Origin: Desulfomicrobium macestii
GTDB lineage: Bacteria > Desulfobacterota > Desulfovibrionia > Desulfovibrionales > Desulfomicrobiaceae
Direction: 5' to 3'
Length of the DNA stretch: 53,774 nt
NCBI RefSeq assembly: GCF_014873765.1
Contig: NZ_JADBGG010000032.1
Location: forward strand, 1 to 53,774
A program made the translations under genes and the position numbers. Shown here in pieces: positions 1 to 53,774 of the stretch; position 1 is the first letter of the stretch; every line of letters begins with the position of its first letter. Below the pieces are notes generated by a model. It was not told the DNA's origin, did not search any database, and worked only from the letters and a program-made list of their open reading frames with translations.

Positions 1-1
1 G

Positions 2-73
2 ATTTTTGTCGAGATGAGGAGCGAGACCGGCGAAGAATTCGTCGGAGCGCAGATTACCGTAGAGCGGTGTTAA
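2..73 (+). CDS. 3' end of an unidentified gene (partial)
   Basis: An open frame enters from the left edge and stops with TAA at 71-73. It encodes 23 residues ending in ITVERC. Composition is compatible with coding, but there is too little sequence to recognise a family. It may belong with the 279-aa gene downstream. A further 34-codon frame (ATG at 107, stop at 209-211) follows, but nothing shows that it is expressed. Confidence 0.35.
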   Translation: MFVEMRSETGEEFVGAQITVERC

Positions 74-255
74 TCATGAATAAATCAACGGGCTGATAGC
101 CTCCTGATGCTGCGGGCCTGCGAAAGGATCGGAAATGTGATCAACGCACGGGAGCTATGGGAGAAAGTAGGGAGGGCGAAAGACGGGCACACGCCAGCAA
201 AGGCCGCCTGATGTCAGACAAAATAACTTTTTGGACTCTATAGAGGTAATACAGC

Positions 256-1095
256 ATGGACCATGAATTCCCGAGAGAAGAGTTTGTCCTAAAATTCGAA
301 GGCCCTGGAATCAGAAACCACGAGATGGAAATTTCCACCTTGGTCAACTCTTTGCTCGCGTTCAAAACTGCTGTAGAGTGCTCGAACACGTCCCTGAACG
401 GAAAGAATTCATTTGTTTCAGTCAAGGTCCAGGGAGGGTTTCAAGCTGGATCTTTTCTCACCAAAGTAATCGCTGACTACATCTCTCCAGTTGCACCACT
501 GTTCCCGCAGGCAGTAAACGTGCTAAAAGGTGTAATCGAGCTTAAGAAATTCTTGGGCGGCGAGTCTCCAGTAAAGACAGAACCAAAAGGGGTTGGGCAG
601 GTGGAAGTGCAAAATACGCAAGGAAATGTACAAATTTTCAATACAAACATTGTAAATATGAACAATTCCGCACCTGTGAACAACGCATTGGGCAGGCTTT
701 TCAAACCACTTGAAGAAGGCGCAAGTGCGGTCAGTCTTATGACAGACCTTGAGGACAAGTCCCCTACAAAAATTACTTCAGAGGAAAAGCACCTCGTTAT
801 TCCTTCAATTGATGAACAAGAGGACATTTCTTCTTATATCTCTGACCTTGAAGTGCTTACTTCGAACGTCGATGGCAAGGCGTCCGGTTGGAGATTTTAC
901 GACACAGAGAATGACGTTGAATTTTCTGCAAATGTTTCAGATGAAAAATTCTTATCTGATGTGAAAAATAAAAAATACAATTTCCAACGTGGCGATCAGA
1001 TAAAGGCTACTGTTAATTCTGTAAAAAAAATGGTCAGCCAAAGAAAACGCACAGAGCGTTTCATTACAGACGTAACCACGCACATCCGGCCGTAA
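256..1095 (+). CDS. unrecognised 279-aa protein
   Basis: I do not recognise a characterised family. The ATG at 256 is preceded by a reasonable ribosome site (GAGGTAA). The N-terminal 80 residues (FEGPGIRNHEMEI, then SVKVQGGFQAGSF) recall a group of uncharacterised bacterial proteins of the general form LKYxGP...HEMD...KPGSF; this is from memory and unconfirmed. Residues about 115-150 are rich in Asn and Gln (QNTQGNVQIFNTNIVNMNN), probably a flexible linker. There is no signal peptide or convincing membrane segment, so it is probably cytoplasmic. The gene is clearly more AT-rich than serS and groEL nearby and lies beside a tRNA cluster, which fits acquisition by transfer. Confidence 0.75.
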   Translation: MDHEFPREEFVLKFEGPGIRNHEMEISTLVNSLLAFKTAVECSNTSLNGKNSFVSVKVQGGFQAGSFLTKVIADYISPVAPLFPQAVNVLKGVIELKKFLGGESPVKTEPKGVGQVEVQNTQGNVQIFNTNIVNMNNSAPVNNALGRLFKPLEEGASAVSLMTDLEDKSPTKITSEEKHLVIPSIDEQEDISSYISDLEVLTSNVDGKASGWRFYDTENDVEFSANVSDEKFLSDVKNKKYNFQRGDQIKATVNSVKKMVSQRKRTERFITDVTTHIRP

Positions 1096-1431
1096 TGGCA
1101 AATATCACGAAGGCATAAAAAAAGGGGCGCAAGCCCCTTGTGTATGTCAGCAGTCCTGACATCCAAACCGCATTTTCAAAATTCAAAACTAAGTGGCGCA
1201 AGCCAAAAATCGCCAAAATTTAAGTGGCGCAACTTCACGCGCCGCCCGCCGCCAAAACTCCCCACTCGAACGCCCGCCAACCCCCGCCACTCCTCAACAT
1301 CCATTCCACTATATCCCGCACACCCCTCACCATATCCCGGTTCTCAAATATTCAAATCTATCTGTCGCTGCACATCCTGCGGAAAGGATTTGATTTGACA
1401 TGAAAAGCGGTCAGCATGCGGATAAAAGAAA
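1096..1431. other. non-coding gap left of the tRNA operon
   Basis: No convincing gene. The stretch holds a GC hairpin (1122-1139) and two copies of TAAGTGGCGCAA (1190-1201 and 1221-1232), followed by C-rich sequence. Short frames here have proline- and serine-rich low-complexity products without a ribosome site. It may be the decayed edge of an insertion next to the tRNA genes. Confidence 0.5.
1116..1139 (-). terminator. hairpin with T-run on the minus strand
   Basis: Perfect stem AAGGGGC/GCCCCTT with a GCAA loop. The A-run at 1117-1123 becomes a T-run when transcribed leftwards, so it is a good minus-strand terminator. It also lies 26 bp beyond the stop of the plus-strand 279-aa gene and could end that transcript less efficiently. 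Confidence 0.6.
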
Positions 1432-1461
1432 AAGGCCTTACATCTTGCGATGTAAGGCCTT
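1424..1461 (-). terminator. terminator of the tRNA operon
   Basis: A 13-bp perfect stem (AAGGCCTTACATC and its complement, 1432-1461, loop TTGC) is followed on the minus strand by T-rich sequence (1424-1433). It sits 9 bp beyond the last tRNA-Glu, as expected for a rho-independent terminator of the leftward tRNA operon. Confidence 0.85.
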
Positions 1462-1469
1462 GCTTCCTT

Positions 1470-1547
1470 TGGCGTCCCCAAGGGGATTTGAACCCCTGTT
1501 ATCGGCGTGAAAGGCCGGTGTCCTGGACCTAGCTAGACGATGGGGAC
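1470..1547 (-). tRNA. tRNA-Glu (UUC), copy 1
   Basis: Cloverleaf with acceptor GTCCCCA, anticodon loop CTTTCAC (anticodon TTC), T-arm AGGGGTTCAAATCCCCT and encoded CCA. Identical base for base to the copy at 1650-1727. The outermost anticodon-stem pair (27-43) is C-A, a mismatch that both copies share. Last gene of the tRNA operon. Confidence 0.95.
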
Positions 1548-1550
1548 AGG

Positions 1551-1624
1551 TGGCTGGGTGACTTAGATTCGAACTAAGATTGACGGAGTCAGAGTCCGCT
1601 GTCCTACCGTTGAACGATCACCCA
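1551..1624 (-). tRNA. tRNA-Gln (CUG)
   Basis: Acceptor TGGGTGA, anticodon loop CTCTGAC (anticodon CTG, reading CAG), T-arm with TTCGAAT and encoded CCA. It lies between the two identical tRNA-Glu genes in the leftward operon. The U1-A72 acceptor end is typical of bacterial tRNA-Gln. Confidence 0.95.
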
Positions 1625-1649
1625 GCAAAAAAACAAAAAACAAAAAAAG

Positions 1650-1727
1650 TGGCGTCCCCAAGGGGATTTGAACCCCTGTTATCGGCGTGAAAGGCCGGTG
1701 TCCTGGACCTAGCTAGACGATGGGGAC
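1650..1727 (-). tRNA. tRNA-Glu (UUC), copy 2
   Basis: Same 78-base sequence as the gene at 1470-1547, including the C27-A43 mismatch and encoded CCA. Perfect identity suggests recent duplication or gene conversion within the operon. Confidence 0.95.
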
Positions 1728-1752
1728 GCAAGTTTCGCGTCGGAGAAAAAAG

Positions 1753-1828
1753 TGGCGTCCCCAAGGGGGTTTGAACCCCTGTTAGCGGCGTGAGAGGCCG
1801 CCGTCCTAGGCCACTAGACGATGGGGAC
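1753..1828 (-). tRNA. tRNA-Glu (CUC)
   Basis: Anticodon loop CTCTCAC (anticodon CTC, reading GAG) on a fully paired stem GCGGC/GCCGC. The acceptor and T-arm closely resemble the UUC isoacceptors, so all three tRNA-Glu genes derive from one ancestor. CCA is encoded. Confidence 0.95.
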
Positions 1829-1834
1829 GCATTT

Positions 1835-1910
1835 TGGTGGGCCGTGAAGGGATCGAACCTTCGACTCTCTGCTTAAAAGGCAGATACTCTACCGTCTGAG
1901 TTAACGGCCC
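1835..1910 (-). tRNA. tRNA-Lys (UUU)
   Basis: Acceptor GGGCCGT, D-arm with AGACGGTAGAG, anticodon loop CTTTTAA (anticodon TTT), T-arm with GGTTCGATCC and encoded CCA. First gene of the five-gene leftward operon, starting about 17 bases after the -10 box. Confidence 0.95.
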
Positions 1911-1926
1911 GTAAAGAGAAGACGCT

Positions 1927-1953
1927 TCTATAGGGGGGTACCCACCTTGTCAA
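1927..1953 (-). promoter_or_regulatory. promoter of the tRNA operon
   Basis: On the minus strand a perfect -35 TTGACA (1948-1953) is followed by a 15-bp spacer and TATAGA (1927-1932). It is correctly placed and oriented for the tRNA-Lys gene that begins at 1910. The spacer is shorter than the usual 17 bp, but the match to the sigma-70 consensus is otherwise good. Confidence 0.65.
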
Positions 1954-1962
1954 GCCGGAAAG

Positions 1963-3246
<1,284 letters not shown>

Positions 3247-3389
3247 GGGGATGTCCTTGTAGCGGTCTTGCGGTCAGCCCTTAAGCGGGCGGTGGTGGCG
3301 GTTGTGAGGCGAAATGCATAGCCTGCCTTGATCCGAATCACAAGCCGCCCGGTTTGGCGAGGAATGAATTTTTTTTTTGACTTCGTCCC

Positions 3390-3417
3390 TTGACTTCACT
3401 GTCGCAGGGATTATTTG
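3390..3417 (+). promoter_or_regulatory. possible sigma-70 promoter of groESL
   Basis: TTGACT (3390-3395) followed 16 bp later by TATTTG (3412-3417). The -10 is weak. Its position upstream of the CIRCE element and the 5' hairpin makes it the best candidate for the groESL promoter. Confidence 0.35.
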
Positions 3418-3430
3418 GGCCTCTGTCTCG

Positions 3431-3462
3431 CGCGGAACCTGAGCTGCATTTTCAGTTCCGCG
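3431..3462 (+). promoter_or_regulatory. hairpin in the groESL leader
   Basis: Inverted repeat CGCGGAAC/GTTCCGCG with three more inner pairs around one bulge, lying between the putative promoter and CIRCE. It may be a leader RNA hairpin. No T-run follows, so it is not a simple terminator. Confidence 0.45.
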
Positions 3463-3464
3463 TT

Positions 3465-3491
3465 TTGGCGCTCAGGCTTGCCGAGTGCCAA
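3465..3491 (+). promoter_or_regulatory. CIRCE operator (HrcA site)
   Basis: The 9-9-9 inverted repeat TTGGCGCTC-N9-GAGTGCCAA matches the CIRCE consensus TTAGCACTC-N9-GAGTGCTAA with compensating changes in both arms, so the palindrome stays perfect. It lies about 50 bp upstream of groES. By established knowledge it is the binding site of the heat-shock repressor HrcA, whose gene is not in the window. Confidence 0.9.
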
Positions 3492-3539
3492 AAAAAATAT
3501 CTACACGGAAGAAATTCTTAAACATCTTGGAGGAAAAAC

Positions 3540-3830
3540 ATGAAACTCAGACCACTGCACGACCGTATTCTGGTCAAGCGTCTCGAAGAGGAGCAGGTAA
3601 CCAAAGGCGGCATCATCATCCCCGATTCCGCAAAGGAAAAGCCCATCAAGGGTGAAGTGGTTGCCGCCGGTCCGGGCAAGGTCGCCGAAGACGGAAAGCA
3701 GATCCCCATGGGCGTCAAGACCGGCGACAAGGTGATCTTCAACAAGTACGCCGGCACCGAGATCAAGATCGAAGGTGAGGAACTCCTCATCATGCGTGAA
3801 GACGACATCCTCGCTGTTATCGAAGCCTAA
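3540..3830 (+). CDS. groES: co-chaperonin GroES (Hsp10)
   Basis: 96-aa cap of the GroEL folding chamber, acting as a heptamer in the cytoplasm. The N-terminus [18 protein letters not shown], the mobile loop ([20 protein letters not shown], about residues 17-36) and the C-terminal region ([15 protein letters not shown]) are canonical. A strong ribosome site (TGGAGGAA) precedes the ATG. It is first in the groES-groEL operon, with 27 bp to groEL, and is preceded by a CIRCE operator, so it should be heat-inducible through HrcA. Confidence 0.98.
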
Positions 3831-5495
<1,665 letters not shown>

Positions 5496-5518
5496 GCCGT
5501 TCATATCCCAGAATGATG

Positions 5519-5547
5519 AAAGGGCCGGAAGCGATTCCGGCCCTTTT
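5519..5547 (+). terminator. groESL terminator
   Basis: Stem AAGGGCCGGAA/TTCCGGCCCTT with a short loop and a T-run, about 25 bp after the groEL stop. It also separates groESL from the convergent leftward Ehr operon ending at 5585. Confidence 0.9.
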
Positions 5548-5584
5548 TGCGTCTTATGGCGGGCTGTCGCCCGTGATCAAGGTC

Positions 5585-6376
5585 CTAGCGGTTGTGTGCG
5601 GGCAGCCGGTCCAGCAGGCGCAGGAAGCCGTCCAGGATGGTCAGCGGGTGGGGCGGGCAGCCGGGGATGTAGAGATCGATGGGGATGACAGAGGCCGCCC
5701 CGTCGTTGTGCTGCGGGTGCCCGACAAAGGGGCCGCCGCTAATGGCGCAGGCGCCGAGCGCGATGGCGATGCGCGGTTCGGGCACGGCCTCCCAGGTCTT
5801 TTGCAGGGCCAGTTCCATGCCCTTGGTCACCGGGCCTGTAATGAGCACGCCGTCGGCATGACGCGGCGAGGCCACGTATTGGATACCGAAACGTCCCAGG
5901 TCCCAGCCGATGGTGCCAAGCACATTGATGTCGGCCTCGCAGGCGCCGCATCCGCCCGCGCTGACCTGCCGCAGGCGCAGGGAGCGGCCCAGCAGGCTTT
6001 TCATTTTTCCGTCCAGGGCCGCCGCCAGCCGCAGTTCCTCCTTGCCGGGTTCGCCCAGGATCAGATCCTCGCGGCGGCGTACTGCCAGGCGATGGTCGCC
6101 CGTCCGGGTGATGGCTCCGCCAGGGCAGGCCTCCACGCAGTCTCCGCAGAACAGGCAGCGGCCGAGGTCGAGGCGTGCAGCCTGGCCCGGCTCGCGGGTG
6201 ATGGCCGAGACAGGGCAGGCCGCGATGCACTCCGCGCAGCCTGCCGGGCAGGCCGAGGCGTCAAGGCGCAGGGCTCCGCCGTGCCGGTCCGGCAGGGCCG
6301 GGGCAGGGCCCTTGGGATAGGGCATGGTCTGGCAACCGCGCCGCATCCGGTTCATGATAGTGTCGAATATATACAT
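5585..6376 (-). CDS. ferredoxin-small subunit fusion (HyfH/HyfI-like, NuoB-like)
   Basis: 263 aa, last gene of the Ehr operon. Residues 40-90 form a two-cluster ferredoxin with C43, C47, C50, C54 and C74, C77, C80, C84. The first set is spaced CxxxCxxCxxxC, one residue longer than the usual first gap. From about residue 105 it is a NuoB/HyfI-type subunit with ligands of the proximal 4Fe-4S cluster at C143, C146, C210 and C240 (GCGAC, GAC, PGCPPHP). In E. coli hydrogenase-4 these are separate proteins (HyfH and HyfI), so this is a fusion. It would pass electrons between a partner and the NuoD-like subunit on the cytoplasmic face of the membrane. All cluster ligands are kept, although the NiFe ligands of the neighbouring subunit are lost. 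AGGGGAT precedes the ATG, and the gap to the upstream gene is 11 bp. Confidence 0.88.
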   Translation of the reverse strand: MYIFDTIMNRMRRGCQTMPYPKGPAPALPDRHGGALRLDASACPAGCAECIAACPVSAITREPGQAARLDLGRCLFCGDCVEACPGGAITRTGDHRLAVRRREDLILGEPGKEELRLAAALDGKMKSLLGRSLRLRQVSAGGCGACEADINVLGTIGWDLGRFGIQYVASPRHADGVLITGPVTKGMELALQKTWEAVPEPRIAIALGACAISGGPFVGHPQHNDGAASVIPIDLYIPGCPPHPLTILDGFLRLLDRLPAHNR

Positions 6377-6387
6377 GCATGATCCCC

Positions 6388-7869
6388 TTAGAGGTCAAAG
6401 CCGCAGTAGGACAGGTTGAAGCTCTTGTTGCAGATGGGAAAGTCCGAGATCGCCGTGCCGCGCAGGGACAGGGCCAGGCCGGTCCAGTTGTGGAAGGACG
6501 GGTCCGTGATCTTGTAGCGGCGGAAGCGGCCGAAGTGGTCGGTGAGAGCCACGTGGCAGACCTCTCCGCGCCAGCCTTCGACCAGGGCCACGACCATGGA
6601 TTCCGGCTGCGGGGCGGGCAGGGCGGTGCTGGTGTCTCCATCCACGGGAGCGGCCAGTTGCTCGAAGAGATAGCGCCCGGAGCGCTGCACTTCCAGGGAT
6701 CGTACCCGGGCGCGGGCGAAAATGTCTCCGCTGGGCCAGACTGCCACGGGCGAATGGGAAAAGCGGTGCCAGCCCGCCGGATGGTCGAAGCGCACGTCGC
6801 GGACCAGACCACAGGCCCGCGCCGCCGGACCGACCAGACCGATGTCCGAGGCCTGGGACGGATGCACGACGCCGACATTGCGAAAGCGCACCCGCACCGA
6901 GGCCGCGTCCCAGAACCAGGCCATGGCCTGCTCGACATCGTCCATATGGACTTTGAGCCGTTGCACCAGGGTTTGCAGCCGGTCCTCTTCGAGATCATGA
7001 CGGCATCCGCCGGGGCGGATCAGCCCGCGGCCGAAACGGTTGCCGCACAGAAGCGCCGTCAGGTTCAGAAAGTCTCCCCGGATTTTTCCGCACGCCGCCG
7101 AGGTAGGCAGGAAGGCCACATCCAGGGCCAAAGCTCCCATGTCGCCGGTATGGTTGGCCAGCCGCTCAAGCTCCAGCGCGATGGCTCGCAGCCACTGCGC
7201 GCGCAGGGGGGCCTCCACGCCGCCGAGCGCTTCCAGGACCGATGCATGGGCCGTTGCGTGGGCGATGGTCGTGTCTCCGGCGACGGCTTCCACCTGGCTC
7301 ATGGTCGCTCTGTGCGGGCCGTTCGCCAGGGCTTCCTCCACGCCTCGATGCTGGTACCCCAGCGCGATCTCCAGATGAAGGACCTCCTCGCCAGCGCACT
7401 GAAAGCGAAAGTGCCCGGGTTCGATGACGCCCGCATGCACCGGACCCACGGCCACCTCGTGCACCTCCCCGCCATCCACCCGGTAGAAGGGGGCGTTGGC
7501 CGGGGCGTTGCCGTAGGTGTGGCGCACGGGTTTGAGCCACGGGTGGCCGACGGGGACCAGTCCGTGCTGCTCCCAGACTTCGCGCTCGAAGAGGTGGGCC
7601 TGGGGGTGTTTCGGGGTGAGGGACGGGTATGAGCCGCCTACGGGTTCGCTACGGGCCACGGCCAGGGTGCTTTCGGCATCCATGGCCAGCACGGCGACCA
7701 GGATCGTGCCGTCATGTTCCGGGACGCCGAACCATGAGCACAGCCGCGCTCCTGATTCAAGCATTTCGCCGGTCAGGCGGACGAGCTTGGTCACCGAGAA
7801 AACCGGAACCGAGGCCCACGAAATTCTGGACGCATTGGGGAACTGGAAAAATGGGGCGAGTGTGTTCAT
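6388..7869 (-). CDS. NuoCD/HyfG-like subunit lacking the NiFe ligands (Ehr)
   Basis: 493 aa. The N-terminal ~120 residues resemble the 30-kDa NuoC/HyfG domain (HPQAHLFEREVWEQHGL). The rest resembles NuoD and the large subunit of group 4 hydrogenases (GYQHRGVEE, HATAHASVLEAL, LELERLANH). In hydrogenases the first CxxC sits in a motif like VCGICGFAHSTA. Here the same place (residues 197-200) reads AGDT. The C-terminal DPCxxC is replaced by FNLSYCG (residues 484-490). All four nickel ligands are therefore disrupted, so it should not make or oxidise hydrogen. This matches Ehr complexes, whose electron acceptor is unknown. It overlaps the preceding gene by 4 bp. Confidence 0.87.
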   Translation of the reverse strand: MNTLAPFFQFPNASRISWASVPVFSVTKLVRLTGEMLESGARLCSWFGVPEHDGTILVAVLAMDAESTLAVARSEPVGGSYPSLTPKHPQAHLFEREVWEQHGLVPVGHPWLKPVRHTYGNAPANAPFYRVDGGEVHEVAVGPVHAGVIEPGHFRFQCAGEEVLHLEIALGYQHRGVEEALANGPHRATMSQVEAVAGDTTIAHATAHASVLEALGGVEAPLRAQWLRAIALELERLANHTGDMGALALDVAFLPTSAACGKIRGDFLNLTALLCGNRFGRGLIRPGGCRHDLEEDRLQTLVQRLKVHMDDVEQAMAWFWDAASVRVRFRNVGVVHPSQASDIGLVGPAARACGLVRDVRFDHPAGWHRFSHSPVAVWPSGDIFARARVRSLEVQRSGRYLFEQLAAPVDGDTSTALPAPQPESMVVALVEGWRGEVCHVALTDHFGRFRRYKITDPSFHNWTGLALSLRGTAISDFPICNKSFNLSYCGFDL

Positions 7870-9302
7870 GGTATTGGGAAGAGTTGAAGGACCGCGGCGG
7901 ACCAGGCACCCTTCAGGATGTCCGGGGTGAAAAGACCGAGCCAGAGTGACGCCGCCAGTAGGAAGAGCGGGGGCAGGATGAGCCCGGCCGATTCCTTGAG
8001 GTGCGCGGGATTGGGTTTTTTGAGCCTCGGGCGGCCGTCGACAACGGCGAAGACGATGCGCGAGATTCCGAAAAAGGCCAGCAGCAGGCAGACCAGGAAG
8101 AGGCCGATGGCCCAGCCCTGCCCCGCGCCAAGGCCGGTGCGGATGATGAGCAGTTCGCTGAAGAACGGGCCGAAGGGCGGGCAGGCGGTGATGGCGAACA
8201 TGCCCACGACGAAAAGAATGGAGGTGCGCGGCAGAACCTTGGACATGCCGCGCACGTCATCGATGGATGACGAGTCCGCGACCCGTTGCAGGTTGGCCGC
8301 GCTCAAAAAGAGGGCGCCCTTGGTCAGACCGTTGCTCCAGACATGGAAGAGCGCCGCCCAGACCCCGGGTCCGCCCAGGGAGGTGGCGATGCACAGGATG
8401 CCCATGTGTTCGATGCTCGAATAGGCGAGCATGCGCTTGAAGTCGCGGGTGCGCAGCAGGAAAAGCGCCGCGACCAGCGTCGAGAAGAGGCCGATGGCGA
8501 GCAGGGTGCGGCCGGTCACGACGCCCTCTCCGGCGGCATCTACCACGGACTTGATGCGCAGCAGGGCCATGAAGGCCACGGACGTGACCCCGCCCGCGAG
8601 CAGCGCGCCGACGATGCCCGGGCTCTCCCCGTAGGCGTCGGGCTTCCAGGTGTGCATGGGCGCAAGGCCCATCTTGGTGCCGTAGCCGACCAGCAGTAGC
8701 ACCCATGCGGTCAGGACCCAGGCGCGGGAGAGGTTCGGTCCATGCTCCAGCAACGCCGTGAAGGTGATGTCCCCGCTTCCGCCTCCGTGCAGGGATGCGT
8801 ACCCCAGGCAAATGGAGCCGAGAAGCGACAGCGCGATGCCCGTGCCGCCCACGAGCAGGTACTTCCAGGTAGCCTCGAAGGATTTCGGGGTGCCGTTGAA
8901 GTGGATCAGTGGCACGCAGGCCAGGGTCACGGCCTCGGTCGCGATCCACAGGATGCCCAGGTGCCTGGCCTGATGGGCGGCGCTCAGGAGCCCGAGGACC
9001 AGCAGCAGCGCCGGGACAAAGACCCTATTGTCCTGCTCTTTCAGCCGCAGATAGCCCACCGTATAGCAGGCGCAGACCAGGAAAAGCAGGGACACGCCGG
9101 GCAGGATGGCCCGCGCCAGGGGGTCAAAGGCCAGCCAGACCGCCGGGTCCACGGCTTCGGGCTTGGCCAGGAGCAGAAAGCACAGGATCGTGTGGACCAG
9201 TCCGACCGCGGGCAGGAAAAGGGGGCGGCTCTTCTTGCGTGGCCACAGCGCGGCCAGCACGGCTCCGATCAGGGGGATGATGATGAGCAGGTATGCGTTC
9301 AT
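7866..9302 (-). CDS. antiporter-like membrane subunit (HyfF-like)
   Basis: 478-aa multi-pass membrane protein of the NuoL/M/N (proton-translocating quinone oxidoreductase) family. The signature region GYGTKMGLAPMHTWKPDAYGE, with the conserved Lys of the channel, lies near the middle and is followed by SPGIVGALLAGGV. The glutamate in IATEAVTLACVPL is the usual partner charge. It is probably the third antiporter-like unit of the Ehr complex beside the two HyfB-like proteins, and would move protons or sodium ions. It overlaps its neighbours by 4 bp on both sides. Confidence 0.88.
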   Translation of the reverse strand: MNAYLLIIIPLIGAVLAALWPRKKSRPLFLPAVGLVHTILCFLLLAKPEAVDPAVWLAFDPLARAILPGVSLLFLVCACYTVGYLRLKEQDNRVFVPALLLVLGLLSAAHQARHLGILWIATEAVTLACVPLIHFNGTPKSFEATWKYLLVGGTGIALSLLGSICLGYASLHGGGSGDITFTALLEHGPNLSRAWVLTAWVLLLVGYGTKMGLAPMHTWKPDAYGESPGIVGALLAGGVTSVAFMALLRIKSVVDAAGEGVVTGRTLLAIGLFSTLVAALFLLRTRDFKRMLAYSSIEHMGILCIATSLGGPGVWAALFHVWSNGLTKGALFLSAANLQRVADSSSIDDVRGMSKVLPRTSILFVVGMFAITACPPFGPFFSELLIIRTGLGAGQGWAIGLFLVCLLLAFFGISRIVFAVVDGRPRLKKPNPAHLKESAGLILPPLFLLAASLWLGLFTPDILKGAWSAAVLQLFPIP

Positions 9303-9943
9303 TCGTGCAGCGCCGTGAGTTTGCGGGTGTCGAGAGAATCGAAGGCCCTTTGGATGCGGTCAACGATGATGCCGATGACGAAGATGCCGACGGTGACGTC
9401 GAGCAGGATGCCGAATTCCACCAGGATCGGGGTGGATCTAATGAGCAGCAGCCCTGCGAGATAGATCCCGTTTTCAAGGATCAGGTAGCCGCAGACCTGG
9501 GAGATGGCCTTGGTGCGCCCGATGAGCAGGATGAACCCGGTCAGGATGAGGGCCATGGCCCCCGGGACATGCAGGTTTCCAGCGTGTTCGGGCAGGAGCG
9601 GCAGATAGCGGGTCAGGGCCACGGCGGCGATGGTTCCGGCCGCGCCGAGGAGCAGGGACGGGATGTAGCCGATGAAGGGTTCGAGCTCCCGGGCGATGTT
9701 GGCGGTTCGCATGGCGCGGATGAGCATGAAGGGGATGAGCACGCCCTTGCCGGCCACGGTAGCCAAGGTGATGAGGACCAGCCGCCAGTCCAGGCCGTGC
9801 GCTTCGAGCACCAGGGGCAATAGCCCCAGAAGCACGCCCTGCATGGCCACCGCCCGGATCAGGACGGGCAGGCGGCTGGTGCCCAGCGCCAGGAGGTTCA
9901 GGCCCATGGCCAGGCCGATCAGGAGGTTCAGCGTGTCGTTCAT
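9299..9943 (-). CDS. HyfE-like membrane subunit
   Basis: 214 aa with six or more hydrophobic segments and the pattern of HyfE/NuoK-like subunits (LLEAHGLDW-like beginning, GILLDVTVGIFVIGIIVDRI near the end). In complex I the NuoK relative carries buried glutamates of the ion path; acidic residues in membrane segments are seen here too. Its place between HyfC and HyfF homologues is the same as in hyf operons. Overlaps of 4 bp on both sides imply tight translational coupling. Confidence 0.85.
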   Translation of the reverse strand: MNDTLNLLIGLAMGLNLLALGTSRLPVLIRAVAMQGVLLGLLPLVLEAHGLDWRLVLITLATVAGKGVLIPFMLIRAMRTANIARELEPFIGYIPSLLLGAAGTIAAVALTRYLPLLPEHAGNLHVPGAMALILTGFILLIGRTKAISQVCGYLILENGIYLAGLLLIRSTPILVEFGILLDVTVGIFVIGIIVDRIQRAFDSLDTRKLTALHE

Positions 9944-10848
9944 AGGTCACCCATCCAGGTCAGAAGCAGGGGAAAAAGGCAGAACAGGAAGCCGATGGTC
10001 AAAAGAAGCGGGACCCGGCGGAAAGCCAGGCGCGCGGTCAGGGACTCGACCAGTCCCACGGCCACGGTGATCAGCAGCACACTCACGAGCAGGGCCGCGA
10101 CGGAGGCCAGAAGCGGCAGTTCCGAGAGGGGCAGCACGGCCTGCGCCAGGAAGACGGCGAAGAGCAGCAGCTTGACCGAGGCTCCGTGCAGTATCATGGC
10201 CAGCGGCGGGCCGCTGTGGTCCAGGACCATGACTTCGTGGATCATGGTCAGTTCGAGGTGGGTGTTTGGGTCGTCAAAGGGAACCCGGCAGTTTTCGGCC
10301 AGCAGGATGATGAAAAGCCCCACGGCCAGGAGTGCCGCGCCCGGCCCAAAGAGCGGCTCGAACATGGACGAGAGGGCGATGCTGCCCGATTGCACGACCA
10401 GGGTCAGGATCGCGGTGATGATCCCTATCTCGGCCAGGACGGCGAAGCTGACCTCGCGGGCCGCGCCCATGCCCTCGAAGGCGGAGCCCGTCTCCATGGC
10501 CCCCCAGGCCGTGCAGAAGCGGGCCAGGGCCAGCAGGTAGACCAGTAGCAGAACATCCCCGTCAAAGGAGAACGCCGTGCCCGTGCCGGCCAGGGGCAGC
10601 AGCAGGGCCGCCGTGACCACGGCCGTCCAGGCCACGGCCGGGGCGATGATGAAGCCGGGCGAAGCCAGGGTGCTGACCACCACGCCCTTGCGCCACAGTC
10701 GCGCCAGATCGTAATACAGTTGCAGCACCGGCGGACCCTGCCGTCCGGCCACCCAGGCCTTGACCTTGTTGATGACGCCCGGAAGCAGCGGCGCCAGAAG
10801 CAGCCAGAACAGAAGGCGCAGGGGAATATCCATATACAGGGGCATCAC
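9940..10848 (-). CDS. NuoH/HyfC-like membrane anchor
   Basis: 302 aa, about eight membrane segments; subunit 1 family of complex I and group 4 hydrogenases. The conserved loop AENCRVPFDDPNTHLELTMI, with its charged residues, and GRQGPPVLQLYYDLARLWRKG near residues 37-57 are typical of HyfC. This subunit connects the peripheral redox arm to the antiporter-like units. It overlaps the HyfB-like gene by 4 bp upstream and the HyfE-like gene by 4 bp downstream. Confidence 0.92.
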   Translation of the reverse strand: MMPLYMDIPLRLLFWLLLAPLLPGVINKVKAWVAGRQGPPVLQLYYDLARLWRKGVVVSTLASPGFIIAPAVAWTAVVTAALLLPLAGTGTAFSFDGDVLLLVYLLALARFCTAWGAMETGSAFEGMGAAREVSFAVLAEIGIITAILTLVVQSGSIALSSMFEPLFGPGAALLAVGLFIILLAENCRVPFDDPNTHLELTMIHEVMVLDHSGPPLAMILHGASVKLLLFAVFLAQAVLPLSELPLLASVAALLVSVLLITVAVGLVESLTARLAFRRVPLLLTIGFLFCLFPLLLTWMGDL

Positions 10849-12785
10849 ATCCCTCCCAGAAGAACCATGACTCCCAGAGCCGTGACTCCGAGAAAAACAT
10901 ACAGAATGTAGAGGTGCAGACGGCCATGCTGCATCTTCCTGGCTCCGTCGGCCACGAAGGACACGGCCGCCGCGCCGGGCATGACGGCTTTTTCGAGGAC
11001 GGTTTCCGGCACCCGTTCAAGGATCAGGGCCGTGCCCGGAAAATGGCCGCGCACCCTCCGAATCATGATTTCGGGCCTGAGCAGCCATGCGAACCAGCCT
11101 CTTGCGATTCCGGCAAAGGAGCCGCTGGTATATTGCATGTGCGCGGTCGGAGCCGCATAGCCGCAGTCCCAGGTCGGGCCCGTCCTTGTCCCGGCGCCTT
11201 GAATCTTGCGCAGCATCAGAAAGCCGCCCGCGATCAGCGCGCAGATCAGGATGGTGTGCGCGCCTCCGAGGGTCCGGGTCGCAAGGAGCGGGTCTGCCAT
11301 GGCCCATTGCGGGGCCCAGACGGCGACGGCGCCCATGATCGGACGGAAGAAAAGGCCGGGCAGCAGGCCGATGGCGATCATGATCATGGCCAGCAGGACC
11401 ATGGGCGCGCGCATGATCCAGCCGCATTCGACGGCGTGCGCGGCGGGCTTGTTTCGCGGGGCCCCGAGAAAGACGATGCCGACCGCCTTGGCGAAGGCGG
11501 CCAGGGCGAGCGCTCCGGCCCCGGCGAGCACGATGACCGCGGGCAGGACTCCGGCGGCGGGCCCTTTCTGGGCCACGGCCCGCAGGAGGCCCTGGTAGAT
11601 CGCCCATTCACCGACAAATCCGTTCAGGGGCGGCAGTCCAGACACGGCCATGGCGCCCACGGCGAAAAGGGCCGCGGTCCAGGGCATGACTTTCCACAAT
11701 CCGCCAAGACGGCTCATGTCGCGGGTGCCCGTGGCGTGCAGCACCGATCCCGCGCCGAAAAACAGCAGGGATTTGAAGAGGCCATGATTGATGACATGCA
11801 GGAAGGTTCCGGCCAGGGCGGCCTTGCCCCATATGGGCTGACCGTGCTGGACGGCCAGCACGGAGAGGCCGAGACCGATCAGGATGATGCCGACGTTCTC
11901 CACCGAGCAGTAGGCCAGCAGACGCTTGATGTCGTTCTGGGCCAGGGCGAAGGCGATGCCCAGAAGCGCGCTCAGGCATCCGATGCCGAGCAGGACCCAG
12001 CCTGAACTTCCGGGCATGGGCAGCCAGCCGCTGAAGCGCACGATGCCGTAGACGCCCATCTTGATGGCCACGGCGGACATGATGGCCGAGACATGGCTCG
12101 GGGCGCCTGCATGGGCCGAGGGCAGCCAGATGTGCAGGGGGAACATGCCCGCCTTGACCCCGAATCCGAACAGGGCGAGCCAGAACAGCGGCGCGAGGCC
12201 GGCCTGGGCATGTACGGGGCCAAGCTCCCAGGTTCCGGTGCGGGCGGCCAGCGCCGAGAAGAAGGCTAAGAGGGCCATGGTTCCGGCGTGGGAAGCCGCC
12301 AGATAGAGCCACCCCGCCTTGCGTGCATCCTTGCGGTCGTGATCCAGGGTGATCAGAAAATAGGCGCTGAGGGCAAATGCCTCCCAGGCAAAGAGAAAGT
12401 GCAGGCCGTTGGCGCAGGTCAGGACCAGTCCCATGCTCAGGACCAGGGTGCTCCACCAGCAGCGTCCTCCTGGCGCGGAACGCGGGTGATGGTGCCCGGA
12501 CCAGTATTCATGGGCGTACAGCGCGCCCAGACCGCCGACCAGGCAGACCAGGACCAGAAAAAGGGCGCTGATTCCGTCAAGACGCAGGAACGGGGTTTCC
12601 CCGCCCAGGACGATACCACCGCGCCAGATCCAGGTTTCTGTCGTGATCAGTGTGATCAGGGCCGCATACAGCCCGCTCAGGGAGGCAATGGCGCTCAGCC
12701 CAAGCCAGATGCGCGCATGCGTTCGCCCCAGGATCATGGCCAGGAGCAGGGACAGGCCGAAAATGCCCAGCAGCGCGGCGATCAT
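10845..12785 (-). CDS. antiporter-like membrane subunit (HyfB-like, copy 2)
   Basis: 646 aa, NuoL/HyfB type with more than a dozen membrane segments. Key sites are the Glu in FAWEAFALSAYFL and the Lys residues in GFGVKAGMFPLHIWLP and VAIKMGVYG; both belong to the ion path. The C-terminal part carries TWDCGYAAPTAHMQYTSGSF, as in HyfB. It is a clear paralogue of the gene at 13532-15466: the same length and near-identical motifs throughout. It starts within the last bases of the PtsN-like gene (4-bp overlap). Confidence 0.92.
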   Translation of the reverse strand: MIAALLGIFGLSLLLAMILGRTHARIWLGLSAIASLSGLYAALITLITTETWIWRGGIVLGGETPFLRLDGISALFLVLVCLVGGLGALYAHEYWSGHHHPRSAPGGRCWWSTLVLSMGLVLTCANGLHFLFAWEAFALSAYFLITLDHDRKDARKAGWLYLAASHAGTMALLAFFSALAARTGTWELGPVHAQAGLAPLFWLALFGFGVKAGMFPLHIWLPSAHAGAPSHVSAIMSAVAIKMGVYGIVRFSGWLPMPGSSGWVLLGIGCLSALLGIAFALAQNDIKRLLAYCSVENVGIILIGLGLSVLAVQHGQPIWGKAALAGTFLHVINHGLFKSLLFFGAGSVLHATGTRDMSRLGGLWKVMPWTAALFAVGAMAVSGLPPLNGFVGEWAIYQGLLRAVAQKGPAAGVLPAVIVLAGAGALALAAFAKAVGIVFLGAPRNKPAAHAVECGWIMRAPMVLLAMIMIAIGLLPGLFFRPIMGAVAVWAPQWAMADPLLATRTLGGAHTILICALIAGGFLMLRKIQGAGTRTGPTWDCGYAAPTAHMQYTSGSFAGIARGWFAWLLRPEIMIRRVRGHFPGTALILERVPETVLEKAVMPGAAAVSFVADGARKMQHGRLHLYILYVFLGVTALGVMVLLGGM

Positions 12786-13516
12786 CGGGTCTCTCCGGCG
12801 TTGCGCGGGGTCTGTCTGTCAGCGCACTCGGCAAGGATTTGCAGCAGGGTCTCGTCGTTTGCGCCCCTGTCCAGCGCTTCGCTCAGCATGCCGGAAGCGA
12901 TGCCGCGCGCCAAAAGGCCCAGCATGTTCACATGCAGGCGGGGCGTCGGCGAGATGAAAAAGAGCAATCGGGTGATCGGCTTGCCGTCGGGGGGCTGGAC
13001 CGCACCCCAGGGCGCGTTCAGCTGGATCAGCGCCACCAGGGCGCAGGCTTCGCCCAGGGCGACTCGCATGGACGGATGGGGCAGGGCAAATCCGTCGCCA
13101 ACGGGAGCTGCGGTTATGCCGCCGGGGGCCAGGAGGCGTTGCACAATCAGGTTCGATACGGCCGGAGACAGGCCGGGCAGGCTGCGGACGATGCGTTCGA
13201 AAAGTTGACCGAGATCGGCCGTGTTCACGTCGCGCCAGATTCCGCCCCGGCGCAGCAAGGTGATCAGTTCCCGTGAATTGGCCAGCGAGGGCGCGGGCTC
13301 CGAGAGAAATCCGCCCTGGATGCCGAGCCCGTGGCTCGCCGCCCAGTCCATGACCTCGTCGCGTTCAAAGAGGATGCGATCACGGTCATGGACGTGGGGC
13401 ACGTCGTTCTTGCGCACCCATTCCAGGATGACGTGCTCGAAAACACCAAAGGATTCGGCTATTTGGATGAGATTTATGTACATGGGAGTTTTTGATGTTC
13501 GGTTGTTTGAGGACAT
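12782..13516 (-). CDS. PtsN-like EIIA protein with N-terminal DNA-binding domain
   Basis: 244 aa with two parts. Residues about 12-62 look like an excisionase/MerR-type winged helix-turn-helix (IAESFGVFEHVILEWVRKND, then DEVMDWAASHGL). Residues about 80-235 are a PTS EIIA domain of the nitrogen-regulatory (PtsN) type, with the phosphorylatable histidine kept at H147 (FALPHPSM). It lies inside the Ehr operon between the two HyfB-like genes: 15 bp after one and overlapping the next by 4 bp. Inference: it may sense the Npr/PTS phosphorylation state and tune the complex or its transcription. The start is uncertain; M12 is an alternative, and neither site has a strong ribosome site. Confidence 0.82.
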   Translation of the reverse strand: MSSNNRTSKTPMYINLIQIAESFGVFEHVILEWVRKNDVPHVHDRDRILFERDEVMDWAASHGLGIQGGFLSEPAPSLANSRELITLLRRGGIWRDVNTADLGQLFERIVRSLPGLSPAVSNLIVQRLLAPGGITAAPVGDGFALPHPSMRVALGEACALVALIQLNAPWGAVQPPDGKPITRLLFFISPTPRLHVNMLGLLARGIASGMLSEALDRGANDETLLQILAECADRQTPRNAGETR

Positions 13517-13531
13517 GGCTGTTTATCCGGT

Positions 13532-15466
13532 TCAAAGGAGCACGGCGATGGATAACACGAGGATGGCCGCGCACAGATACAGAAGATAGGATTGCACGCG
13601 TCCGTGCTGAAAAGTCCGTACGAAGTCCGCAAGGCGAAGAATGTGCGTGGCGGCCGGTATCACCACCTGCTCCAGGACCGTCTCGGGAGTGCGGCTTTCC
13701 AGGCTGGATCCGGCGGGAAAGATGTCGTCAGGCAGGCTGACTTTCACGGCGGGCCTCAGAATCCAGCCGAACCATGCGGTGATGATTCCGGCAAAAGATC
13801 CGGCAGTGTACTGCATGCGCGAGCTTGGAGCGCGGTAGCCGCAATCCCAGGTCAGCGCCCGTTTTTGGCGGCCGCGCGGCAGCAACACGGCGATTGCGGC
13901 CACGGTCAGGGCCGCCAGCGCCAGAAGCAGGTGGGCCGTCCCCAGCGGGCTCAGAGGGTTGGGAACGATCAGGCCCGAATCCGTGTGCGCCCAGACGCTC
14001 GCAACCCGCAGCAGTGTCGGCCAGAAAAACGCCGGGGCAAGGCCGATGATCAGGCAGCATGCACCCAGCACCGTCATGGCCGCACGCATGCCAACTCCGC
14101 ATTCGCGGGCTTTTGCCACATCTTCGGAACGCGGCGCGCCAAGAAAGACCACGCCGCAGACCTTGACGAAGCAGGCCAGGGCCAGAGCGCCGGTCACGCC
14201 CAGCAGGATGGCCGCGGGCAGCGCGCCGAGGGCCACGCCGGTCTTGAGACGGCCGGCGTCAAGCAGTCCCCGGTAAACCAGCCATTCGCTGACGAATCCG
14301 TTCAGCGGCGGCAGTCCGCTGATGGCCATGGCCCCGAGGGTGAAGAGCGAGGCCGTCCAGGGCATGGCCTTCCAGAGTCCTCCCAGGCGGCTCATCTCCC
14401 GGGTCCCCGTTGCGTGCAGCACAGACCCCGCGCCAAGAAAAAGCAGCGCCTTGAAAAGCCCGTGATTCCAGACATGGAGCAGCCCGCCGGTCAAGGCCAG
14501 CAGTCCCCACTCGGGGCGGCCATGGTCCAGCGCAATCATGGCGAAACCCAGCCCGAGGAGGATGATGCCGATGTTCTCCACGCTGTGATAGGCCAGCAGA
14601 CGCTTCAGATCATGCTGCCCAAGGGCGAAAGCGACGCCAAGGACCGCGCTGGCGGAGCCCAGCCCGGCCACGACCCAGCCTGCGCCCTCGGGCAGGGGAA
14701 GCCAGGAGCTGAACCGGACCAGTCCGTAAATTCCCATTTTGATGGCCACGCCGGACATGATGGCCGAAACATGGCTCGGGGCGTTTGCGTGCGCCGAGGG
14801 CAGCCAGATGTGCAGCGGAAAGACGCCGGCCTTGATGCCGAAACCCGCAAGGGCGACCCAGAAGAGGGGGGCCAGGGCGGTTTGCGAAGTCATGGGGCCA
14901 AGTTCCCAGCTGCCTGTTTTTGCGGCCAGGGTGGCGAAAAATCCGAAAAGGGCCAGTGTCCCGGCGTGGGAGGCAATGAGATAAAGGCGCCCGGCGGCCC
15001 GGACCTGGATGTTTTTGCGGTCGAGAGTGACCAGAAAATAGGCGGTCAGCGCAAAGGCTTCCCAGGCGAAGAGAAAGTGCAGCCCGTTGGACTGGGTCAG
15101 CACCAGGCCCATGGAGGCCAGCATGGCGCTCCACCACAGGCGGCTTTGTCCGGCGGAACGGGGATGCGCCTTTTGTGCCCAGTATGTCTGGCTGTACAGG
15201 GCCCCCGTGGCGCCAACGACGGTCAAAAGCAGTAAAAAAAAGGCGCTGATTCCATCCAGGCGCATGAAAACGAGCGTACCGCCAAGTGTCCAGGCGCTGT
15301 GCCATTCCCAGACCGGACCGCCTGACAGGGTCCTGGTTGCAGCCCAAAATGCGCATGCCGATGCCGTCAGAGTGGAACTGATCCACCAACGGGGAAATGC
15401 ATGGCTCGTGCCCAAGCCAATGATCGTTGCTCCCAACGCGCATGCTAGTAAAAAATCTTGTTCCAT
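13532..15466 (-). CDS. antiporter-like membrane subunit (HyfB-like, copy 1)
   Basis: 644 aa, first gene of the Ehr operon. NuoL/HyfB family: FAWEAFALTAYFL with the conserved Glu, GFGIKAGVFPLHIWLP and VAIKMGIYG with the conserved Lys residues, and TWDCGYRAPSSRMQYTAGSF near the C-terminus. Many membrane segments predict an integral ion-translocating subunit. Paralogous to the gene at 10845-12785. No good ribosome site is visible; an inverted repeat (15476-15495) lies 10 bp upstream of the ATG. Confidence 0.91.
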   Translation of the reverse strand: MEQDFLLACALGATIIGLGTSHAFPRWWISSTLTASACAFWAATRTLSGGPVWEWHSAWTLGGTLVFMRLDGISAFFLLLLTVVGATGALYSQTYWAQKAHPRSAGQSRLWWSAMLASMGLVLTQSNGLHFLFAWEAFALTAYFLVTLDRKNIQVRAAGRLYLIASHAGTLALFGFFATLAAKTGSWELGPMTSQTALAPLFWVALAGFGIKAGVFPLHIWLPSAHANAPSHVSAIMSGVAIKMGIYGLVRFSSWLPLPEGAGWVVAGLGSASAVLGVAFALGQHDLKRLLAYHSVENIGIILLGLGFAMIALDHGRPEWGLLALTGGLLHVWNHGLFKALLFLGAGSVLHATGTREMSRLGGLWKAMPWTASLFTLGAMAISGLPPLNGFVSEWLVYRGLLDAGRLKTGVALGALPAAILLGVTGALALACFVKVCGVVFLGAPRSEDVAKARECGVGMRAAMTVLGACCLIIGLAPAFFWPTLLRVASVWAHTDSGLIVPNPLSPLGTAHLLLALAALTVAAIAVLLPRGRQKRALTWDCGYRAPSSRMQYTAGSFAGIITAWFGWILRPAVKVSLPDDIFPAGSSLESRTPETVLEQVVIPAATHILRLADFVRTFQHGRVQSYLLYLCAAILVLSIAVLL

Positions 15467-15475
15467 TTTTCTGGG

Positions 15476-15495
15476 AAAGTGAAAAAAATCACTTT
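15476..15495. promoter_or_regulatory. inverted repeat at the head of the Ehr operon
   Basis: AAAGTGA-N6-TCACTTT, a perfect 7-bp inverted repeat with the geometry of CRP/FNR-family sites (TGTGA-N6-TCACA). It lies just upstream of the first Ehr gene. A second inverted repeat with the same half-site reversed, TCACTTC-N5-GAAGTGA, lies at 15549-15567. Both could be operators; the first could also be an RNA hairpin near the start codon. Confidence 0.45.
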
Positions 15496-15992
15496 TTCTT
15501 CTCTATTTTCATATTGTTTGAATGATGCGTTGAGAAAGATCATGGTTATCACTTCATGCAGAAGTGACTGCACGGAAAACTTATTTTTCGTTTTTTGGAT
15601 AGATAAAATTTTCAGAGTAATATTTAAAATTACAGTGAATTAATCTGGAAGCCTGTACGTTATCGTATCCACTCCCGGGGATATGCCTCTCAAAATAGAG
15701 AGTCAAGGAAATGAAGTCGCTAAAATGAGGTTTGTGCACGCGCGGGTGTTTTTGGTCGCAAAAGGCCTGTTTTCAGGGGCGGGTATCGCGAATGAGGGCA
15801 AAGACATGTTGTTTCAAGGAGTTGTCATTTGACTGTTGCGCGGTCGGGTGGAATCCCCCCTGGGGCGACGTTGTCCGGGGCGAAAGGATGGTTTTCGAAG
15901 TTACGGAAATGGCGTGCGCGCAAAGTTTTTTTTACGGGGTAAATCCGTAAAAAATGGAGGAATGGCTTGACTCCCCAAGAGATGCATGGGTA
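15496..15992. other. intergenic region between the Ehr operon and mraZ
   Basis: Divergent spacer of about 570 bp in all. The left part is AT-rich and should hold the leftward Ehr promoter. The right part leads to mraZ. It contains the inverted repeats at 15549-15567 and 15928-15954. No convincing open frame or RNA gene was seen. Confidence 0.5.
15928..15954. promoter_or_regulatory. palindrome upstream of mraZ
   Basis: Perfect 10-bp inverted repeat TTTTTTACGG/CCGTAAAAAA around GGTAAAT. With T-tracts on one side and A-tracts on the other it could be a weak bidirectional terminator, or an operator, about 85 bp upstream of mraZ. Confidence 0.45.
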
Positions 15993-16020
15993 AGGGTGGT
16001 AAAAAGTGGTAAAAAGTGGA
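15987..16020 (+). promoter_or_regulatory. MraZ operator: four TGG boxes at 10-bp spacing
   Basis: TGG triplets begin at 15987, 15997, 16007 and 16017, the last three within GTGG preceded by A-runs or GG. Spacing is exactly one helical turn. MraZ is known to bind tandem TGGGN or AAAGTGG boxes at about 10-bp period just upstream of its own gene and to control the dcw cluster. A possible -35 TTGACT lies at 15967-15972, so bound MraZ would cover the promoter. Confidence 0.75.
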
Positions 16021-16038
16021 AAGGACTGAGGAGGCAGC

Positions 16039-16494
16039 ATGTTCAGAGGGCATTCACAACGTACGCAAGATCCCAAGGGACGGCTCATGCTGCCCCCTGA
16101 ATTTCGCGACGAGGTGTTCGCCAATTCCCCGGACGGCAAGCTTGTGCTGACCAACTTCGACGATTGTGTAGCTGCCTACCCCCTGCCAGAATGGGAAATC
16201 ATTGAACAGAGTTTTTCCAAGTTGAACATGGCTGATCGCAAGGTTCGGGATTTTCACCGCTTTTTCATTTCCGGCGCAGCCGAGGTGACCCTCGACAAGC
16301 AGGGACGGATTCTTGTTCCACCACATCTGCGCAATTACGCGGGCTTGCAGAAGGACATCATTCTGGCCGGAGTGGGACGGAAGTTCGAAATTTGGGACCA
16401 GGAGCGTTTTGAGGCAGGACGCAACGCCCTGCAGGAGAATGTCGATCAGGTCATGGATGATCTGGCCGAAAAAGGATTTGAACTACGGTTCTGA
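16039..16494 (+). CDS. mraZ: transcriptional regulator MraZ
   Basis: 151 aa with two SpoVT/AbrB-type half-domains, each carrying the DxxxR signature: DPKGRLMLPPEFR (about residue 13) and DKQGRILVPPHLR (about residue 88). MraZ forms ring-like oligomers that bind repeats upstream of the dcw cluster and regulate it. First gene of the cluster. GAGGAGG-like sequence precedes the ATG, and the operator boxes end about 20 bp upstream. Confidence 0.96.
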   Translation: MFRGHSQRTQDPKGRLMLPPEFRDEVFANSPDGKLVLTNFDDCVAAYPLPEWEIIEQSFSKLNMADRKVRDFHRFFISGAAEVTLDKQGRILVPPHLRNYAGLQKDIILAGVGRKFEIWDQERFEAGRNALQENVDQVMDDLAEKGFELRF

Positions 16495-16505
16495 TCGGAG
16501 GAGCC

Positions 16506-17468
16506 ATGGACGCATATTCCGATCACATTCCGGTCATGCTCGAAGAGGTCATGCATTGGATCGCGCCGAAACCCGGCGGGTTCTACATGGATGCGACCCT
16601 GGGCCTTGCTGGACATGCTGCCCGGTTGATGGAGATTACCGATGGGCAGGCCCTGCTTTTGGGGCTGGACAGGGACGAACAGGCCCTGGCCAAGGCCGGG
16701 GAGAGGCTGGCGATGTACGGAGAAAACGTACAGCTGGCCCATACGTCGTTTCAGCATTTTCCCCAGGCCCTGCGGGAGATTGGCTGGGACAGGCTTGACG
16801 GCGTGATCGCCGATCTGGGCGTGTCTTCACTGCAACTGGACAGTCCCGAACGGGGCTTTTCCTTCCTGCAGGACGGCCCTCTTGACATGCGCATGGATCC
16901 TGGTTCAGGCGGTGAGCCCGCATCGGCCATCGTCAACGGAGCCTCTTTCGAGCGGCTGCGCCAGCTCCTGTGGGATTACGGCGAAGAGCCCATGGCCGGG
17001 CGCATCGCGCGGGCCATCGTCAAGATCCGCGAGACGGCCCCGATCGAATCGACCCTTGAGCTGGCCCGCATTGTGGCCGCGGCCTACCCGGCCAAACGGC
17101 GCGCATTGTCGCGCAATCATCCCGCGACCAAGACCTTCCAGGCCCTGCGGCTGGAAGTGAATCAGGAGTTGCGGGAAATTGAATTTTTTCTGGAGCGCGT
17201 CGTCGATTATTTGCGGCCGGGCGCGCGCATCGCAGTCATATCCTTTCATTCTTTGGAGGACCGCATCGTGAAGAGGGCTTTTCGCAAGGAAAGTTCCGCT
17301 TGCCTGTGTCCTAGGGAGTACCCCGTATGTCAGTGCGGACACACGCAAAAGCTCAGGCTCCCCTTTCGCAAGCCGCTCATTCCCACCGAAGAGGAGATGC
17401 GGTCCAACAGCCGCAGCCGCAGCGCCAAGCTGCGCGTGGCGGAGAGGGTTGATGGAGAGGCGCAGTGA
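16506..17468 (+). CDS. rsmH: 16S rRNA (cytosine-1402-N4) methyltransferase
   Basis: 320 aa, formerly MraW. It transfers a methyl group from SAM to N4 of C1402 in the decoding centre of 16S rRNA. The N-terminus has HIPVMLEEVMHWI and the SAM-binding YMDATLGLAGHAARLME; further conserved stretches are DGVIADLGVSSLQLD and ISFHSLEDRIVKRAFR. GGAGG precedes the ATG. It follows mraZ by 11 bp and overlaps ftsL by 4 bp, the standard dcw order. Confidence 0.97.
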   Translation: MDAYSDHIPVMLEEVMHWIAPKPGGFYMDATLGLAGHAARLMEITDGQALLLGLDRDEQALAKAGERLAMYGENVQLAHTSFQHFPQALREIGWDRLDGVIADLGVSSLQLDSPERGFSFLQDGPLDMRMDPGSGGEPASAIVNGASFERLRQLLWDYGEEPMAGRIARAIVKIRETAPIESTLELARIVAAAYPAKRRALSRNHPATKTFQALRLEVNQELREIEFFLERVVDYLRPGARIAVISFHSLEDRIVKRAFRKESSACLCPREYPVCQCGHTQKLRLPFRKPLIPTEEEMRSNSRSRSAKLRVAERVDGEAQ

Positions 17469-17740
17469 GCGAGGGCGGCAAGGGATATTTGAGCATGGGG
17501 GTCATGTTCCTGGTGACCATGATTCTCGGATTGGGACTGGTGTGGGTCAATATCGAACGGGTTGATCTGGCTTATGAATTGAAAATTCTCGAACGCGAGT
17601 TGCAGGAAAAGCAGGATCAGAATTCGAAACTGCAGGTGGAGCTGCATTACCTGCTCGCTCCGGCGACTCTGCGCGATCGGGCTGAAAAAGCGGGGTTGCA
17701 GCCTCCAAGGCGGGATCAGATACGTACCATGCAGCAATAG
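17465..17740 (+). CDS. ftsL: cell division protein FtsL
   Basis: 91 aa bitopic membrane protein. A short cytoplasmic N-terminus, one membrane helix (about residues 9-29, MGVMFLVTMILGLGLVWV) and a periplasmic coiled coil (ELKILERELQEKQDQNSKLQ) match FtsL/DivIC proteins, which join FtsB and FtsQ in the divisome. The GTG start overlaps the rsmH stop by 4 bp. Sequence conservation is low in this family, so the call rests on topology and position between rsmH and ftsI. Confidence 0.85.
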   Translation: MSEGGKGYLSMGVMFLVTMILGLGLVWVNIERVDLAYELKILERELQEKQDQNSKLQVELHYLLAPATLRDRAEKAGLQPPRRDQIRTMQQ

Positions 17741-17759
17741 GCAGGACTGGGCTTAAAAA

Positions 17760-19694
17760 GTGACAAAAACCGGAAGCAAGCCACCCAAGGACAGAAGCCG
17801 CGGCAAGATACTTTTTGCCGGGGTTCTTTTCGCGTTGGCGCTGATGGGGCTTTGGGCACGTGCCTATTACGTGCAGGTGGTCAAGGGGCCCGAGTACGCG
17901 AAGATGGCCAATCGCCAGTACTGGGCCTCGGAGACCGTGTCCGGAAAGCGCGGTGAAATTTTTGATCGCAACGGCCTCCTTTTGGCCAAATCGATCGCGA
18001 CCCCGTCCGTCTATGTCCGCCCCAACGAGATCAAGGACCCCTGGACCGTTTCGCAACGCCTTGGCTCCATTCTGGGAATGAGCCCCAAGGGCCTCGCTTC
18101 CAAGATGGGGCCCAAGAAGCGTTTTGTGTGGGTGGCACGCAAGATCAGCGACGCTCAGGCGGAGGCGATCAAGGCCGAGATGCTCCCCGGCGTCTATCTG
18201 GAAACCGAGAACTCCCGCCAGTACCCGCAGGGTCACATGGCCGGGCAGCTGCTCGGCTTCGTGAACATGGACGGACACGGCATCGAGGGATTGGAGAAGA
18301 GTTTCAACGACCTGCTCCTGCCGTCATCCACCAAGTACACCGTGCAGAAGGATGCGGCCGGCAAAAGGCTGTCATCACTGGAAAGCGGCGACAGAAGTTC
18401 TTTCAACGGCCAGGACCTGCGCCTGACCCTCGACAGCCAGGTACAGCTGGCCACCGAAGAGGCGCTGGCGCGCAGCGTGATCCGGGCCAAGGGCAAATCC
18501 GGGATGGCGCTGGTGGTCGAGGTGCCCACGGGCGATATTCTGGCCTGGGGGCATTATCCGTTCTTCAATCCCAACGCGGTCAAGAAGATCCGCGGGGAGT
18601 GGAAGAACCGCATGGCCGTGGATATTTTCGAGCCGGGCTCGACCATGAAGCCCATCATGGTCGCGGCGGCATTGCAGGAGAAGGTCTGTACTCCGGGCAA
18701 GGAGTACTACTGCGAAAACGGGAAGTGGAGCGTCAAGGGGCGTCGCGTCAAGGACACGCACAAGTACGAGAACCTGACCGTAAGCAAGATCATCCGCTAT
18801 TCGAGCAATATCGGCGCGGCCAAGATCGGGCTTGAGCTCGGCGCCGCCAAGCTGAATCGATATCTGCAGGATCTCGGCTTCGGGCGCCGGACCGGCCTGC
18901 CCCTGCCCGGTGAATCGGCGGGGCTGCTCAATCCGGTCAGCCAATGGAAGGATGTCGAGCTGGCCAATATTTCTTTTGGGCAAGGCCTGGCCGTGACCAT
19001 GCTGCAACTGGCCGATGCGTATCTGTGCATCGCCAACGACGGGGTCCGACTGCCTTTGCGCCTCATGCACGAGGCCGACAAGCCGGTGCAGGGCACCCGC
19101 GTCTTTGACTCGAATGTGGCCAAAATGGTCATGGCCATGATGGAAGAGGTGGTTCAGGAGGACGGCACCGGCACCCAGGCGCGCATCGAAGGCGTGCGGG
19201 TCGCGGGCAAGACCGGGACGGCCCAGAAAGCGAGTCCGACCGGCGGTTACGGCGGGGACTATGTCGCGTCGTTCGTGGCCATTTTTCCGGCGGACAAGCC
19301 CCGCTATCTGGTCTGCATGATGGTCGATGAGCCAAAGGCCGGGCATTACGGCGGCGTGCTGGTTGCCCCCGAGGTTCGCAACATCGGGGTCCAGCTGCTC
19401 AACTCCTCGGGCATGTTGGCCGAACCGGTGGATGCGATGCAGATGGCGAAGGTTTCGCCGGACCGATTTTCGGCCCCGGTGAAACGATCGGAACACATCA
19501 GCGTTGACGGGGAATTCATGCCGGACCTGCAGGGCGCGACAGTGCGCGAAGCGCTTGAGATACTTGTGGCGCGAGGGATCGTGCCTTCGGTCAAGGGCCA
19601 GGGCGTTATCATCGAAAAGCAAAAACCGCTCCCCGGCGAGAAGTGGCCGACGGACAAAAAATGTCAGCTCTGGCTGACTGGGCAACCGGGTTAG
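17760..19694 (+). CDS. ftsI: septal peptidoglycan transpeptidase FtsI (PBP3) with PASTA domain
   Basis: 644 aa, class B penicillin-binding protein anchored by one helix near residues 15-35. Active-site motifs are SxxK in FEPGSTMKPI, SxN in YSSNIG and KTG in VAGKTGTAQK. It crosslinks septal peptidoglycan in the periplasm. The C-terminus adds a PASTA-like segment (MPDLQGATVREALEILVARG), more typical of Gram-positive PBP2x and SpoVD but also seen in deltaproteobacteria. The GTG start lies 19 bp after ftsL. Confidence 0.95.
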   Translation: MTKTGSKPPKDRSRGKILFAGVLFALALMGLWARAYYVQVVKGPEYAKMANRQYWASETVSGKRGEIFDRNGLLLAKSIATPSVYVRPNEIKDPWTVSQRLGSILGMSPKGLASKMGPKKRFVWVARKISDAQAEAIKAEMLPGVYLETENSRQYPQGHMAGQLLGFVNMDGHGIEGLEKSFNDLLLPSSTKYTVQKDAAGKRLSSLESGDRSSFNGQDLRLTLDSQVQLATEEALARSVIRAKGKSGMALVVEVPTGDILAWGHYPFFNPNAVKKIRGEWKNRMAVDIFEPGSTMKPIMVAAALQEKVCTPGKEYYCENGKWSVKGRRVKDTHKYENLTVSKIIRYSSNIGAAKIGLELGAAKLNRYLQDLGFGRRTGLPLPGESAGLLNPVSQWKDVELANISFGQGLAVTMLQLADAYLCIANDGVRLPLRLMHEADKPVQGTRVFDSNVAKMVMAMMEEVVQEDGTGTQARIEGVRVAGKTGTAQKASPTGGYGGDYVASFVAIFPADKPRYLVCMMVDEPKAGHYGGVLVAPEVRNIGVQLLNSSGMLAEPVDAMQMAKVSPDRFSAPVKRSEHISVDGEFMPDLQGATVREALEILVARGIVPSVKGQGVIIEKQKPLPGEKWPTDKKCQLWLTGQPG

Positions 19695-19696
19695 AA

Positions 19697-21127
19697 ATGA
19701 ATCAGATGAACCTTGATACCGTGCTTGAAATGCTTCGTGGCGGAACCGGGCTGCGCACCCACTCTGGTGCGGTGACGCCTGGCGACGTTTTCGTGGCCCT
19801 TTCCGGGACACGGGTCGACGGTGCGCGGTTCATCGATGACGCGGTGGCTCGCGGCGCTCGAGTCGTGGTGCATGGCGAGGGCGTCGATGTCCCCCGCCAT
19901 GAGGGCGTTTTTTGTCTGGCGGTGCAGAGCCCCGCGCAGACTCTCGGAGTGCTGGCCCTTGCGGCGTTCGGAACGCAATCGCACCTGCCGAGGATCATCG
20001 GCGTGACCGGAACCAACGGCAAGACGACCACCGCGCATCTGATCCATTTTCTGCTGAGCCGCAACGGCATGGCCACCGGCCTCATCGGCACGGTGCATTG
20101 CTCCTGGCCCGGCGTCCAGGTCTCGGCGACAATGACCACGCCGGACTGCCTGAGCCTGCACGAGATTATCGGACGCATGGTCCGTGACGGCGTCGACAAT
20201 CTGGTCATGGAAGTTTCCTCCCACGCCCTGGATCAGGAACGCATCGCCGGACTGCCCATGGAAGTGGGCGTGTTCAGCAACCTGACTCAGGACCATCTGG
20301 ACTACCACGGGGACATGCAGCGCTACTTCGAAGCCAAGGCGCGCCTGTTTCTGGATGGTCCGGCGAGTTGCGCCAAGGGGCTCGTCAATGTCGACGACGA
20401 GTATGGGCGGCGTCTGAAAGAGATGCGTCCCGATCTGCTCGGATTCGGACTCGACTCCGAGGACGCCGGACTGCGGTGCCGGATCCTTGCCGCCGGGCCT
20501 TGGGGCATGACTCTTGGCCTGAGTCATGACGGGCATGCCTGGGAGCTGCGCACGGGTCTGGTGGGCCGTCACAACGCCTATAACCTGCTCTCGGCCGTGG
20601 GTACGGGGCTGCTGCTCGGTCTGACTCCGGCGCAGTGCGATTGCCTGAGCCAGGCTCCGGGCGCTCCCGGCCGCCTGGAACGGGTGCCCAATGAGCGCGG
20701 GCTCGATATTTTCATTGATTACGCGCACACCCCCGACGCGCTTGAAAAAGTTTCGGTGGCGCTCAAATCCATGGGTTTCAAGCGCCTGCTTACGGTGTTC
20801 GGTTGCGGCGGGGACCGTGACGCGAGCAAGCGTCCGCTCATGGGCGAGGCCGTGGCCCGACACGCCGACGTGGCCGTGGTCACTTCGGACAACCCCCGCA
20901 CCGAAGACCCGGATTCCATCATCGACCAGATCGAGCCGGGTCTTGCAAAAGCGCGCCGGGTCCTGCGCGAGGCCGACCGGCGCAAGGCCATAGCGCTGGC
21001 CCTTGAGACCATGGAACCGGGCGACGCGTTGCTCATCGCGGGCAAGGGCCATGAGGATTATCAGATCATAGGTACGCAAAAGCGTCATTTTTCGGACTTC
21101 GAGGTCGTGCGGGAGTGCCTGTCATGA
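19697..21127 (+). CDS. murE: UDP-MurNAc-tripeptide synthetase MurE (meso-DAP adding)
   Basis: 476 aa. It adds the third residue to UDP-MurNAc-L-Ala-D-Glu. The ATP loop is [15 protein letters not shown]. The DNPR motif in TSDNPRTEDPDSII marks enzymes that add meso-diaminopimelate rather than lysine. The chosen ATG at 19697 is 2 bp after the ftsI stop; an earlier in-frame ATG at 19643 would overlap ftsI by 52 bp and adds residues unlike MurE. It overlaps murF by 4 bp. Confidence 0.96.
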   Translation: MNQMNLDTVLEMLRGGTGLRTHSGAVTPGDVFVALSGTRVDGARFIDDAVARGARVVVHGEGVDVPRHEGVFCLAVQSPAQTLGVLALAAFGTQSHLPRIIGVTGTNGKTTTAHLIHFLLSRNGMATGLIGTVHCSWPGVQVSATMTTPDCLSLHEIIGRMVRDGVDNLVMEVSSHALDQERIAGLPMEVGVFSNLTQDHLDYHGDMQRYFEAKARLFLDGPASCAKGLVNVDDEYGRRLKEMRPDLLGFGLDSEDAGLRCRILAAGPWGMTLGLSHDGHAWELRTGLVGRHNAYNLLSAVGTGLLLGLTPAQCDCLSQAPGAPGRLERVPNERGLDIFIDYAHTPDALEKVSVALKSMGFKRLLTVFGCGGDRDASKRPLMGEAVARHADVAVVTSDNPRTEDPDSIIDQIEPGLAKARRVLREADRRKAIALALETMEPGDALLIAGKGHEDYQIIGTQKRHFSDFEVVRECLS

Positions 21128-22482
21128 ACATGACCTTGCAGCAGATCGCCTCCGCCATGGCCGCGAGCATCGAGCAGAGCCACGACCAGCCTGTGTGCCG
21201 GGTGAGCATCGACAGCCGTGCCGTCCGCCAGGGCGACCTCTTTTTCTGCATCGTCGGGCAGAAGCTCGACGGGCATGAATTCGCGCGGCAGGCGGTGGCG
21301 AACGGTGCCTGCGCCGTGGTGGCCAGCGCGCCTCTTGATCTGGATGTTCCGGTGTTGCTGGTACGTGACACGACATCGGCTCTGGGCCGACTGGCTCGGG
21401 TCTGGCGGGAAGGAACCCGCGCCAGGGTCATCGGCGTCAGTGGATCGGCGGGCAAGACCACGGTCAAGGAGATGCTGGCGCAGGTGCTGTCTGCGGCCGG
21501 GCGCACCGCCAAGAATTTCCGCAATCTGAACAATCAGATCGGCCTGCCCCTGTCCATTCTGGAGATGGACGGAGATGAGGATTTCTGGGTCCTGGAACTT
21601 GGCATCAGCCAGCCCGGCGACATGGATGAGCTTGGCTATATCCTGGCCCCTGACGCGGCGCTTCTGGTCAACATCGGCGCCTGCCATCTGGAAGGGCTCG
21701 GCAGTCTGTCCGGAGTGGCGGAGCAGAAATCCATTTTGCTCGATCATGTCCGCAAGGGCGGGTTCGCCTGCGTCAATGCAGACTATCCCGAGCTTTTGCA
21801 GCAAAGCGCCAGGCGAGATCCGAAGCTGGTGACCTTTTCCGGAGCCGGAGCCCGGGCCGACTATTCGTGTCTGCGGCAGGAGAACGTCGAGGGGTCCATT
21901 TCCTACACCGTGCGCGTCAAGGGTGAAGAGCTGCGCTGCAAGGTGTCGCACAACGTGCATATCGCCGAGAACCTGGCCGCGGTCGTGGCCATGGCCATGG
22001 AGCTGGGCCTGGGCATGGCGGCCATCGAGTCCTCCCTGGCGGAATACAGCCCGGTGACCCAGCGATTCGCGCAGAGCCGTGTCGGAACGTGGCTTTTCAT
22101 CGACGACACCTACAACGCCAATCCCGTGTCCATGGCACGCTCCATCCGCGAAGCCGGGCGTCTTGGCGAAGGCAAGCGGCTGGTGCTGGTTCTTGGCGAC
22201 ATGCTCGAACTGGGCGCGGACAGTTCCCGCGCTCATCGTGAACTGGGCGAATTGATCGCGGACACGGGCGCGTCACACTGCTTTTTTCAGGGGAATCACG
22301 CACAGGACGTGGAGGCCGGACTCGGCGGATTCACAGGTGTTTTCAAGAAAGTGTCCGGGGCTGAAGAGGTTTTGCAAGCTTTGAGCGCAGTGCGCTGCGA
22401 GCAAGGCGTGATGCTCTTCAAGGGGTCGCGGGGATGTAAAATGGAGCAGTATTATTCTGCGCTGGAAAGGAGTTGGGCATGA
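21124..22482 (+). CDS. murF: UDP-MurNAc-tripeptide--D-Ala-D-Ala ligase MurF
   Basis: 452 aa. It adds D-Ala-D-Ala to complete the UDP-MurNAc pentapeptide. The ATP loop is [15 protein letters not shown], and [13 protein letters not shown] plus [11 protein letters not shown] are typical MurF signatures. The ATG overlaps the murE stop (ATGA), showing translational coupling. D-Ala-D-Ala must come from a ligase encoded elsewhere, since no ddl gene lies in this cluster. Confidence 0.97.
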
Positions 22483-23555
22483 TTTATCATCTGCTGTACC
22501 CCCTTAGCGACCAAGTCAGTATGCTAAACGTGTTTCGTTACATCACGTTCAGATCCATCTATGCCATGCTGACTGCGCTTATCCTGTCGATAATCATCGG
22601 CCCAATTTTTATCAGATGGTTGCGCAAGCTTAAATTTGGCCAATATATAAAAGAATGCGGTCCGGATCATCAGGCCAAGAGCGGAACTCCGACCATGGGT
22701 GGCCTGCTGTTCGGATTCTGCATGCTGTTCAGTGTCTTTTTGTGGAGCGATCTGAGCAACAAGTACATATGGCTGACGGTGATGGTTTTTCTTGGTTTCG
22801 GGGCGGTCGGATTTGTCGACGACTACATAAAGGTCGTGCGCAGGCACAACGACGGGCTCTCCCCCAGGATCAAGCTCCTCGGACAGCTGATCGTCAGTGT
22901 CGGCGCGGTCTCCTTGCTGGTTTCGTTTCCGGAATATTCGACCAAGCTCATGGTTCCGTTCTTCAAGAATTTCAATCCGGACCTGACCTGGATGTATGTC
23001 CCGTTCGGGCTTTTCGTCATGATCGGGGCCTCCAACGGAGTGAACCTGACCGACGGCCTCGACGGTCTGGCCATCGGCCCAGCCGTGGTTTCGGCCGGGT
23101 GTTTCGCCCTCTTCGTCTATGTGGCCGGCCATGTGAATCTCGCCAACTACCTGCAGGTTTCCTACATCGCGGGGGTCGGCGAGGTCACGGTGATCTGCGG
23201 GGCCATGGTCGGGGCGGGCCTTGGGTTCTTGTGGTTCAACGCCTTCCCGGCCCAAGTCTTCATGGGCGACGTGGGCAGCCTGAGCATCGGGGGCACGCTG
23301 GGTTTCATCGCCATCCTGTGCAAGCAGGAACTGCTGCTGGTCATCGTGGGCGGCCTCTTCGTGGTCGAGACCCTGTCGGTGATCCTGCAGGTCGGATATT
23401 TCAAGGTCAGCGGTGGGAAGCGGATCTTTCGCATGGCGCCCCTGCACCATCATTTCGAGAAGAAAGGCATTCACGAGTCGAAAATCATCATCCGTTTCTG
23501 GATTCTGTCGCTTCTTTTGGCGGTCATGGCTCTGGGAACACTCAAACTGAGGTAG
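22479..23555 (+). CDS. mraY: phospho-MurNAc-pentapeptide translocase MraY
   Basis: 358-aa integral membrane enzyme with about ten helices. It transfers phospho-MurNAc-pentapeptide to undecaprenyl phosphate, giving lipid I. Catalytic aspartates sit in GFVDDYIKV and in [10 protein letters not shown]; the HHHFEKKG loop near the C-terminus is characteristic. The start is taken at the ATG overlapping the murF stop; a TTG two codons upstream is less likely. Confidence 0.97.
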
Positions 23556-23562
23556 GAAGGGC

Positions 23563-24855
23563 ATGCGCGAATTCATCCATGAAGATCAGCTTCGCGGTCA
23601 CATCGCGATCGTGCTGGGGGCGGGAGCCTCGGGCATCGCGGCGGCGCGTCTTCTGGTGAAGATGGGCGCGTCCGTGCGCGTGCTGGAGAAGAACGAAGCC
23701 TGTGCCGCCAAGGTCCCCGCCGATCTGGGCTTCACGGTCTGCGCGGGCGAGCACGAACCAGAGCATTTCGCGGGCGCCAACCTGATCGTGCTCAGCCCGG
23801 GCATTGCCCGCTCGAAAGTCGCGCACCTTCTGCCTGCGGGCGTACAGGTGGTTTCCGAGCTGGAGCTGGCGAGCTGGTTTGTGTCCGAGCCCATCATCGC
23901 GGTGACCGGGACTAACGGTAAAACAACGACCACGACCCTCATCAGCCGCATTCTCGAAGTCAACGGCAAGAAGGTCTTCATCGGCGGCAATATCGGCACG
24001 CCCCAGTGCGAATACCTGCTGGGAGGCGAGCAGGCCGACATCCTGGTGCTCGAAGTGTCGAGCTTTCAGTTGCAGAACTCCCCGTCCTTTCACCCCCGGG
24101 TGGGCGTTCTGCTCAATTTTTCGGCCAACCACCTCGATTACCACGAGACCATGGAAGAGTATCTGAGCGCAAAGCTCTCCATGTTCGCGCACATGGGCGC
24201 ATCGGACCTGGCCGTGGTGCCGCTGTCCATGAAGGATGAGCTTGAGAGACGAAATTTCACCCAGGGTCGCCGGGTCTATTTTGTGGCCAGTCCCCGTTTT
24301 GAATGCCCGGGGCTGCCCGGTCAGCACAACCGGGAAAACATGGAGGCGGCCTATCTGGCGTGCCGCTATTTCGGGCTTTCCGAGGAGGATGTGCAGCGCG
24401 GGATCGACGGTTTCGCCACCCTGCCGCATCGCATCGAGGCGGTCGCGGAGCACAAGGGCATAGTTTTTATTGATGATTCCAAGTCCACGACCATCGACTC
24501 CATGATTGCGGCGCTCAAAAGCCAGGACCGCCCCGTGCGCCTTTTGGCCGGAGGCGTGTTTAAAGGTGGTGATCTCTGTGCGGTGGTGCCGGTTCTGCGC
24601 GAGAAGGTTCGCGGCGTGTATCTGTTCGGGCAGTCGCGGGAAATTTTCGAAGCGGCCTGGAGTGGATGCGGCAAGGAACTCAGTTGGGACGCAACGCTGG
24701 AAGAGGCTTTGTTCAGGGCCGCCGCCGACGCCCGCAGCGGAGAATGCGTGCTCCTGTCGCCGGCCACGGCCAGTTTCGACCTCTTCGCCAACTACAAGGA
24801 GCGGGGCAAGGCTTTCCAGCGCGCGGTCAGGGAATGGGTGGAGGGCGCATCATGA
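23563..24855 (+). CDS. murD: UDP-MurNAc-alanine--D-glutamate ligase MurD
   Basis: 430 aa. It adds D-Glu to UDP-MurNAc-L-Ala in the cytoplasm. N-terminal Rossmann motif [18 protein letters not shown] loop [12 protein letters not shown], and C-terminal [18 protein letters not shown] precedes the ATG, 7 bp after mraY. It overlaps ftsW by 4 bp. Confidence 0.97.
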
Positions 24856-25973
24856 AGATCACCCAGCGCGAAGCGGCCCGCCAGCTCATGAGCTTTGACG
24901 TCATCTTGCTGGGTGCGGTCATCTGTCTGGCTTCTCTCGGGCTGATCATGGTTCTGAGCGCAAGCGGCATCATGGCCGAGAAGGTTTACGGCGACAAGTA
25001 CGCCCTGTTCTGGAAGCAGGTGCTGTTCATGGTCGCCGGAGGCGTGGTGCTGACGGTCGCGGCCCGCGCGAACATCGAATTTTTTTATCGCCACACCTAT
25101 CTCTGGATTTTGCTGGCGGCCGGACTTCTGCTGCTGACCGTTTTTTCGCCGCTTGCCACCACCGCCGGCGGTGCAAGCCGCTGGTTGCGGATCGGGCCGT
25201 TCTCGGTCCAGCCGCTGGAGGCCGCCAAGATCGCGCTGGTTTTCTACCTGTCCTACTTTTTCGCCAACAAGCAGGACCTGGTCAAAACCTTCAGCGTGGG
25301 TTTTCTGCCGCCGATCATGGTGACGGGGAGCCTTTGCTTTCTGCTGCTCCTGCAACCTGACTTCGGCGGCGCGGTGTTTCTGGCGGGCCTGCTTTTCCTG
25401 ATGTGCCTGGTCGGTGGAACGCGGATCATTTTTCTGGGATCGGCCGTTGTGCTGGCCCTGGTCTCGGCGGCGCTGCTGGTGGTCAATTCCCCGTATCGTT
25501 TTCGCCGGGTCTTTTCCTTCCTGGACCCGTTCCAGGATGCCCAGAACACGGGATACCAGCTGGTGCAGTCTCTTTACGGGCTGGGTTCGGGCGGATGGTT
25601 CGGCCTGGGGCTGGGCGAGGGAAAGCAGAAGCTTTTCTTTCTGCCCGAAGCGCACAACGACTTCATCATGTCCGTGCTCGGTGAAGAACTGGGCTTTGTC
25701 GGGGTGTCCCTGATCGTCATCCTGCTCGGTGTGGTCTTGTGGCGGACTCTGGCGATCAGCGTCCGTCAGGCAACCATGCATGACCGCATCACCGCCTTCG
25801 GCATGGGAGCGATCGTGATCGTCGGCGGCATCCTGAACATGGGCGTGGTCCTTGGCGCCATTCCCCCTAAGGGAGTGCCCATGCCGTTTTTGAGTTATGG
25901 CGGCAGCCACCTGCTGACCGGATTTTTTTGTACCGGGGTGCTGCTCAACCTGTCACGCAAGGTCAAGGCATGA
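24852..25973 (+). CDS. ftsW: septal peptidoglycan glycosyltransferase FtsW
   Basis: 373-aa SEDS-family membrane protein with about ten helices. It polymerises lipid II at the septum together with FtsI. Typical stretches are [13 protein letters not shown] (conserved P-E region), LLQPDFGGA with the putative catalytic Asp, [19 protein letters not shown] and [11 protein letters not shown]. The start at 24852 gives the ATGA overlap with murD; longer in-frame extensions would run far into murD. Confidence 0.96.
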
Positions 25974-27061
25974 AACGTTTGATTCTGACCACAGGCGGCA
26001 CCGGAGGCCACATTTTCCCGGCACTGGCCGTGGCGGAGTCCATGCGCGCCACCGTACCTGACTGCGAGATCCTGTTCGTGGGCTCGGAACGTGGCCCCGA
26101 AGGTGAATGGGCGCGCAAGGCCGGACTGTCTTTTGTGGCTCTGCCGGCCCAGGGCGTTCTGGGGCGCGGCATCAAGAGCGCGGCCACGGCCTTGTGGCTG
26201 GGGCGCAGCCTGCTCAAGTCCTGGCGGCTTCTGCGTGAGTTCAAGCCCGACGTGGTGCTGGGTCTTGGCGGCTACGCGGGATTTTCCTGCCCCCTGGCGG
26301 CAAGTCTGATGGGCATTCCTTCGGCCATTCACGAGCAGAACAGCGTGCCCGGAGTGACCAACCGTATTCTGGCACGGCGCGTGGACCGCGTGCTGGTCAG
26401 CTTCGCGGACATGGAAGGCCCGATCTTCGGCGGCCCAAAAGCGGTCGTCACCGGCAATCCCGTCCGCGCCGAAATCCGCACCTTGCGTGAAGAGCGGCGC
26501 ATGCCGGGGCGAAATATTTTGATTGTGGGCGGCAGTCAGGGCGCTTCTGCCCTGAACGGCTTCGTGGTGCGGGAACTCGACAGGCTCAAAGCCCTGGGGC
26601 TCGGCATCTGGCATCAGACGGGAAAAGACGAATTCGAGGCCATCCGAGAGGTTTACGCCCAAAAGTATCCCGCCGCGCGTGTGGAGCCGTTCATCAGCGA
26701 CATGCACGAAGCCTACCGCTTCGCCGATCTGGTGATTTGCCGGGCCGGAGCCACGACCATCGCGGAACTGACGGTGGCGGGGAAGCCGAGCATTCTGGTG
26801 CCCTTTCCCTACGCAACCCACGACCACCAGCTAAGGAACGCCCGTTCGCTGGAAAAGGTCGGGGCGGCGCTGGTCATTCAGCAACGCCAGCTGGATGAGT
26901 TGAATTTGTCTTCTGTGGTGGGCGATCTTTTTCAAATGCCGGAGAATCTGGCCAGAATGGCCCGGGCGGCCCGCGAAGCCGGCATCCACGATGCCGGGGA
27001 CAGGGTCGTGGCGCAATTGCAGGATTTGGCGTCGAGCAAAACACGGCGTGACAGACGGTGA
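25970..27061 (+). CDS. murG: UDP-GlcNAc:lipid I N-acetylglucosaminyltransferase MurG
   Basis: 363 aa peripheral membrane GT28 enzyme converting lipid I to lipid II. N-terminal G-loop [39 protein letters not shown] and the C-terminal nucleotide-binding motif [11 protein letters not shown] are all intact. The ATG overlaps the ftsW stop by 4 bp. Confidence 0.97.
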
Positions 27062-27063
27062 AC

Positions 27064-28440
27064 ATGAAGTCGAAAATTAGAAAAATACACATGGTAGGCA
27101 TCGGCGGCGCAGGCATGAGCGGCATTGCCGAGGTGCTGCTGACCCTTGGCTACGAAGTGTCGGGTTCGGACTTGGTCAAGGGGCCGGTGGCGTTGCGCCT
27201 TGAGTCTCTCGGGGCAACGATTCATGCCGGTCACGAGAGGAAGAACGTCCGCGATGCCCAGGTCGTGGTCCGCTCCACTGCCGTGCGCGACGACAATCCC
27301 GAGCTTGAGGAAGCTCGCGCCCATGGCGTGCCCATCATCCCGCGCGCCGAAATGCTGGCCGAGCTGATGCGCCTCAAGGTCGGCGTGGCGGTGGCCGGGA
27401 CCCACGGGAAAACCACGACCACGTCGCTCTTGGCCACGATATTCATGGAAGCCCACCTTGACCCCACGGTCATCATCGGCGGCCGGCTGAACGCCTACGG
27501 TTCCAACGCCATGCTTGGCCAGGGACGCTATCTCATCGCCGAAGCCGACGAATCCGACGGGTCGTTTCTGTGTCTTTTGCCGAGAATATCCATCGTCACC
27601 AACGTCGATGCGGATCATCTCGATTACTACAAGGACATGGACGAAATCCGGGACAGCTTTGTCGAATTCATGAACAGCGTGCCGTTTTACGGGCTGAACG
27701 TGGTCTGCGGTGACGACAAGGGCGTGCAGTCCATTCTGCCCAGGGTCCGCCGTCCGGTCATGACCTACGGCTTCGGCGAGGGAAATGATCTGCGCGCCGA
27801 AATCATAAGCTGCGAGGCGGGATCGCGATTCAACGTCTATCGCCACGGGGAATTCTGGGGCGAGGTGTCCCTGACCCATCCCGGCCGTCACAATGTCTTG
27901 AATGCCTTGGCCGCCATCGGCGTGGCCATGGAGGCCGAGGTGCCAAAGGCGGACATCATCCACGGTCTTGGAGCCTTTGCCGGAGTCGGGCGCCGTTTTG
28001 AACACAAGGGCGAACGGAACGGAGTGCTCGTGGTCGACGACTATGGCCACCATCCGACGGAGATCGCCGCAACCCTCGAAACCGCGCGGCTGTGCTATCC
28101 GCACAAGCGCCTGGTTGTGGCCTTCCAGCCACACAGGTTCAGCAGGACGCAGGCCCTGTTCGGCGATTTTTCCAAGGTGTTCGCGGGGGTTGATCAATTG
28201 CTGTTGACGGAGATCTATCCGGCCAGCGAATCCCCAATCCCTGGGGTCAGCGGGCAGAGTCTGGCTCAGGCCATCCGACAGGTGACCAGCACTCCGGTGC
28301 GATTTTTCGAGGATTTCGGCGCCATGCAGTCTGCCCTTGGCGAGATTCTGCACGAAGGCGATCTGTTTTTGACGCTGGGCGCGGGCAGCATCTGGACCGT
28401 CGGCCAGGGATATCTGGATGAAGGGGCGGGGACTCCGTGA
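27064..28440 (+). CDS. murC: UDP-MurNAc--L-alanine ligase MurC
   Basis: 458 aa. It starts pentapeptide synthesis by adding L-Ala to UDP-MurNAc. N-terminal [20 protein letters not shown] loop [13 protein letters not shown] and C-terminal [15 protein letters not shown]. The ATG at 27064 lies 2 bp after murG; a GTG at 27058 that overlaps murG by 4 bp is an equally reasonable start. In relatives murB usually follows; here murC overlaps ftsQ directly (GTGA). Confidence 0.96.
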
Positions 28441-29282
28441 GCACGGCGGTTCTGGGCAAGAAGATTCGCCGGAACGTACCCCGGCGCAAGGAACGCAGGC
28501 AGCCTGTGGACAAGGGCGCGGTGCTTGGCGGACTCCTTCTTGGCCTGGGACGCACGGTTTTCGTTCTGACACGCTGGACTTTGGGCGTTGCCGCGGTGGT
28601 AGTTGTCAGCTTCGGGATTCTGTTCGCCTACAGATGGGTCACGGCTCATGAGTTTTTTGCCCTCGTCAATCTGCGGATCGAAGGCTCTCAGCGGCTCGGG
28701 CGCGAGGAGATCGCGGAGATGGGCGGGGTCAGCACGGGTTCGAATGTATTGAGCATCAATATCGCGGAGGTGCAGCGCCGCATCGCCGCCAGCGAATGGG
28801 TGGAAAGCGTGGCCGTGACCCGGGTTCTGCCCGACGGCCTGATCATCGAGGTGAAGGAGCGGGAACCCGCCTTCCTGACGCGCCGCGACGAGCAGCTCTA
28901 CTACGCGGACATCAACGGGCAGACCATAGCGCCCGTGAGCGTGGACAAGTTCATATCGCTCCCGATTCTGGAGACGGAAGAGGGCGTGCAGGTCGGAAGC
29001 GGAATCAGGACGCTGCTGGACGAGGTCGCAAGGAACTCTCTGCCTTTCGGCATGAGCCAGATAGCCTGGCTGCGGCAGGACAGCGCGGATCAGTTCAGCA
29101 TATTTTTGGAAAAGCCGCGGGTGCTCGTGCAACTGGATGGCGCGGATCTGGATTCCGCGCTGGCAAGCCTGACCAAGGTCTGGGCTGATTTGGGGCGCCG
29201 GGGCGAACTTGATCGCACCGAATTCATGTTTGTCATGCCCGGTCGGGCATGGATCAGGCTACATGCCGATCAAACACTCTAG
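28437..29282 (+). CDS. ftsQ: cell division protein FtsQ
   Basis: 281-aa bitopic divisome protein linking FtsA/FtsZ to FtsL/FtsB and the septal synthases. An N-terminal basic cytoplasmic stretch is followed by a hydrophobic segment (about residues 43-65) and a POTRA domain ([19 protein letters not shown] ... [17 protein letters not shown]), then the FtsQ beta domain. The GTG start overlaps murC by 4 bp. Confidence 0.93.
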
Positions 29283-29321
29283 GGAACGCATGCCGGCCAG
29301 AGCCGGGAGATGAGGGGAAGT

Positions 29322-30551
29322 ATGGCCAAGTCTGAATTGATCGTCGGTCTGGACATCGGAACGACCAAGATATGTACCGTCGTGGGCGAGGTGGGTACGG
29401 ATTCGCTGGTGGATATCATCGGCATCGGGACCAGCCCTTCCACCGGCTTGCGCAAGGGCGTGGTCGTCAACATCGAACAGACCGTGCAGTCCATCAAGAA
29501 AGCCCTCGAAGAAGCCGAGCTCATGGCCGGTTGCGAGATCAGGGCCGTTTACGCAGGGATCGCGGGCAGCCACATCAAGGGCTTCAACAGCCATGGCGTG
29601 ATCGCCGTCAAGGGCGGCGAAGTGACCGCCCGCGACATCGAGCGGGTCATCGACGCGGCAAAGGCCGTGGCCATCCCGCTCGATAGGGAAGTCATCCATA
29701 TTTTGCCCCAGGAGTACATCGTCGACGACCAGACCGGCATCGCCGATCCTCTGGGCATGGCCGGGGTGCGCCTTGAGGTGAAGGTGCACATCGTCACCGG
29801 AGCGGTGACCAGCGCCCAGAACATCGTCAAGAGCTGTCACAAGTCGGGGCTCGACGTCGAAGACATCGTGCTTGAGGCCTTCGCCTCGTCCAAGGCCGTA
29901 CTGACCGACGAGGAGCGCGAGATCGGCGTCGCGCTCGTGGATATCGGAGGCGGCACCTCGGATATCGCGATTTTTCACGGCAACTCCATCAAGCACACCG
30001 GGGTCATCGCCCTTGGCGGGACCAACCTGACCAATGACATCGCCTTTGGCCTGCGCACGCCGACCCAGGCCGCCGAAAAGATCAAGATCAAGTACGGCTG
30101 CGCACTGGCGGAGCTGGTCAAGAAGGATGAGATCATCGAAGTGCCGAGCGTCGGCGGCCGGGAGCCGCGCAAGCTGACTAGGCAGGTCCTGGCGGAGATC
30201 TGCGAGCCGCGCATGGAGGAATTGCTCGCATTGGTGGACCAGGAGCTGATCCGCTCCGGGTACAAGAAACTTATAGGCGCGGGCGTGGTGCTGACTGGCG
30301 GCGCGTCGCGCATCGAAGGGATTCAGGAATTGGCGGAGCAGGTCTTCAACCTGCCGACCAGGACGGGTTCGCCTGCCGGAGTGGGCGGACTCAAGGATGT
30401 GGTGGACAGTCCTACCTATGCCACGGCGGTGGGACTGCTTCTCTATGGCGCGGAAAAACATGGGCGGGACAGCAAGATCCGCATCCGCGACAAGAACATC
30501 TTTCACTCCATCCTGGCGCGGATGAAGAAATGGTTCGTGGACATAAGCTGA
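29322..30551 (+). CDS. ftsA: cell division protein FtsA
   Basis: 409-aa actin-like ATPase that tethers FtsZ filaments to the membrane. ATP-site motifs are [16 protein letters not shown] near the N-terminus, [13 protein letters not shown] and [12 protein letters not shown]; the last ~15 residues ([13 protein letters not shown]) form the amphipathic membrane-targeting helix. GAGGGGA lies 4 bp before the ATG at 29322; an upstream in-frame ATG at 29310 has a poorer site. Confidence 0.97.
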
Positions 30552-30604
30552 AGGGTTTCAGGGAAAAAACGGAGAACGGGAACAACGAAAAACGTGGGGG
30601 AATT

Positions 30605-31855
30605 ATGGATTTCCTGGAAATTGAACGCGAAGACAATGCTTTGATCAAAGTGATCGGAGTGGGTGGCGGAGGCGGTAATGCGGTGAACAACATGATCAAG
30701 GCCGCCATGCAGGGCGTGACCTTCATCGCCGCCAACACGGACATGCAGGCTCTGAAGCATTCCCAGGCCGAGTACAAGATTCAGCTCGGAGACAAGCTGA
30801 CCAAAGGCCTTGGCGCTGGCGCGAATCCGGATATGGGTAGGGACGCGGCGCTTGAGAGCCAGGCCCAGATCAGGGATATCCTGGGCGACTGCGACATGGT
30901 TTTCGTCACTGCCGGCATGGGCGGCGGCACGGGTACGGGAGCCGCTCCGGTCATCGCGCAGGTGGCCAAGGACATGGGCGCGCTGACCGTGGCCGTTGTC
31001 ACCAAGCCTTTCTTTTTTGAAGGCAAGCGTCGGCAGCAGCAGGCCGAACGCGGGATCAAGGAGCTGCGCGAGATCGTCGACAGCATCATCACCATCCCCA
31101 ACGACCGCCTGCTGACCCTGGCATCCAAGAAGGCCTCCTTCGTGGACATGCTGGGCAAGGCCGACGAAGTCCTTTTCCATGCCGTGAAGGGCATCTCGGA
31201 CCTGATCATGGTCCCCGGTCTCATCAACCTCGACTTTGCCGACGTGAAAGCGGTCATGGAAGAGATGGGTCTGGCCATGATGGGTACGGGCATCGCTTCC
31301 GGCGATGGCAGAGCCCGCGAGGCGGCCCTGAAGGCCATCACCAGCCCGCTCCTTGAGGACGTGACCATCGACGGCGCTCGCGGCGTGCTCATGAACATCA
31401 CCTGTGGCCCGGACCTGACCATCGAAGAAGTCAGCGAAGCCGCCAGCATCGTGCACGAAGCCGCTCACGAGGATGCCAAGATATACTTCGGCACGGTCTT
31501 CGACATGGATTGCGTGGATGAAATGCGCATCACCGTCATCGCCACCGGCATTCAGGACGGAAACGCACCCCTGGAAAAGGGAACCAAGGTCACGCCTTTC
31601 GCCGCGAATCCGGCTGCGAGCCGCCTCGGGGCCGAAAGCGAAGGCTCCTTCATCCGTCCGCGCACCCGCAAAATCACGGTCAACGAGAGCGCCGATCTCA
31701 GCGTTCCGGCCTATATTCGGGCCAAGACCCAGCCGGGCGCGGAAGAAAAGCGGCATGAAGTTCGCAAATGCGTCAACGGCGGCGATGACGCCGAGTTCCT
31801 GTTCGAAGAGGAGGAATTTGAAATTCCGTCATTCATCAGAATGCAGGCAGACTAG
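30605..31855 (+). CDS. ftsZ: cell division GTPase FtsZ
   Basis: 416-aa tubulin homologue that forms the division ring. GTP signature [14 protein letters not shown]-terminal [15 protein letters not shown] and T7-loop region [13 protein letters not shown] are intact. A linker rich in charged residues leads to the C-terminal peptide [11 protein letters not shown], the docking site for FtsA and other partners. A GGGGGA site precedes the ATG. Last gene of the dcw cluster; a small hairpin follows. Confidence 0.98.
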
Positions 31856-31859
31856 CATT

Positions 31860-31878
31860 ACAAGTCTCCCCGACTTGT
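31860..31878 (+). other. small hairpin after ftsZ
   Basis: ACAAGTC/GACTTGT with loop TCCCC immediately after the ftsZ stop. No T-run follows, so it is more likely a transcript-stabilising or attenuating hairpin than a full terminator. Confidence 0.4.
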
Positions 31879-31900
31879 CACCCCGTCCGTGGAGGGAACT

Positions 31901-33562
31901 GTGTCCGAGCTCTATCTAGGCCGAACCGCCCCTCGACTGAAGGATTGGGGAGGCCGGCTGCCTGTTGCTCTGGTATTTCCAGAGGCAGCGCGGCACGGAC
32001 TCTCCACTCTGGGTTGGCAGGTTGTCTACCGGCTGCTCGCAGGTCGCGAGGAGCTGGCCGTTGAGCGTTTTTTCTGGGACCCCACTTCTCCGAGGCCCAG
32101 GTCCGTTGACTCCGGACGCGACCTGGGCCTCTTCCCCCTTGTTCTGTTTAGCCTCAATTTCGAAGGTGATTTTCCAACGGCCATACGGCTTCTGCAGGAT
32201 GCGGACATTCCGGTCAGAGCCGAAGAGCGTCAGTCCTGGCCAATGATCCTGGCCGGCGGGCCCCTGGCGTTTCTCAACCCGTTTCCGATCTTGCCGGCGC
32301 TGGACGGAATCTTTGTCGGCGAGGCCGAAGCAGGGCTTTCCGCCGTCATGGACAATATAGCCAACGCCTGGAACAGCGGCGGAGACAAGGCCGCTGTACT
32401 GGAGGATATCGCCGGGCTGCCCGGAATGCTGATTCCCGGCAAAAGCATCGAGCCCGTGCGCAGACTTGTCGATATGTCCGGATCCAGGACTCTGCACGAT
32501 CCTGCCTATTCCTGTTTTGTCAGTTCCGAGGCCCAGTTTCGGGACATGCTGCTTTTGGAAGTCAACCGGGGATGTCCCTACGGTTGCCGCTTTTGCGCGG
32601 CAGGCAGCATCTACAAGCCGCCCCGCCACGCCGAGCTGGAGACGCTGCAAGAGATCGTCACGCGCTGCGCTCCGCAAAAAGTGGGTCTTGTGGGCACGGC
32701 ACTGACCGACTGGCCGGACCTGTTGCCATTTTTGCGCTGGCTGCAGGAGCGCAAGATAAAATTTTCGCTGTCGTCCCTTCGTGCCGACGGCCTGACCGAC
32801 GAGTTGCTCGAATTTCTTCGCCATACAGGCACTCGTTCCGTGACCCTGGCCCTGGAGGGCGCGAGTCGCCGCCTGCGCCAGGCCATGAACAAGCATTTTT
32901 CGGAAGAGGCCTTTCTGGACGCCGTGACGCGCATCAGCCGATTGCAGTTCAACACCTTGAAACTGTACATGATCACGGGCTGGCCGGACGAAAGCGAAGC
33001 GGACTGGGCCGAATTCGAGTCCTTTCTGGGCAGCATCGAAGAGGCCAGGAAGATGGGGCAGGGCAACCGCAAGAAGGGGGTGGAGCTTGTCTCCCTGTCG
33101 GTCAGCTGCCTTGTGCCCAAGGCCTGGACTCCCCTGCAATGGGCGGACATCCCGGAAGAGGACTGGTTCAAGAAGGCCATGAAGCGCTTCAAGGGCGCTG
33201 TCGGACGCTTCAAGGGCATGCGTTTCGCGGGAGAGAACCCCGGTCAGGCCCGGATACAGATGTTTCTGGCCAGGGGCGGGGAAGAAATTTTTCCCTGTCT
33301 GGAACGGGCGGCCGAAATAGGACTTGCCGAAGCCGTGAAGGAATTCGACGAGATGGTGCGGCAGGTTTTGCATCGACCGCTTGACCGGGAAAGCGTGTTT
33401 CCCTGGGAACGTCTGGATGTAGGGGTTTCAAGGAAATTTCTGTATTCGGAGTGGACCAAATATAAGCACGGAATGATCACGCCTCCATGCCCCGAGTCCG
33501 GTTGCCGTGAGTGCGGGGTCTGCGGGATGGACCGCTTCCTGTCATTGCCGCACGGGAGTTAG
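31901..33562 (+). CDS. radical SAM protein of unknown substrate
   Basis: 553 aa. The radical SAM cluster motif CxxxCxxC is at GCPYGCRFCAAG (about residue 229). The N-terminal ~190 residues resemble the B12-binding-like domain of COG1032-type proteins (STLGWQVVYRLL, FVGEAEAGL). The C-terminus adds a cysteine cluster, CxxxxCxxCxxC in CPESGCRECGVCG, which may hold a second iron-sulfur cluster. GGAGGG lies 4 bp before the GTG at 31901. It follows ftsZ on the same strand by 45 bp and overlaps the convergent cyclase gene by 21 bp. The substrate cannot be told from sequence. Confidence 0.85.
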   Translation: MSELYLGRTAPRLKDWGGRLPVALVFPEAARHGLSTLGWQVVYRLLAGREELAVERFFWDPTSPRPRSVDSGRDLGLFPLVLFSLNFEGDFPTAIRLLQDADIPVRAEERQSWPMILAGGPLAFLNPFPILPALDGIFVGEAEAGLSAVMDNIANAWNSGGDKAAVLEDIAGLPGMLIPGKSIEPVRRLVDMSGSRTLHDPAYSCFVSSEAQFRDMLLLEVNRGCPYGCRFCAAGSIYKPPRHAELETLQEIVTRCAPQKVGLVGTALTDWPDLLPFLRWLQERKIKFSLSSLRADGLTDELLEFLRHTGTRSVTLALEGASRRLRQAMNKHFSEEAFLDAVTRISRLQFNTLKLYMITGWPDESEADWAEFESFLGSIEEARKMGQGNRKKGVELVSLSVSCLVPKAWTPLQWADIPEEDWFKKAMKRFKGAVGRFKGMRFAGENPGQARIQMFLARGGEEIFPCLERAAEIGLAEAVKEFDEMVRQVLHRPLDRESVFPWERLDVGVSRKFLYSEWTKYKHGMITPPCPESGCRECGVCGMDRFLSLPHGS

Positions 33563-36478
33563 GGCCAGACAGTGATCCTTGTAGAAAAAGCAGTTCCGCC
33601 CGTTGCGTTTGGCTTGGTAGAGGGCCTGGTCCGCTGAAAAGAGTCCCGAATCGATGTGCAGGTCGGTTTGCGGGCTGAATGTCGAAATGCCCAGACTCAC
33701 CGTGATTCTGTCCGAAAGCGGTGAGCCCGGATAGGGGATGTTGGCCAGGAAAAGGGCCTGCTGAATTTTTTGAGCCACCCGCTCCGCCCCGCTGCGGTTG
33801 GTGCTGGGCAATACCACCACGAATTCTTCCCCGCCATATCTGGCCACGAAATCCTCCGGTCGCTTGAGCGTGACGTTCAAGGTTTGCGCGACGCTGCGCA
33901 AGGCCATGTCGCCTGCCTGATGACCGAAGCGATCGTTGAATCCCTTGAAAGAATCAATGTCGATCATGAGCACCGAGATCTGGTGGTTGCTGCGTTTGCA
34001 GCGGCTTTTCTCGGCTACGAGCACTTCCTGGAATTTGCGTCTGTTGGGTACGCCCGTCAGCGGGTCCTGCATGACCAGGTTTTCGAGCATCTCCTTGCGG
34101 ATGCGCGTGGTCTGCAGGCGGGCAAAAAAAAGCGAAGAGAACAGGAATGTGGACACCAGGAGCAGCGCGTAGCCGGCCTTGGCCCACGAAGTCATCCACC
34201 AGGGCGGAGAGATGTTGACGCTTATGGACTCGGTGATAGGACTGTTGAAGCCGTCCTTGAGCTTGAACACGTAGCGCCCAGGTTGCAGATGCGCGTAGCT
34301 GACCGACGACTGCCCGCCTGAGTCGGTCCAGGCGGAATCCACGCCTTCGAGTTTGTAGACAAACCTGGGTGTGCTGAGGGGGCTGATTTCAGGGATGGCG
34401 AAGGAAAAAGTCAGAAAGTTCTGGAGATGGTCAAGTTCAAGAGCTTTGGGCATCCGTCCCAACGGGGTGGGGGGCACCTTGCGCTCGAAAATGCGCACAT
34501 CGGATATTTTGGGCTGCGTGGGGGAGCTGGAGATGAGTTTTTGCGGATCAATGAGCAGTAATCCGTCGGAATGTCCGTAGACGAGCATCTGGCCAAGGAT
34601 AACGGGAGCCGCAGTGATGCTGGAAGCAGGATGCCCCGCGCCGGTGGCCATCTCCTGCGCCTGGTTTGATCCGACCGGGAGATGATGGATTTTTGATTGG
34701 GTATGCATCCAGATGCCGCGCCCGTTGTCGTCCCAGAGCGACAGCACGCTTGGAATGGGCGCATTTTCAATCGTGCGCACGGGTGTGACCAGCCCTGATT
34801 TCAGGTCGTAGCGGAGCAACTGGCTCGTCGTCCCTATGAGCAGTTCTTCGGGGCCGGTCTTGAGCATGCATTTGACGTTTTGCGTCTTCCCCTCTTTTGC
34901 CGGTTCCGGCAGGGAATACTGGATGGTATGCCCGGAGCGGGTATCGATCCTGTGGATCGAGCTCAAATGCCCGACCCAGAGTTCAGCACCGGATTGCATG
35001 AGAAACGACCCTCCCGGCTGCGGGGAGAAGGACATCTCTTTGCGAACGCCTGGGTCGCCGGGGCTCCAGGAGTACAGCTCGGCAGTGTTGGAGACCCATA
35101 CTCTTCCGTCGTTCATGGGTACGATGTGGTGGATGTAACTGTTCGGCAGCGAAGGATCGACGTCGTCGAAAACGAGCTGCGTAAGTTCCATTCTGCCGTC
35201 GGGGGTGATGCGCAGAAGAGTGTTCTGAGTGCCGCAGAGAAGGGAATTGTCGGAAGCCCAGGCAAGTGAACGGATTCTCGGCGTGTCGAGAAACGGTTCG
35301 ATTTCAATACTGGTCGACAGGGAGAGTTGGTCCGGATCCAGCGGCAAGGAACGATACAGTCCGCCGTCCTTGAGCGCGACATAGATGCGGGAGTCCACAG
35401 GGCTCACCGTGCAGATGGCATTGGCATTGCGCAATGGCTCGCGTTGTCCCCTGATCCTGAGTTCGAGCAATTTGGCGCCGGGATAGGCCGGCCGGTGCAG
35501 CACCCCATGATTGTATGTCCCGATCCAAAGCGTCCCGGCCTTTGTTTCATTGATGCTTGCGATGTAGAGCGGTGTCTTGCCGCGTGAATCGGTTATGCGG
35601 AAGGGGTGGTAAAAGATTCTGCCCTGGCGGAAGGCGTGGCGGAATAGGCCCCGGGCGGTGGAAATCCAGACATCGCCGCTGCTGTCGGTGTAGAGATCGA
35701 GAATGCGCTCTTCAGTAATTTCGTTCACCGGAACGAGTTCCTGCTTGGAGGCGTGTGCCGGGAGGATCCACAAACCTTTTCCTGCGACGCCGACCCAGAG
35801 GTTGCCTGCGCCGTCAAAGGTGAGTTTTTTGGCCGAGTAGGGTGCGCCAGAAGGCAGAGGGATGGCCGTGGCCGGTCCTCTGGTGCCTGTCAACCGAAGC
35901 ACGCCCTGGCCCGTGCCCAGCCACATGTCCCGCTGGGCATTTTCGGCGATATCGAAAACCGTCCAGGCCTTTTCCGGGTTCGGCGGAACAATCTCGACGC
36001 TCTCGAATTTATCGAAGGACGGCTCGTAACGATGCAGTCCCCCATTGCCGGTTCCTGCCCAGAGGAAGCCCTTCTGATCTTTGTGGAGGACGAAGACGGT
36101 CTCGGTGGAGAGTCCGGCTGGAGTTTCGCTTGTCGTGTACCAGCGGGGAGTTTTTGTCGCCAGGGAGTAGGCCAGCACGCCTGAATTGGTGCCCACCCAC
36201 AGGATGTCATTGTCGTCTATGCGCATGTCTCGAACGTTCTTTCCCTGCAAGACATCATCAAGCACGGGACGGATCGACCGGCCGTCATACACGTGCAGCC
36301 CCCGGATGGAAGCCAGCCAGATGTAGCCCTGGGAATCCTGGGCGGTGGCGATGACGCTGTTGTGGCTGTTGCGTTCCAGGGAAATGTCCAACTTGCTGAC
36401 ATCAAGGGGGATGTCCTGGATGGCAAGGGCTTGTTGCGGAAGGAACAACAATATGAGTATAAAAATCAGGGTTCGCAT
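33542..36478 (-). CDS. periplasmic beta-propeller sensor diguanylate cyclase
   Basis: 978 aa. A signal peptide (MRTLIFILILLFLPQQALA) is followed by about 650 residues of repeats of the two-component-regulator-propeller type (for example GYIWLASIRGLHVYDG and GFLWAGTGNGGLHRYEP), then a Y_Y_Y-like Ig domain (YAHLQPGRYVFKLKDG), one membrane helix (AGYALLLVSTFLFSSLFF) and a cytoplasmic GGDEF domain. The active-site motif is GGEEF, and the product-inhibition I-site RPED lies five residues before it, so it should make cyclic-di-GMP under feedback control. It is divergent from a TonB-dependent receptor, 79 bp apart, and may sense the same ligand. The ATG at 36478 fits the signal peptide; a TTG at 36511 is an alternative. 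Confidence 0.9.
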   Translation of the reverse strand: MRTLIFILILLFLPQQALAIQDIPLDVSKLDISLERNSHNSVIATAQDSQGYIWLASIRGLHVYDGRSIRPVLDDVLQGKNVRDMRIDDNDILWVGTNSGVLAYSLATKTPRWYTTSETPAGLSTETVFVLHKDQKGFLWAGTGNGGLHRYEPSFDKFESVEIVPPNPEKAWTVFDIAENAQRDMWLGTGQGVLRLTGTRGPATAIPLPSGAPYSAKKLTFDGAGNLWVGVAGKGLWILPAHASKQELVPVNEITEERILDLYTDSSGDVWISTARGLFRHAFRQGRIFYHPFRITDSRGKTPLYIASINETKAGTLWIGTYNHGVLHRPAYPGAKLLELRIRGQREPLRNANAICTVSPVDSRIYVALKDGGLYRSLPLDPDQLSLSTSIEIEPFLDTPRIRSLAWASDNSLLCGTQNTLLRITPDGRMELTQLVFDDVDPSLPNSYIHHIVPMNDGRVWVSNTAELYSWSPGDPGVRKEMSFSPQPGGSFLMQSGAELWVGHLSSIHRIDTRSGHTIQYSLPEPAKEGKTQNVKCMLKTGPEELLIGTTSQLLRYDLKSGLVTPVRTIENAPIPSVLSLWDDNGRGIWMHTQSKIHHLPVGSNQAQEMATGAGHPASSITAAPVILGQMLVYGHSDGLLLIDPQKLISSSPTQPKISDVRIFERKVPPTPLGRMPKALELDHLQNFLTFSFAIPEISPLSTPRFVYKLEGVDSAWTDSGGQSSVSYAHLQPGRYVFKLKDGFNSPITESISVNISPPWWMTSWAKAGYALLLVSTFLFSSLFFARLQTTRIRKEMLENLVMQDPLTGVPNRRKFQEVLVAEKSRCKRSNHQISVLMIDIDSFKGFNDRFGHQAGDMALRSVAQTLNVTLKRPEDFVARYGGEEFVVVLPSTNRSGAERVAQKIQQALFLANIPYPGSPLSDRITVSLGISTFSPQTDLHIDSGLFSADQALYQAKRNGRNCFFYKDHCLALTPVRQ

Positions 36479-36557
36479 GGAGTGCTTGATGTTTTGTAAT
36501 ACATCCTTCAAGTAGTACTTGGCGTTGGGTACTTACGGTTCAACAGGTGCGTGGCAT

Positions 36558-39215
36558 TTGTCGGGAAAAAGAGCAACCATCATCTTTCAAAAAAAGCAGG
36601 GGAAAAAAAGGAGAGGCGCACTCTCTCTTTTTTTTCTGTTGTTCTTGCTGATTCAGGGCAGCGCCTGGGCGGAAAACTTCACGGACGGAGCTTTTTTGCC
36701 GGTACCCCAAGGCTCCATGCCGGGCGAAGGGCAGGACAATTCAAGTCCCGGAAACAATGGAACCGGCCCGGGCAATGCCACGACGGATATTTTCAACGGC
36801 TCGGCCGACCAGTTGCAAGATCTTCTGAACGATCAGGACGATCTGATTTATCAATTTGATCCGGTGAAAGTTCTGGGAGAGAGGCATCTGTCCGGCAAGG
36901 CGACGATCGGTGGAGACGAATTGCAATCCCTTCCTTCCCGCACGGGCTCCATCACCGAGGCCATCAAGGGCTTCTCCAACGTTCAGTTTTCCAACGAAGA
37001 GACCTCAAGCCTCACGGGCGGGGAAATACGTCCGCCTCGCATCTCCATCGCAGGAGCCAAACCCTACGAAAACAATTTTCTCATCGACGGCATGAGCGTC
37101 AGCAACACGCTCAATCCCAACGGACTGGATGCGGATGGGGACTCCATTGCCCCCAATGATCTGGACGTCAACGGTGCGGACCAGACAATTTTCTATGACA
37201 GCAGCCTCGTGGACACGGTGACTGTTTACTCCAACAACGTGCCAGCCAAGTACGGGCGCTTCGTGGGTGGCGTCGTGGATGCCAAATTGGTTGATCCGCG
37301 TCTGGATCGTTGGCACGCGGTCTTTTCGGGCGGCCATACCCGCAGTGAGTGGTTTGATCTGAGAGGAGTGGACGAAGAGTCGACGTCGTCCGCCAATCAG
37401 CCCCGTTTTCGATCCTACGCCTTGAGCGCCAGCGCGGACGGTCCTCTTTCGGGAAATACCGCTCTTTTGGTCGCGGCGTCGCAAAGGCGCTCGGTCATTC
37501 CCTTGAAGCGGGATAAGCCCGACGACTCCACGTATGATGATGATCAAAAGCGGAGCAGCGAGAATTTTTTCGCAAAACTGTTGGTCATTCCTGGGGCGGA
37601 TTTGAAGCTGACCCTGGACGCGACATACGCTCCATATGCTGAGGAACGATGGAAGGCGGTATACGACGAAAGTGACTGGAAAACGCAGAACAAGGCGTAC
37701 AGGTTGGCCGGCTCGGCGACTGTCGGTGGGTCATGGGGCGAGTTGACGGCCAAGGCGGCCTATTCGCAAAACGGGTACAGCAGGGATTCCAAGAACAATC
37801 TGCGTGAGACGTATTCCGGGACCGGGGTGCCCGACGAGGAAAAATATTTCAGGGGTGGACTTGGGGACGCCGAGGTCACCAACCGCGGCATCGACGCAGC
37901 TATTGATTTCGACCTTGCGGAGTTCGAGACCGGCGTTCTGGTGTGGCGGCTTTCCTCGGGCCTGGATCTGAGCAACGTGACCACGGACATATGGAACGAG
38001 GAGGCCCGTCTGGAACTCGTGACGATGCCCTCCAGCGGGAAATGGAACCGCGTCTTCACGACCTATCCCGAGAGCGATCAGACCAGGACCCTGAACACGC
38101 TGGGTTGGTACGGACAGGCAGAGGTCCAGTGGGGGCGATTCACGCTCACGCCCGGATTGCGCATCGATCATGACGATTTCTCCTTCAATACCGATGTCGC
38201 CACACGTCTCAAGATGGAGCTGGACACCATGGGGGACGGCGCGTTGCGGCTGGTGGCCGGGGTCAACAGGTACTATGGCGGGCAGCTGCGCGCCTACGCA
38301 TTTGATAGGCATCGGCCGTCCCTGACAAGGATGATCAAGTACAATACAGATCCTGACAATTTGCCTCCCATCAAGGTAGGCACCGACAACAGCTACCAGG
38401 CCAAGGGCCTTGAGACTCCGTATTCCGACGAGCTCATGGGAGGGATTCTCGGGGACGTGGCGGGATTTGAGTATGGCCTGGAGTTCGTGCACCGGGATCA
38501 CCGGGATCAGATCATCAGCAAGGCCAGGGAAAAGGGCGTTTATGAACTGACCAACGACGGCAAGAGTACATACGACGGCATTACCCTGTCCTTGATGCGA
38601 TCCTTCGAGACTGGTCGGTTCGGAACCCATGCGCTCTCCCTGGGCGTGACCAAGTCCTGGTCCAAGACCTTCAACGGTGCCTTTGACAGCGAGATCGACG
38701 AGTACAAGGATGTCGACTACGATTACGACAGGGTCTACTTCGAAGGCGAACTCATTGATCGCAGCCAACTGCCTGCCAACGACTACAATTCCCCCGCGGT
38801 TGTCACGCTGTCCTGGCTGGGCAGTTTTTACGATGACAGGTTCAAGATCAATTGCGTCTCTCGCTGGCGCGATTCAACCACCGGCCTCATGAATGACCAG
38901 CGCACCGACGCTGAAACCCCTTTCGGCACCGTGGAAAGCAAGCCCACGACTCCAAGCTCCAAGTGGTTTGGCGAGGACGGGTTGTATCACGATGCCTACA
39001 AGGAGGGGATCATATCCGGAGGCTTGGTGACTGACGTTTCGCTGGAGCTTGATGTGGTCAAGGAGGAGTTGCTCACGATCAGCCTGCTGCTGGACATATT
39101 CAACGTGTTTGCTTCCGATGGACATACGGGAGTGTCCGAACTTGGTGGAGGGTCGAAACTTCCGCGCAGCGAATACGGGCGTGGCTACTACGCCGGCATT
39201 AGCTGCGAATTCTAG
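36558..39215 (+). CDS. TonB-dependent outer-membrane receptor
   Basis: About 885 aa. A signal peptide (ALSLFFLLFLLIQGSAWA) precedes a plug domain (residues about 100-230, with PPRISIAGAKPYENNFLIDG and VPAKYGRFVGGVVDA) and a C-terminal barrel ending in Phe (YYAGISCEF), as outer-membrane barrels do. It should import a large or scarce ligand with TonB energy; the substrate is unknown. There is no ATG between the upstream in-frame stop (36513) and the signal peptide. TTG at 36558, after an AGGTG site, is preferred; TTG at 36519 or 36525 is possible. It diverges from the propeller cyclase. Confidence 0.85.
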   Translation: MSGKRATIIFQKKQGKKRRGALSLFFLLFLLIQGSAWAENFTDGAFLPVPQGSMPGEGQDNSSPGNNGTGPGNATTDIFNGSADQLQDLLNDQDDLIYQFDPVKVLGERHLSGKATIGGDELQSLPSRTGSITEAIKGFSNVQFSNEETSSLTGGEIRPPRISIAGAKPYENNFLIDGMSVSNTLNPNGLDADGDSIAPNDLDVNGADQTIFYDSSLVDTVTVYSNNVPAKYGRFVGGVVDAKLVDPRLDRWHAVFSGGHTRSEWFDLRGVDEESTSSANQPRFRSYALSASADGPLSGNTALLVAASQRRSVIPLKRDKPDDSTYDDDQKRSSENFFAKLLVIPGADLKLTLDATYAPYAEERWKAVYDESDWKTQNKAYRLAGSATVGGSWGELTAKAAYSQNGYSRDSKNNLRETYSGTGVPDEEKYFRGGLGDAEVTNRGIDAAIDFDLAEFETGVLVWRLSSGLDLSNVTTDIWNEEARLELVTMPSSGKWNRVFTTYPESDQTRTLNTLGWYGQAEVQWGRFTLTPGLRIDHDDFSFNTDVATRLKMELDTMGDGALRLVAGVNRYYGGQLRAYAFDRHRPSLTRMIKYNTDPDNLPPIKVGTDNSYQAKGLETPYSDELMGGILGDVAGFEYGLEFVHRDHRDQIISKAREKGVYELTNDGKSTYDGITLSLMRSFETGRFGTHALSLGVTKSWSKTFNGAFDSEIDEYKDVDYDYDRVYFEGELIDRSQLPANDYNSPAVVTLSWLGSFYDDRFKINCVSRWRDSTTGLMNDQRTDAETPFGTVESKPTTPSSKWFGEDGLYHDAYKEGIISGGLVTDVSLELDVVKEELLTISLLLDIFNVFASDGHTGVSELGGGSKLPRSEYGRGYYAGISCEF

Positions 39216-39219
39216 GCGA

Positions 39220-39334
39220 CCGTTCAGAACGCGTTCTGGACTGCGTTGCTCCCCGATTTTGCAAGGCTCATGTAGTGGGCTACACATCGCCTTCCAAAAT
39301 CGGCTCGCGCCTTGCCAGAACCCGTTCTGAACGG
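39220..39334. repeat. long hairpin repeat, copy 1
   Basis: A 115-bp element that is nearly palindromic at several levels. The ends are CCGTTCAGAACGCGTTCTGG and CCAGAACCCGTTCTGAACGG; inside are CCGATTTTG/CAAAATCGG, AAGGC/GCCTT and TGTAG/CTACA around TGGG. Transcribed, it would fold into one long stem-loop. It begins 5 bp after the receptor stop codon. The tail continues almost identically to about 39350, as in copy 2. Confidence 0.85.
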
Positions 39335-39402
39335 CCGCCTGGCGTTGAACCGTCCGCGGAGCAAGGAATTCGTCTGATGGGCTCTGTTCGGGTGCTGCGC
39401 AT

Positions 39403-39530
39403 CCGGAACGCGTTCTGGACTGCGTTGCTCCCCGATTTTGCAAGGCTCATGTAGTGGGCTACACGTCGCCTTCCAAAATCGGCTCGCGCCTTGCCAGAAC
39501 CCGTTCTGAACGGCCGCCTGGCGTTGAACC
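39403..39530. repeat. long hairpin repeat, copy 2
   Basis: Direct copy of the 39220 element, nearly identical from CGCGTTCTGG to the tail GGCGTTGAAC. Its first bases (CCGGAACG) differ from copy 1 (CCGTTCAGAACG), so this left end is shorter. One internal base differs (ACACG against ACACA). Confidence 0.85.
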
Positions 39531-39543
39531 ATCGTTGGATCAA

Positions 39544-39570
39544 TGGCCCTATCCTGAGGGGCTTTTTTTT
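39544..39570 (+). terminator. rho-independent terminator for the receptor gene
   Basis: Imperfect stem GGCCCT/AGGGGC followed by eight T residues (39563-39570). Lies after the second hairpin repeat, in the convergent gap between the receptor gene and the leftward ABC operon. Confidence 0.6.
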
Positions 39571-39582
39571 CAAGATGCACAT

Positions 39583-39607
39583 CCGGAACGCGTTCTGGTA
39601 CGCCGCC
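39583..39607. repeat. truncated hairpin repeat, copy 3
   Basis: Carries only the left end of the element (CCGGAACGCGTTCTGG) joined to CGCCGCCT, which resembles the tail GGCCGCCT of the full copies. The middle is absent. It abuts the stop codon of the permease gene ending at 39607. Confidence 0.5.
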
Positions 39608-40524
39608 TAGACGCTGTACCTGCGGCGCAGTAGATGTTCCAGGCGTGCAGCGCCCATGGAGCAGGAGAAGGTCAGTGCGAAGTACAGAAGCGCCACGCAG
39701 GTCCAGACTTCCATGGTCAGGTAGGTCGTGGCCATGAGTTGCATGCCCTGGAAGGTCAGTTCCTGGATTGAGATGACCGAGACGATGGCCGAATCCTTGA
39801 TCGTGGAGATGATCTGTCCGGCCAATGGAGGGATCATGTTGCGCACGGCCTGGGGCATGATGATGTAGACCATGAGCCCAAGGCGCGGGAACCCCTGCGC
39901 ACGCCCCGCCTCCCATTGCCCGGCATCCACCGACCGAATCCCTCCGCGCACGATTTCAGCGACATATGCCCCTTCGTAGAGTCCAAGGGTGAAGGCCGCC
40001 GTGACAAAGGCGTCAACCTGGTCCAGGCGGCCGATCAACACTCCAGCCACGGCCTTGACTCCGTCCGGGGCCGTGCGCAGCGCGTCCTGCAGGCCGATGG
40101 CCGGGGCGATCTGGTCGGCCAGGAAAAAATAACACAGAAAAATGAGCACCAGGGGCGGCAGGTTGCGGCACAGCTCGACATAGGTGCTGCCCACAAGCCG
40201 CAGGTAAAGACTGGGGCTGGTGCGCGCCAGCCCGGCCCAGACGCCCAGAAACAGTGCTATGAGCGCGGACCAGCAGGTCAGGCGGATGGTGGTGAAGAGG
40301 CCCTGCAGCAGCAGGCCCGGGCGTCCGTCCCCGCGCACCAGGTACTGGCCGAGCACTCCCCACTCCCATGGTTTTCCGTTCTGGGCGCTGATGCGCCAGA
40401 CAACGTACCCTGCGCAGCCTGCCAGGAAAATGAGCAGGACGGCGTCGAGTTTCGTCAGGGGTGACCTTGGGCCTCGTCCTGCCCGGAGTACGTTCCCCGG
40501 GGTCTGGCGCGTTGCGGGGCTCAC
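39607..40524 (-). CDS. polar amino-acid ABC transporter permease (second)
   Basis: 305 aa with an N-terminal extension and about five to six membrane helices. The HisM/GlnP family EAA loop is visible in EAGRAQGFPRLGLMVYIIMPQAVRNMIPPL. LLQGLFTTIRLTCWSALIA is the typical first-helix region. The GTG start overlaps the binding-protein stop by 4 bp. It is last in a three-gene leftward operon, and no ATPase gene follows: the region downstream is hairpin repeats and the convergent receptor gene. Confidence 0.9.
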   Translation of the reverse strand: MSPATRQTPGNVLRAGRGPRSPLTKLDAVLLIFLAGCAGYVVWRISAQNGKPWEWGVLGQYLVRGDGRPGLLLQGLFTTIRLTCWSALIALFLGVWAGLARTSPSLYLRLVGSTYVELCRNLPPLVLIFLCYFFLADQIAPAIGLQDALRTAPDGVKAVAGVLIGRLDQVDAFVTAAFTLGLYEGAYVAEIVRGGIRSVDAGQWEAGRAQGFPRLGLMVYIIMPQAVRNMIPPLAGQIISTIKDSAIVSVISIQELTFQGMQLMATTYLTMEVWTCVALLYFALTFSCSMGAARLEHLLRRRYSV

Positions 40525-41333
40525 TTGATCCGGGCTTCCCAGTCCATGGTCTTAAACCAGTATGCATATCTCTCGGCCAGCCAGCCCTCGGCTCCGGCCA
40601 CCAGCACCCAGTTGTTCAGGAAGTTCAGGAAGTCGTGATCACCCTTGCGTATCGCGAAGCCGATGGGCTCCTTGGTGAATGTTTCACCCTGCAGCGGCAG
40701 ATAGAGCTTGTCCTTGTTGCGAATGGCCTGCTGTTCAGGAAAGGGGGCCGATGCGACCATGGCGTGCGCCCTGCCGTTCAGGACTTCCTGCAGGGCCTGG
40801 GCCTCGTCGTCGAACATCCGCACGGTGGCCTTCGGCATGTGCTTCTTGGCCGCGGCAACGGAGGTGGCGCCGGTTTTCGCGGACAGGATAATCTCGGGCT
40901 TGTTGAAATCGTCCAGGGAGGACAGGTTCGGCGCCGCCTCGATACTCGCGACCAGGGACATGCCGGAGAATTCGTACGGGCTGCTGAAGTTGACCTTGAG
41001 ATTGCGGGCCGGCTGGATGCCCATGCCGCCGATGATGACATCGAATTTGCCGGTCAAAAGGGCCGGGATGATGCCCGACCATTTGGTGGGCACAAACTCG
41101 ATCTCTACGCCCATGTCCGCGGCCACGCGTCTTGCCACATCGATCTCGAAGCCGATGTATTCACCGTTTTTGTCCTTCATGGCCCAGGGCACGAACGTGT
41201 CGAAACCCACGCGCAGCACGCCTCTCTCCATGACCTGATCGAGCACTCCTTTTTCAGCGGCCGAGCTTTCCACGGGCACGAGGCTGGCGCAAAGACTGAG
41301 ACACAGGATTAAAATCGCGGCTATTTTGTGCAT
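40521..41333 (-). CDS. amino-acid ABC transporter substrate-binding protein
   Basis: 270 aa, family 3 periplasmic binding protein. A signal peptide (MHKIAAILILCLSLCASLVPV) is followed by the family core: GVLRVGFDTFVPWAMKDKNG, EIDVARRVAADMGVEIEFVP and FDVIIGGMGIQPARN. The ligand is probably a polar amino acid, not defined further. A strong GGAGGATTC site precedes the ATG at 41333, within the end of the upstream permease gene. In-frame sequence further upstream belongs to that permease region and is not coding for this protein. Confidence 0.93.
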   Translation of the reverse strand: MHKIAAILILCLSLCASLVPVESSAAEKGVLDQVMERGVLRVGFDTFVPWAMKDKNGEYIGFEIDVARRVAADMGVEIEFVPTKWSGIIPALLTGKFDVIIGGMGIQPARNLKVNFSSPYEFSGMSLVASIEAAPNLSSLDDFNKPEIILSAKTGATSVAAAKKHMPKATVRMFDDEAQALQEVLNGRAHAMVASAPFPEQQAIRNKDKLYLPLQGETFTKEPIGFAIRKGDHDFLNFLNNWVLVAGAEGWLAERYAYWFKTMDWEARIK

Positions 41334-42136
41334 GAATCCTCCAAATGTGGTGATGATGAGTGTTGTTCCAGTAGCCTGGCCAGCGACGACAGCGTGACCG
41401 TGAAGACAAGATAGATGGCCGCCACCACGGTCCAGATTTCGAAGCTCAGGAATGTCTCCGCGATGATGGCCTGGCCGTGCATGGTCAGGTCGTAGATGGC
41501 GATGGTCGAGACCAGGGCCGAGTCCTTGATCAGGGAAACACCCTGGCTGGTCAGGGGCGGAAGAACGTTGCGCAGGGCCTGGGGCAAAATGACCTGCATG
41601 TAGATGCTCGGTTTCTTCATGCCCAGGCTGAGCGCTCCTTCCCATTGTCCGCGCGGGATGGCCAGGATGCCTGCCCGGATGATTTCCGAGGCGTAGGCGC
41701 CCTCGAACAGGGCCAGCGCAAGCACCGCCGAGGACATCCTGCCCAGGTCAACGGCCGGAGCCAGGACAAAATAGATGAAGAAGATCTGGACCAAGAGCGG
41801 CGTGTTGCGGATCAGTTCCAGATATACCCGGGCCATGGCCTGGCCGACCACGGAGCCCGACAGTCGGAGCAGGGCGGTGCCCAGCGCGAGAACGGCCGCG
41901 CCGACAAGGCCGAGCCCCGAGACAAGCAGGGTGATGCCCGCGCCCTGCAGCAGGGGTCCGGGGCTGCCGTCCGGGAGCAGGATGAAGCGCGGGACCCTGT
42001 ACCACTGCCAATTGTAGCCCATGCTCTCAGCGCCGCGCAATACGATCCACGCCACGCAGAACATGGTCAGGGCGTAGGCGGCGACGGAACATGCCGTGCC
42101 GCATCGACACCTCAGGGAATGGAATCTGGCTATCAT
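41321..42136 (-). CDS. polar amino-acid ABC transporter permease (first)
   Basis: 271 aa, about six membrane helices, HisM/GlnP family. The EAA loop is in EGALSLGMKKPSIYMQVILPQALRN, and LLQGAGITLLVSGLGLVGAA is the typical early segment. It is first in the operon, overlapping the binding-protein gene by 13 bp. With the second permease it would form a heterodimeric channel. The two permeases are divergent in sequence and not a recent duplication. Confidence 0.92.
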   Translation of the reverse strand: MIARFHSLRCRCGTACSVAAYALTMFCVAWIVLRGAESMGYNWQWYRVPRFILLPDGSPGPLLQGAGITLLVSGLGLVGAAVLALGTALLRLSGSVVGQAMARVYLELIRNTPLLVQIFFIYFVLAPAVDLGRMSSAVLALALFEGAYASEIIRAGILAIPRGQWEGALSLGMKKPSIYMQVILPQALRNVLPPLTSQGVSLIKDSALVSTIAIYDLTMHGQAIIAETFLSFEIWTVVAAIYLVFTVTLSSLARLLEQHSSSPHLEDSCTK

Positions 42137-42143
42137 GGCAGAG

Positions 42144-42168
42144 CCCGCGGCCCGGTTCGGGCCGCGGG
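42144..42168. other. strong GC hairpin between usp and the ABC operon
   Basis: Perfect 11-bp inverted repeat CCCGCGGCCCG/CGGGCCGCGGG with a 3-base loop, ending 8 bp upstream of the first permease start. No T-run on the minus strand, so it may be a transcript processing or stabilising structure rather than a simple terminator. Confidence 0.6.
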
Positions 42169-42176
42169 AAGATGAT

Positions 42177-42617
42177 TTATTGCGGGCGGATGGTCATGAC
42201 GGGCACGGCCGATGTCTTGACGACTTTTTCGGCTACGGAGCCGAAAAGAAGGCGATTCAAGCCCTGGCGGCCATGAGTGGACATGATGATGATGTCCGCT
42301 TTTTCCGCCTGGGCCAGATTGACGATGGCTTCGGCCGCGTCTCCGCTGACCACCTTGCCCGTTGCACGGACATCGGAGAAATGCTTGTCCACGAATTCGG
42401 TCATGGTTTTTTCCGCCCCGGTGACGATGTCCCCGACAAGCTGCGGCAGCGAGGCGGCAGGCAGGTCGAAGATTTCATACTGGATCATCGACGGCGCGAC
42501 ATACACCACAAGGACATCGGCATCGAATTTGAGGGCGAATTCCCGGGCCGTCTTGGCGATGGCCGCACTGGATTCGGAAAAATCCACGGGACAGAGGATT
42601 TTGGAAAACATGCTCAT
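42177..42617 (-). CDS. universal stress protein (UspA family)
   Basis: 146-aa cytoplasmic protein of normal UspA length. The ATP-binding motif GRQGLNRLLFGS (about residues 116-127) and the C-terminal strand SAVPVMTIRP are typical of nucleotide-binding Usp proteins. AGGAGG lies 7 bp before the ATG. It precedes the ABC operon on the same strand by 40 bp with a GC hairpin between. The specific role is not predictable from sequence. Confidence 0.95.
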   Translation of the reverse strand: MSMFSKILCPVDFSESSAAIAKTAREFALKFDADVLVVYVAPSMIQYEIFDLPAASLPQLVGDIVTGAEKTMTEFVDKHFSDVRATGKVVSGDAAEAIVNLAQAEKADIIIMSTHGRQGLNRLLFGSVAEKVVKTSAVPVMTIRPQ

Positions 42618-43049
42618 TTCTCTACCTCCTGGCAGATGGTTGACTTGCCTATCAGGTCGATTTCATGGTTTAAAATTAGCACAGCTGGTAAACATTGCAA
42701 GGCCGGAAGCCGTGAATAATCGGATTGCGGATGATTCACGAAGGCGTCCAAAGATGTTCTGAAAGTATGCCTGAAATGGATTTTATCACTCGATCATGTC
42801 GAAACATTTGGACATTCTTTTTAACCTTCGAGAGACAAAGGTCAACGGGTTGTCGCCGAATTGACGGATTTTCGCATTCCCGCACGCTGGCGGGCCGAAT
42901 TTTTCACGCTGATGTACGCCCTGTGTGTTTTTTTGGAGTCAGTGAACCAGTTGAAAGAATTGCGCTACACTTTGTCTTGAAAATGCGTTACCAAAACTTG
43001 AAAAAATGGATGCGAATATTCTTCAACGTCTTCACCACAGGGGGATTTC
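42618..43049. other. intergenic region between usp and pal
   Basis: Divergent spacer of about 430 bp that should hold promoters for both genes. An open frame at 42725-43318 runs through it and out of frame into pal; its product has no family features and it lacks a ribosome site, so I regard it as non-coding. I see no clear RNA gene or strong promoter match. Confidence 0.5.
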
Positions 43050-43580
43050 ATGAAAAAATCAAGCGTGATCGTGCTGATCGTTCTGGCCTTCAGCCTCGTC
43101 ATGGTCGGCGGTTGTTCCAAGAAAGTGAGCTCCACTCCCGCAGGGACCTCGGCCGCCGGTTCGAGCACGGAAACGGGCGGTTTGAGCGCCGAGCAGCTCG
43201 AAGCGCAGCGCCTGGCCGAGCTCAGACGTCAGGCCATCGACAAGATCGGTGCCGACCGGATCTATTTCGCCTTCGACAAAAGCGAGCTGACGGATCTGTC
43301 CCGTCAGGTTTTGGCTGAGAAGGCCGAGTTGTTGAAGGCCCATCCGTCCCTGTCCTTGCTTATCGAAGGGCACTGCGACGAGCGCGGCACCAACGAGTAC
43401 AACATGGCTCTTGGCGAACGCCGGGCCAGGGCTGCCTATGAATATCTGGTCCTCATGGGGATCGAGTCCGGCCGGTTGACGATCATCAGCTACGGCGAAG
43501 AGTATCCGGCCGTACCCGGTTCCAACGAAGAGGCCTGGGCCAAGAACCGGCGCGACGAATTCAAGGCTTCGGTAAACTAG
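43050..43580 (+). CDS. pal: peptidoglycan-associated lipoprotein Pal
   Basis: 176 aa. The lipoprotein signal ends at the lipobox VGGC with the lipidated cysteine at C22. A Ser/Thr/Gly-rich linker leads to an OmpA-type peptidoglycan-binding domain (YFAFDKSEL, LIEGHCDERGTNEYNMALGERRA, SYGEEYP). Pal holds the outer membrane to the wall and works with Tol at division; no tol genes lie in this window. AGGGGG precedes the ATG, and a strong terminator follows. Confidence 0.95.
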   Translation: MKKSSVIVLIVLAFSLVMVGGCSKKVSSTPAGTSAAGSSTETGGLSAEQLEAQRLAELRRQAIDKIGADRIYFAFDKSELTDLSRQVLAEKAELLKAHPSLSLLIEGHCDERGTNEYNMALGERRARAAYEYLVLMGIESGRLTIISYGEEYPAVPGSNEEAWAKNRRDEFKASVN

Positions 43581-43625
43581 GCTCTTCGCTTCTTTCATCT
43601 TGAACTACTGAACGCAGAACACTAT

Positions 43626-43671
43626 AACGCCGCTCATGTTCCTGTGCAAAATGGAACTTGAGCGGCGTTTT
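43626..43671 (+). terminator. pal terminator
   Basis: Long stem AACGCCGCTCatGTTCC paired with GGAACttGAGCGGCGTT around a 10-base loop, followed by TTTTCGTTT. It lies about 45 bp after the pal stop. Confidence 0.85.
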
Positions 43672-43851
43672 CGTTTGCGAGCTCGTGGTCGGAATATTTT
43701 TTTTGGCAATACCGTGCGCTCCGGTGATGTTTTCAAGGATTCAGTCCCGGTTTTCCGGATTGATTCGTGTTTCCGTGAAATCCGCGGTGAATTTCTGATC
43801 GCGGTCCGGGATGGCTTTTTGTCATTTGGGATTGAATTTTTACAACTGTCC

Positions 43852-45480
43852 ATGGAGAGATTCGATTTGAGCTGTTGCAACCGTTCTTGTACCGCGTGTC
43901 TTCATGCCGGAGCAAAAAAGAGTCGACGCGTCGCGTCCATCCTGCTGATGGGCCTGTTTTTATTGGCGAGTCTCCCCGGAGCAACGGCCCTTGCCGAGGA
44001 CCATCCGCTCTGGTTCAAGGACGGGCGACCAGTTGCTCAGGCGCTGGAGGCTGTAGCCATTCTGACGGATGCTGCCGAGGAGGGGCTCTCGCCCCGAAAA
44101 TACGGTGCCACCGCTCTTGCTCAGGCGCTGGCGGCAACGCAGCGGGCCGAAGCGCTGTCGTCAGGGGTTATCATGCGCCTTGAGCAGGATTTGACGGACG
44201 CCATGCTCCGCTACTTCAACGACCTGCATTTCGGTCAGGTCGATCCCCGGCAAATTCAGGAAAATTTCACGCCCAATGCCCCCGACAGGTTTGATCCGGC
44301 GGCTCACCTGAGGAGGGCGGTGCACGGCATGCGTTTGCGCGAGGCCGTGGCCGAGGCCGCTCCGCAGGTGCCGCTTTATGACCGTCTGCGTCGAGCCCTG
44401 GCGCACTATCGCGGACTGGCGGCGGATCCGGTTTTCAGCAAACTGTGGCAGTCTGCGCTGCCTCCTCTGCCCAACGGCAAACTGGAAATCGGGCAGACCT
44501 ATGCCGGGATGCCGCTGGTCACGCTGCGCCTCATCGCCCTTGGCGACCTGCCGCGTGAGACGATCGTGACCGAGCACTATGAAGGGCATATTGTGAAAGG
44601 CATCATGGATTTTCAGGTCCGCCATGGGTTGGAACCGGACGGCGTCATCGGGCGCAAGACGCTTGCGCAGCTTGAGATTGCCCCATCCGTCCGCGTGCGG
44701 CAGATCGAGCTGTCCATGGAGAGGCTGCGCTGGACTCCGCTCCTGCATGCGTCGCGTATGATCGCCGTGAATATTCCGGAGCACATCCTCGAAGCCTACG
44801 AGGTGGAGAACGGCACGATCGACGTCCAGACATCAATGCGAGTCATCATCGGCAGCGCACTGGACACGCGCACGCCGCTCTTTGACGGCCGGATGCGGTT
44901 CATCGAGTTCAGCCCCTACTGGAATGTCCCCCTGTCCATCGCCCGGTCCGAGGTCGTGCCCAAGATCTTGCGCGATCCAAGCTACTTCACGCGGCAGGGG
45001 TTTGAACTTGTCGCTGCCGACGGACGGATCATCACGACGTTATCCCTGGATGATTTGGACGCCGTGCGCAGAGGGCAGATGCGGATTCGCCAGCGGCCCG
45101 GGCCCAAAAATGCCCTGGGCGACATAAAATTCATATTTCCCAACAAAGACAGCATCTTTTTGCATCATACGCCGACCACGCATCTTTTCGAAAAACAACG
45201 GCGTGATTTGAGCCACGGTTGCATTCGCGTGGAAGACCCGGTAGGGCTGGCGAAATTTGTCCTGCAACACGATCAGGTCTGGGGCGAGGAGCGCATTCGC
45301 GAAGCGATGAGTTCAGGCGTTTCCACCACGCTTCGTTTGCGTGAACCCCCTCAGGTCGTGTTGGCCTACAACACGGTGCAGGTCAAAAACGATGGTCGCG
45401 TCCATTTTTTTCAGGACATATACGGCCAGGACAAACTTCTCGATCAGGCCTTGCGCAGGTCTGTTCAAGCCAGCCAATGA
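43852..45480 (+). CDS. L,D-transpeptidase (YcbB/LdtD-like)
   Basis: About 542 aa. An N-terminal basic stretch and hydrophobic segment (SILLMGLFLLASLPGATALA) suggest export. A scaffold-like region (residues about 45-220) and a peptidoglycan-binding domain (VKGIMDFQVRHGLEPDGVIG) precede a YkuD catalytic domain with HHTPTTHLFE and SHGCIRVEDP, the nucleophile being about C457. It should form 3-3 crosslinks in peptidoglycan or attach proteins to it. The ATG at 43852 is chosen because upstream in-frame sequence overlaps the pal terminator; its ribosome site is weak. The next gene, 10 bp away, is also a cell-wall protein. Confidence 0.88.
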   Translation: MERFDLSCCNRSCTACLHAGAKKSRRVASILLMGLFLLASLPGATALAEDHPLWFKDGRPVAQALEAVAILTDAAEEGLSPRKYGATALAQALAATQRAEALSSGVIMRLEQDLTDAMLRYFNDLHFGQVDPRQIQENFTPNAPDRFDPAAHLRRAVHGMRLREAVAEAAPQVPLYDRLRRALAHYRGLAADPVFSKLWQSALPPLPNGKLEIGQTYAGMPLVTLRLIALGDLPRETIVTEHYEGHIVKGIMDFQVRHGLEPDGVIGRKTLAQLEIAPSVRVRQIELSMERLRWTPLLHASRMIAVNIPEHILEAYEVENGTIDVQTSMRVIIGSALDTRTPLFDGRMRFIEFSPYWNVPLSIARSEVVPKILRDPSYFTRQGFELVAADGRIITTLSLDDLDAVRRGQMRIRQRPGPKNALGDIKFIFPNKDSIFLHHTPTTHLFEKQRRDLSHGCIRVEDPVGLAKFVLQHDQVWGEERIREAMSSGVSTTLRLREPPQVVLAYNTVQVKNDGRVHFFQDIYGQDKLLDQALRRSVQASQ

Positions 45481-45490
45481 TCAATACCGC

Positions 45491-46036
45491 ATGAAACAAT
45501 CACGTCGCCACTTTCTCTGCAGCATGGCCAATCTGGCCGTAGCCGGTGTCGCTCTGACCATCGCCCCTTCGGCCTTTGCGGCCAAGCCCGGGGCGCGCAG
45601 CCTGACCTTTGCGCATACGCACACGGGCGAGAAGCTGCACATCGTCTACTCCACCGGAAATCAGTATGTTCCAGGAGCCCTGAAAACGCTCAATCGGTTC
45701 CTGCGCGACCACTACACCGGACAGATCGGGCGGATGGACCCCAAACTTTTTGACCTTCTGTACAAGCTCAAGCTGACCCTGGGCAGCAATGAGCCCTTCG
45801 AGATCGTCTCCGGCTACAGATGTCCTGCCACCAACACGAAATTGCGCAGGAAAGGGGGCGGCGGTGTCGCCAAACGCAGCCTGCACATGGAAGGCAAGGC
45901 CCTCGACCTGCGCCTGGCGGACGTTTCCCTGGCCGATTTGCGCGATGCCGCCAAGGCTTCCCGCAAGGGAGGAGTGGGCTTCTACCCGAAGGACGGGTTT
46001 GTGCATGTCGATACCGGCGCGGTGCGCAGCTGGTAG
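45491..46036 (+). CDS. YcbK-like DUF882/M15A peptidase-fold protein
   Basis: 181 aa with a twin-arginine-type leader (SRRHFLCSMANLAVAGVALT), as in E. coli YcbK, which follows ycbB in the same way. The M15A-like core has metal-site residues in RSLHMEGKALDLRL and FVHVDTGAVRSW, plus SGYRCPATNTKLRRKGGG. It is probably a periplasmic metal-dependent wall peptidase or related protein. It is 10 bp after the L,D-transpeptidase, so the two are co-transcribed. Confidence 0.88.
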   Translation: MKQSRRHFLCSMANLAVAGVALTIAPSAFAAKPGARSLTFAHTHTGEKLHIVYSTGNQYVPGALKTLNRFLRDHYTGQIGRMDPKLFDLLYKLKLTLGSNEPFEIVSGYRCPATNTKLRRKGGGGVAKRSLHMEGKALDLRLADVSLADLRDAAKASRKGGVGFYPKDGFVHVDTGAVRSW

Positions 46037-46140
46037 AAAGGCCGCTTTTGCTTCGCGCGCATCTCATTTTTTGCAGCCAGTGAATAACTTAGCTGTCTCT
46101 TAAAAAAGATGGAGGCGTGGAGCGCTGACCAAGTGCCTCA

Positions 46141-46165
46141 AAAGAGAAAAGCCCCTTTCGGGGCT
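46141..46165 (-). terminator. terminator of the PemK-like operon
   Basis: Stem AGCCCC/GGGGCT with loop TTTC (46150-46165), followed on the minus strand by TTTTCTCTTTT. It overlaps the PemK-like stop codon by 2 bp and ends that leftward operon. Confidence 0.8.
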
Positions 46166-46484
46166 AGTCAAAAACAGTCTTCGTTGCATTTAGTGTCTCT
46201 TGCAACTTATCAGGCTTCAGCTCATCAATTTTCTTAAGAAAAATACGATTCTCACAGGTTACGATCCTGTCTACGCGGATCAATCCTGGGCGGACAGCAG
46301 CGTTTTTGGTGTCGTTGGGAGACAAGGGTACTGCGTATTGGGAACGGCTTGGCTGGGTGGTGAGCATGCAAACGATGCAGTCATTTCCAGGGAGTGAGCT
46401 GAGAACCAGAACTGGACGAACCTTTGCATTCTTGAGGTCTGTGAAGGGAAACGGCATGACGAAAATGTCTCCCCGTTTGATCAT
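46164..46484 (-). CDS. PemK/MazF-family toxin-like protein
   Basis: 106 aa. The N-terminus MIKRGDIFVMPFPFTDLKNA and the RPVLVLSS strand are hallmarks of the PemK/MazF fold, whose members are sequence-specific mRNA endoribonucleases in toxin-antitoxin pairs. The start at 46484 gives an ATGA overlap with the upstream gene; in-frame sequence further upstream belongs to that gene. The partner is a 159-aa TPR-like protein and not the usual small DNA-binding antitoxin, so a toxin role is likely but unproven. Confidence 0.85.
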   Translation of the reverse strand: MIKRGDIFVMPFPFTDLKNAKVRPVLVLSSLPGNDCIVCMLTTQPSRSQYAVPLSPNDTKNAAVRPGLIRVDRIVTCENRIFLKKIDELKPDKLQETLNATKTVFD

Positions 46485-46960
46485 TTCTCGCCTGCTGCAA
46501 AATTCATCATGCACATTCGCGTCAGATCTTCCTCGGTATCTTCCTTCATGTCTTCCCACATCTCGTCGAGCATTTTGGATGAGATGTTTTCCATGAGTCC
46601 GGTGATGTGCTCTGATGTCGGCGAGATCGTTTCCGCGGCTTTGGCTTGTACGTAGGATTCTGCGAACTTCCCAACCATCGCAAGGGATTGGGCAAAGTTG
46701 AATCGTGTCTTAAAGGTGTTTCCTTCGACGTCGAGTGCCTGGGTGTAATATTTTCTCACGGCGTCCACGTCGTCTCGAATCGCACTGATCGCACCCATAA
46801 CATAGATGTAGTTGATCCAGTCACTATCTTTCGACGAAGCTGCCAGCTTTTCAAGGCGTGACAAAGTGAATTCGTCAAACTTGTCGCTTTCGACTCTGGT
46901 TGCAAGCTCACCAAGTACCTTGGCGGCCTCGGATTCTTCGTGCGCGACGTGCTTTGCCAT
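46481..46960 (-). CDS. TPR-like 159-aa protein in antitoxin position
   Basis: Strongly acidic and helical, with no recognised DNA-binding domain. Residues about 65-115 (YYTQALDV, FNFAQSLAMVGKFAESYVQA) follow a tetratricopeptide-like pattern, so it may bind protein. It overlaps the PemK-like gene by 4 bp and is translated first, as an antitoxin would be. It could neutralise the toxin by direct contact, or the pair could be something other than a toxin-antitoxin system. The family was not recognised. Confidence 0.7.
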   Translation of the reverse strand: MAKHVAHEESEAAKVLGELATRVESDKFDEFTLSRLEKLAASSKDSDWINYIYVMGAISAIRDDVDAVRKYYTQALDVEGNTFKTRFNFAQSLAMVGKFAESYVQAKAAETISPTSEHITGLMENISSKMLDEMWEDMKEDTEEDLTRMCMMNFAAGEK

Positions 46961-47071
46961 GTCCTACGGCTATAACACGATATGGCCAGAGTCAACGAAC
47001 GGCGGAATATCTCAGGAGCTATGTCGTAGAAAAGGACTTGTCGCATATAGCTACAAGTCCTTTAAATTCAT

Positions 47072-47132
47072 TGGTGCCCAGGGCGGGACTTGAACCCGCA
47101 CGACCCGAAGGTCAAGGGATTTTAAATCCCTT
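47072..47132 (-). tRNA. 3' fragment of tRNA-Leu (UAA), island attachment site
   Basis: On the minus strand the sequence begins at the anticodon stem (AGGGA, loop TTTAAAA with anticodon TAA, TCCCT), then a leucine-type long variable arm (TGACCTTCGGGTCGT), T-arm GCGGGTTCAAGTCCCGC and acceptor CCTGGGCACCA. The 5' half (acceptor and D-arm) is missing: upstream bases (47133 onward) do not pair. This is the expected remnant where an integrase has inserted into the 3' half of a tRNA gene. The intact tRNA-Leu should be at the far end of the island, beyond the window. Not functional as it stands. Confidence 0.85.
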
Positions 47133-47285
47133 TTATATGCTTACCTAGAAGTCACGGATAATCACGATTGTTTGACATTTTAGATTGTTATGTGTAAGTG
47201 AGCTTCACCGATGTTCACGAAATTTACCCATACTTCACGAGATTTCGGGGGACAGGTGGGGGACAAATTTTTAAGGGGGGGGAGA

Positions 47286-48467
47286 ATGGGCTACGAGTGG
47301 AAAAAGACAAAGTATGAGGGGATCAGGTACCGCGAGCATCCGACACGCCAGCATGGTGTGCGTAAGGATCGTTATTATGTCCTTCGGCAACGTGTCAACG
47401 GGCGGCGAGTTGAAGAGGCCTTGGGGTGGGAATCTCAGGGTTTCAATTTGCAGAAAGTGCGCGAGATTCAGTCAGCTTTGCTCCTAGCTGCGAAGACTGG
47501 TAGTGGCCCACGGACACTGGCCGAAATGCGGGCCGCTGATGAACAGGCCCGCAAACGAGAAGAAGAAAATAAGGAGATTGAACGAAACAAGTCGATATCG
47601 ATAAGCGACTACTGGGACACATATCTTGCCTTCGCAAAAACCAAAAAAGGTGAGTCTAGCTGGGAAAAGGAAGAATCGCACTATAGAAATTGGATTTCCC
47701 AAGTCCTGGGAGATGTGCCGATCCGAGAGCTTTATAGACTTGAACATTGGGATAAGTTGATGGCGGTCCTTGTAGATGCAAATTTAGCGCCAAGGACTCG
47801 TCAGTATGTGGCTTTTACACTCCGTCAATGCGTTGTTCATGCATATAAAAGGGGTATGGTTGACGCACCGCCGCCGCAGCTAAAGGATGTCGGGGCTGTG
47901 CTGAAGCCGAATAGCAATCAGCGGACTAGGGTTATTTCAACTGAAGAGTTTAAGCAGATCCTTAATAACTTGCGAGAAAAAGACGAATATGCGTATAGAA
48001 TGACTGTTTTCGCAGCTATTACCTGTTGTAGAGCATCGCAAGCTTACGATCTTGAGTGGGGCGATATAGATTTTTCTGAGCGTACTGCGCTTGTAAAAGA
48101 AAAAGATCATACGAAAAGAAAAATATATCTTGGCGACAAGGTCATGGATATGCTGAGAGATATGGATAGAGTTGGAGATTATGTTTTTGTAAATGAATCT
48201 GGAGACAAATACAAACAAGCGCCAAAGTCATTTGCTAACGTAGTCAAGAAACTTGGTTTGAATAAAGGGCGTCGTCGTTTAAATAAGATAGTATTTCATT
48301 CACTCAGGCACACTGGAGCTACTAGGCTTGGCAAATTGATACCTTTGCGAGATTTAATGGATGTTATCGGTTGGAAAACAGCCACTATTGCTATGCGATA
48401 TCAAAAAACTGAGAAGGAAATTCAAGATAAAGCGACGATTGAGCTGGAGAAAATGGTATTGAGCTAA
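47286..48467 (+). CDS. tyrosine integrase of the genomic island
   Basis: 393 aa, phage-type site-specific recombinase. Catalytic residues are Arg (about 249, TCCRASQAYDLEW), HxxR (H338, R341, FHSLRHTGATRLG), Trp (about 363, VIGW) and Tyr (about 372, MRYQKT). The N-terminal half is Arg- and Lys-rich DNA-binding sequence (arm and core-binding domains). A run of G residues gives a strong ribosome site before the ATG at 47286; an upstream ATG at 47211 is less likely. It lies 150 bp from the tRNA-Leu fragment, so it most probably made the insertion. Confidence 0.92.
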   Translation: MGYEWKKTKYEGIRYREHPTRQHGVRKDRYYVLRQRVNGRRVEEALGWESQGFNLQKVREIQSALLLAAKTGSGPRTLAEMRAADEQARKREEENKEIERNKSISISDYWDTYLAFAKTKKGESSWEKEESHYRNWISQVLGDVPIRELYRLEHWDKLMAVLVDANLAPRTRQYVAFTLRQCVVHAYKRGMVDAPPPQLKDVGAVLKPNSNQRTRVISTEEFKQILNNLREKDEYAYRMTVFAAITCCRASQAYDLEWGDIDFSERTALVKEKDHTKRKIYLGDKVMDMLRDMDRVGDYVFVNESGDKYKQAPKSFANVVKKLGLNKGRRRLNKIVFHSLRHTGATRLGKLIPLRDLMDVIGWKTATIAMRYQKTEKEIQDKATIELEKMVLS

Positions 48468-48489
48468 GGATAAGGTTGAGTCGACGGGA

Positions 48490-48640
48490 GCTTGGTCAGT
48501 TGCGTGAAAAAACCTTCTAGACGATGAGGTCATCAGGTTTCTTGTAATCCGCCAGGAGGAGGGAGTTGATCGGGTCGACTAGAAGAGGCTGAGGGCGATT
48601 ATCGACAACTGACCGTTTACACGAAATTTAAATGCCCAGA
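48490..48640 (-). pseudogene. IS256-family transposase remnant
   Basis: On the minus strand a short stretch reads DPINSLLLADYKKPDDLI, like the N-terminal region of mutator/IS256 transposases, then breaks into stops and continues one frame over as TQLTK. The nearby bases CCGTTTACACGAAATTT (48610-48626) resemble the end of such an element. Only this fragment is left, so it is not functional. Confidence 0.5.
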
Positions 48641-48656
48641 GTGTTGATGGGTTGTA

Positions 48657-48983
48657 TTAAAAATCAAATTTTTTATCATCTTGAATGATGTTGTTATAAT
48701 TATTTTTGAAATTATCTTCGGAAAGATGATTTTTGTATGAATCTTTCATGGGATTTGCAATTTGAAGTATTTGTCGCTCTATCTGCATTGCGTATAAAAT
48801 ATCAATAATATTTTTTATAGGGGTTTCTGGGTCACCTTTTTCAATTTTTTCAATTGTAGTGGGGCTTAATTCGGAAATTTCTGCTAATTTCTGGATTGAT
48901 AGTTCTCTTCTTAATCTGGCAGATTTTAAGTTTTTTCCAACCTTCATAGAAAGAACTTCAGTCATGCTAAATGATTTTTTCAT
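48657..48983 (-). CDS. XRE-family regulator
   Basis: About 108 aa, AT-rich codons. The helix-turn-helix (GKNLKSARLRRELSIQKLAE, then ISELSPTTIEKIEKGD) is typical of Cro/CI-type regulators at about residues 15-65; the rest is Asn- and Lys-rich. The ATG at 48983 is preferred; TTG at 49016 would give 119 aa. It lies 41 bp downstream of the 182-aa gene, probably in one operon, as in toxin-antitoxin or prophage regulator pairs. Confidence 0.75.
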   Translation of the reverse strand: MKKSFSMTEVLSMKVGKNLKSARLRRELSIQKLAEISELSPTTIEKIEKGDPETPIKNIIDILYAMQIERQILQIANPMKDSYKNHLSEDNFKNNYNNIIQDDKKFDF

Positions 48984-49024
48984 AGATGAAATATCCTCTA
49001 ATAATATTTTCTTCAAATTAATAC

Positions 49025-49573
49025 TTATTCGTGATAGAGTTTTTCATAATTGGGTGCGCCAAGCATGGCAAAAAATGGTAAATATCTCCATGTTTTTAAC
49101 TCATGTCTTTTCACATAATATCTGGTTCTGCATAATCTGAACAAGCTTTTTATTATTTGTTTTGTTGTATAATTAAACCCTTTTGCACCTAAAAATAATT
49201 GTATAAATAATATTATCGTGTCTAAATTAGTTTCGTTAATTATAAATATTTTTTTCATGTCATCTGGGAGATCGTATATTTCGAAAAGAATAGTCTTTAT
49301 AAGTTCTTCGCTTATTGTAGGTAATTCTATTTGTTTGAAATGCGCTTTTCCGCTGTTGTCAACATGTATAGTATATCCAGATTCGATAGCAATGTCGTAA
49401 TCATTTTCTTTGAATGAAAAAGTAGAAAATGATCGTTGGCGGTCACATTCTACTGATTTTTCAACGTTTAACGGGCTATTGTGGTGGACAGGATAGCTGA
49501 AATAAAAATCTTTATATAAATCAGATTCGATTTTTAAGTAATCGGGAGTTGAGACAAGGTAAGAGTGTTTCAT
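49025..49573 (-). CDS. unrecognised 182-aa island protein
   Basis: No family recognised. The start has a good site (AAGGAGATG). The product has no signal peptide; the C-terminal third is basic (SLFRLCRTRYYVKRHELKTW) with hydrophobic helices before it (TIILFIQLFLGAKGF). Its gene is followed by an XRE regulator on the same strand and diverges from a CI-like repressor across a 220-bp spacer. It could be the effector half of a two-gene module with the XRE protein. Base composition is much more AT-rich than the core genome. Confidence 0.65.
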   Translation of the reverse strand: MKHSYLVSTPDYLKIESDLYKDFYFSYPVHHNSPLNVEKSVECDRQRSFSTFSFKENDYDIAIESGYTIHVDNSGKAHFKQIELPTISEELIKTILFEIYDLPDDMKKIFIINETNLDTIILFIQLFLGAKGFNYTTKQIIKSLFRLCRTRYYVKRHELKTWRYLPFFAMLGAPNYEKLYHE

Positions 49574-49794
49574 AAGTCACATCTCCTTTTTGGGGCTAGA
49601 AGTTAATCAAATCATGAACAATAATTTAGTAAATAAATATAACCCTTTAATTCAGTTGGTTGGTCGCCATTGAGGTTGATAAGTTTTTGAGGTTTGAGTA
49701 CTCTGTGAGTGTTAGTTAGTTTTTAACTAATAGTCTTGAGCGAATTTGTCAAAAATAAATTAATTTAAAATTATCAAAATCTTGGACAAAATAG
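49574..49794. promoter_or_regulatory. divergent control region with inverted repeat
   Basis: AT-rich 220-bp spacer between leftward and rightward regulator operons. It contains the inverted repeat TTAGTTA-N5-TAACTAA (49712-49730), about 65 bp upstream of the CI-like repressor gene, which could be an operator for either regulator. No open frame of interest. Confidence 0.45.
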
Positions 49795-50502
49795 ATGCCA
49801 GCTTCATTAGACAACTCTGAGCTTAGTAAAGAACAGGCTGCGGTAGGCTTGGATTCTCAAGGAAGGGCGTCCGCTGAAAATAATGATGCCGCCTCATTTG
49901 AGGTAATATTGTCCAGAATGCTTGCTGTAATCGGCGGGGAGCGTCCGGCAGATCTTGCGGGTGTCTTGGGTATCTCGCAGGCGTCAGTGTCAGGTGCCAA
50001 GAAAAGGAAAAATATCCCTGATAATTGGTTTTGGGCAATTTCAGATAAGTATGGGGTATCAGTCGACTGGCTTCGGAATGGTACAGGGGAAATTCCGGAG
50101 GGCGTTGGGTTTAATGTTAAGACTATGCCTGTTAAAAAGGTTAGGAATGAGAGAGTTGTTCAGAGCCAAGGGCGTATGTCTCGGACAAGATCTAGTTCTC
50201 AATCTTGTTCGATTGAAACGCATGGTGATGAAACAGATTTAGATATCGTTGAGCTTCTTGGGAAGGTTGTTGAGATTTTAAAATCGGAGAGCGTATATTC
50301 AGTTGCAATGGTTCATAATATACAAGCTTTTCACCAATCTATTCGTAACGATCGAGAAATAGATAGGTTGCGAAACAAGCTTGATCACAATAAGCATATA
50401 TTAGAAATACAGGTAGATGATATTGTGAATGGGTTTAAGGTTTTTCAAGAGGAAAATGAGTTGTTCAAAAAGCAAAAAGTTGAAAATAATAAAAATGATT
50501 AA
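49795..50502 (+). CDS. CI-like repressor without peptidase domain
   Basis: 235 aa. Residues about 35-100 match the phage CI repressor helix-turn-helix family (LAGVLGISQASVSGAKKRKN, then IPDNWFWAISDKYGVSVDWL). After a Ser/Arg-rich linker the C-terminus is a probable coiled coil (DREIDRLRNKLDHNKHILEI) instead of the LexA-like S24 autocleavage domain. It could therefore dimerise but should not respond to RecA by self-cleavage. The ribosome site is weak. Divergent from the 182-aa/XRE pair. Confidence 0.8.
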   Translation: MPASLDNSELSKEQAAVGLDSQGRASAENNDAASFEVILSRMLAVIGGERPADLAGVLGISQASVSGAKKRKNIPDNWFWAISDKYGVSVDWLRNGTGEIPEGVGFNVKTMPVKKVRNERVVQSQGRMSRTRSSSQSCSIETHGDETDLDIVELLGKVVEILKSESVYSVAMVHNIQAFHQSIRNDREIDRLRNKLDHNKHILEIQVDDIVNGFKVFQEENELFKKQKVENNKND

Positions 50503-50529
50503 CATTGAACGCGCCAAAAAAGTCATTGT

Positions 50530-50740
50530 GCACTGAGCCCGACCTGGACGGTCGTAGCGTTAGACCAAGGTGGTCGGTTGATCGGGGTTGCCGCCACGGA
50601 AGGGTCATAGATATGACGTCGAGTTGTCGGACGTTCCGGCTCCTTGAGGACTTGCAGTGTGGTTTCGTCCATGTTGGCGAGGGTCCGCTTGGCTATGTGA
50701 CCTGGAAGAACGGATTCGCCGGGGTCTCGCTGAAGGGTAG
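50530..50740 (-). pseudogene. IS66-family transposase fragment
   Basis: Read on the minus strand, one frame gives HIAKRT and ANMDETTLQVLKEPERPTT, closely like the catalytic core of IS66 transposases (ADETTVQVLKEPGR). A frame change further on gives an RYDR-like continuation. Only an internal fragment is left. It joins the istB fragment at about 50740. Confidence 0.6.
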
Positions 50741-50745
50741 GTGTT

Positions 50746-50965
50746 GATCTCGTCGATAATCAACGGTCTCGGGCCAAGCGGGACAGGGAATGTTGCACTT
50801 AGCCATTTGGCCATGGTTCTGGGCTATCTGCCCACGCAGTATGGCATCAAGGTCCGCTTCATGTCTGCGGCGTATCTGATGCTTTATCTGGAGAGCGCAA
50901 AACGTCAGGGCGCTACAAAGATTGCCTCAAATGGAGCGTCCTTGATCAGAGGAAAATTTTGTCCT
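50746..50965 (+). pseudogene. istB (IS21 helper ATPase) fragment, frameshifted
   Basis: Reads [20 protein letters not shown], the Walker A region of IstB (normally GPSGTGKTHLA) with a disrupted lysine, then [24 protein letters not shown] frameshift follows, and the next frame continues with [14 protein letters not shown] as in IstB. The Walker B and rest are gone, so it is a dead remnant of an IS21-family element. Confidence 0.65.
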
Positions 50966-51004
50966 CTTTGCGGTTCATCTTTTTGTTTTCATTGGTATGA
51001 AATG

Positions 51005-53203
51005 TCAAAAAATATCTGAAGTTATTTCTTTATATATGTTGGACTTGTCGCTAGGCAAAAATCTAGCATAATGATCTTTGACAGTTTGTTCGTCATCATT
51101 AATTGCCATTGCAGCAAGTGCATATGATCCAGTTTTTTTTATGACATGGGTTGCGATTATGTCGCGTAATGCATGCGGTCCATGCGGCTGCAAATTTTCA
51201 ATTCCTGGATCAATTCTGTACTTATGATAACACATGTACTGTTTGGTAAAATTTTTTATCATTTTCGAAAACGATTTTTCTGAATATTGTTTGTTTTTAT
51301 TTGTGACAATTAGATATTGATTTGTATTATTAAATAATATGTTTTTAACTGATGTGTAATTTTCAATGTCTTTGTATAGATTGTTAGTATTTGAAATTTC
51401 AGTATATGTTCTTTTTTTGTTTTTTACTCTGTTTGCAGGGACATCAATGTAGTACATATCGGCAATTTTAAAAAGTTGCTCGTTTTTTTCATTGTGTCCA
51501 TCAGTCTGCATAATAGATCTTGTGTTTTTTGCTCGTAATGCTGTTTGAAGAATTATCATTAGGCTTAAATAGCCATTCATAAAATTAAAAAATTCTAATG
51601 GCCTTGTATCAATATATGAAATTCTACTCCTTACTTTGCAAAGTAAAGATAGGTATTCTTTGATCGGTTCGTCAGAATTTAATACTGGCTCAATTGGCTT
51701 AAAAGGGTCGCGTGATTTTTCTATGGAGCCGTTTCTGTCGATTTGTGTGCTTTTATACGTTGAATTAATTTGTTTTTTTAATTCTGTATAATACTTGCGT
51801 GTTTGTAGGCAAAATTTTTTCCAACCTTTTTCAGTGAGAATGTCGAATTCGCCCATATCAAACGTGGTCAGTGAAGATAGTTTTTGAATTAGAGTTTCAT
51901 TAGCATAAAAATTTGTTTGATAAATAAATCCGTAATTTTCTCGCAATAGTCCGCACACAAGTACGAGGAATTGAATGTCATCGGAGCATATCTTTCCGCG
52001 TTTATTGATTTTAAACTGTATATATTTATAAACGAGATTTTTGTTTAAAAGTAAAGACAGGGAGTAGTCCTGTTTTTGAATCTTATCAGACTGCTCAAAT
52101 TTGTCTATATATCCAAAAAAATATAAAATAGCGTCTTTATTTTTTTTGGAGGTGGCTGAATTCCATGACTTAAGTTTGCTGTAATTTATATCAGGGATTA
52201 ACGACTCTTTAAATTCAATTAAGTTTAGCAGTTCATTTTTTAAGAGTGGTGATTGGTCAAGTTCTTTGTATTGGTATTGGTTTTTAGCGTTTTCTGCGCA
52301 TTTTTTGCTAAATTCGTTGTCGGCGATAACAATGTTGTTCATAATCCATTTGCACACTTCGATTTTTTTTTCATCTGTAGCTGTTTTAAATTCGAAGTTT
52401 AGGTTTGATAAATACGGTTTGAGGATGGTGTATTTTTCAACATAATAATTGGGAAGATCTGATTTTTTGATATCCTCTGTGGTGTTTTTTTTTGGCAACT
52501 TGTTTAATAATGTATGCTTCGGTAAGTTATATGCTTTTTCAAGTTTCATGACAATTTCAGTATTTTTTGGCGTGTTGACACCTCGGATAATGTGTTTCGC
52601 ATTTCCTTTTTTTATATTTGCAAGTTTTTCTACCTGGCGTATTGATAGGCCGCTTTCTTCGTGAATTTTCTTGATGGTTTCAGCAAAGCTATCGGGTAGA
52701 TTTTTTGAGATAGCGTAGCTATCATAATATTCTTTAATTTTTAATGCAAATTTGATATATTTTTGTTTAGTTTCAATTTTTTTGTCATTGAATATGGTCT
52801 CTATGGCATATTTGTATTTTTTAAATTCTAAATTGAACAGATCGTCTATATAATCATCTTCTGATTTTTCAAAGTGTTTCATTATTGACTTGAATACAGT
52901 CATAATTCCATTATTTTTTGAGTAATCTCTCAAACTTGCTTTCTCTGCATATGATAAAAAATCACGTACGCATATTTTTGTGTATACATTGTTGAGAATT
53001 GGTTGGTTAGCTAAAATTTCTTTTCTTTGATTTATCATTTTTCTTGCAGTCATTGATTTTAGATATTTGACAGGCAATTTTGTTGCTTCTGCTATTTCAT
53101 AGAGGTCGACAGTGTCGTTTCTCAATCCTGATTCGGGCAAGAATTTTATTTCTCTTAGGTAATTTTCTAAAATTGTTTTGTTTTCTTTGTTTGTCTTATT
53201 CAT
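51005..53203 (-). CDS. 732-aa tyrosine recombinase-like protein with internal helix-turn-helix
   Basis: Very AT-rich and Lys/Asn-rich. The C-terminal ~180 residues carry the tyrosine-recombinase set: Arg about 557 ([13 protein letters not shown]), HxxR at H677/R680 ([12 protein letters not shown]) and Tyr about 712 (VKDHYARF). The usual histidine or tryptophan before the tyrosine appears to be replaced (AINDDEQTV). Residues about 174-236 form an XRE-like helix-turn-helix ([20 protein letters not shown]), unusual inside a recombinase, and another possible HTH lies at residues 32-60. The family was not identified; about twice the size of a normal integrase. GAGGAT precedes the ATG, and the palindrome TTGATATCA lies 18 bp upstream of it. 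Confidence 0.75.
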
Positions 53204-53413
53204 GTTTTAGATCCTCATGATTGATATCAAATAATCCATCGGAAAATGATTTTTTTTCTATTTTTTAAATAACTATCTGTAATATTGGTGATAAATAAAG
53301 AAGATATTTACTTGGTTATTTTCAGCTAGGCAGGTTTATATTTTTTTCCAAAATCAATTATTTTTTTACTAACTAGCTGATTTAATTTTCTAATAATTTA
53401 AAGAATTGCCTAA
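53204..53413. other. AT-rich spacer between recombinase and ribbon-helix-helix gene
   Basis: Very AT-rich; no gene seen. It should contain the leftward promoter of the 732-aa gene. The palindrome TTGATATCAA is at 53221-53230, and a second copy of the motif is at 53430-53438, just inside the next gene. Confidence 0.5.
53221..53230. promoter_or_regulatory. candidate operator TTGATATCAA upstream of the recombinase
   Basis: Perfect 10-bp palindrome whose near edge is 18 bp upstream of the A of the start codon at 53203. The same core is at 53596-53604, at the same distance from the ribbon-helix-helix start, and a third copy is at 53430-53438. An 8-bp palindromic core suits binding by a ribbon-helix-helix dimer. 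Confidence 0.5.
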
Positions 53414-53578
53414 TTAATTATTTTTTCTGTTGATATCACTTTTTCTGGCTTCTTTTATATGACTTTCGATGATGCTGTTTAAGTACTGATTCATGCTTGT
53501 TAGGTTTTTTTTAGCCAACATTTTTATTGATTCAATGTTTTCGTTGTTTGTTCTGAGTAGATATTTTTGTGTTTTCAT
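53414..53578 (-). CDS. ribbon-helix-helix (Arc/CopG-like) DNA-binding protein
   Basis: 54 aa. A short strand (TQKYLLRT) is followed by two helices (NIESIKMLAKKN and SMNQYLNSIIESHIKEA), the pattern of Arc/CopG-type repressors. AAAGAGGGAC gives a good ribosome site for the ATG at 53578; an upstream in-frame ATG at 53605 would overlap the candidate operator. It is probably a local repressor of itself and of the recombinase gene downstream on the same strand. Confidence 0.7.
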   Translation of the reverse strand: MKTQKYLLRTNNENIESIKMLAKKNLTSMNQYLNSIIESHIKEARKSDINRKNN

Positions 53579-53595
53579 ATTTTGTCCCTCTTTAA

Positions 53596-53604
53596 TTGAT
53601 ATCA
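53596..53604. promoter_or_regulatory. candidate operator TTGATATCA upstream of the ribbon-helix-helix gene
   Basis: Same motif as at 53221, with its near edge also exactly 18 bp upstream of the start codon (53578). This supports one regulator controlling both genes. See the related finding. Confidence 0.5.
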
Positions 53605-53629
53605 TCGGATTTTAATTTTTTTTTAAATT

Positions 53630-53662
53630 CACAAAAAAAAGCGGCTTGCGCCGCTTTTTTTT
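53630..53662. terminator. bidirectional terminator
   Basis: Stem GCGGC/GCCGC with loop TTGC (53641-53654 approximately), flanked by an A-run on the left and a T-run on the right, so it can end transcription in both directions. It insulates the island module from the insertion element at the right edge. Confidence 0.75.
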
Positions 53663-53685
53663 GTTGATTATATTTTTTTATGCGC

Positions 53686-53774
53686 ATTCCGGACAAACTG
53701 ACCAGTGATTCCACTGCAAACTGCCCACCTGTTCCGGCTGAAACTGACCAGGAAATCGGAGCGAAGCGACGCTG
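53686..53774 (+). mobile_element. left end of an IS21-family insertion sequence (partial)
   Basis: Three tandem 22-23 bp units each of the form (A/G)TTCC...AAACTG(A/C)CCA begin at 53686, 53708 and 53731. Such multiple terminal repeats before istA are typical of IS21-family elements, where IstA binds. The istA and istB genes should lie to the right of the window. The boundary cannot be fixed because the outer inverted repeat was not identified with certainty. Confidence 0.55.

Follow-up and report, generated by a model that had tools for sequence, protein, structure and literature searches.

A palindrome at equal distance from the starts of a large tyrosine recombinase gene and its small neighbour, a possible pair of operators

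The 8-bp palindrome TGATATCA stands exactly 18 bases before the start codon of each of two adjacent genes at one end of the window, by which is meant the whole 53,774-nt stretch of Desulfomicrobium macestii DNA that was analysed. One gene encodes a large tyrosine recombinase. The other encodes a protein of 54 amino acids, a candidate ribbon-helix-helix (RHH) protein. Both lie on the minus strand, and both belong to a mobile DNA segment. Our leading but tentative reading, held with a little less than even confidence, is that the TGATATCA boxes are start-site operators for a dimeric regulator encoded locally, most likely the 54-aa protein. The features involved are the following.

51005-53203, minus strand: gene for the 732-aa tyrosine recombinase (PF00589, E 3.8e-08), ATG at 53203
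51008-51571, minus strand: C-terminal catalytic region of the recombinase, aa 545-732, from the Pfam match and alignments
52499-52687, minus strand: Cro/XRE-type HTH domain within the recombinase, around aa 173-235 (HTH_3, E 0.0056, below cut-off)
53222-53229, minus strand: box 1, TGATATCA, within the 10-bp palindrome TTGATATCAA at 53221-53230; 18 nt from the recombinase ATG
53231-53236, minus strand: possible -10 of the recombinase gene, GATTAT, by eye
53414-53578, minus strand: gene for the 54-aa protein, candidate Arc-like RHH protein from weak profile matches, ATG at 53578
53431-53438, minus strand: box 3, TGATATCA, within codons 47-50 of the 54-aa gene
53597-53604, minus strand: box 2, TGATATCA, 18 nt ahead of the start codon of the 54-aa gene
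53609-53614, minus strand: possible -10 of the 54-aa gene, TAAAAT, by eye
53631-53664, plus strand: terminator-like hairpin upstream of the 54-aa gene, flanked on either side by runs of A and T
53680-53774, strand not assigned: end of an IS21-family element, in which the window stops; copies elsewhere in the genome

The window holds three copies of TGATATCA, beginning at 53222, 53431 and 53597, and no other. The 9-mer TTGATATCA reads on the plus strand from 53221, 53430 and 53596, and on the minus strand from 53222, where it is part of TTGATATCAA; counted from the 9-mer, the distance to each ATG is 17. A preliminary description of this DNA had placed the same palindrome 18 bp upstream of both genes, and position counting bears this out for the 8-mer. 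The observation is sound, even though it was selected after the fact. The two outer boxes sit in a 10-nt stretch of the coding strand, TGATATCAAT, that is identical in both leaders. Read 5' to 3', the recombinase leader is TTGATATCAATCATGAGGATCTAAAACATG and that of the 54-aa gene is ATGATATCAATTAAAGAGGGACAAAATATG, with 10 identical bases followed by GAGG, which resembles a ribosome site at the start of both genes. The heptamer TCCGATG, seen by eye, precedes box 1 and overlaps box 2. An alternative frame of 63 aa would begin at an ATG that overlaps box 2, with no ribosome site apparent by eye.

The third copy, which the description had set between the other two at 53430, does exist. It is not intergenic, however, but is located near the 3' end of the 54-aa coding sequence (codons AGT GAT ATC AAC), outside the 210-bp gap between the two genes. 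Given the peptide, its probability is about 0.024 from local codon usage, a usage that includes the codons of box 3 itself. Box 3 may be a third site or may be chance. A scan of 53181-53774 at 0-1 mismatch, a limit beyond which more degenerate adjoining sites are possible, finds no further copy besides the three.

How readily would such an arrangement arise by chance? Expectations from the whole window are too lenient (too low), because this end has a GC content of 30%. Chance was gauged by local dinucleotide shuffles, 2000 for each of three regions. Three copies of TGATATCA were reached in 0/2000 shuffles of 53201-53620, in 0/2000 of the last 1000 bases and in 1/2000 of 51005-53774. Any 8-bp palindrome present three times is, of course, easier to obtain (11/2000, 55/2000 and, for the 2.77 kb of the third region, 677/2000). 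For the two 60-nt leaders, an 8-bp palindrome common to both appears at equal offset in 27 of 100,000 shuffles, and at any offset in 1,496 of 100,000. An identical run at equal offset reaches at least 8 bases in 1,060/100,000 and at least 10, the length observed, in 139/100,000. When 309 same-strand neighbour pairs were compared, only this pair had an 8-bp palindrome in common within 60 nt upstream; it enters twice, from the window and from the copy L001, and the AT-rich pairs number only 10, both included.

Across its own genome TGATATCA is fairly common, with 39 copies against 3 for the pattern read backwards. No second cluster of three boxes occurs among the 39. Thirteen of the 36 other copies were inspected, and 12 lie within an open frame 60 or more codons long, which is a weak test in GC-rich DNA. 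The remaining one lies 13 nt before an ATG (L136:1878-1885; G000:C14:103377), where the gene start looks LysR-like by eye.

These counts bear on the view that the arrangement is a coincidence, in which short AT-rich leaders with similar ribosome sites have come to share a partly palindromic 10-mer. The ease with which some palindrome recurs three times in the longer shuffled regions speaks for that view, as do the frequency of runs of at least 10, the choice of the motif post hoc out of a 54-kb window and its abundance in the genome. The scarcity of equal-offset palindromes, the failure of shuffled 53201-53620 to yield three TGATATCA and the lack of any similar pair among the 309 tell against it. 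The earlier statement that chance is hard to invoke thus keeps the same-offset shuffles on its side, while the post hoc choice and the 39 genome copies weaken it. The arrangement exceeds local chance expectation and is unlikely by chance; coincidence retains, in our estimate, a minor but real share of the probability.

The shared stretch might also be an element of the promoter or of the leader, or else the operator of the XRE-like regulator (48657-49016), the CI-like regulator (49795-50502) or a host factor. Two HTH regulators do lie within 5 kb, the stretch keeps a constant distance to the start codon, as would also suit a leader element, and the genome is not short of TGATATCA, including the copy just before an ATG. 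No TGATATCA, however, is found near the XRE-like or the CI-like gene. By eye, none of the hexamers in TGATATCAAT combines the A of position 2 with the T of position 6 of a -10 box. Nor do the two leaders fold better than shuffles (z 1.03 and 0.46), on which ground an RNA leader in the window was rejected. We regard this family of explanations as rather unlikely. A recombination core site was likewise rejected: the arms of known core sites are much longer than those of these boxes, and the boxes have no spacer.

The sequence fits operators: the boxes stand just before the ribosome site, are perfectly symmetrical and share their spacing. A contiguous 8-bp palindrome is the size that one RHH dimer reads, as in the MetJ box, and the two helices of an HTH dimer enter successive major grooves. 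Such a palindrome suits a single RHH dimer better than it does an HTH dimer. RHH proteins frequently occupy the promoter or transcription start of the genes that encode them, and their dimers typically bind several sites cooperatively (PMC5569661); the omega dimer reads one 7-bp repeat (PMC4803016). Two or more adjoining sites are usual for RHH repressors, and here there is one exact box per leader.

The RHH identity of the 54-aa protein is that of a candidate, suggested by weak profile matches. Of four PHROG families that match (E 0.0013-0.0027), three bear the name Arc-like (E 0.0013-0.0023). The sole Pfam match, HicB (E 0.073), is below cut-off, and NCBIfam gives no match. In a PDB search Arc ranks second among six weak matches (E 0.72) and is the only DNA-binding one, the other five being unrelated. 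An AlphaFold model consists of one helix (residues 2-53, pLDDT 96.7); it was built from the single sequence as a monomer, with neither alignment nor dimer, whereas RHH proteins fold as dimers. The model is not supportive of an RHH fold. Relatives of the protein are absent from the plasmids and viral contigs searched. Phages gave matches at E 0.3 in 16 Acinetobacter phage records, and the class genomes gave matches at E 0.004-0.9 in 35 others, where the best four are parts of 188-206-aa frames. No close homologue was found in any of these four collections.

The preliminary description had proposed that the small RHH protein represses itself and the recombinase. Position, symmetry and spacing of the boxes favour the proposal; the RHH part of it has behind it the PHROG matches from E 0.0013 and the PDB match to Arc at E 0.72, and the one-helix model does not support it. 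What speaks against the 54-aa protein is that its family assignment is weak, its model is helical and tandem sites are wanting; nor did a promoter scan call a promoter at GATTAT or TAAAAT, the hexamers taken here as -10 boxes. In the mechanism that we nevertheless prefer, each of the two TGATATCA boxes would be an operator at a transcription start, one that of the 54-aa gene and the other that of the recombinase gene. Both would be bound by a dimeric regulator made on the spot, most likely the Arc-like 54-aa protein. Bound there, it would repress its own gene and keep the recombinase low; production of the recombinase would be confined to times when little of the small protein is present, such as entry into a new cell. 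We infer all of these elements: binding by the 54-aa protein, repression and the transcription start sites.

The recombinase itself supplies a further candidate. Like other members of the phage-integrase family PF00589, it keeps the catalytic R-K-H-R-Y of tyrosine recombinases, with R557, K594, H677, R680 and Y712 invariant in alignments of 7 and 18 sequences. Unlike the canonical set, it has 732 aa, a Cro/XRE-type HTH domain and an invariant Asp703, nine positions before Y712. This Asp stands about where the sixth catalytic residue, the canonical His/Trp, would be, in a register set by eye against what we take to be that of XerD. NCBIfam gives no match for the recombinase or for three relatives, and PHROG no integrase match for the recombinase of the window. 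A structural model is poor over much of its length (mean pLDDT 61), with aa 171-230 at pLDDT 82-87. Foldseek relates it to the DdrO HTH, SinR, 434 Cro and C.AhdI at TM (target) 0.77-0.80 and E 0.17-1.0, with no match at E 0.001 or better; these matches, listed with no range in the model, probably fall at about aa 173-235. The recombinase thus carries a domain modelled with an HTH fold, and this domain is a real rival as binder of the boxes.

Comparison with relatives of the recombinase bears on both candidates. A single-sequence search found none in genome contigs, phages or viral contigs; an alignment-based search found 452 in genome contigs and 7 in viral contigs. The relatives are mostly from Alphaproteobacteria (122 plasmid records, and the best 80 of the 452 genome-contig loci), and Deinococcus, Pseudoalteromonas and Acinetobacter are other hosts of the plasmids inspected. 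Among 348 class genomes each search gave one genome beyond that of the window, G268 (E 9.3e-4, with stops) and G063 (E 2.8e-13); the latter relative, a frame of 319 aa, opens its contig and so has no readable leader. A sample of 395 genomes of the phylum holds no relative besides the recombinase itself. Neither the recombinase family nor the gene pair is named in the open-licence papers searched.

Of 95 relatives examined, 94 were counted, L092 having no usable frame. From 400 nt before to 180 nt after the frame start, TGATATCA occurs in 0/94; several frames are short or broken (e.g. L031, L072), such that this interval may miss the true start, and the whole-locus count, which covers that case, gives one copy in 5/94. 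Nine palindrome listings for the 700 bp upstream of relatives are also free of TGATATCA (in L021, among the matches listed). The search of homologous loci that had been proposed as a check thus found no such palindrome near the gene. Since the aligned relatives are distant (19-27% identical), this neither supports nor refutes the reading. No homologous gene pair on which conservation could be checked was found in the class genomes, the phylum sample or the genome contigs, and no gene named RHH lies beside the recombinase in 24 plasmid loci whose neighbours were viewed, 3 of them without a gene table.

What some relatives do have is a different, longer inverted repeat at a similar place. Rhodobacterales-type loci carry CTGGG-N4-CCCAG at 17 nt from the start, with one arm pair broken in L077 and L089, and Hyphomicrobiales leaders carry TCGGCA-N4-TGCCGA at 18 nt. 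In 15 leaders the repeat ends 8-23 nt before the ATG, and at 16-18 nt in 11 of them (counted by eye). These were drawn from 41 leaders found, of which 19 were picked by eye; L143, L067 and L017, where the repeat is absent from that position, and L153, identical to L150, were then removed. In the 15 Hyphomicrobiales-type leaders 86.7% of cells pair, against 24-47% when slid. The covariation score was reached by 0/500 shuffles, a count that favours the repeat in that the structure was drawn from the same 15 sequences. Three of the seven pairs are changed on both sides (37/500 shuffles had as many), and further pair types are weak evidence (318/500). Across 64 non-redundant relatives, with start codons guessed by rule, repeats 10-19 nt from the start number 11 against 5.4 (6/300 shuffles as high), which is mild, and the bin at 80-89 nt is equally raised (9 against 3.7; 1/300). 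Folding gives z below -2 in 13 of 41 leaders, related leaders being counted apart. Strong two-tier hairpins lie just before the start at L148:540-601 (z -5.5), L021:2466-2527 (-4.5) and L005:3546-3602 (about -3), and z is above 0 in L144, L141 and L017. The relatives' repeats may be DNA sites or leader hairpins.

All this suggests that symmetry before the recombinase start recurs and that the recombinase's own HTH domain may be what binds it. Here, the domain would read the boxes of the window and repress both its own gene and the small gene. Besides the domain and the repeats near the start, with their covariation score, this explanation can point to six repeat-bearing loci (L006, L016, L018, L144, L145, L151) in which the same-strand position immediately upstream carries no annotated regulator gene. 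For an HTH dimer, however, an uninterrupted palindrome of 8 bp is short, and other repeat loci do have small genes for DNA-binding proteins close by: in L021 and L154 one such gene lies upstream together with a PIN gene, and in L148 and L149 there is a divergent HTH gene. The enrichment over 64 relatives is only mild, two of the covariation measures are weak, and the repeats may work as RNA hairpins. We consider control by the recombinase's own domain unlikely, if a serious competitor.

With the 54-aa protein as the preferred binder, the locus would resemble the Arc/MetJ/CopG repressors in its protein of about 50 aa with weak profile similarity to Arc-like families, and in short palindromic boxes that cover the presumed start both of that protein's gene and of a neighbour. 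It differs from them in having no strong family match and single, isolated boxes rather than tandem ones, and in its second target, which would be a large tyrosine recombinase. Plasmids pDrdII of Deinococcus and pTT1-3-3 of Acinetobacter likewise have a small DNA-binding gene directly upstream of a recombinase-like gene. In both, the small gene encodes a LexA-type winged helix (L003, L020), TGATATCA is absent from the 700 bp upstream, and a large gene with weak, below-cut-off Toprim/primase-like matches follows. On these Deinococcus and Acinetobacter plasmids the LexA-type regulator, the recombinase-like gene and the large, weakly Toprim/primase-like protein form a three-gene run (L003:2052-7453 and L020:826-5956).

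The surroundings are those of mobile DNA. The IS21-family end lies about 100 bp upstream of the 54-aa gene. It is 100% identical to C13:1570-1664, a copy that comes after a Mu-transposase-C-terminal (istA-like) gene and an IstB gene, and, over 94 bases, to C20:89656-89749; a third place in the genome has a 42-bp identical piece, and others are 76-93% identical. Straddling the IS21 edge and directed towards the 54-aa gene is a promoter-like TTGTCC, 18 nt, TATAAT, after which comes the hairpin. Just downstream of the recombinase, at 50741-51019, is an IstB-like gene remnant (E 1.5e-06), and IS21-type sequence therefore flanks the AT-rich recombinase segment on both sides. Farther off, 61 bp at 47071-47131 are identical to C21:64121-64181 and look by eye like the 3' part of a tRNA gene; a tRNA scan of these bases called none. 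Next to an integrase gene (47211-48467), they are the probable attachment site of an island. A PemK/MazF-like toxin gene (E 2.1e-15) lies at 46164-46559.

A broader conjecture, which we think quite doubtful, is that this recombinase family is held in check by a symmetric element at the start site that is rebuilt in each lineage. It would be TGATATCA with a newly recruited Arc-like protein in a two-gene module here, and a long GC-rich repeat or hairpin in Hyphomicrobiales and Rhodobacterales. A small repressor that controls itself and a mobility gene is, of course, a mechanism of a well-known and ordinary kind. If the reading of the boxes as operators is true, however, the two genes would offer, for the large recombinases that are widespread as a class on plasmids and islands, a control module of minimal size and a short operator that is open to direct test.
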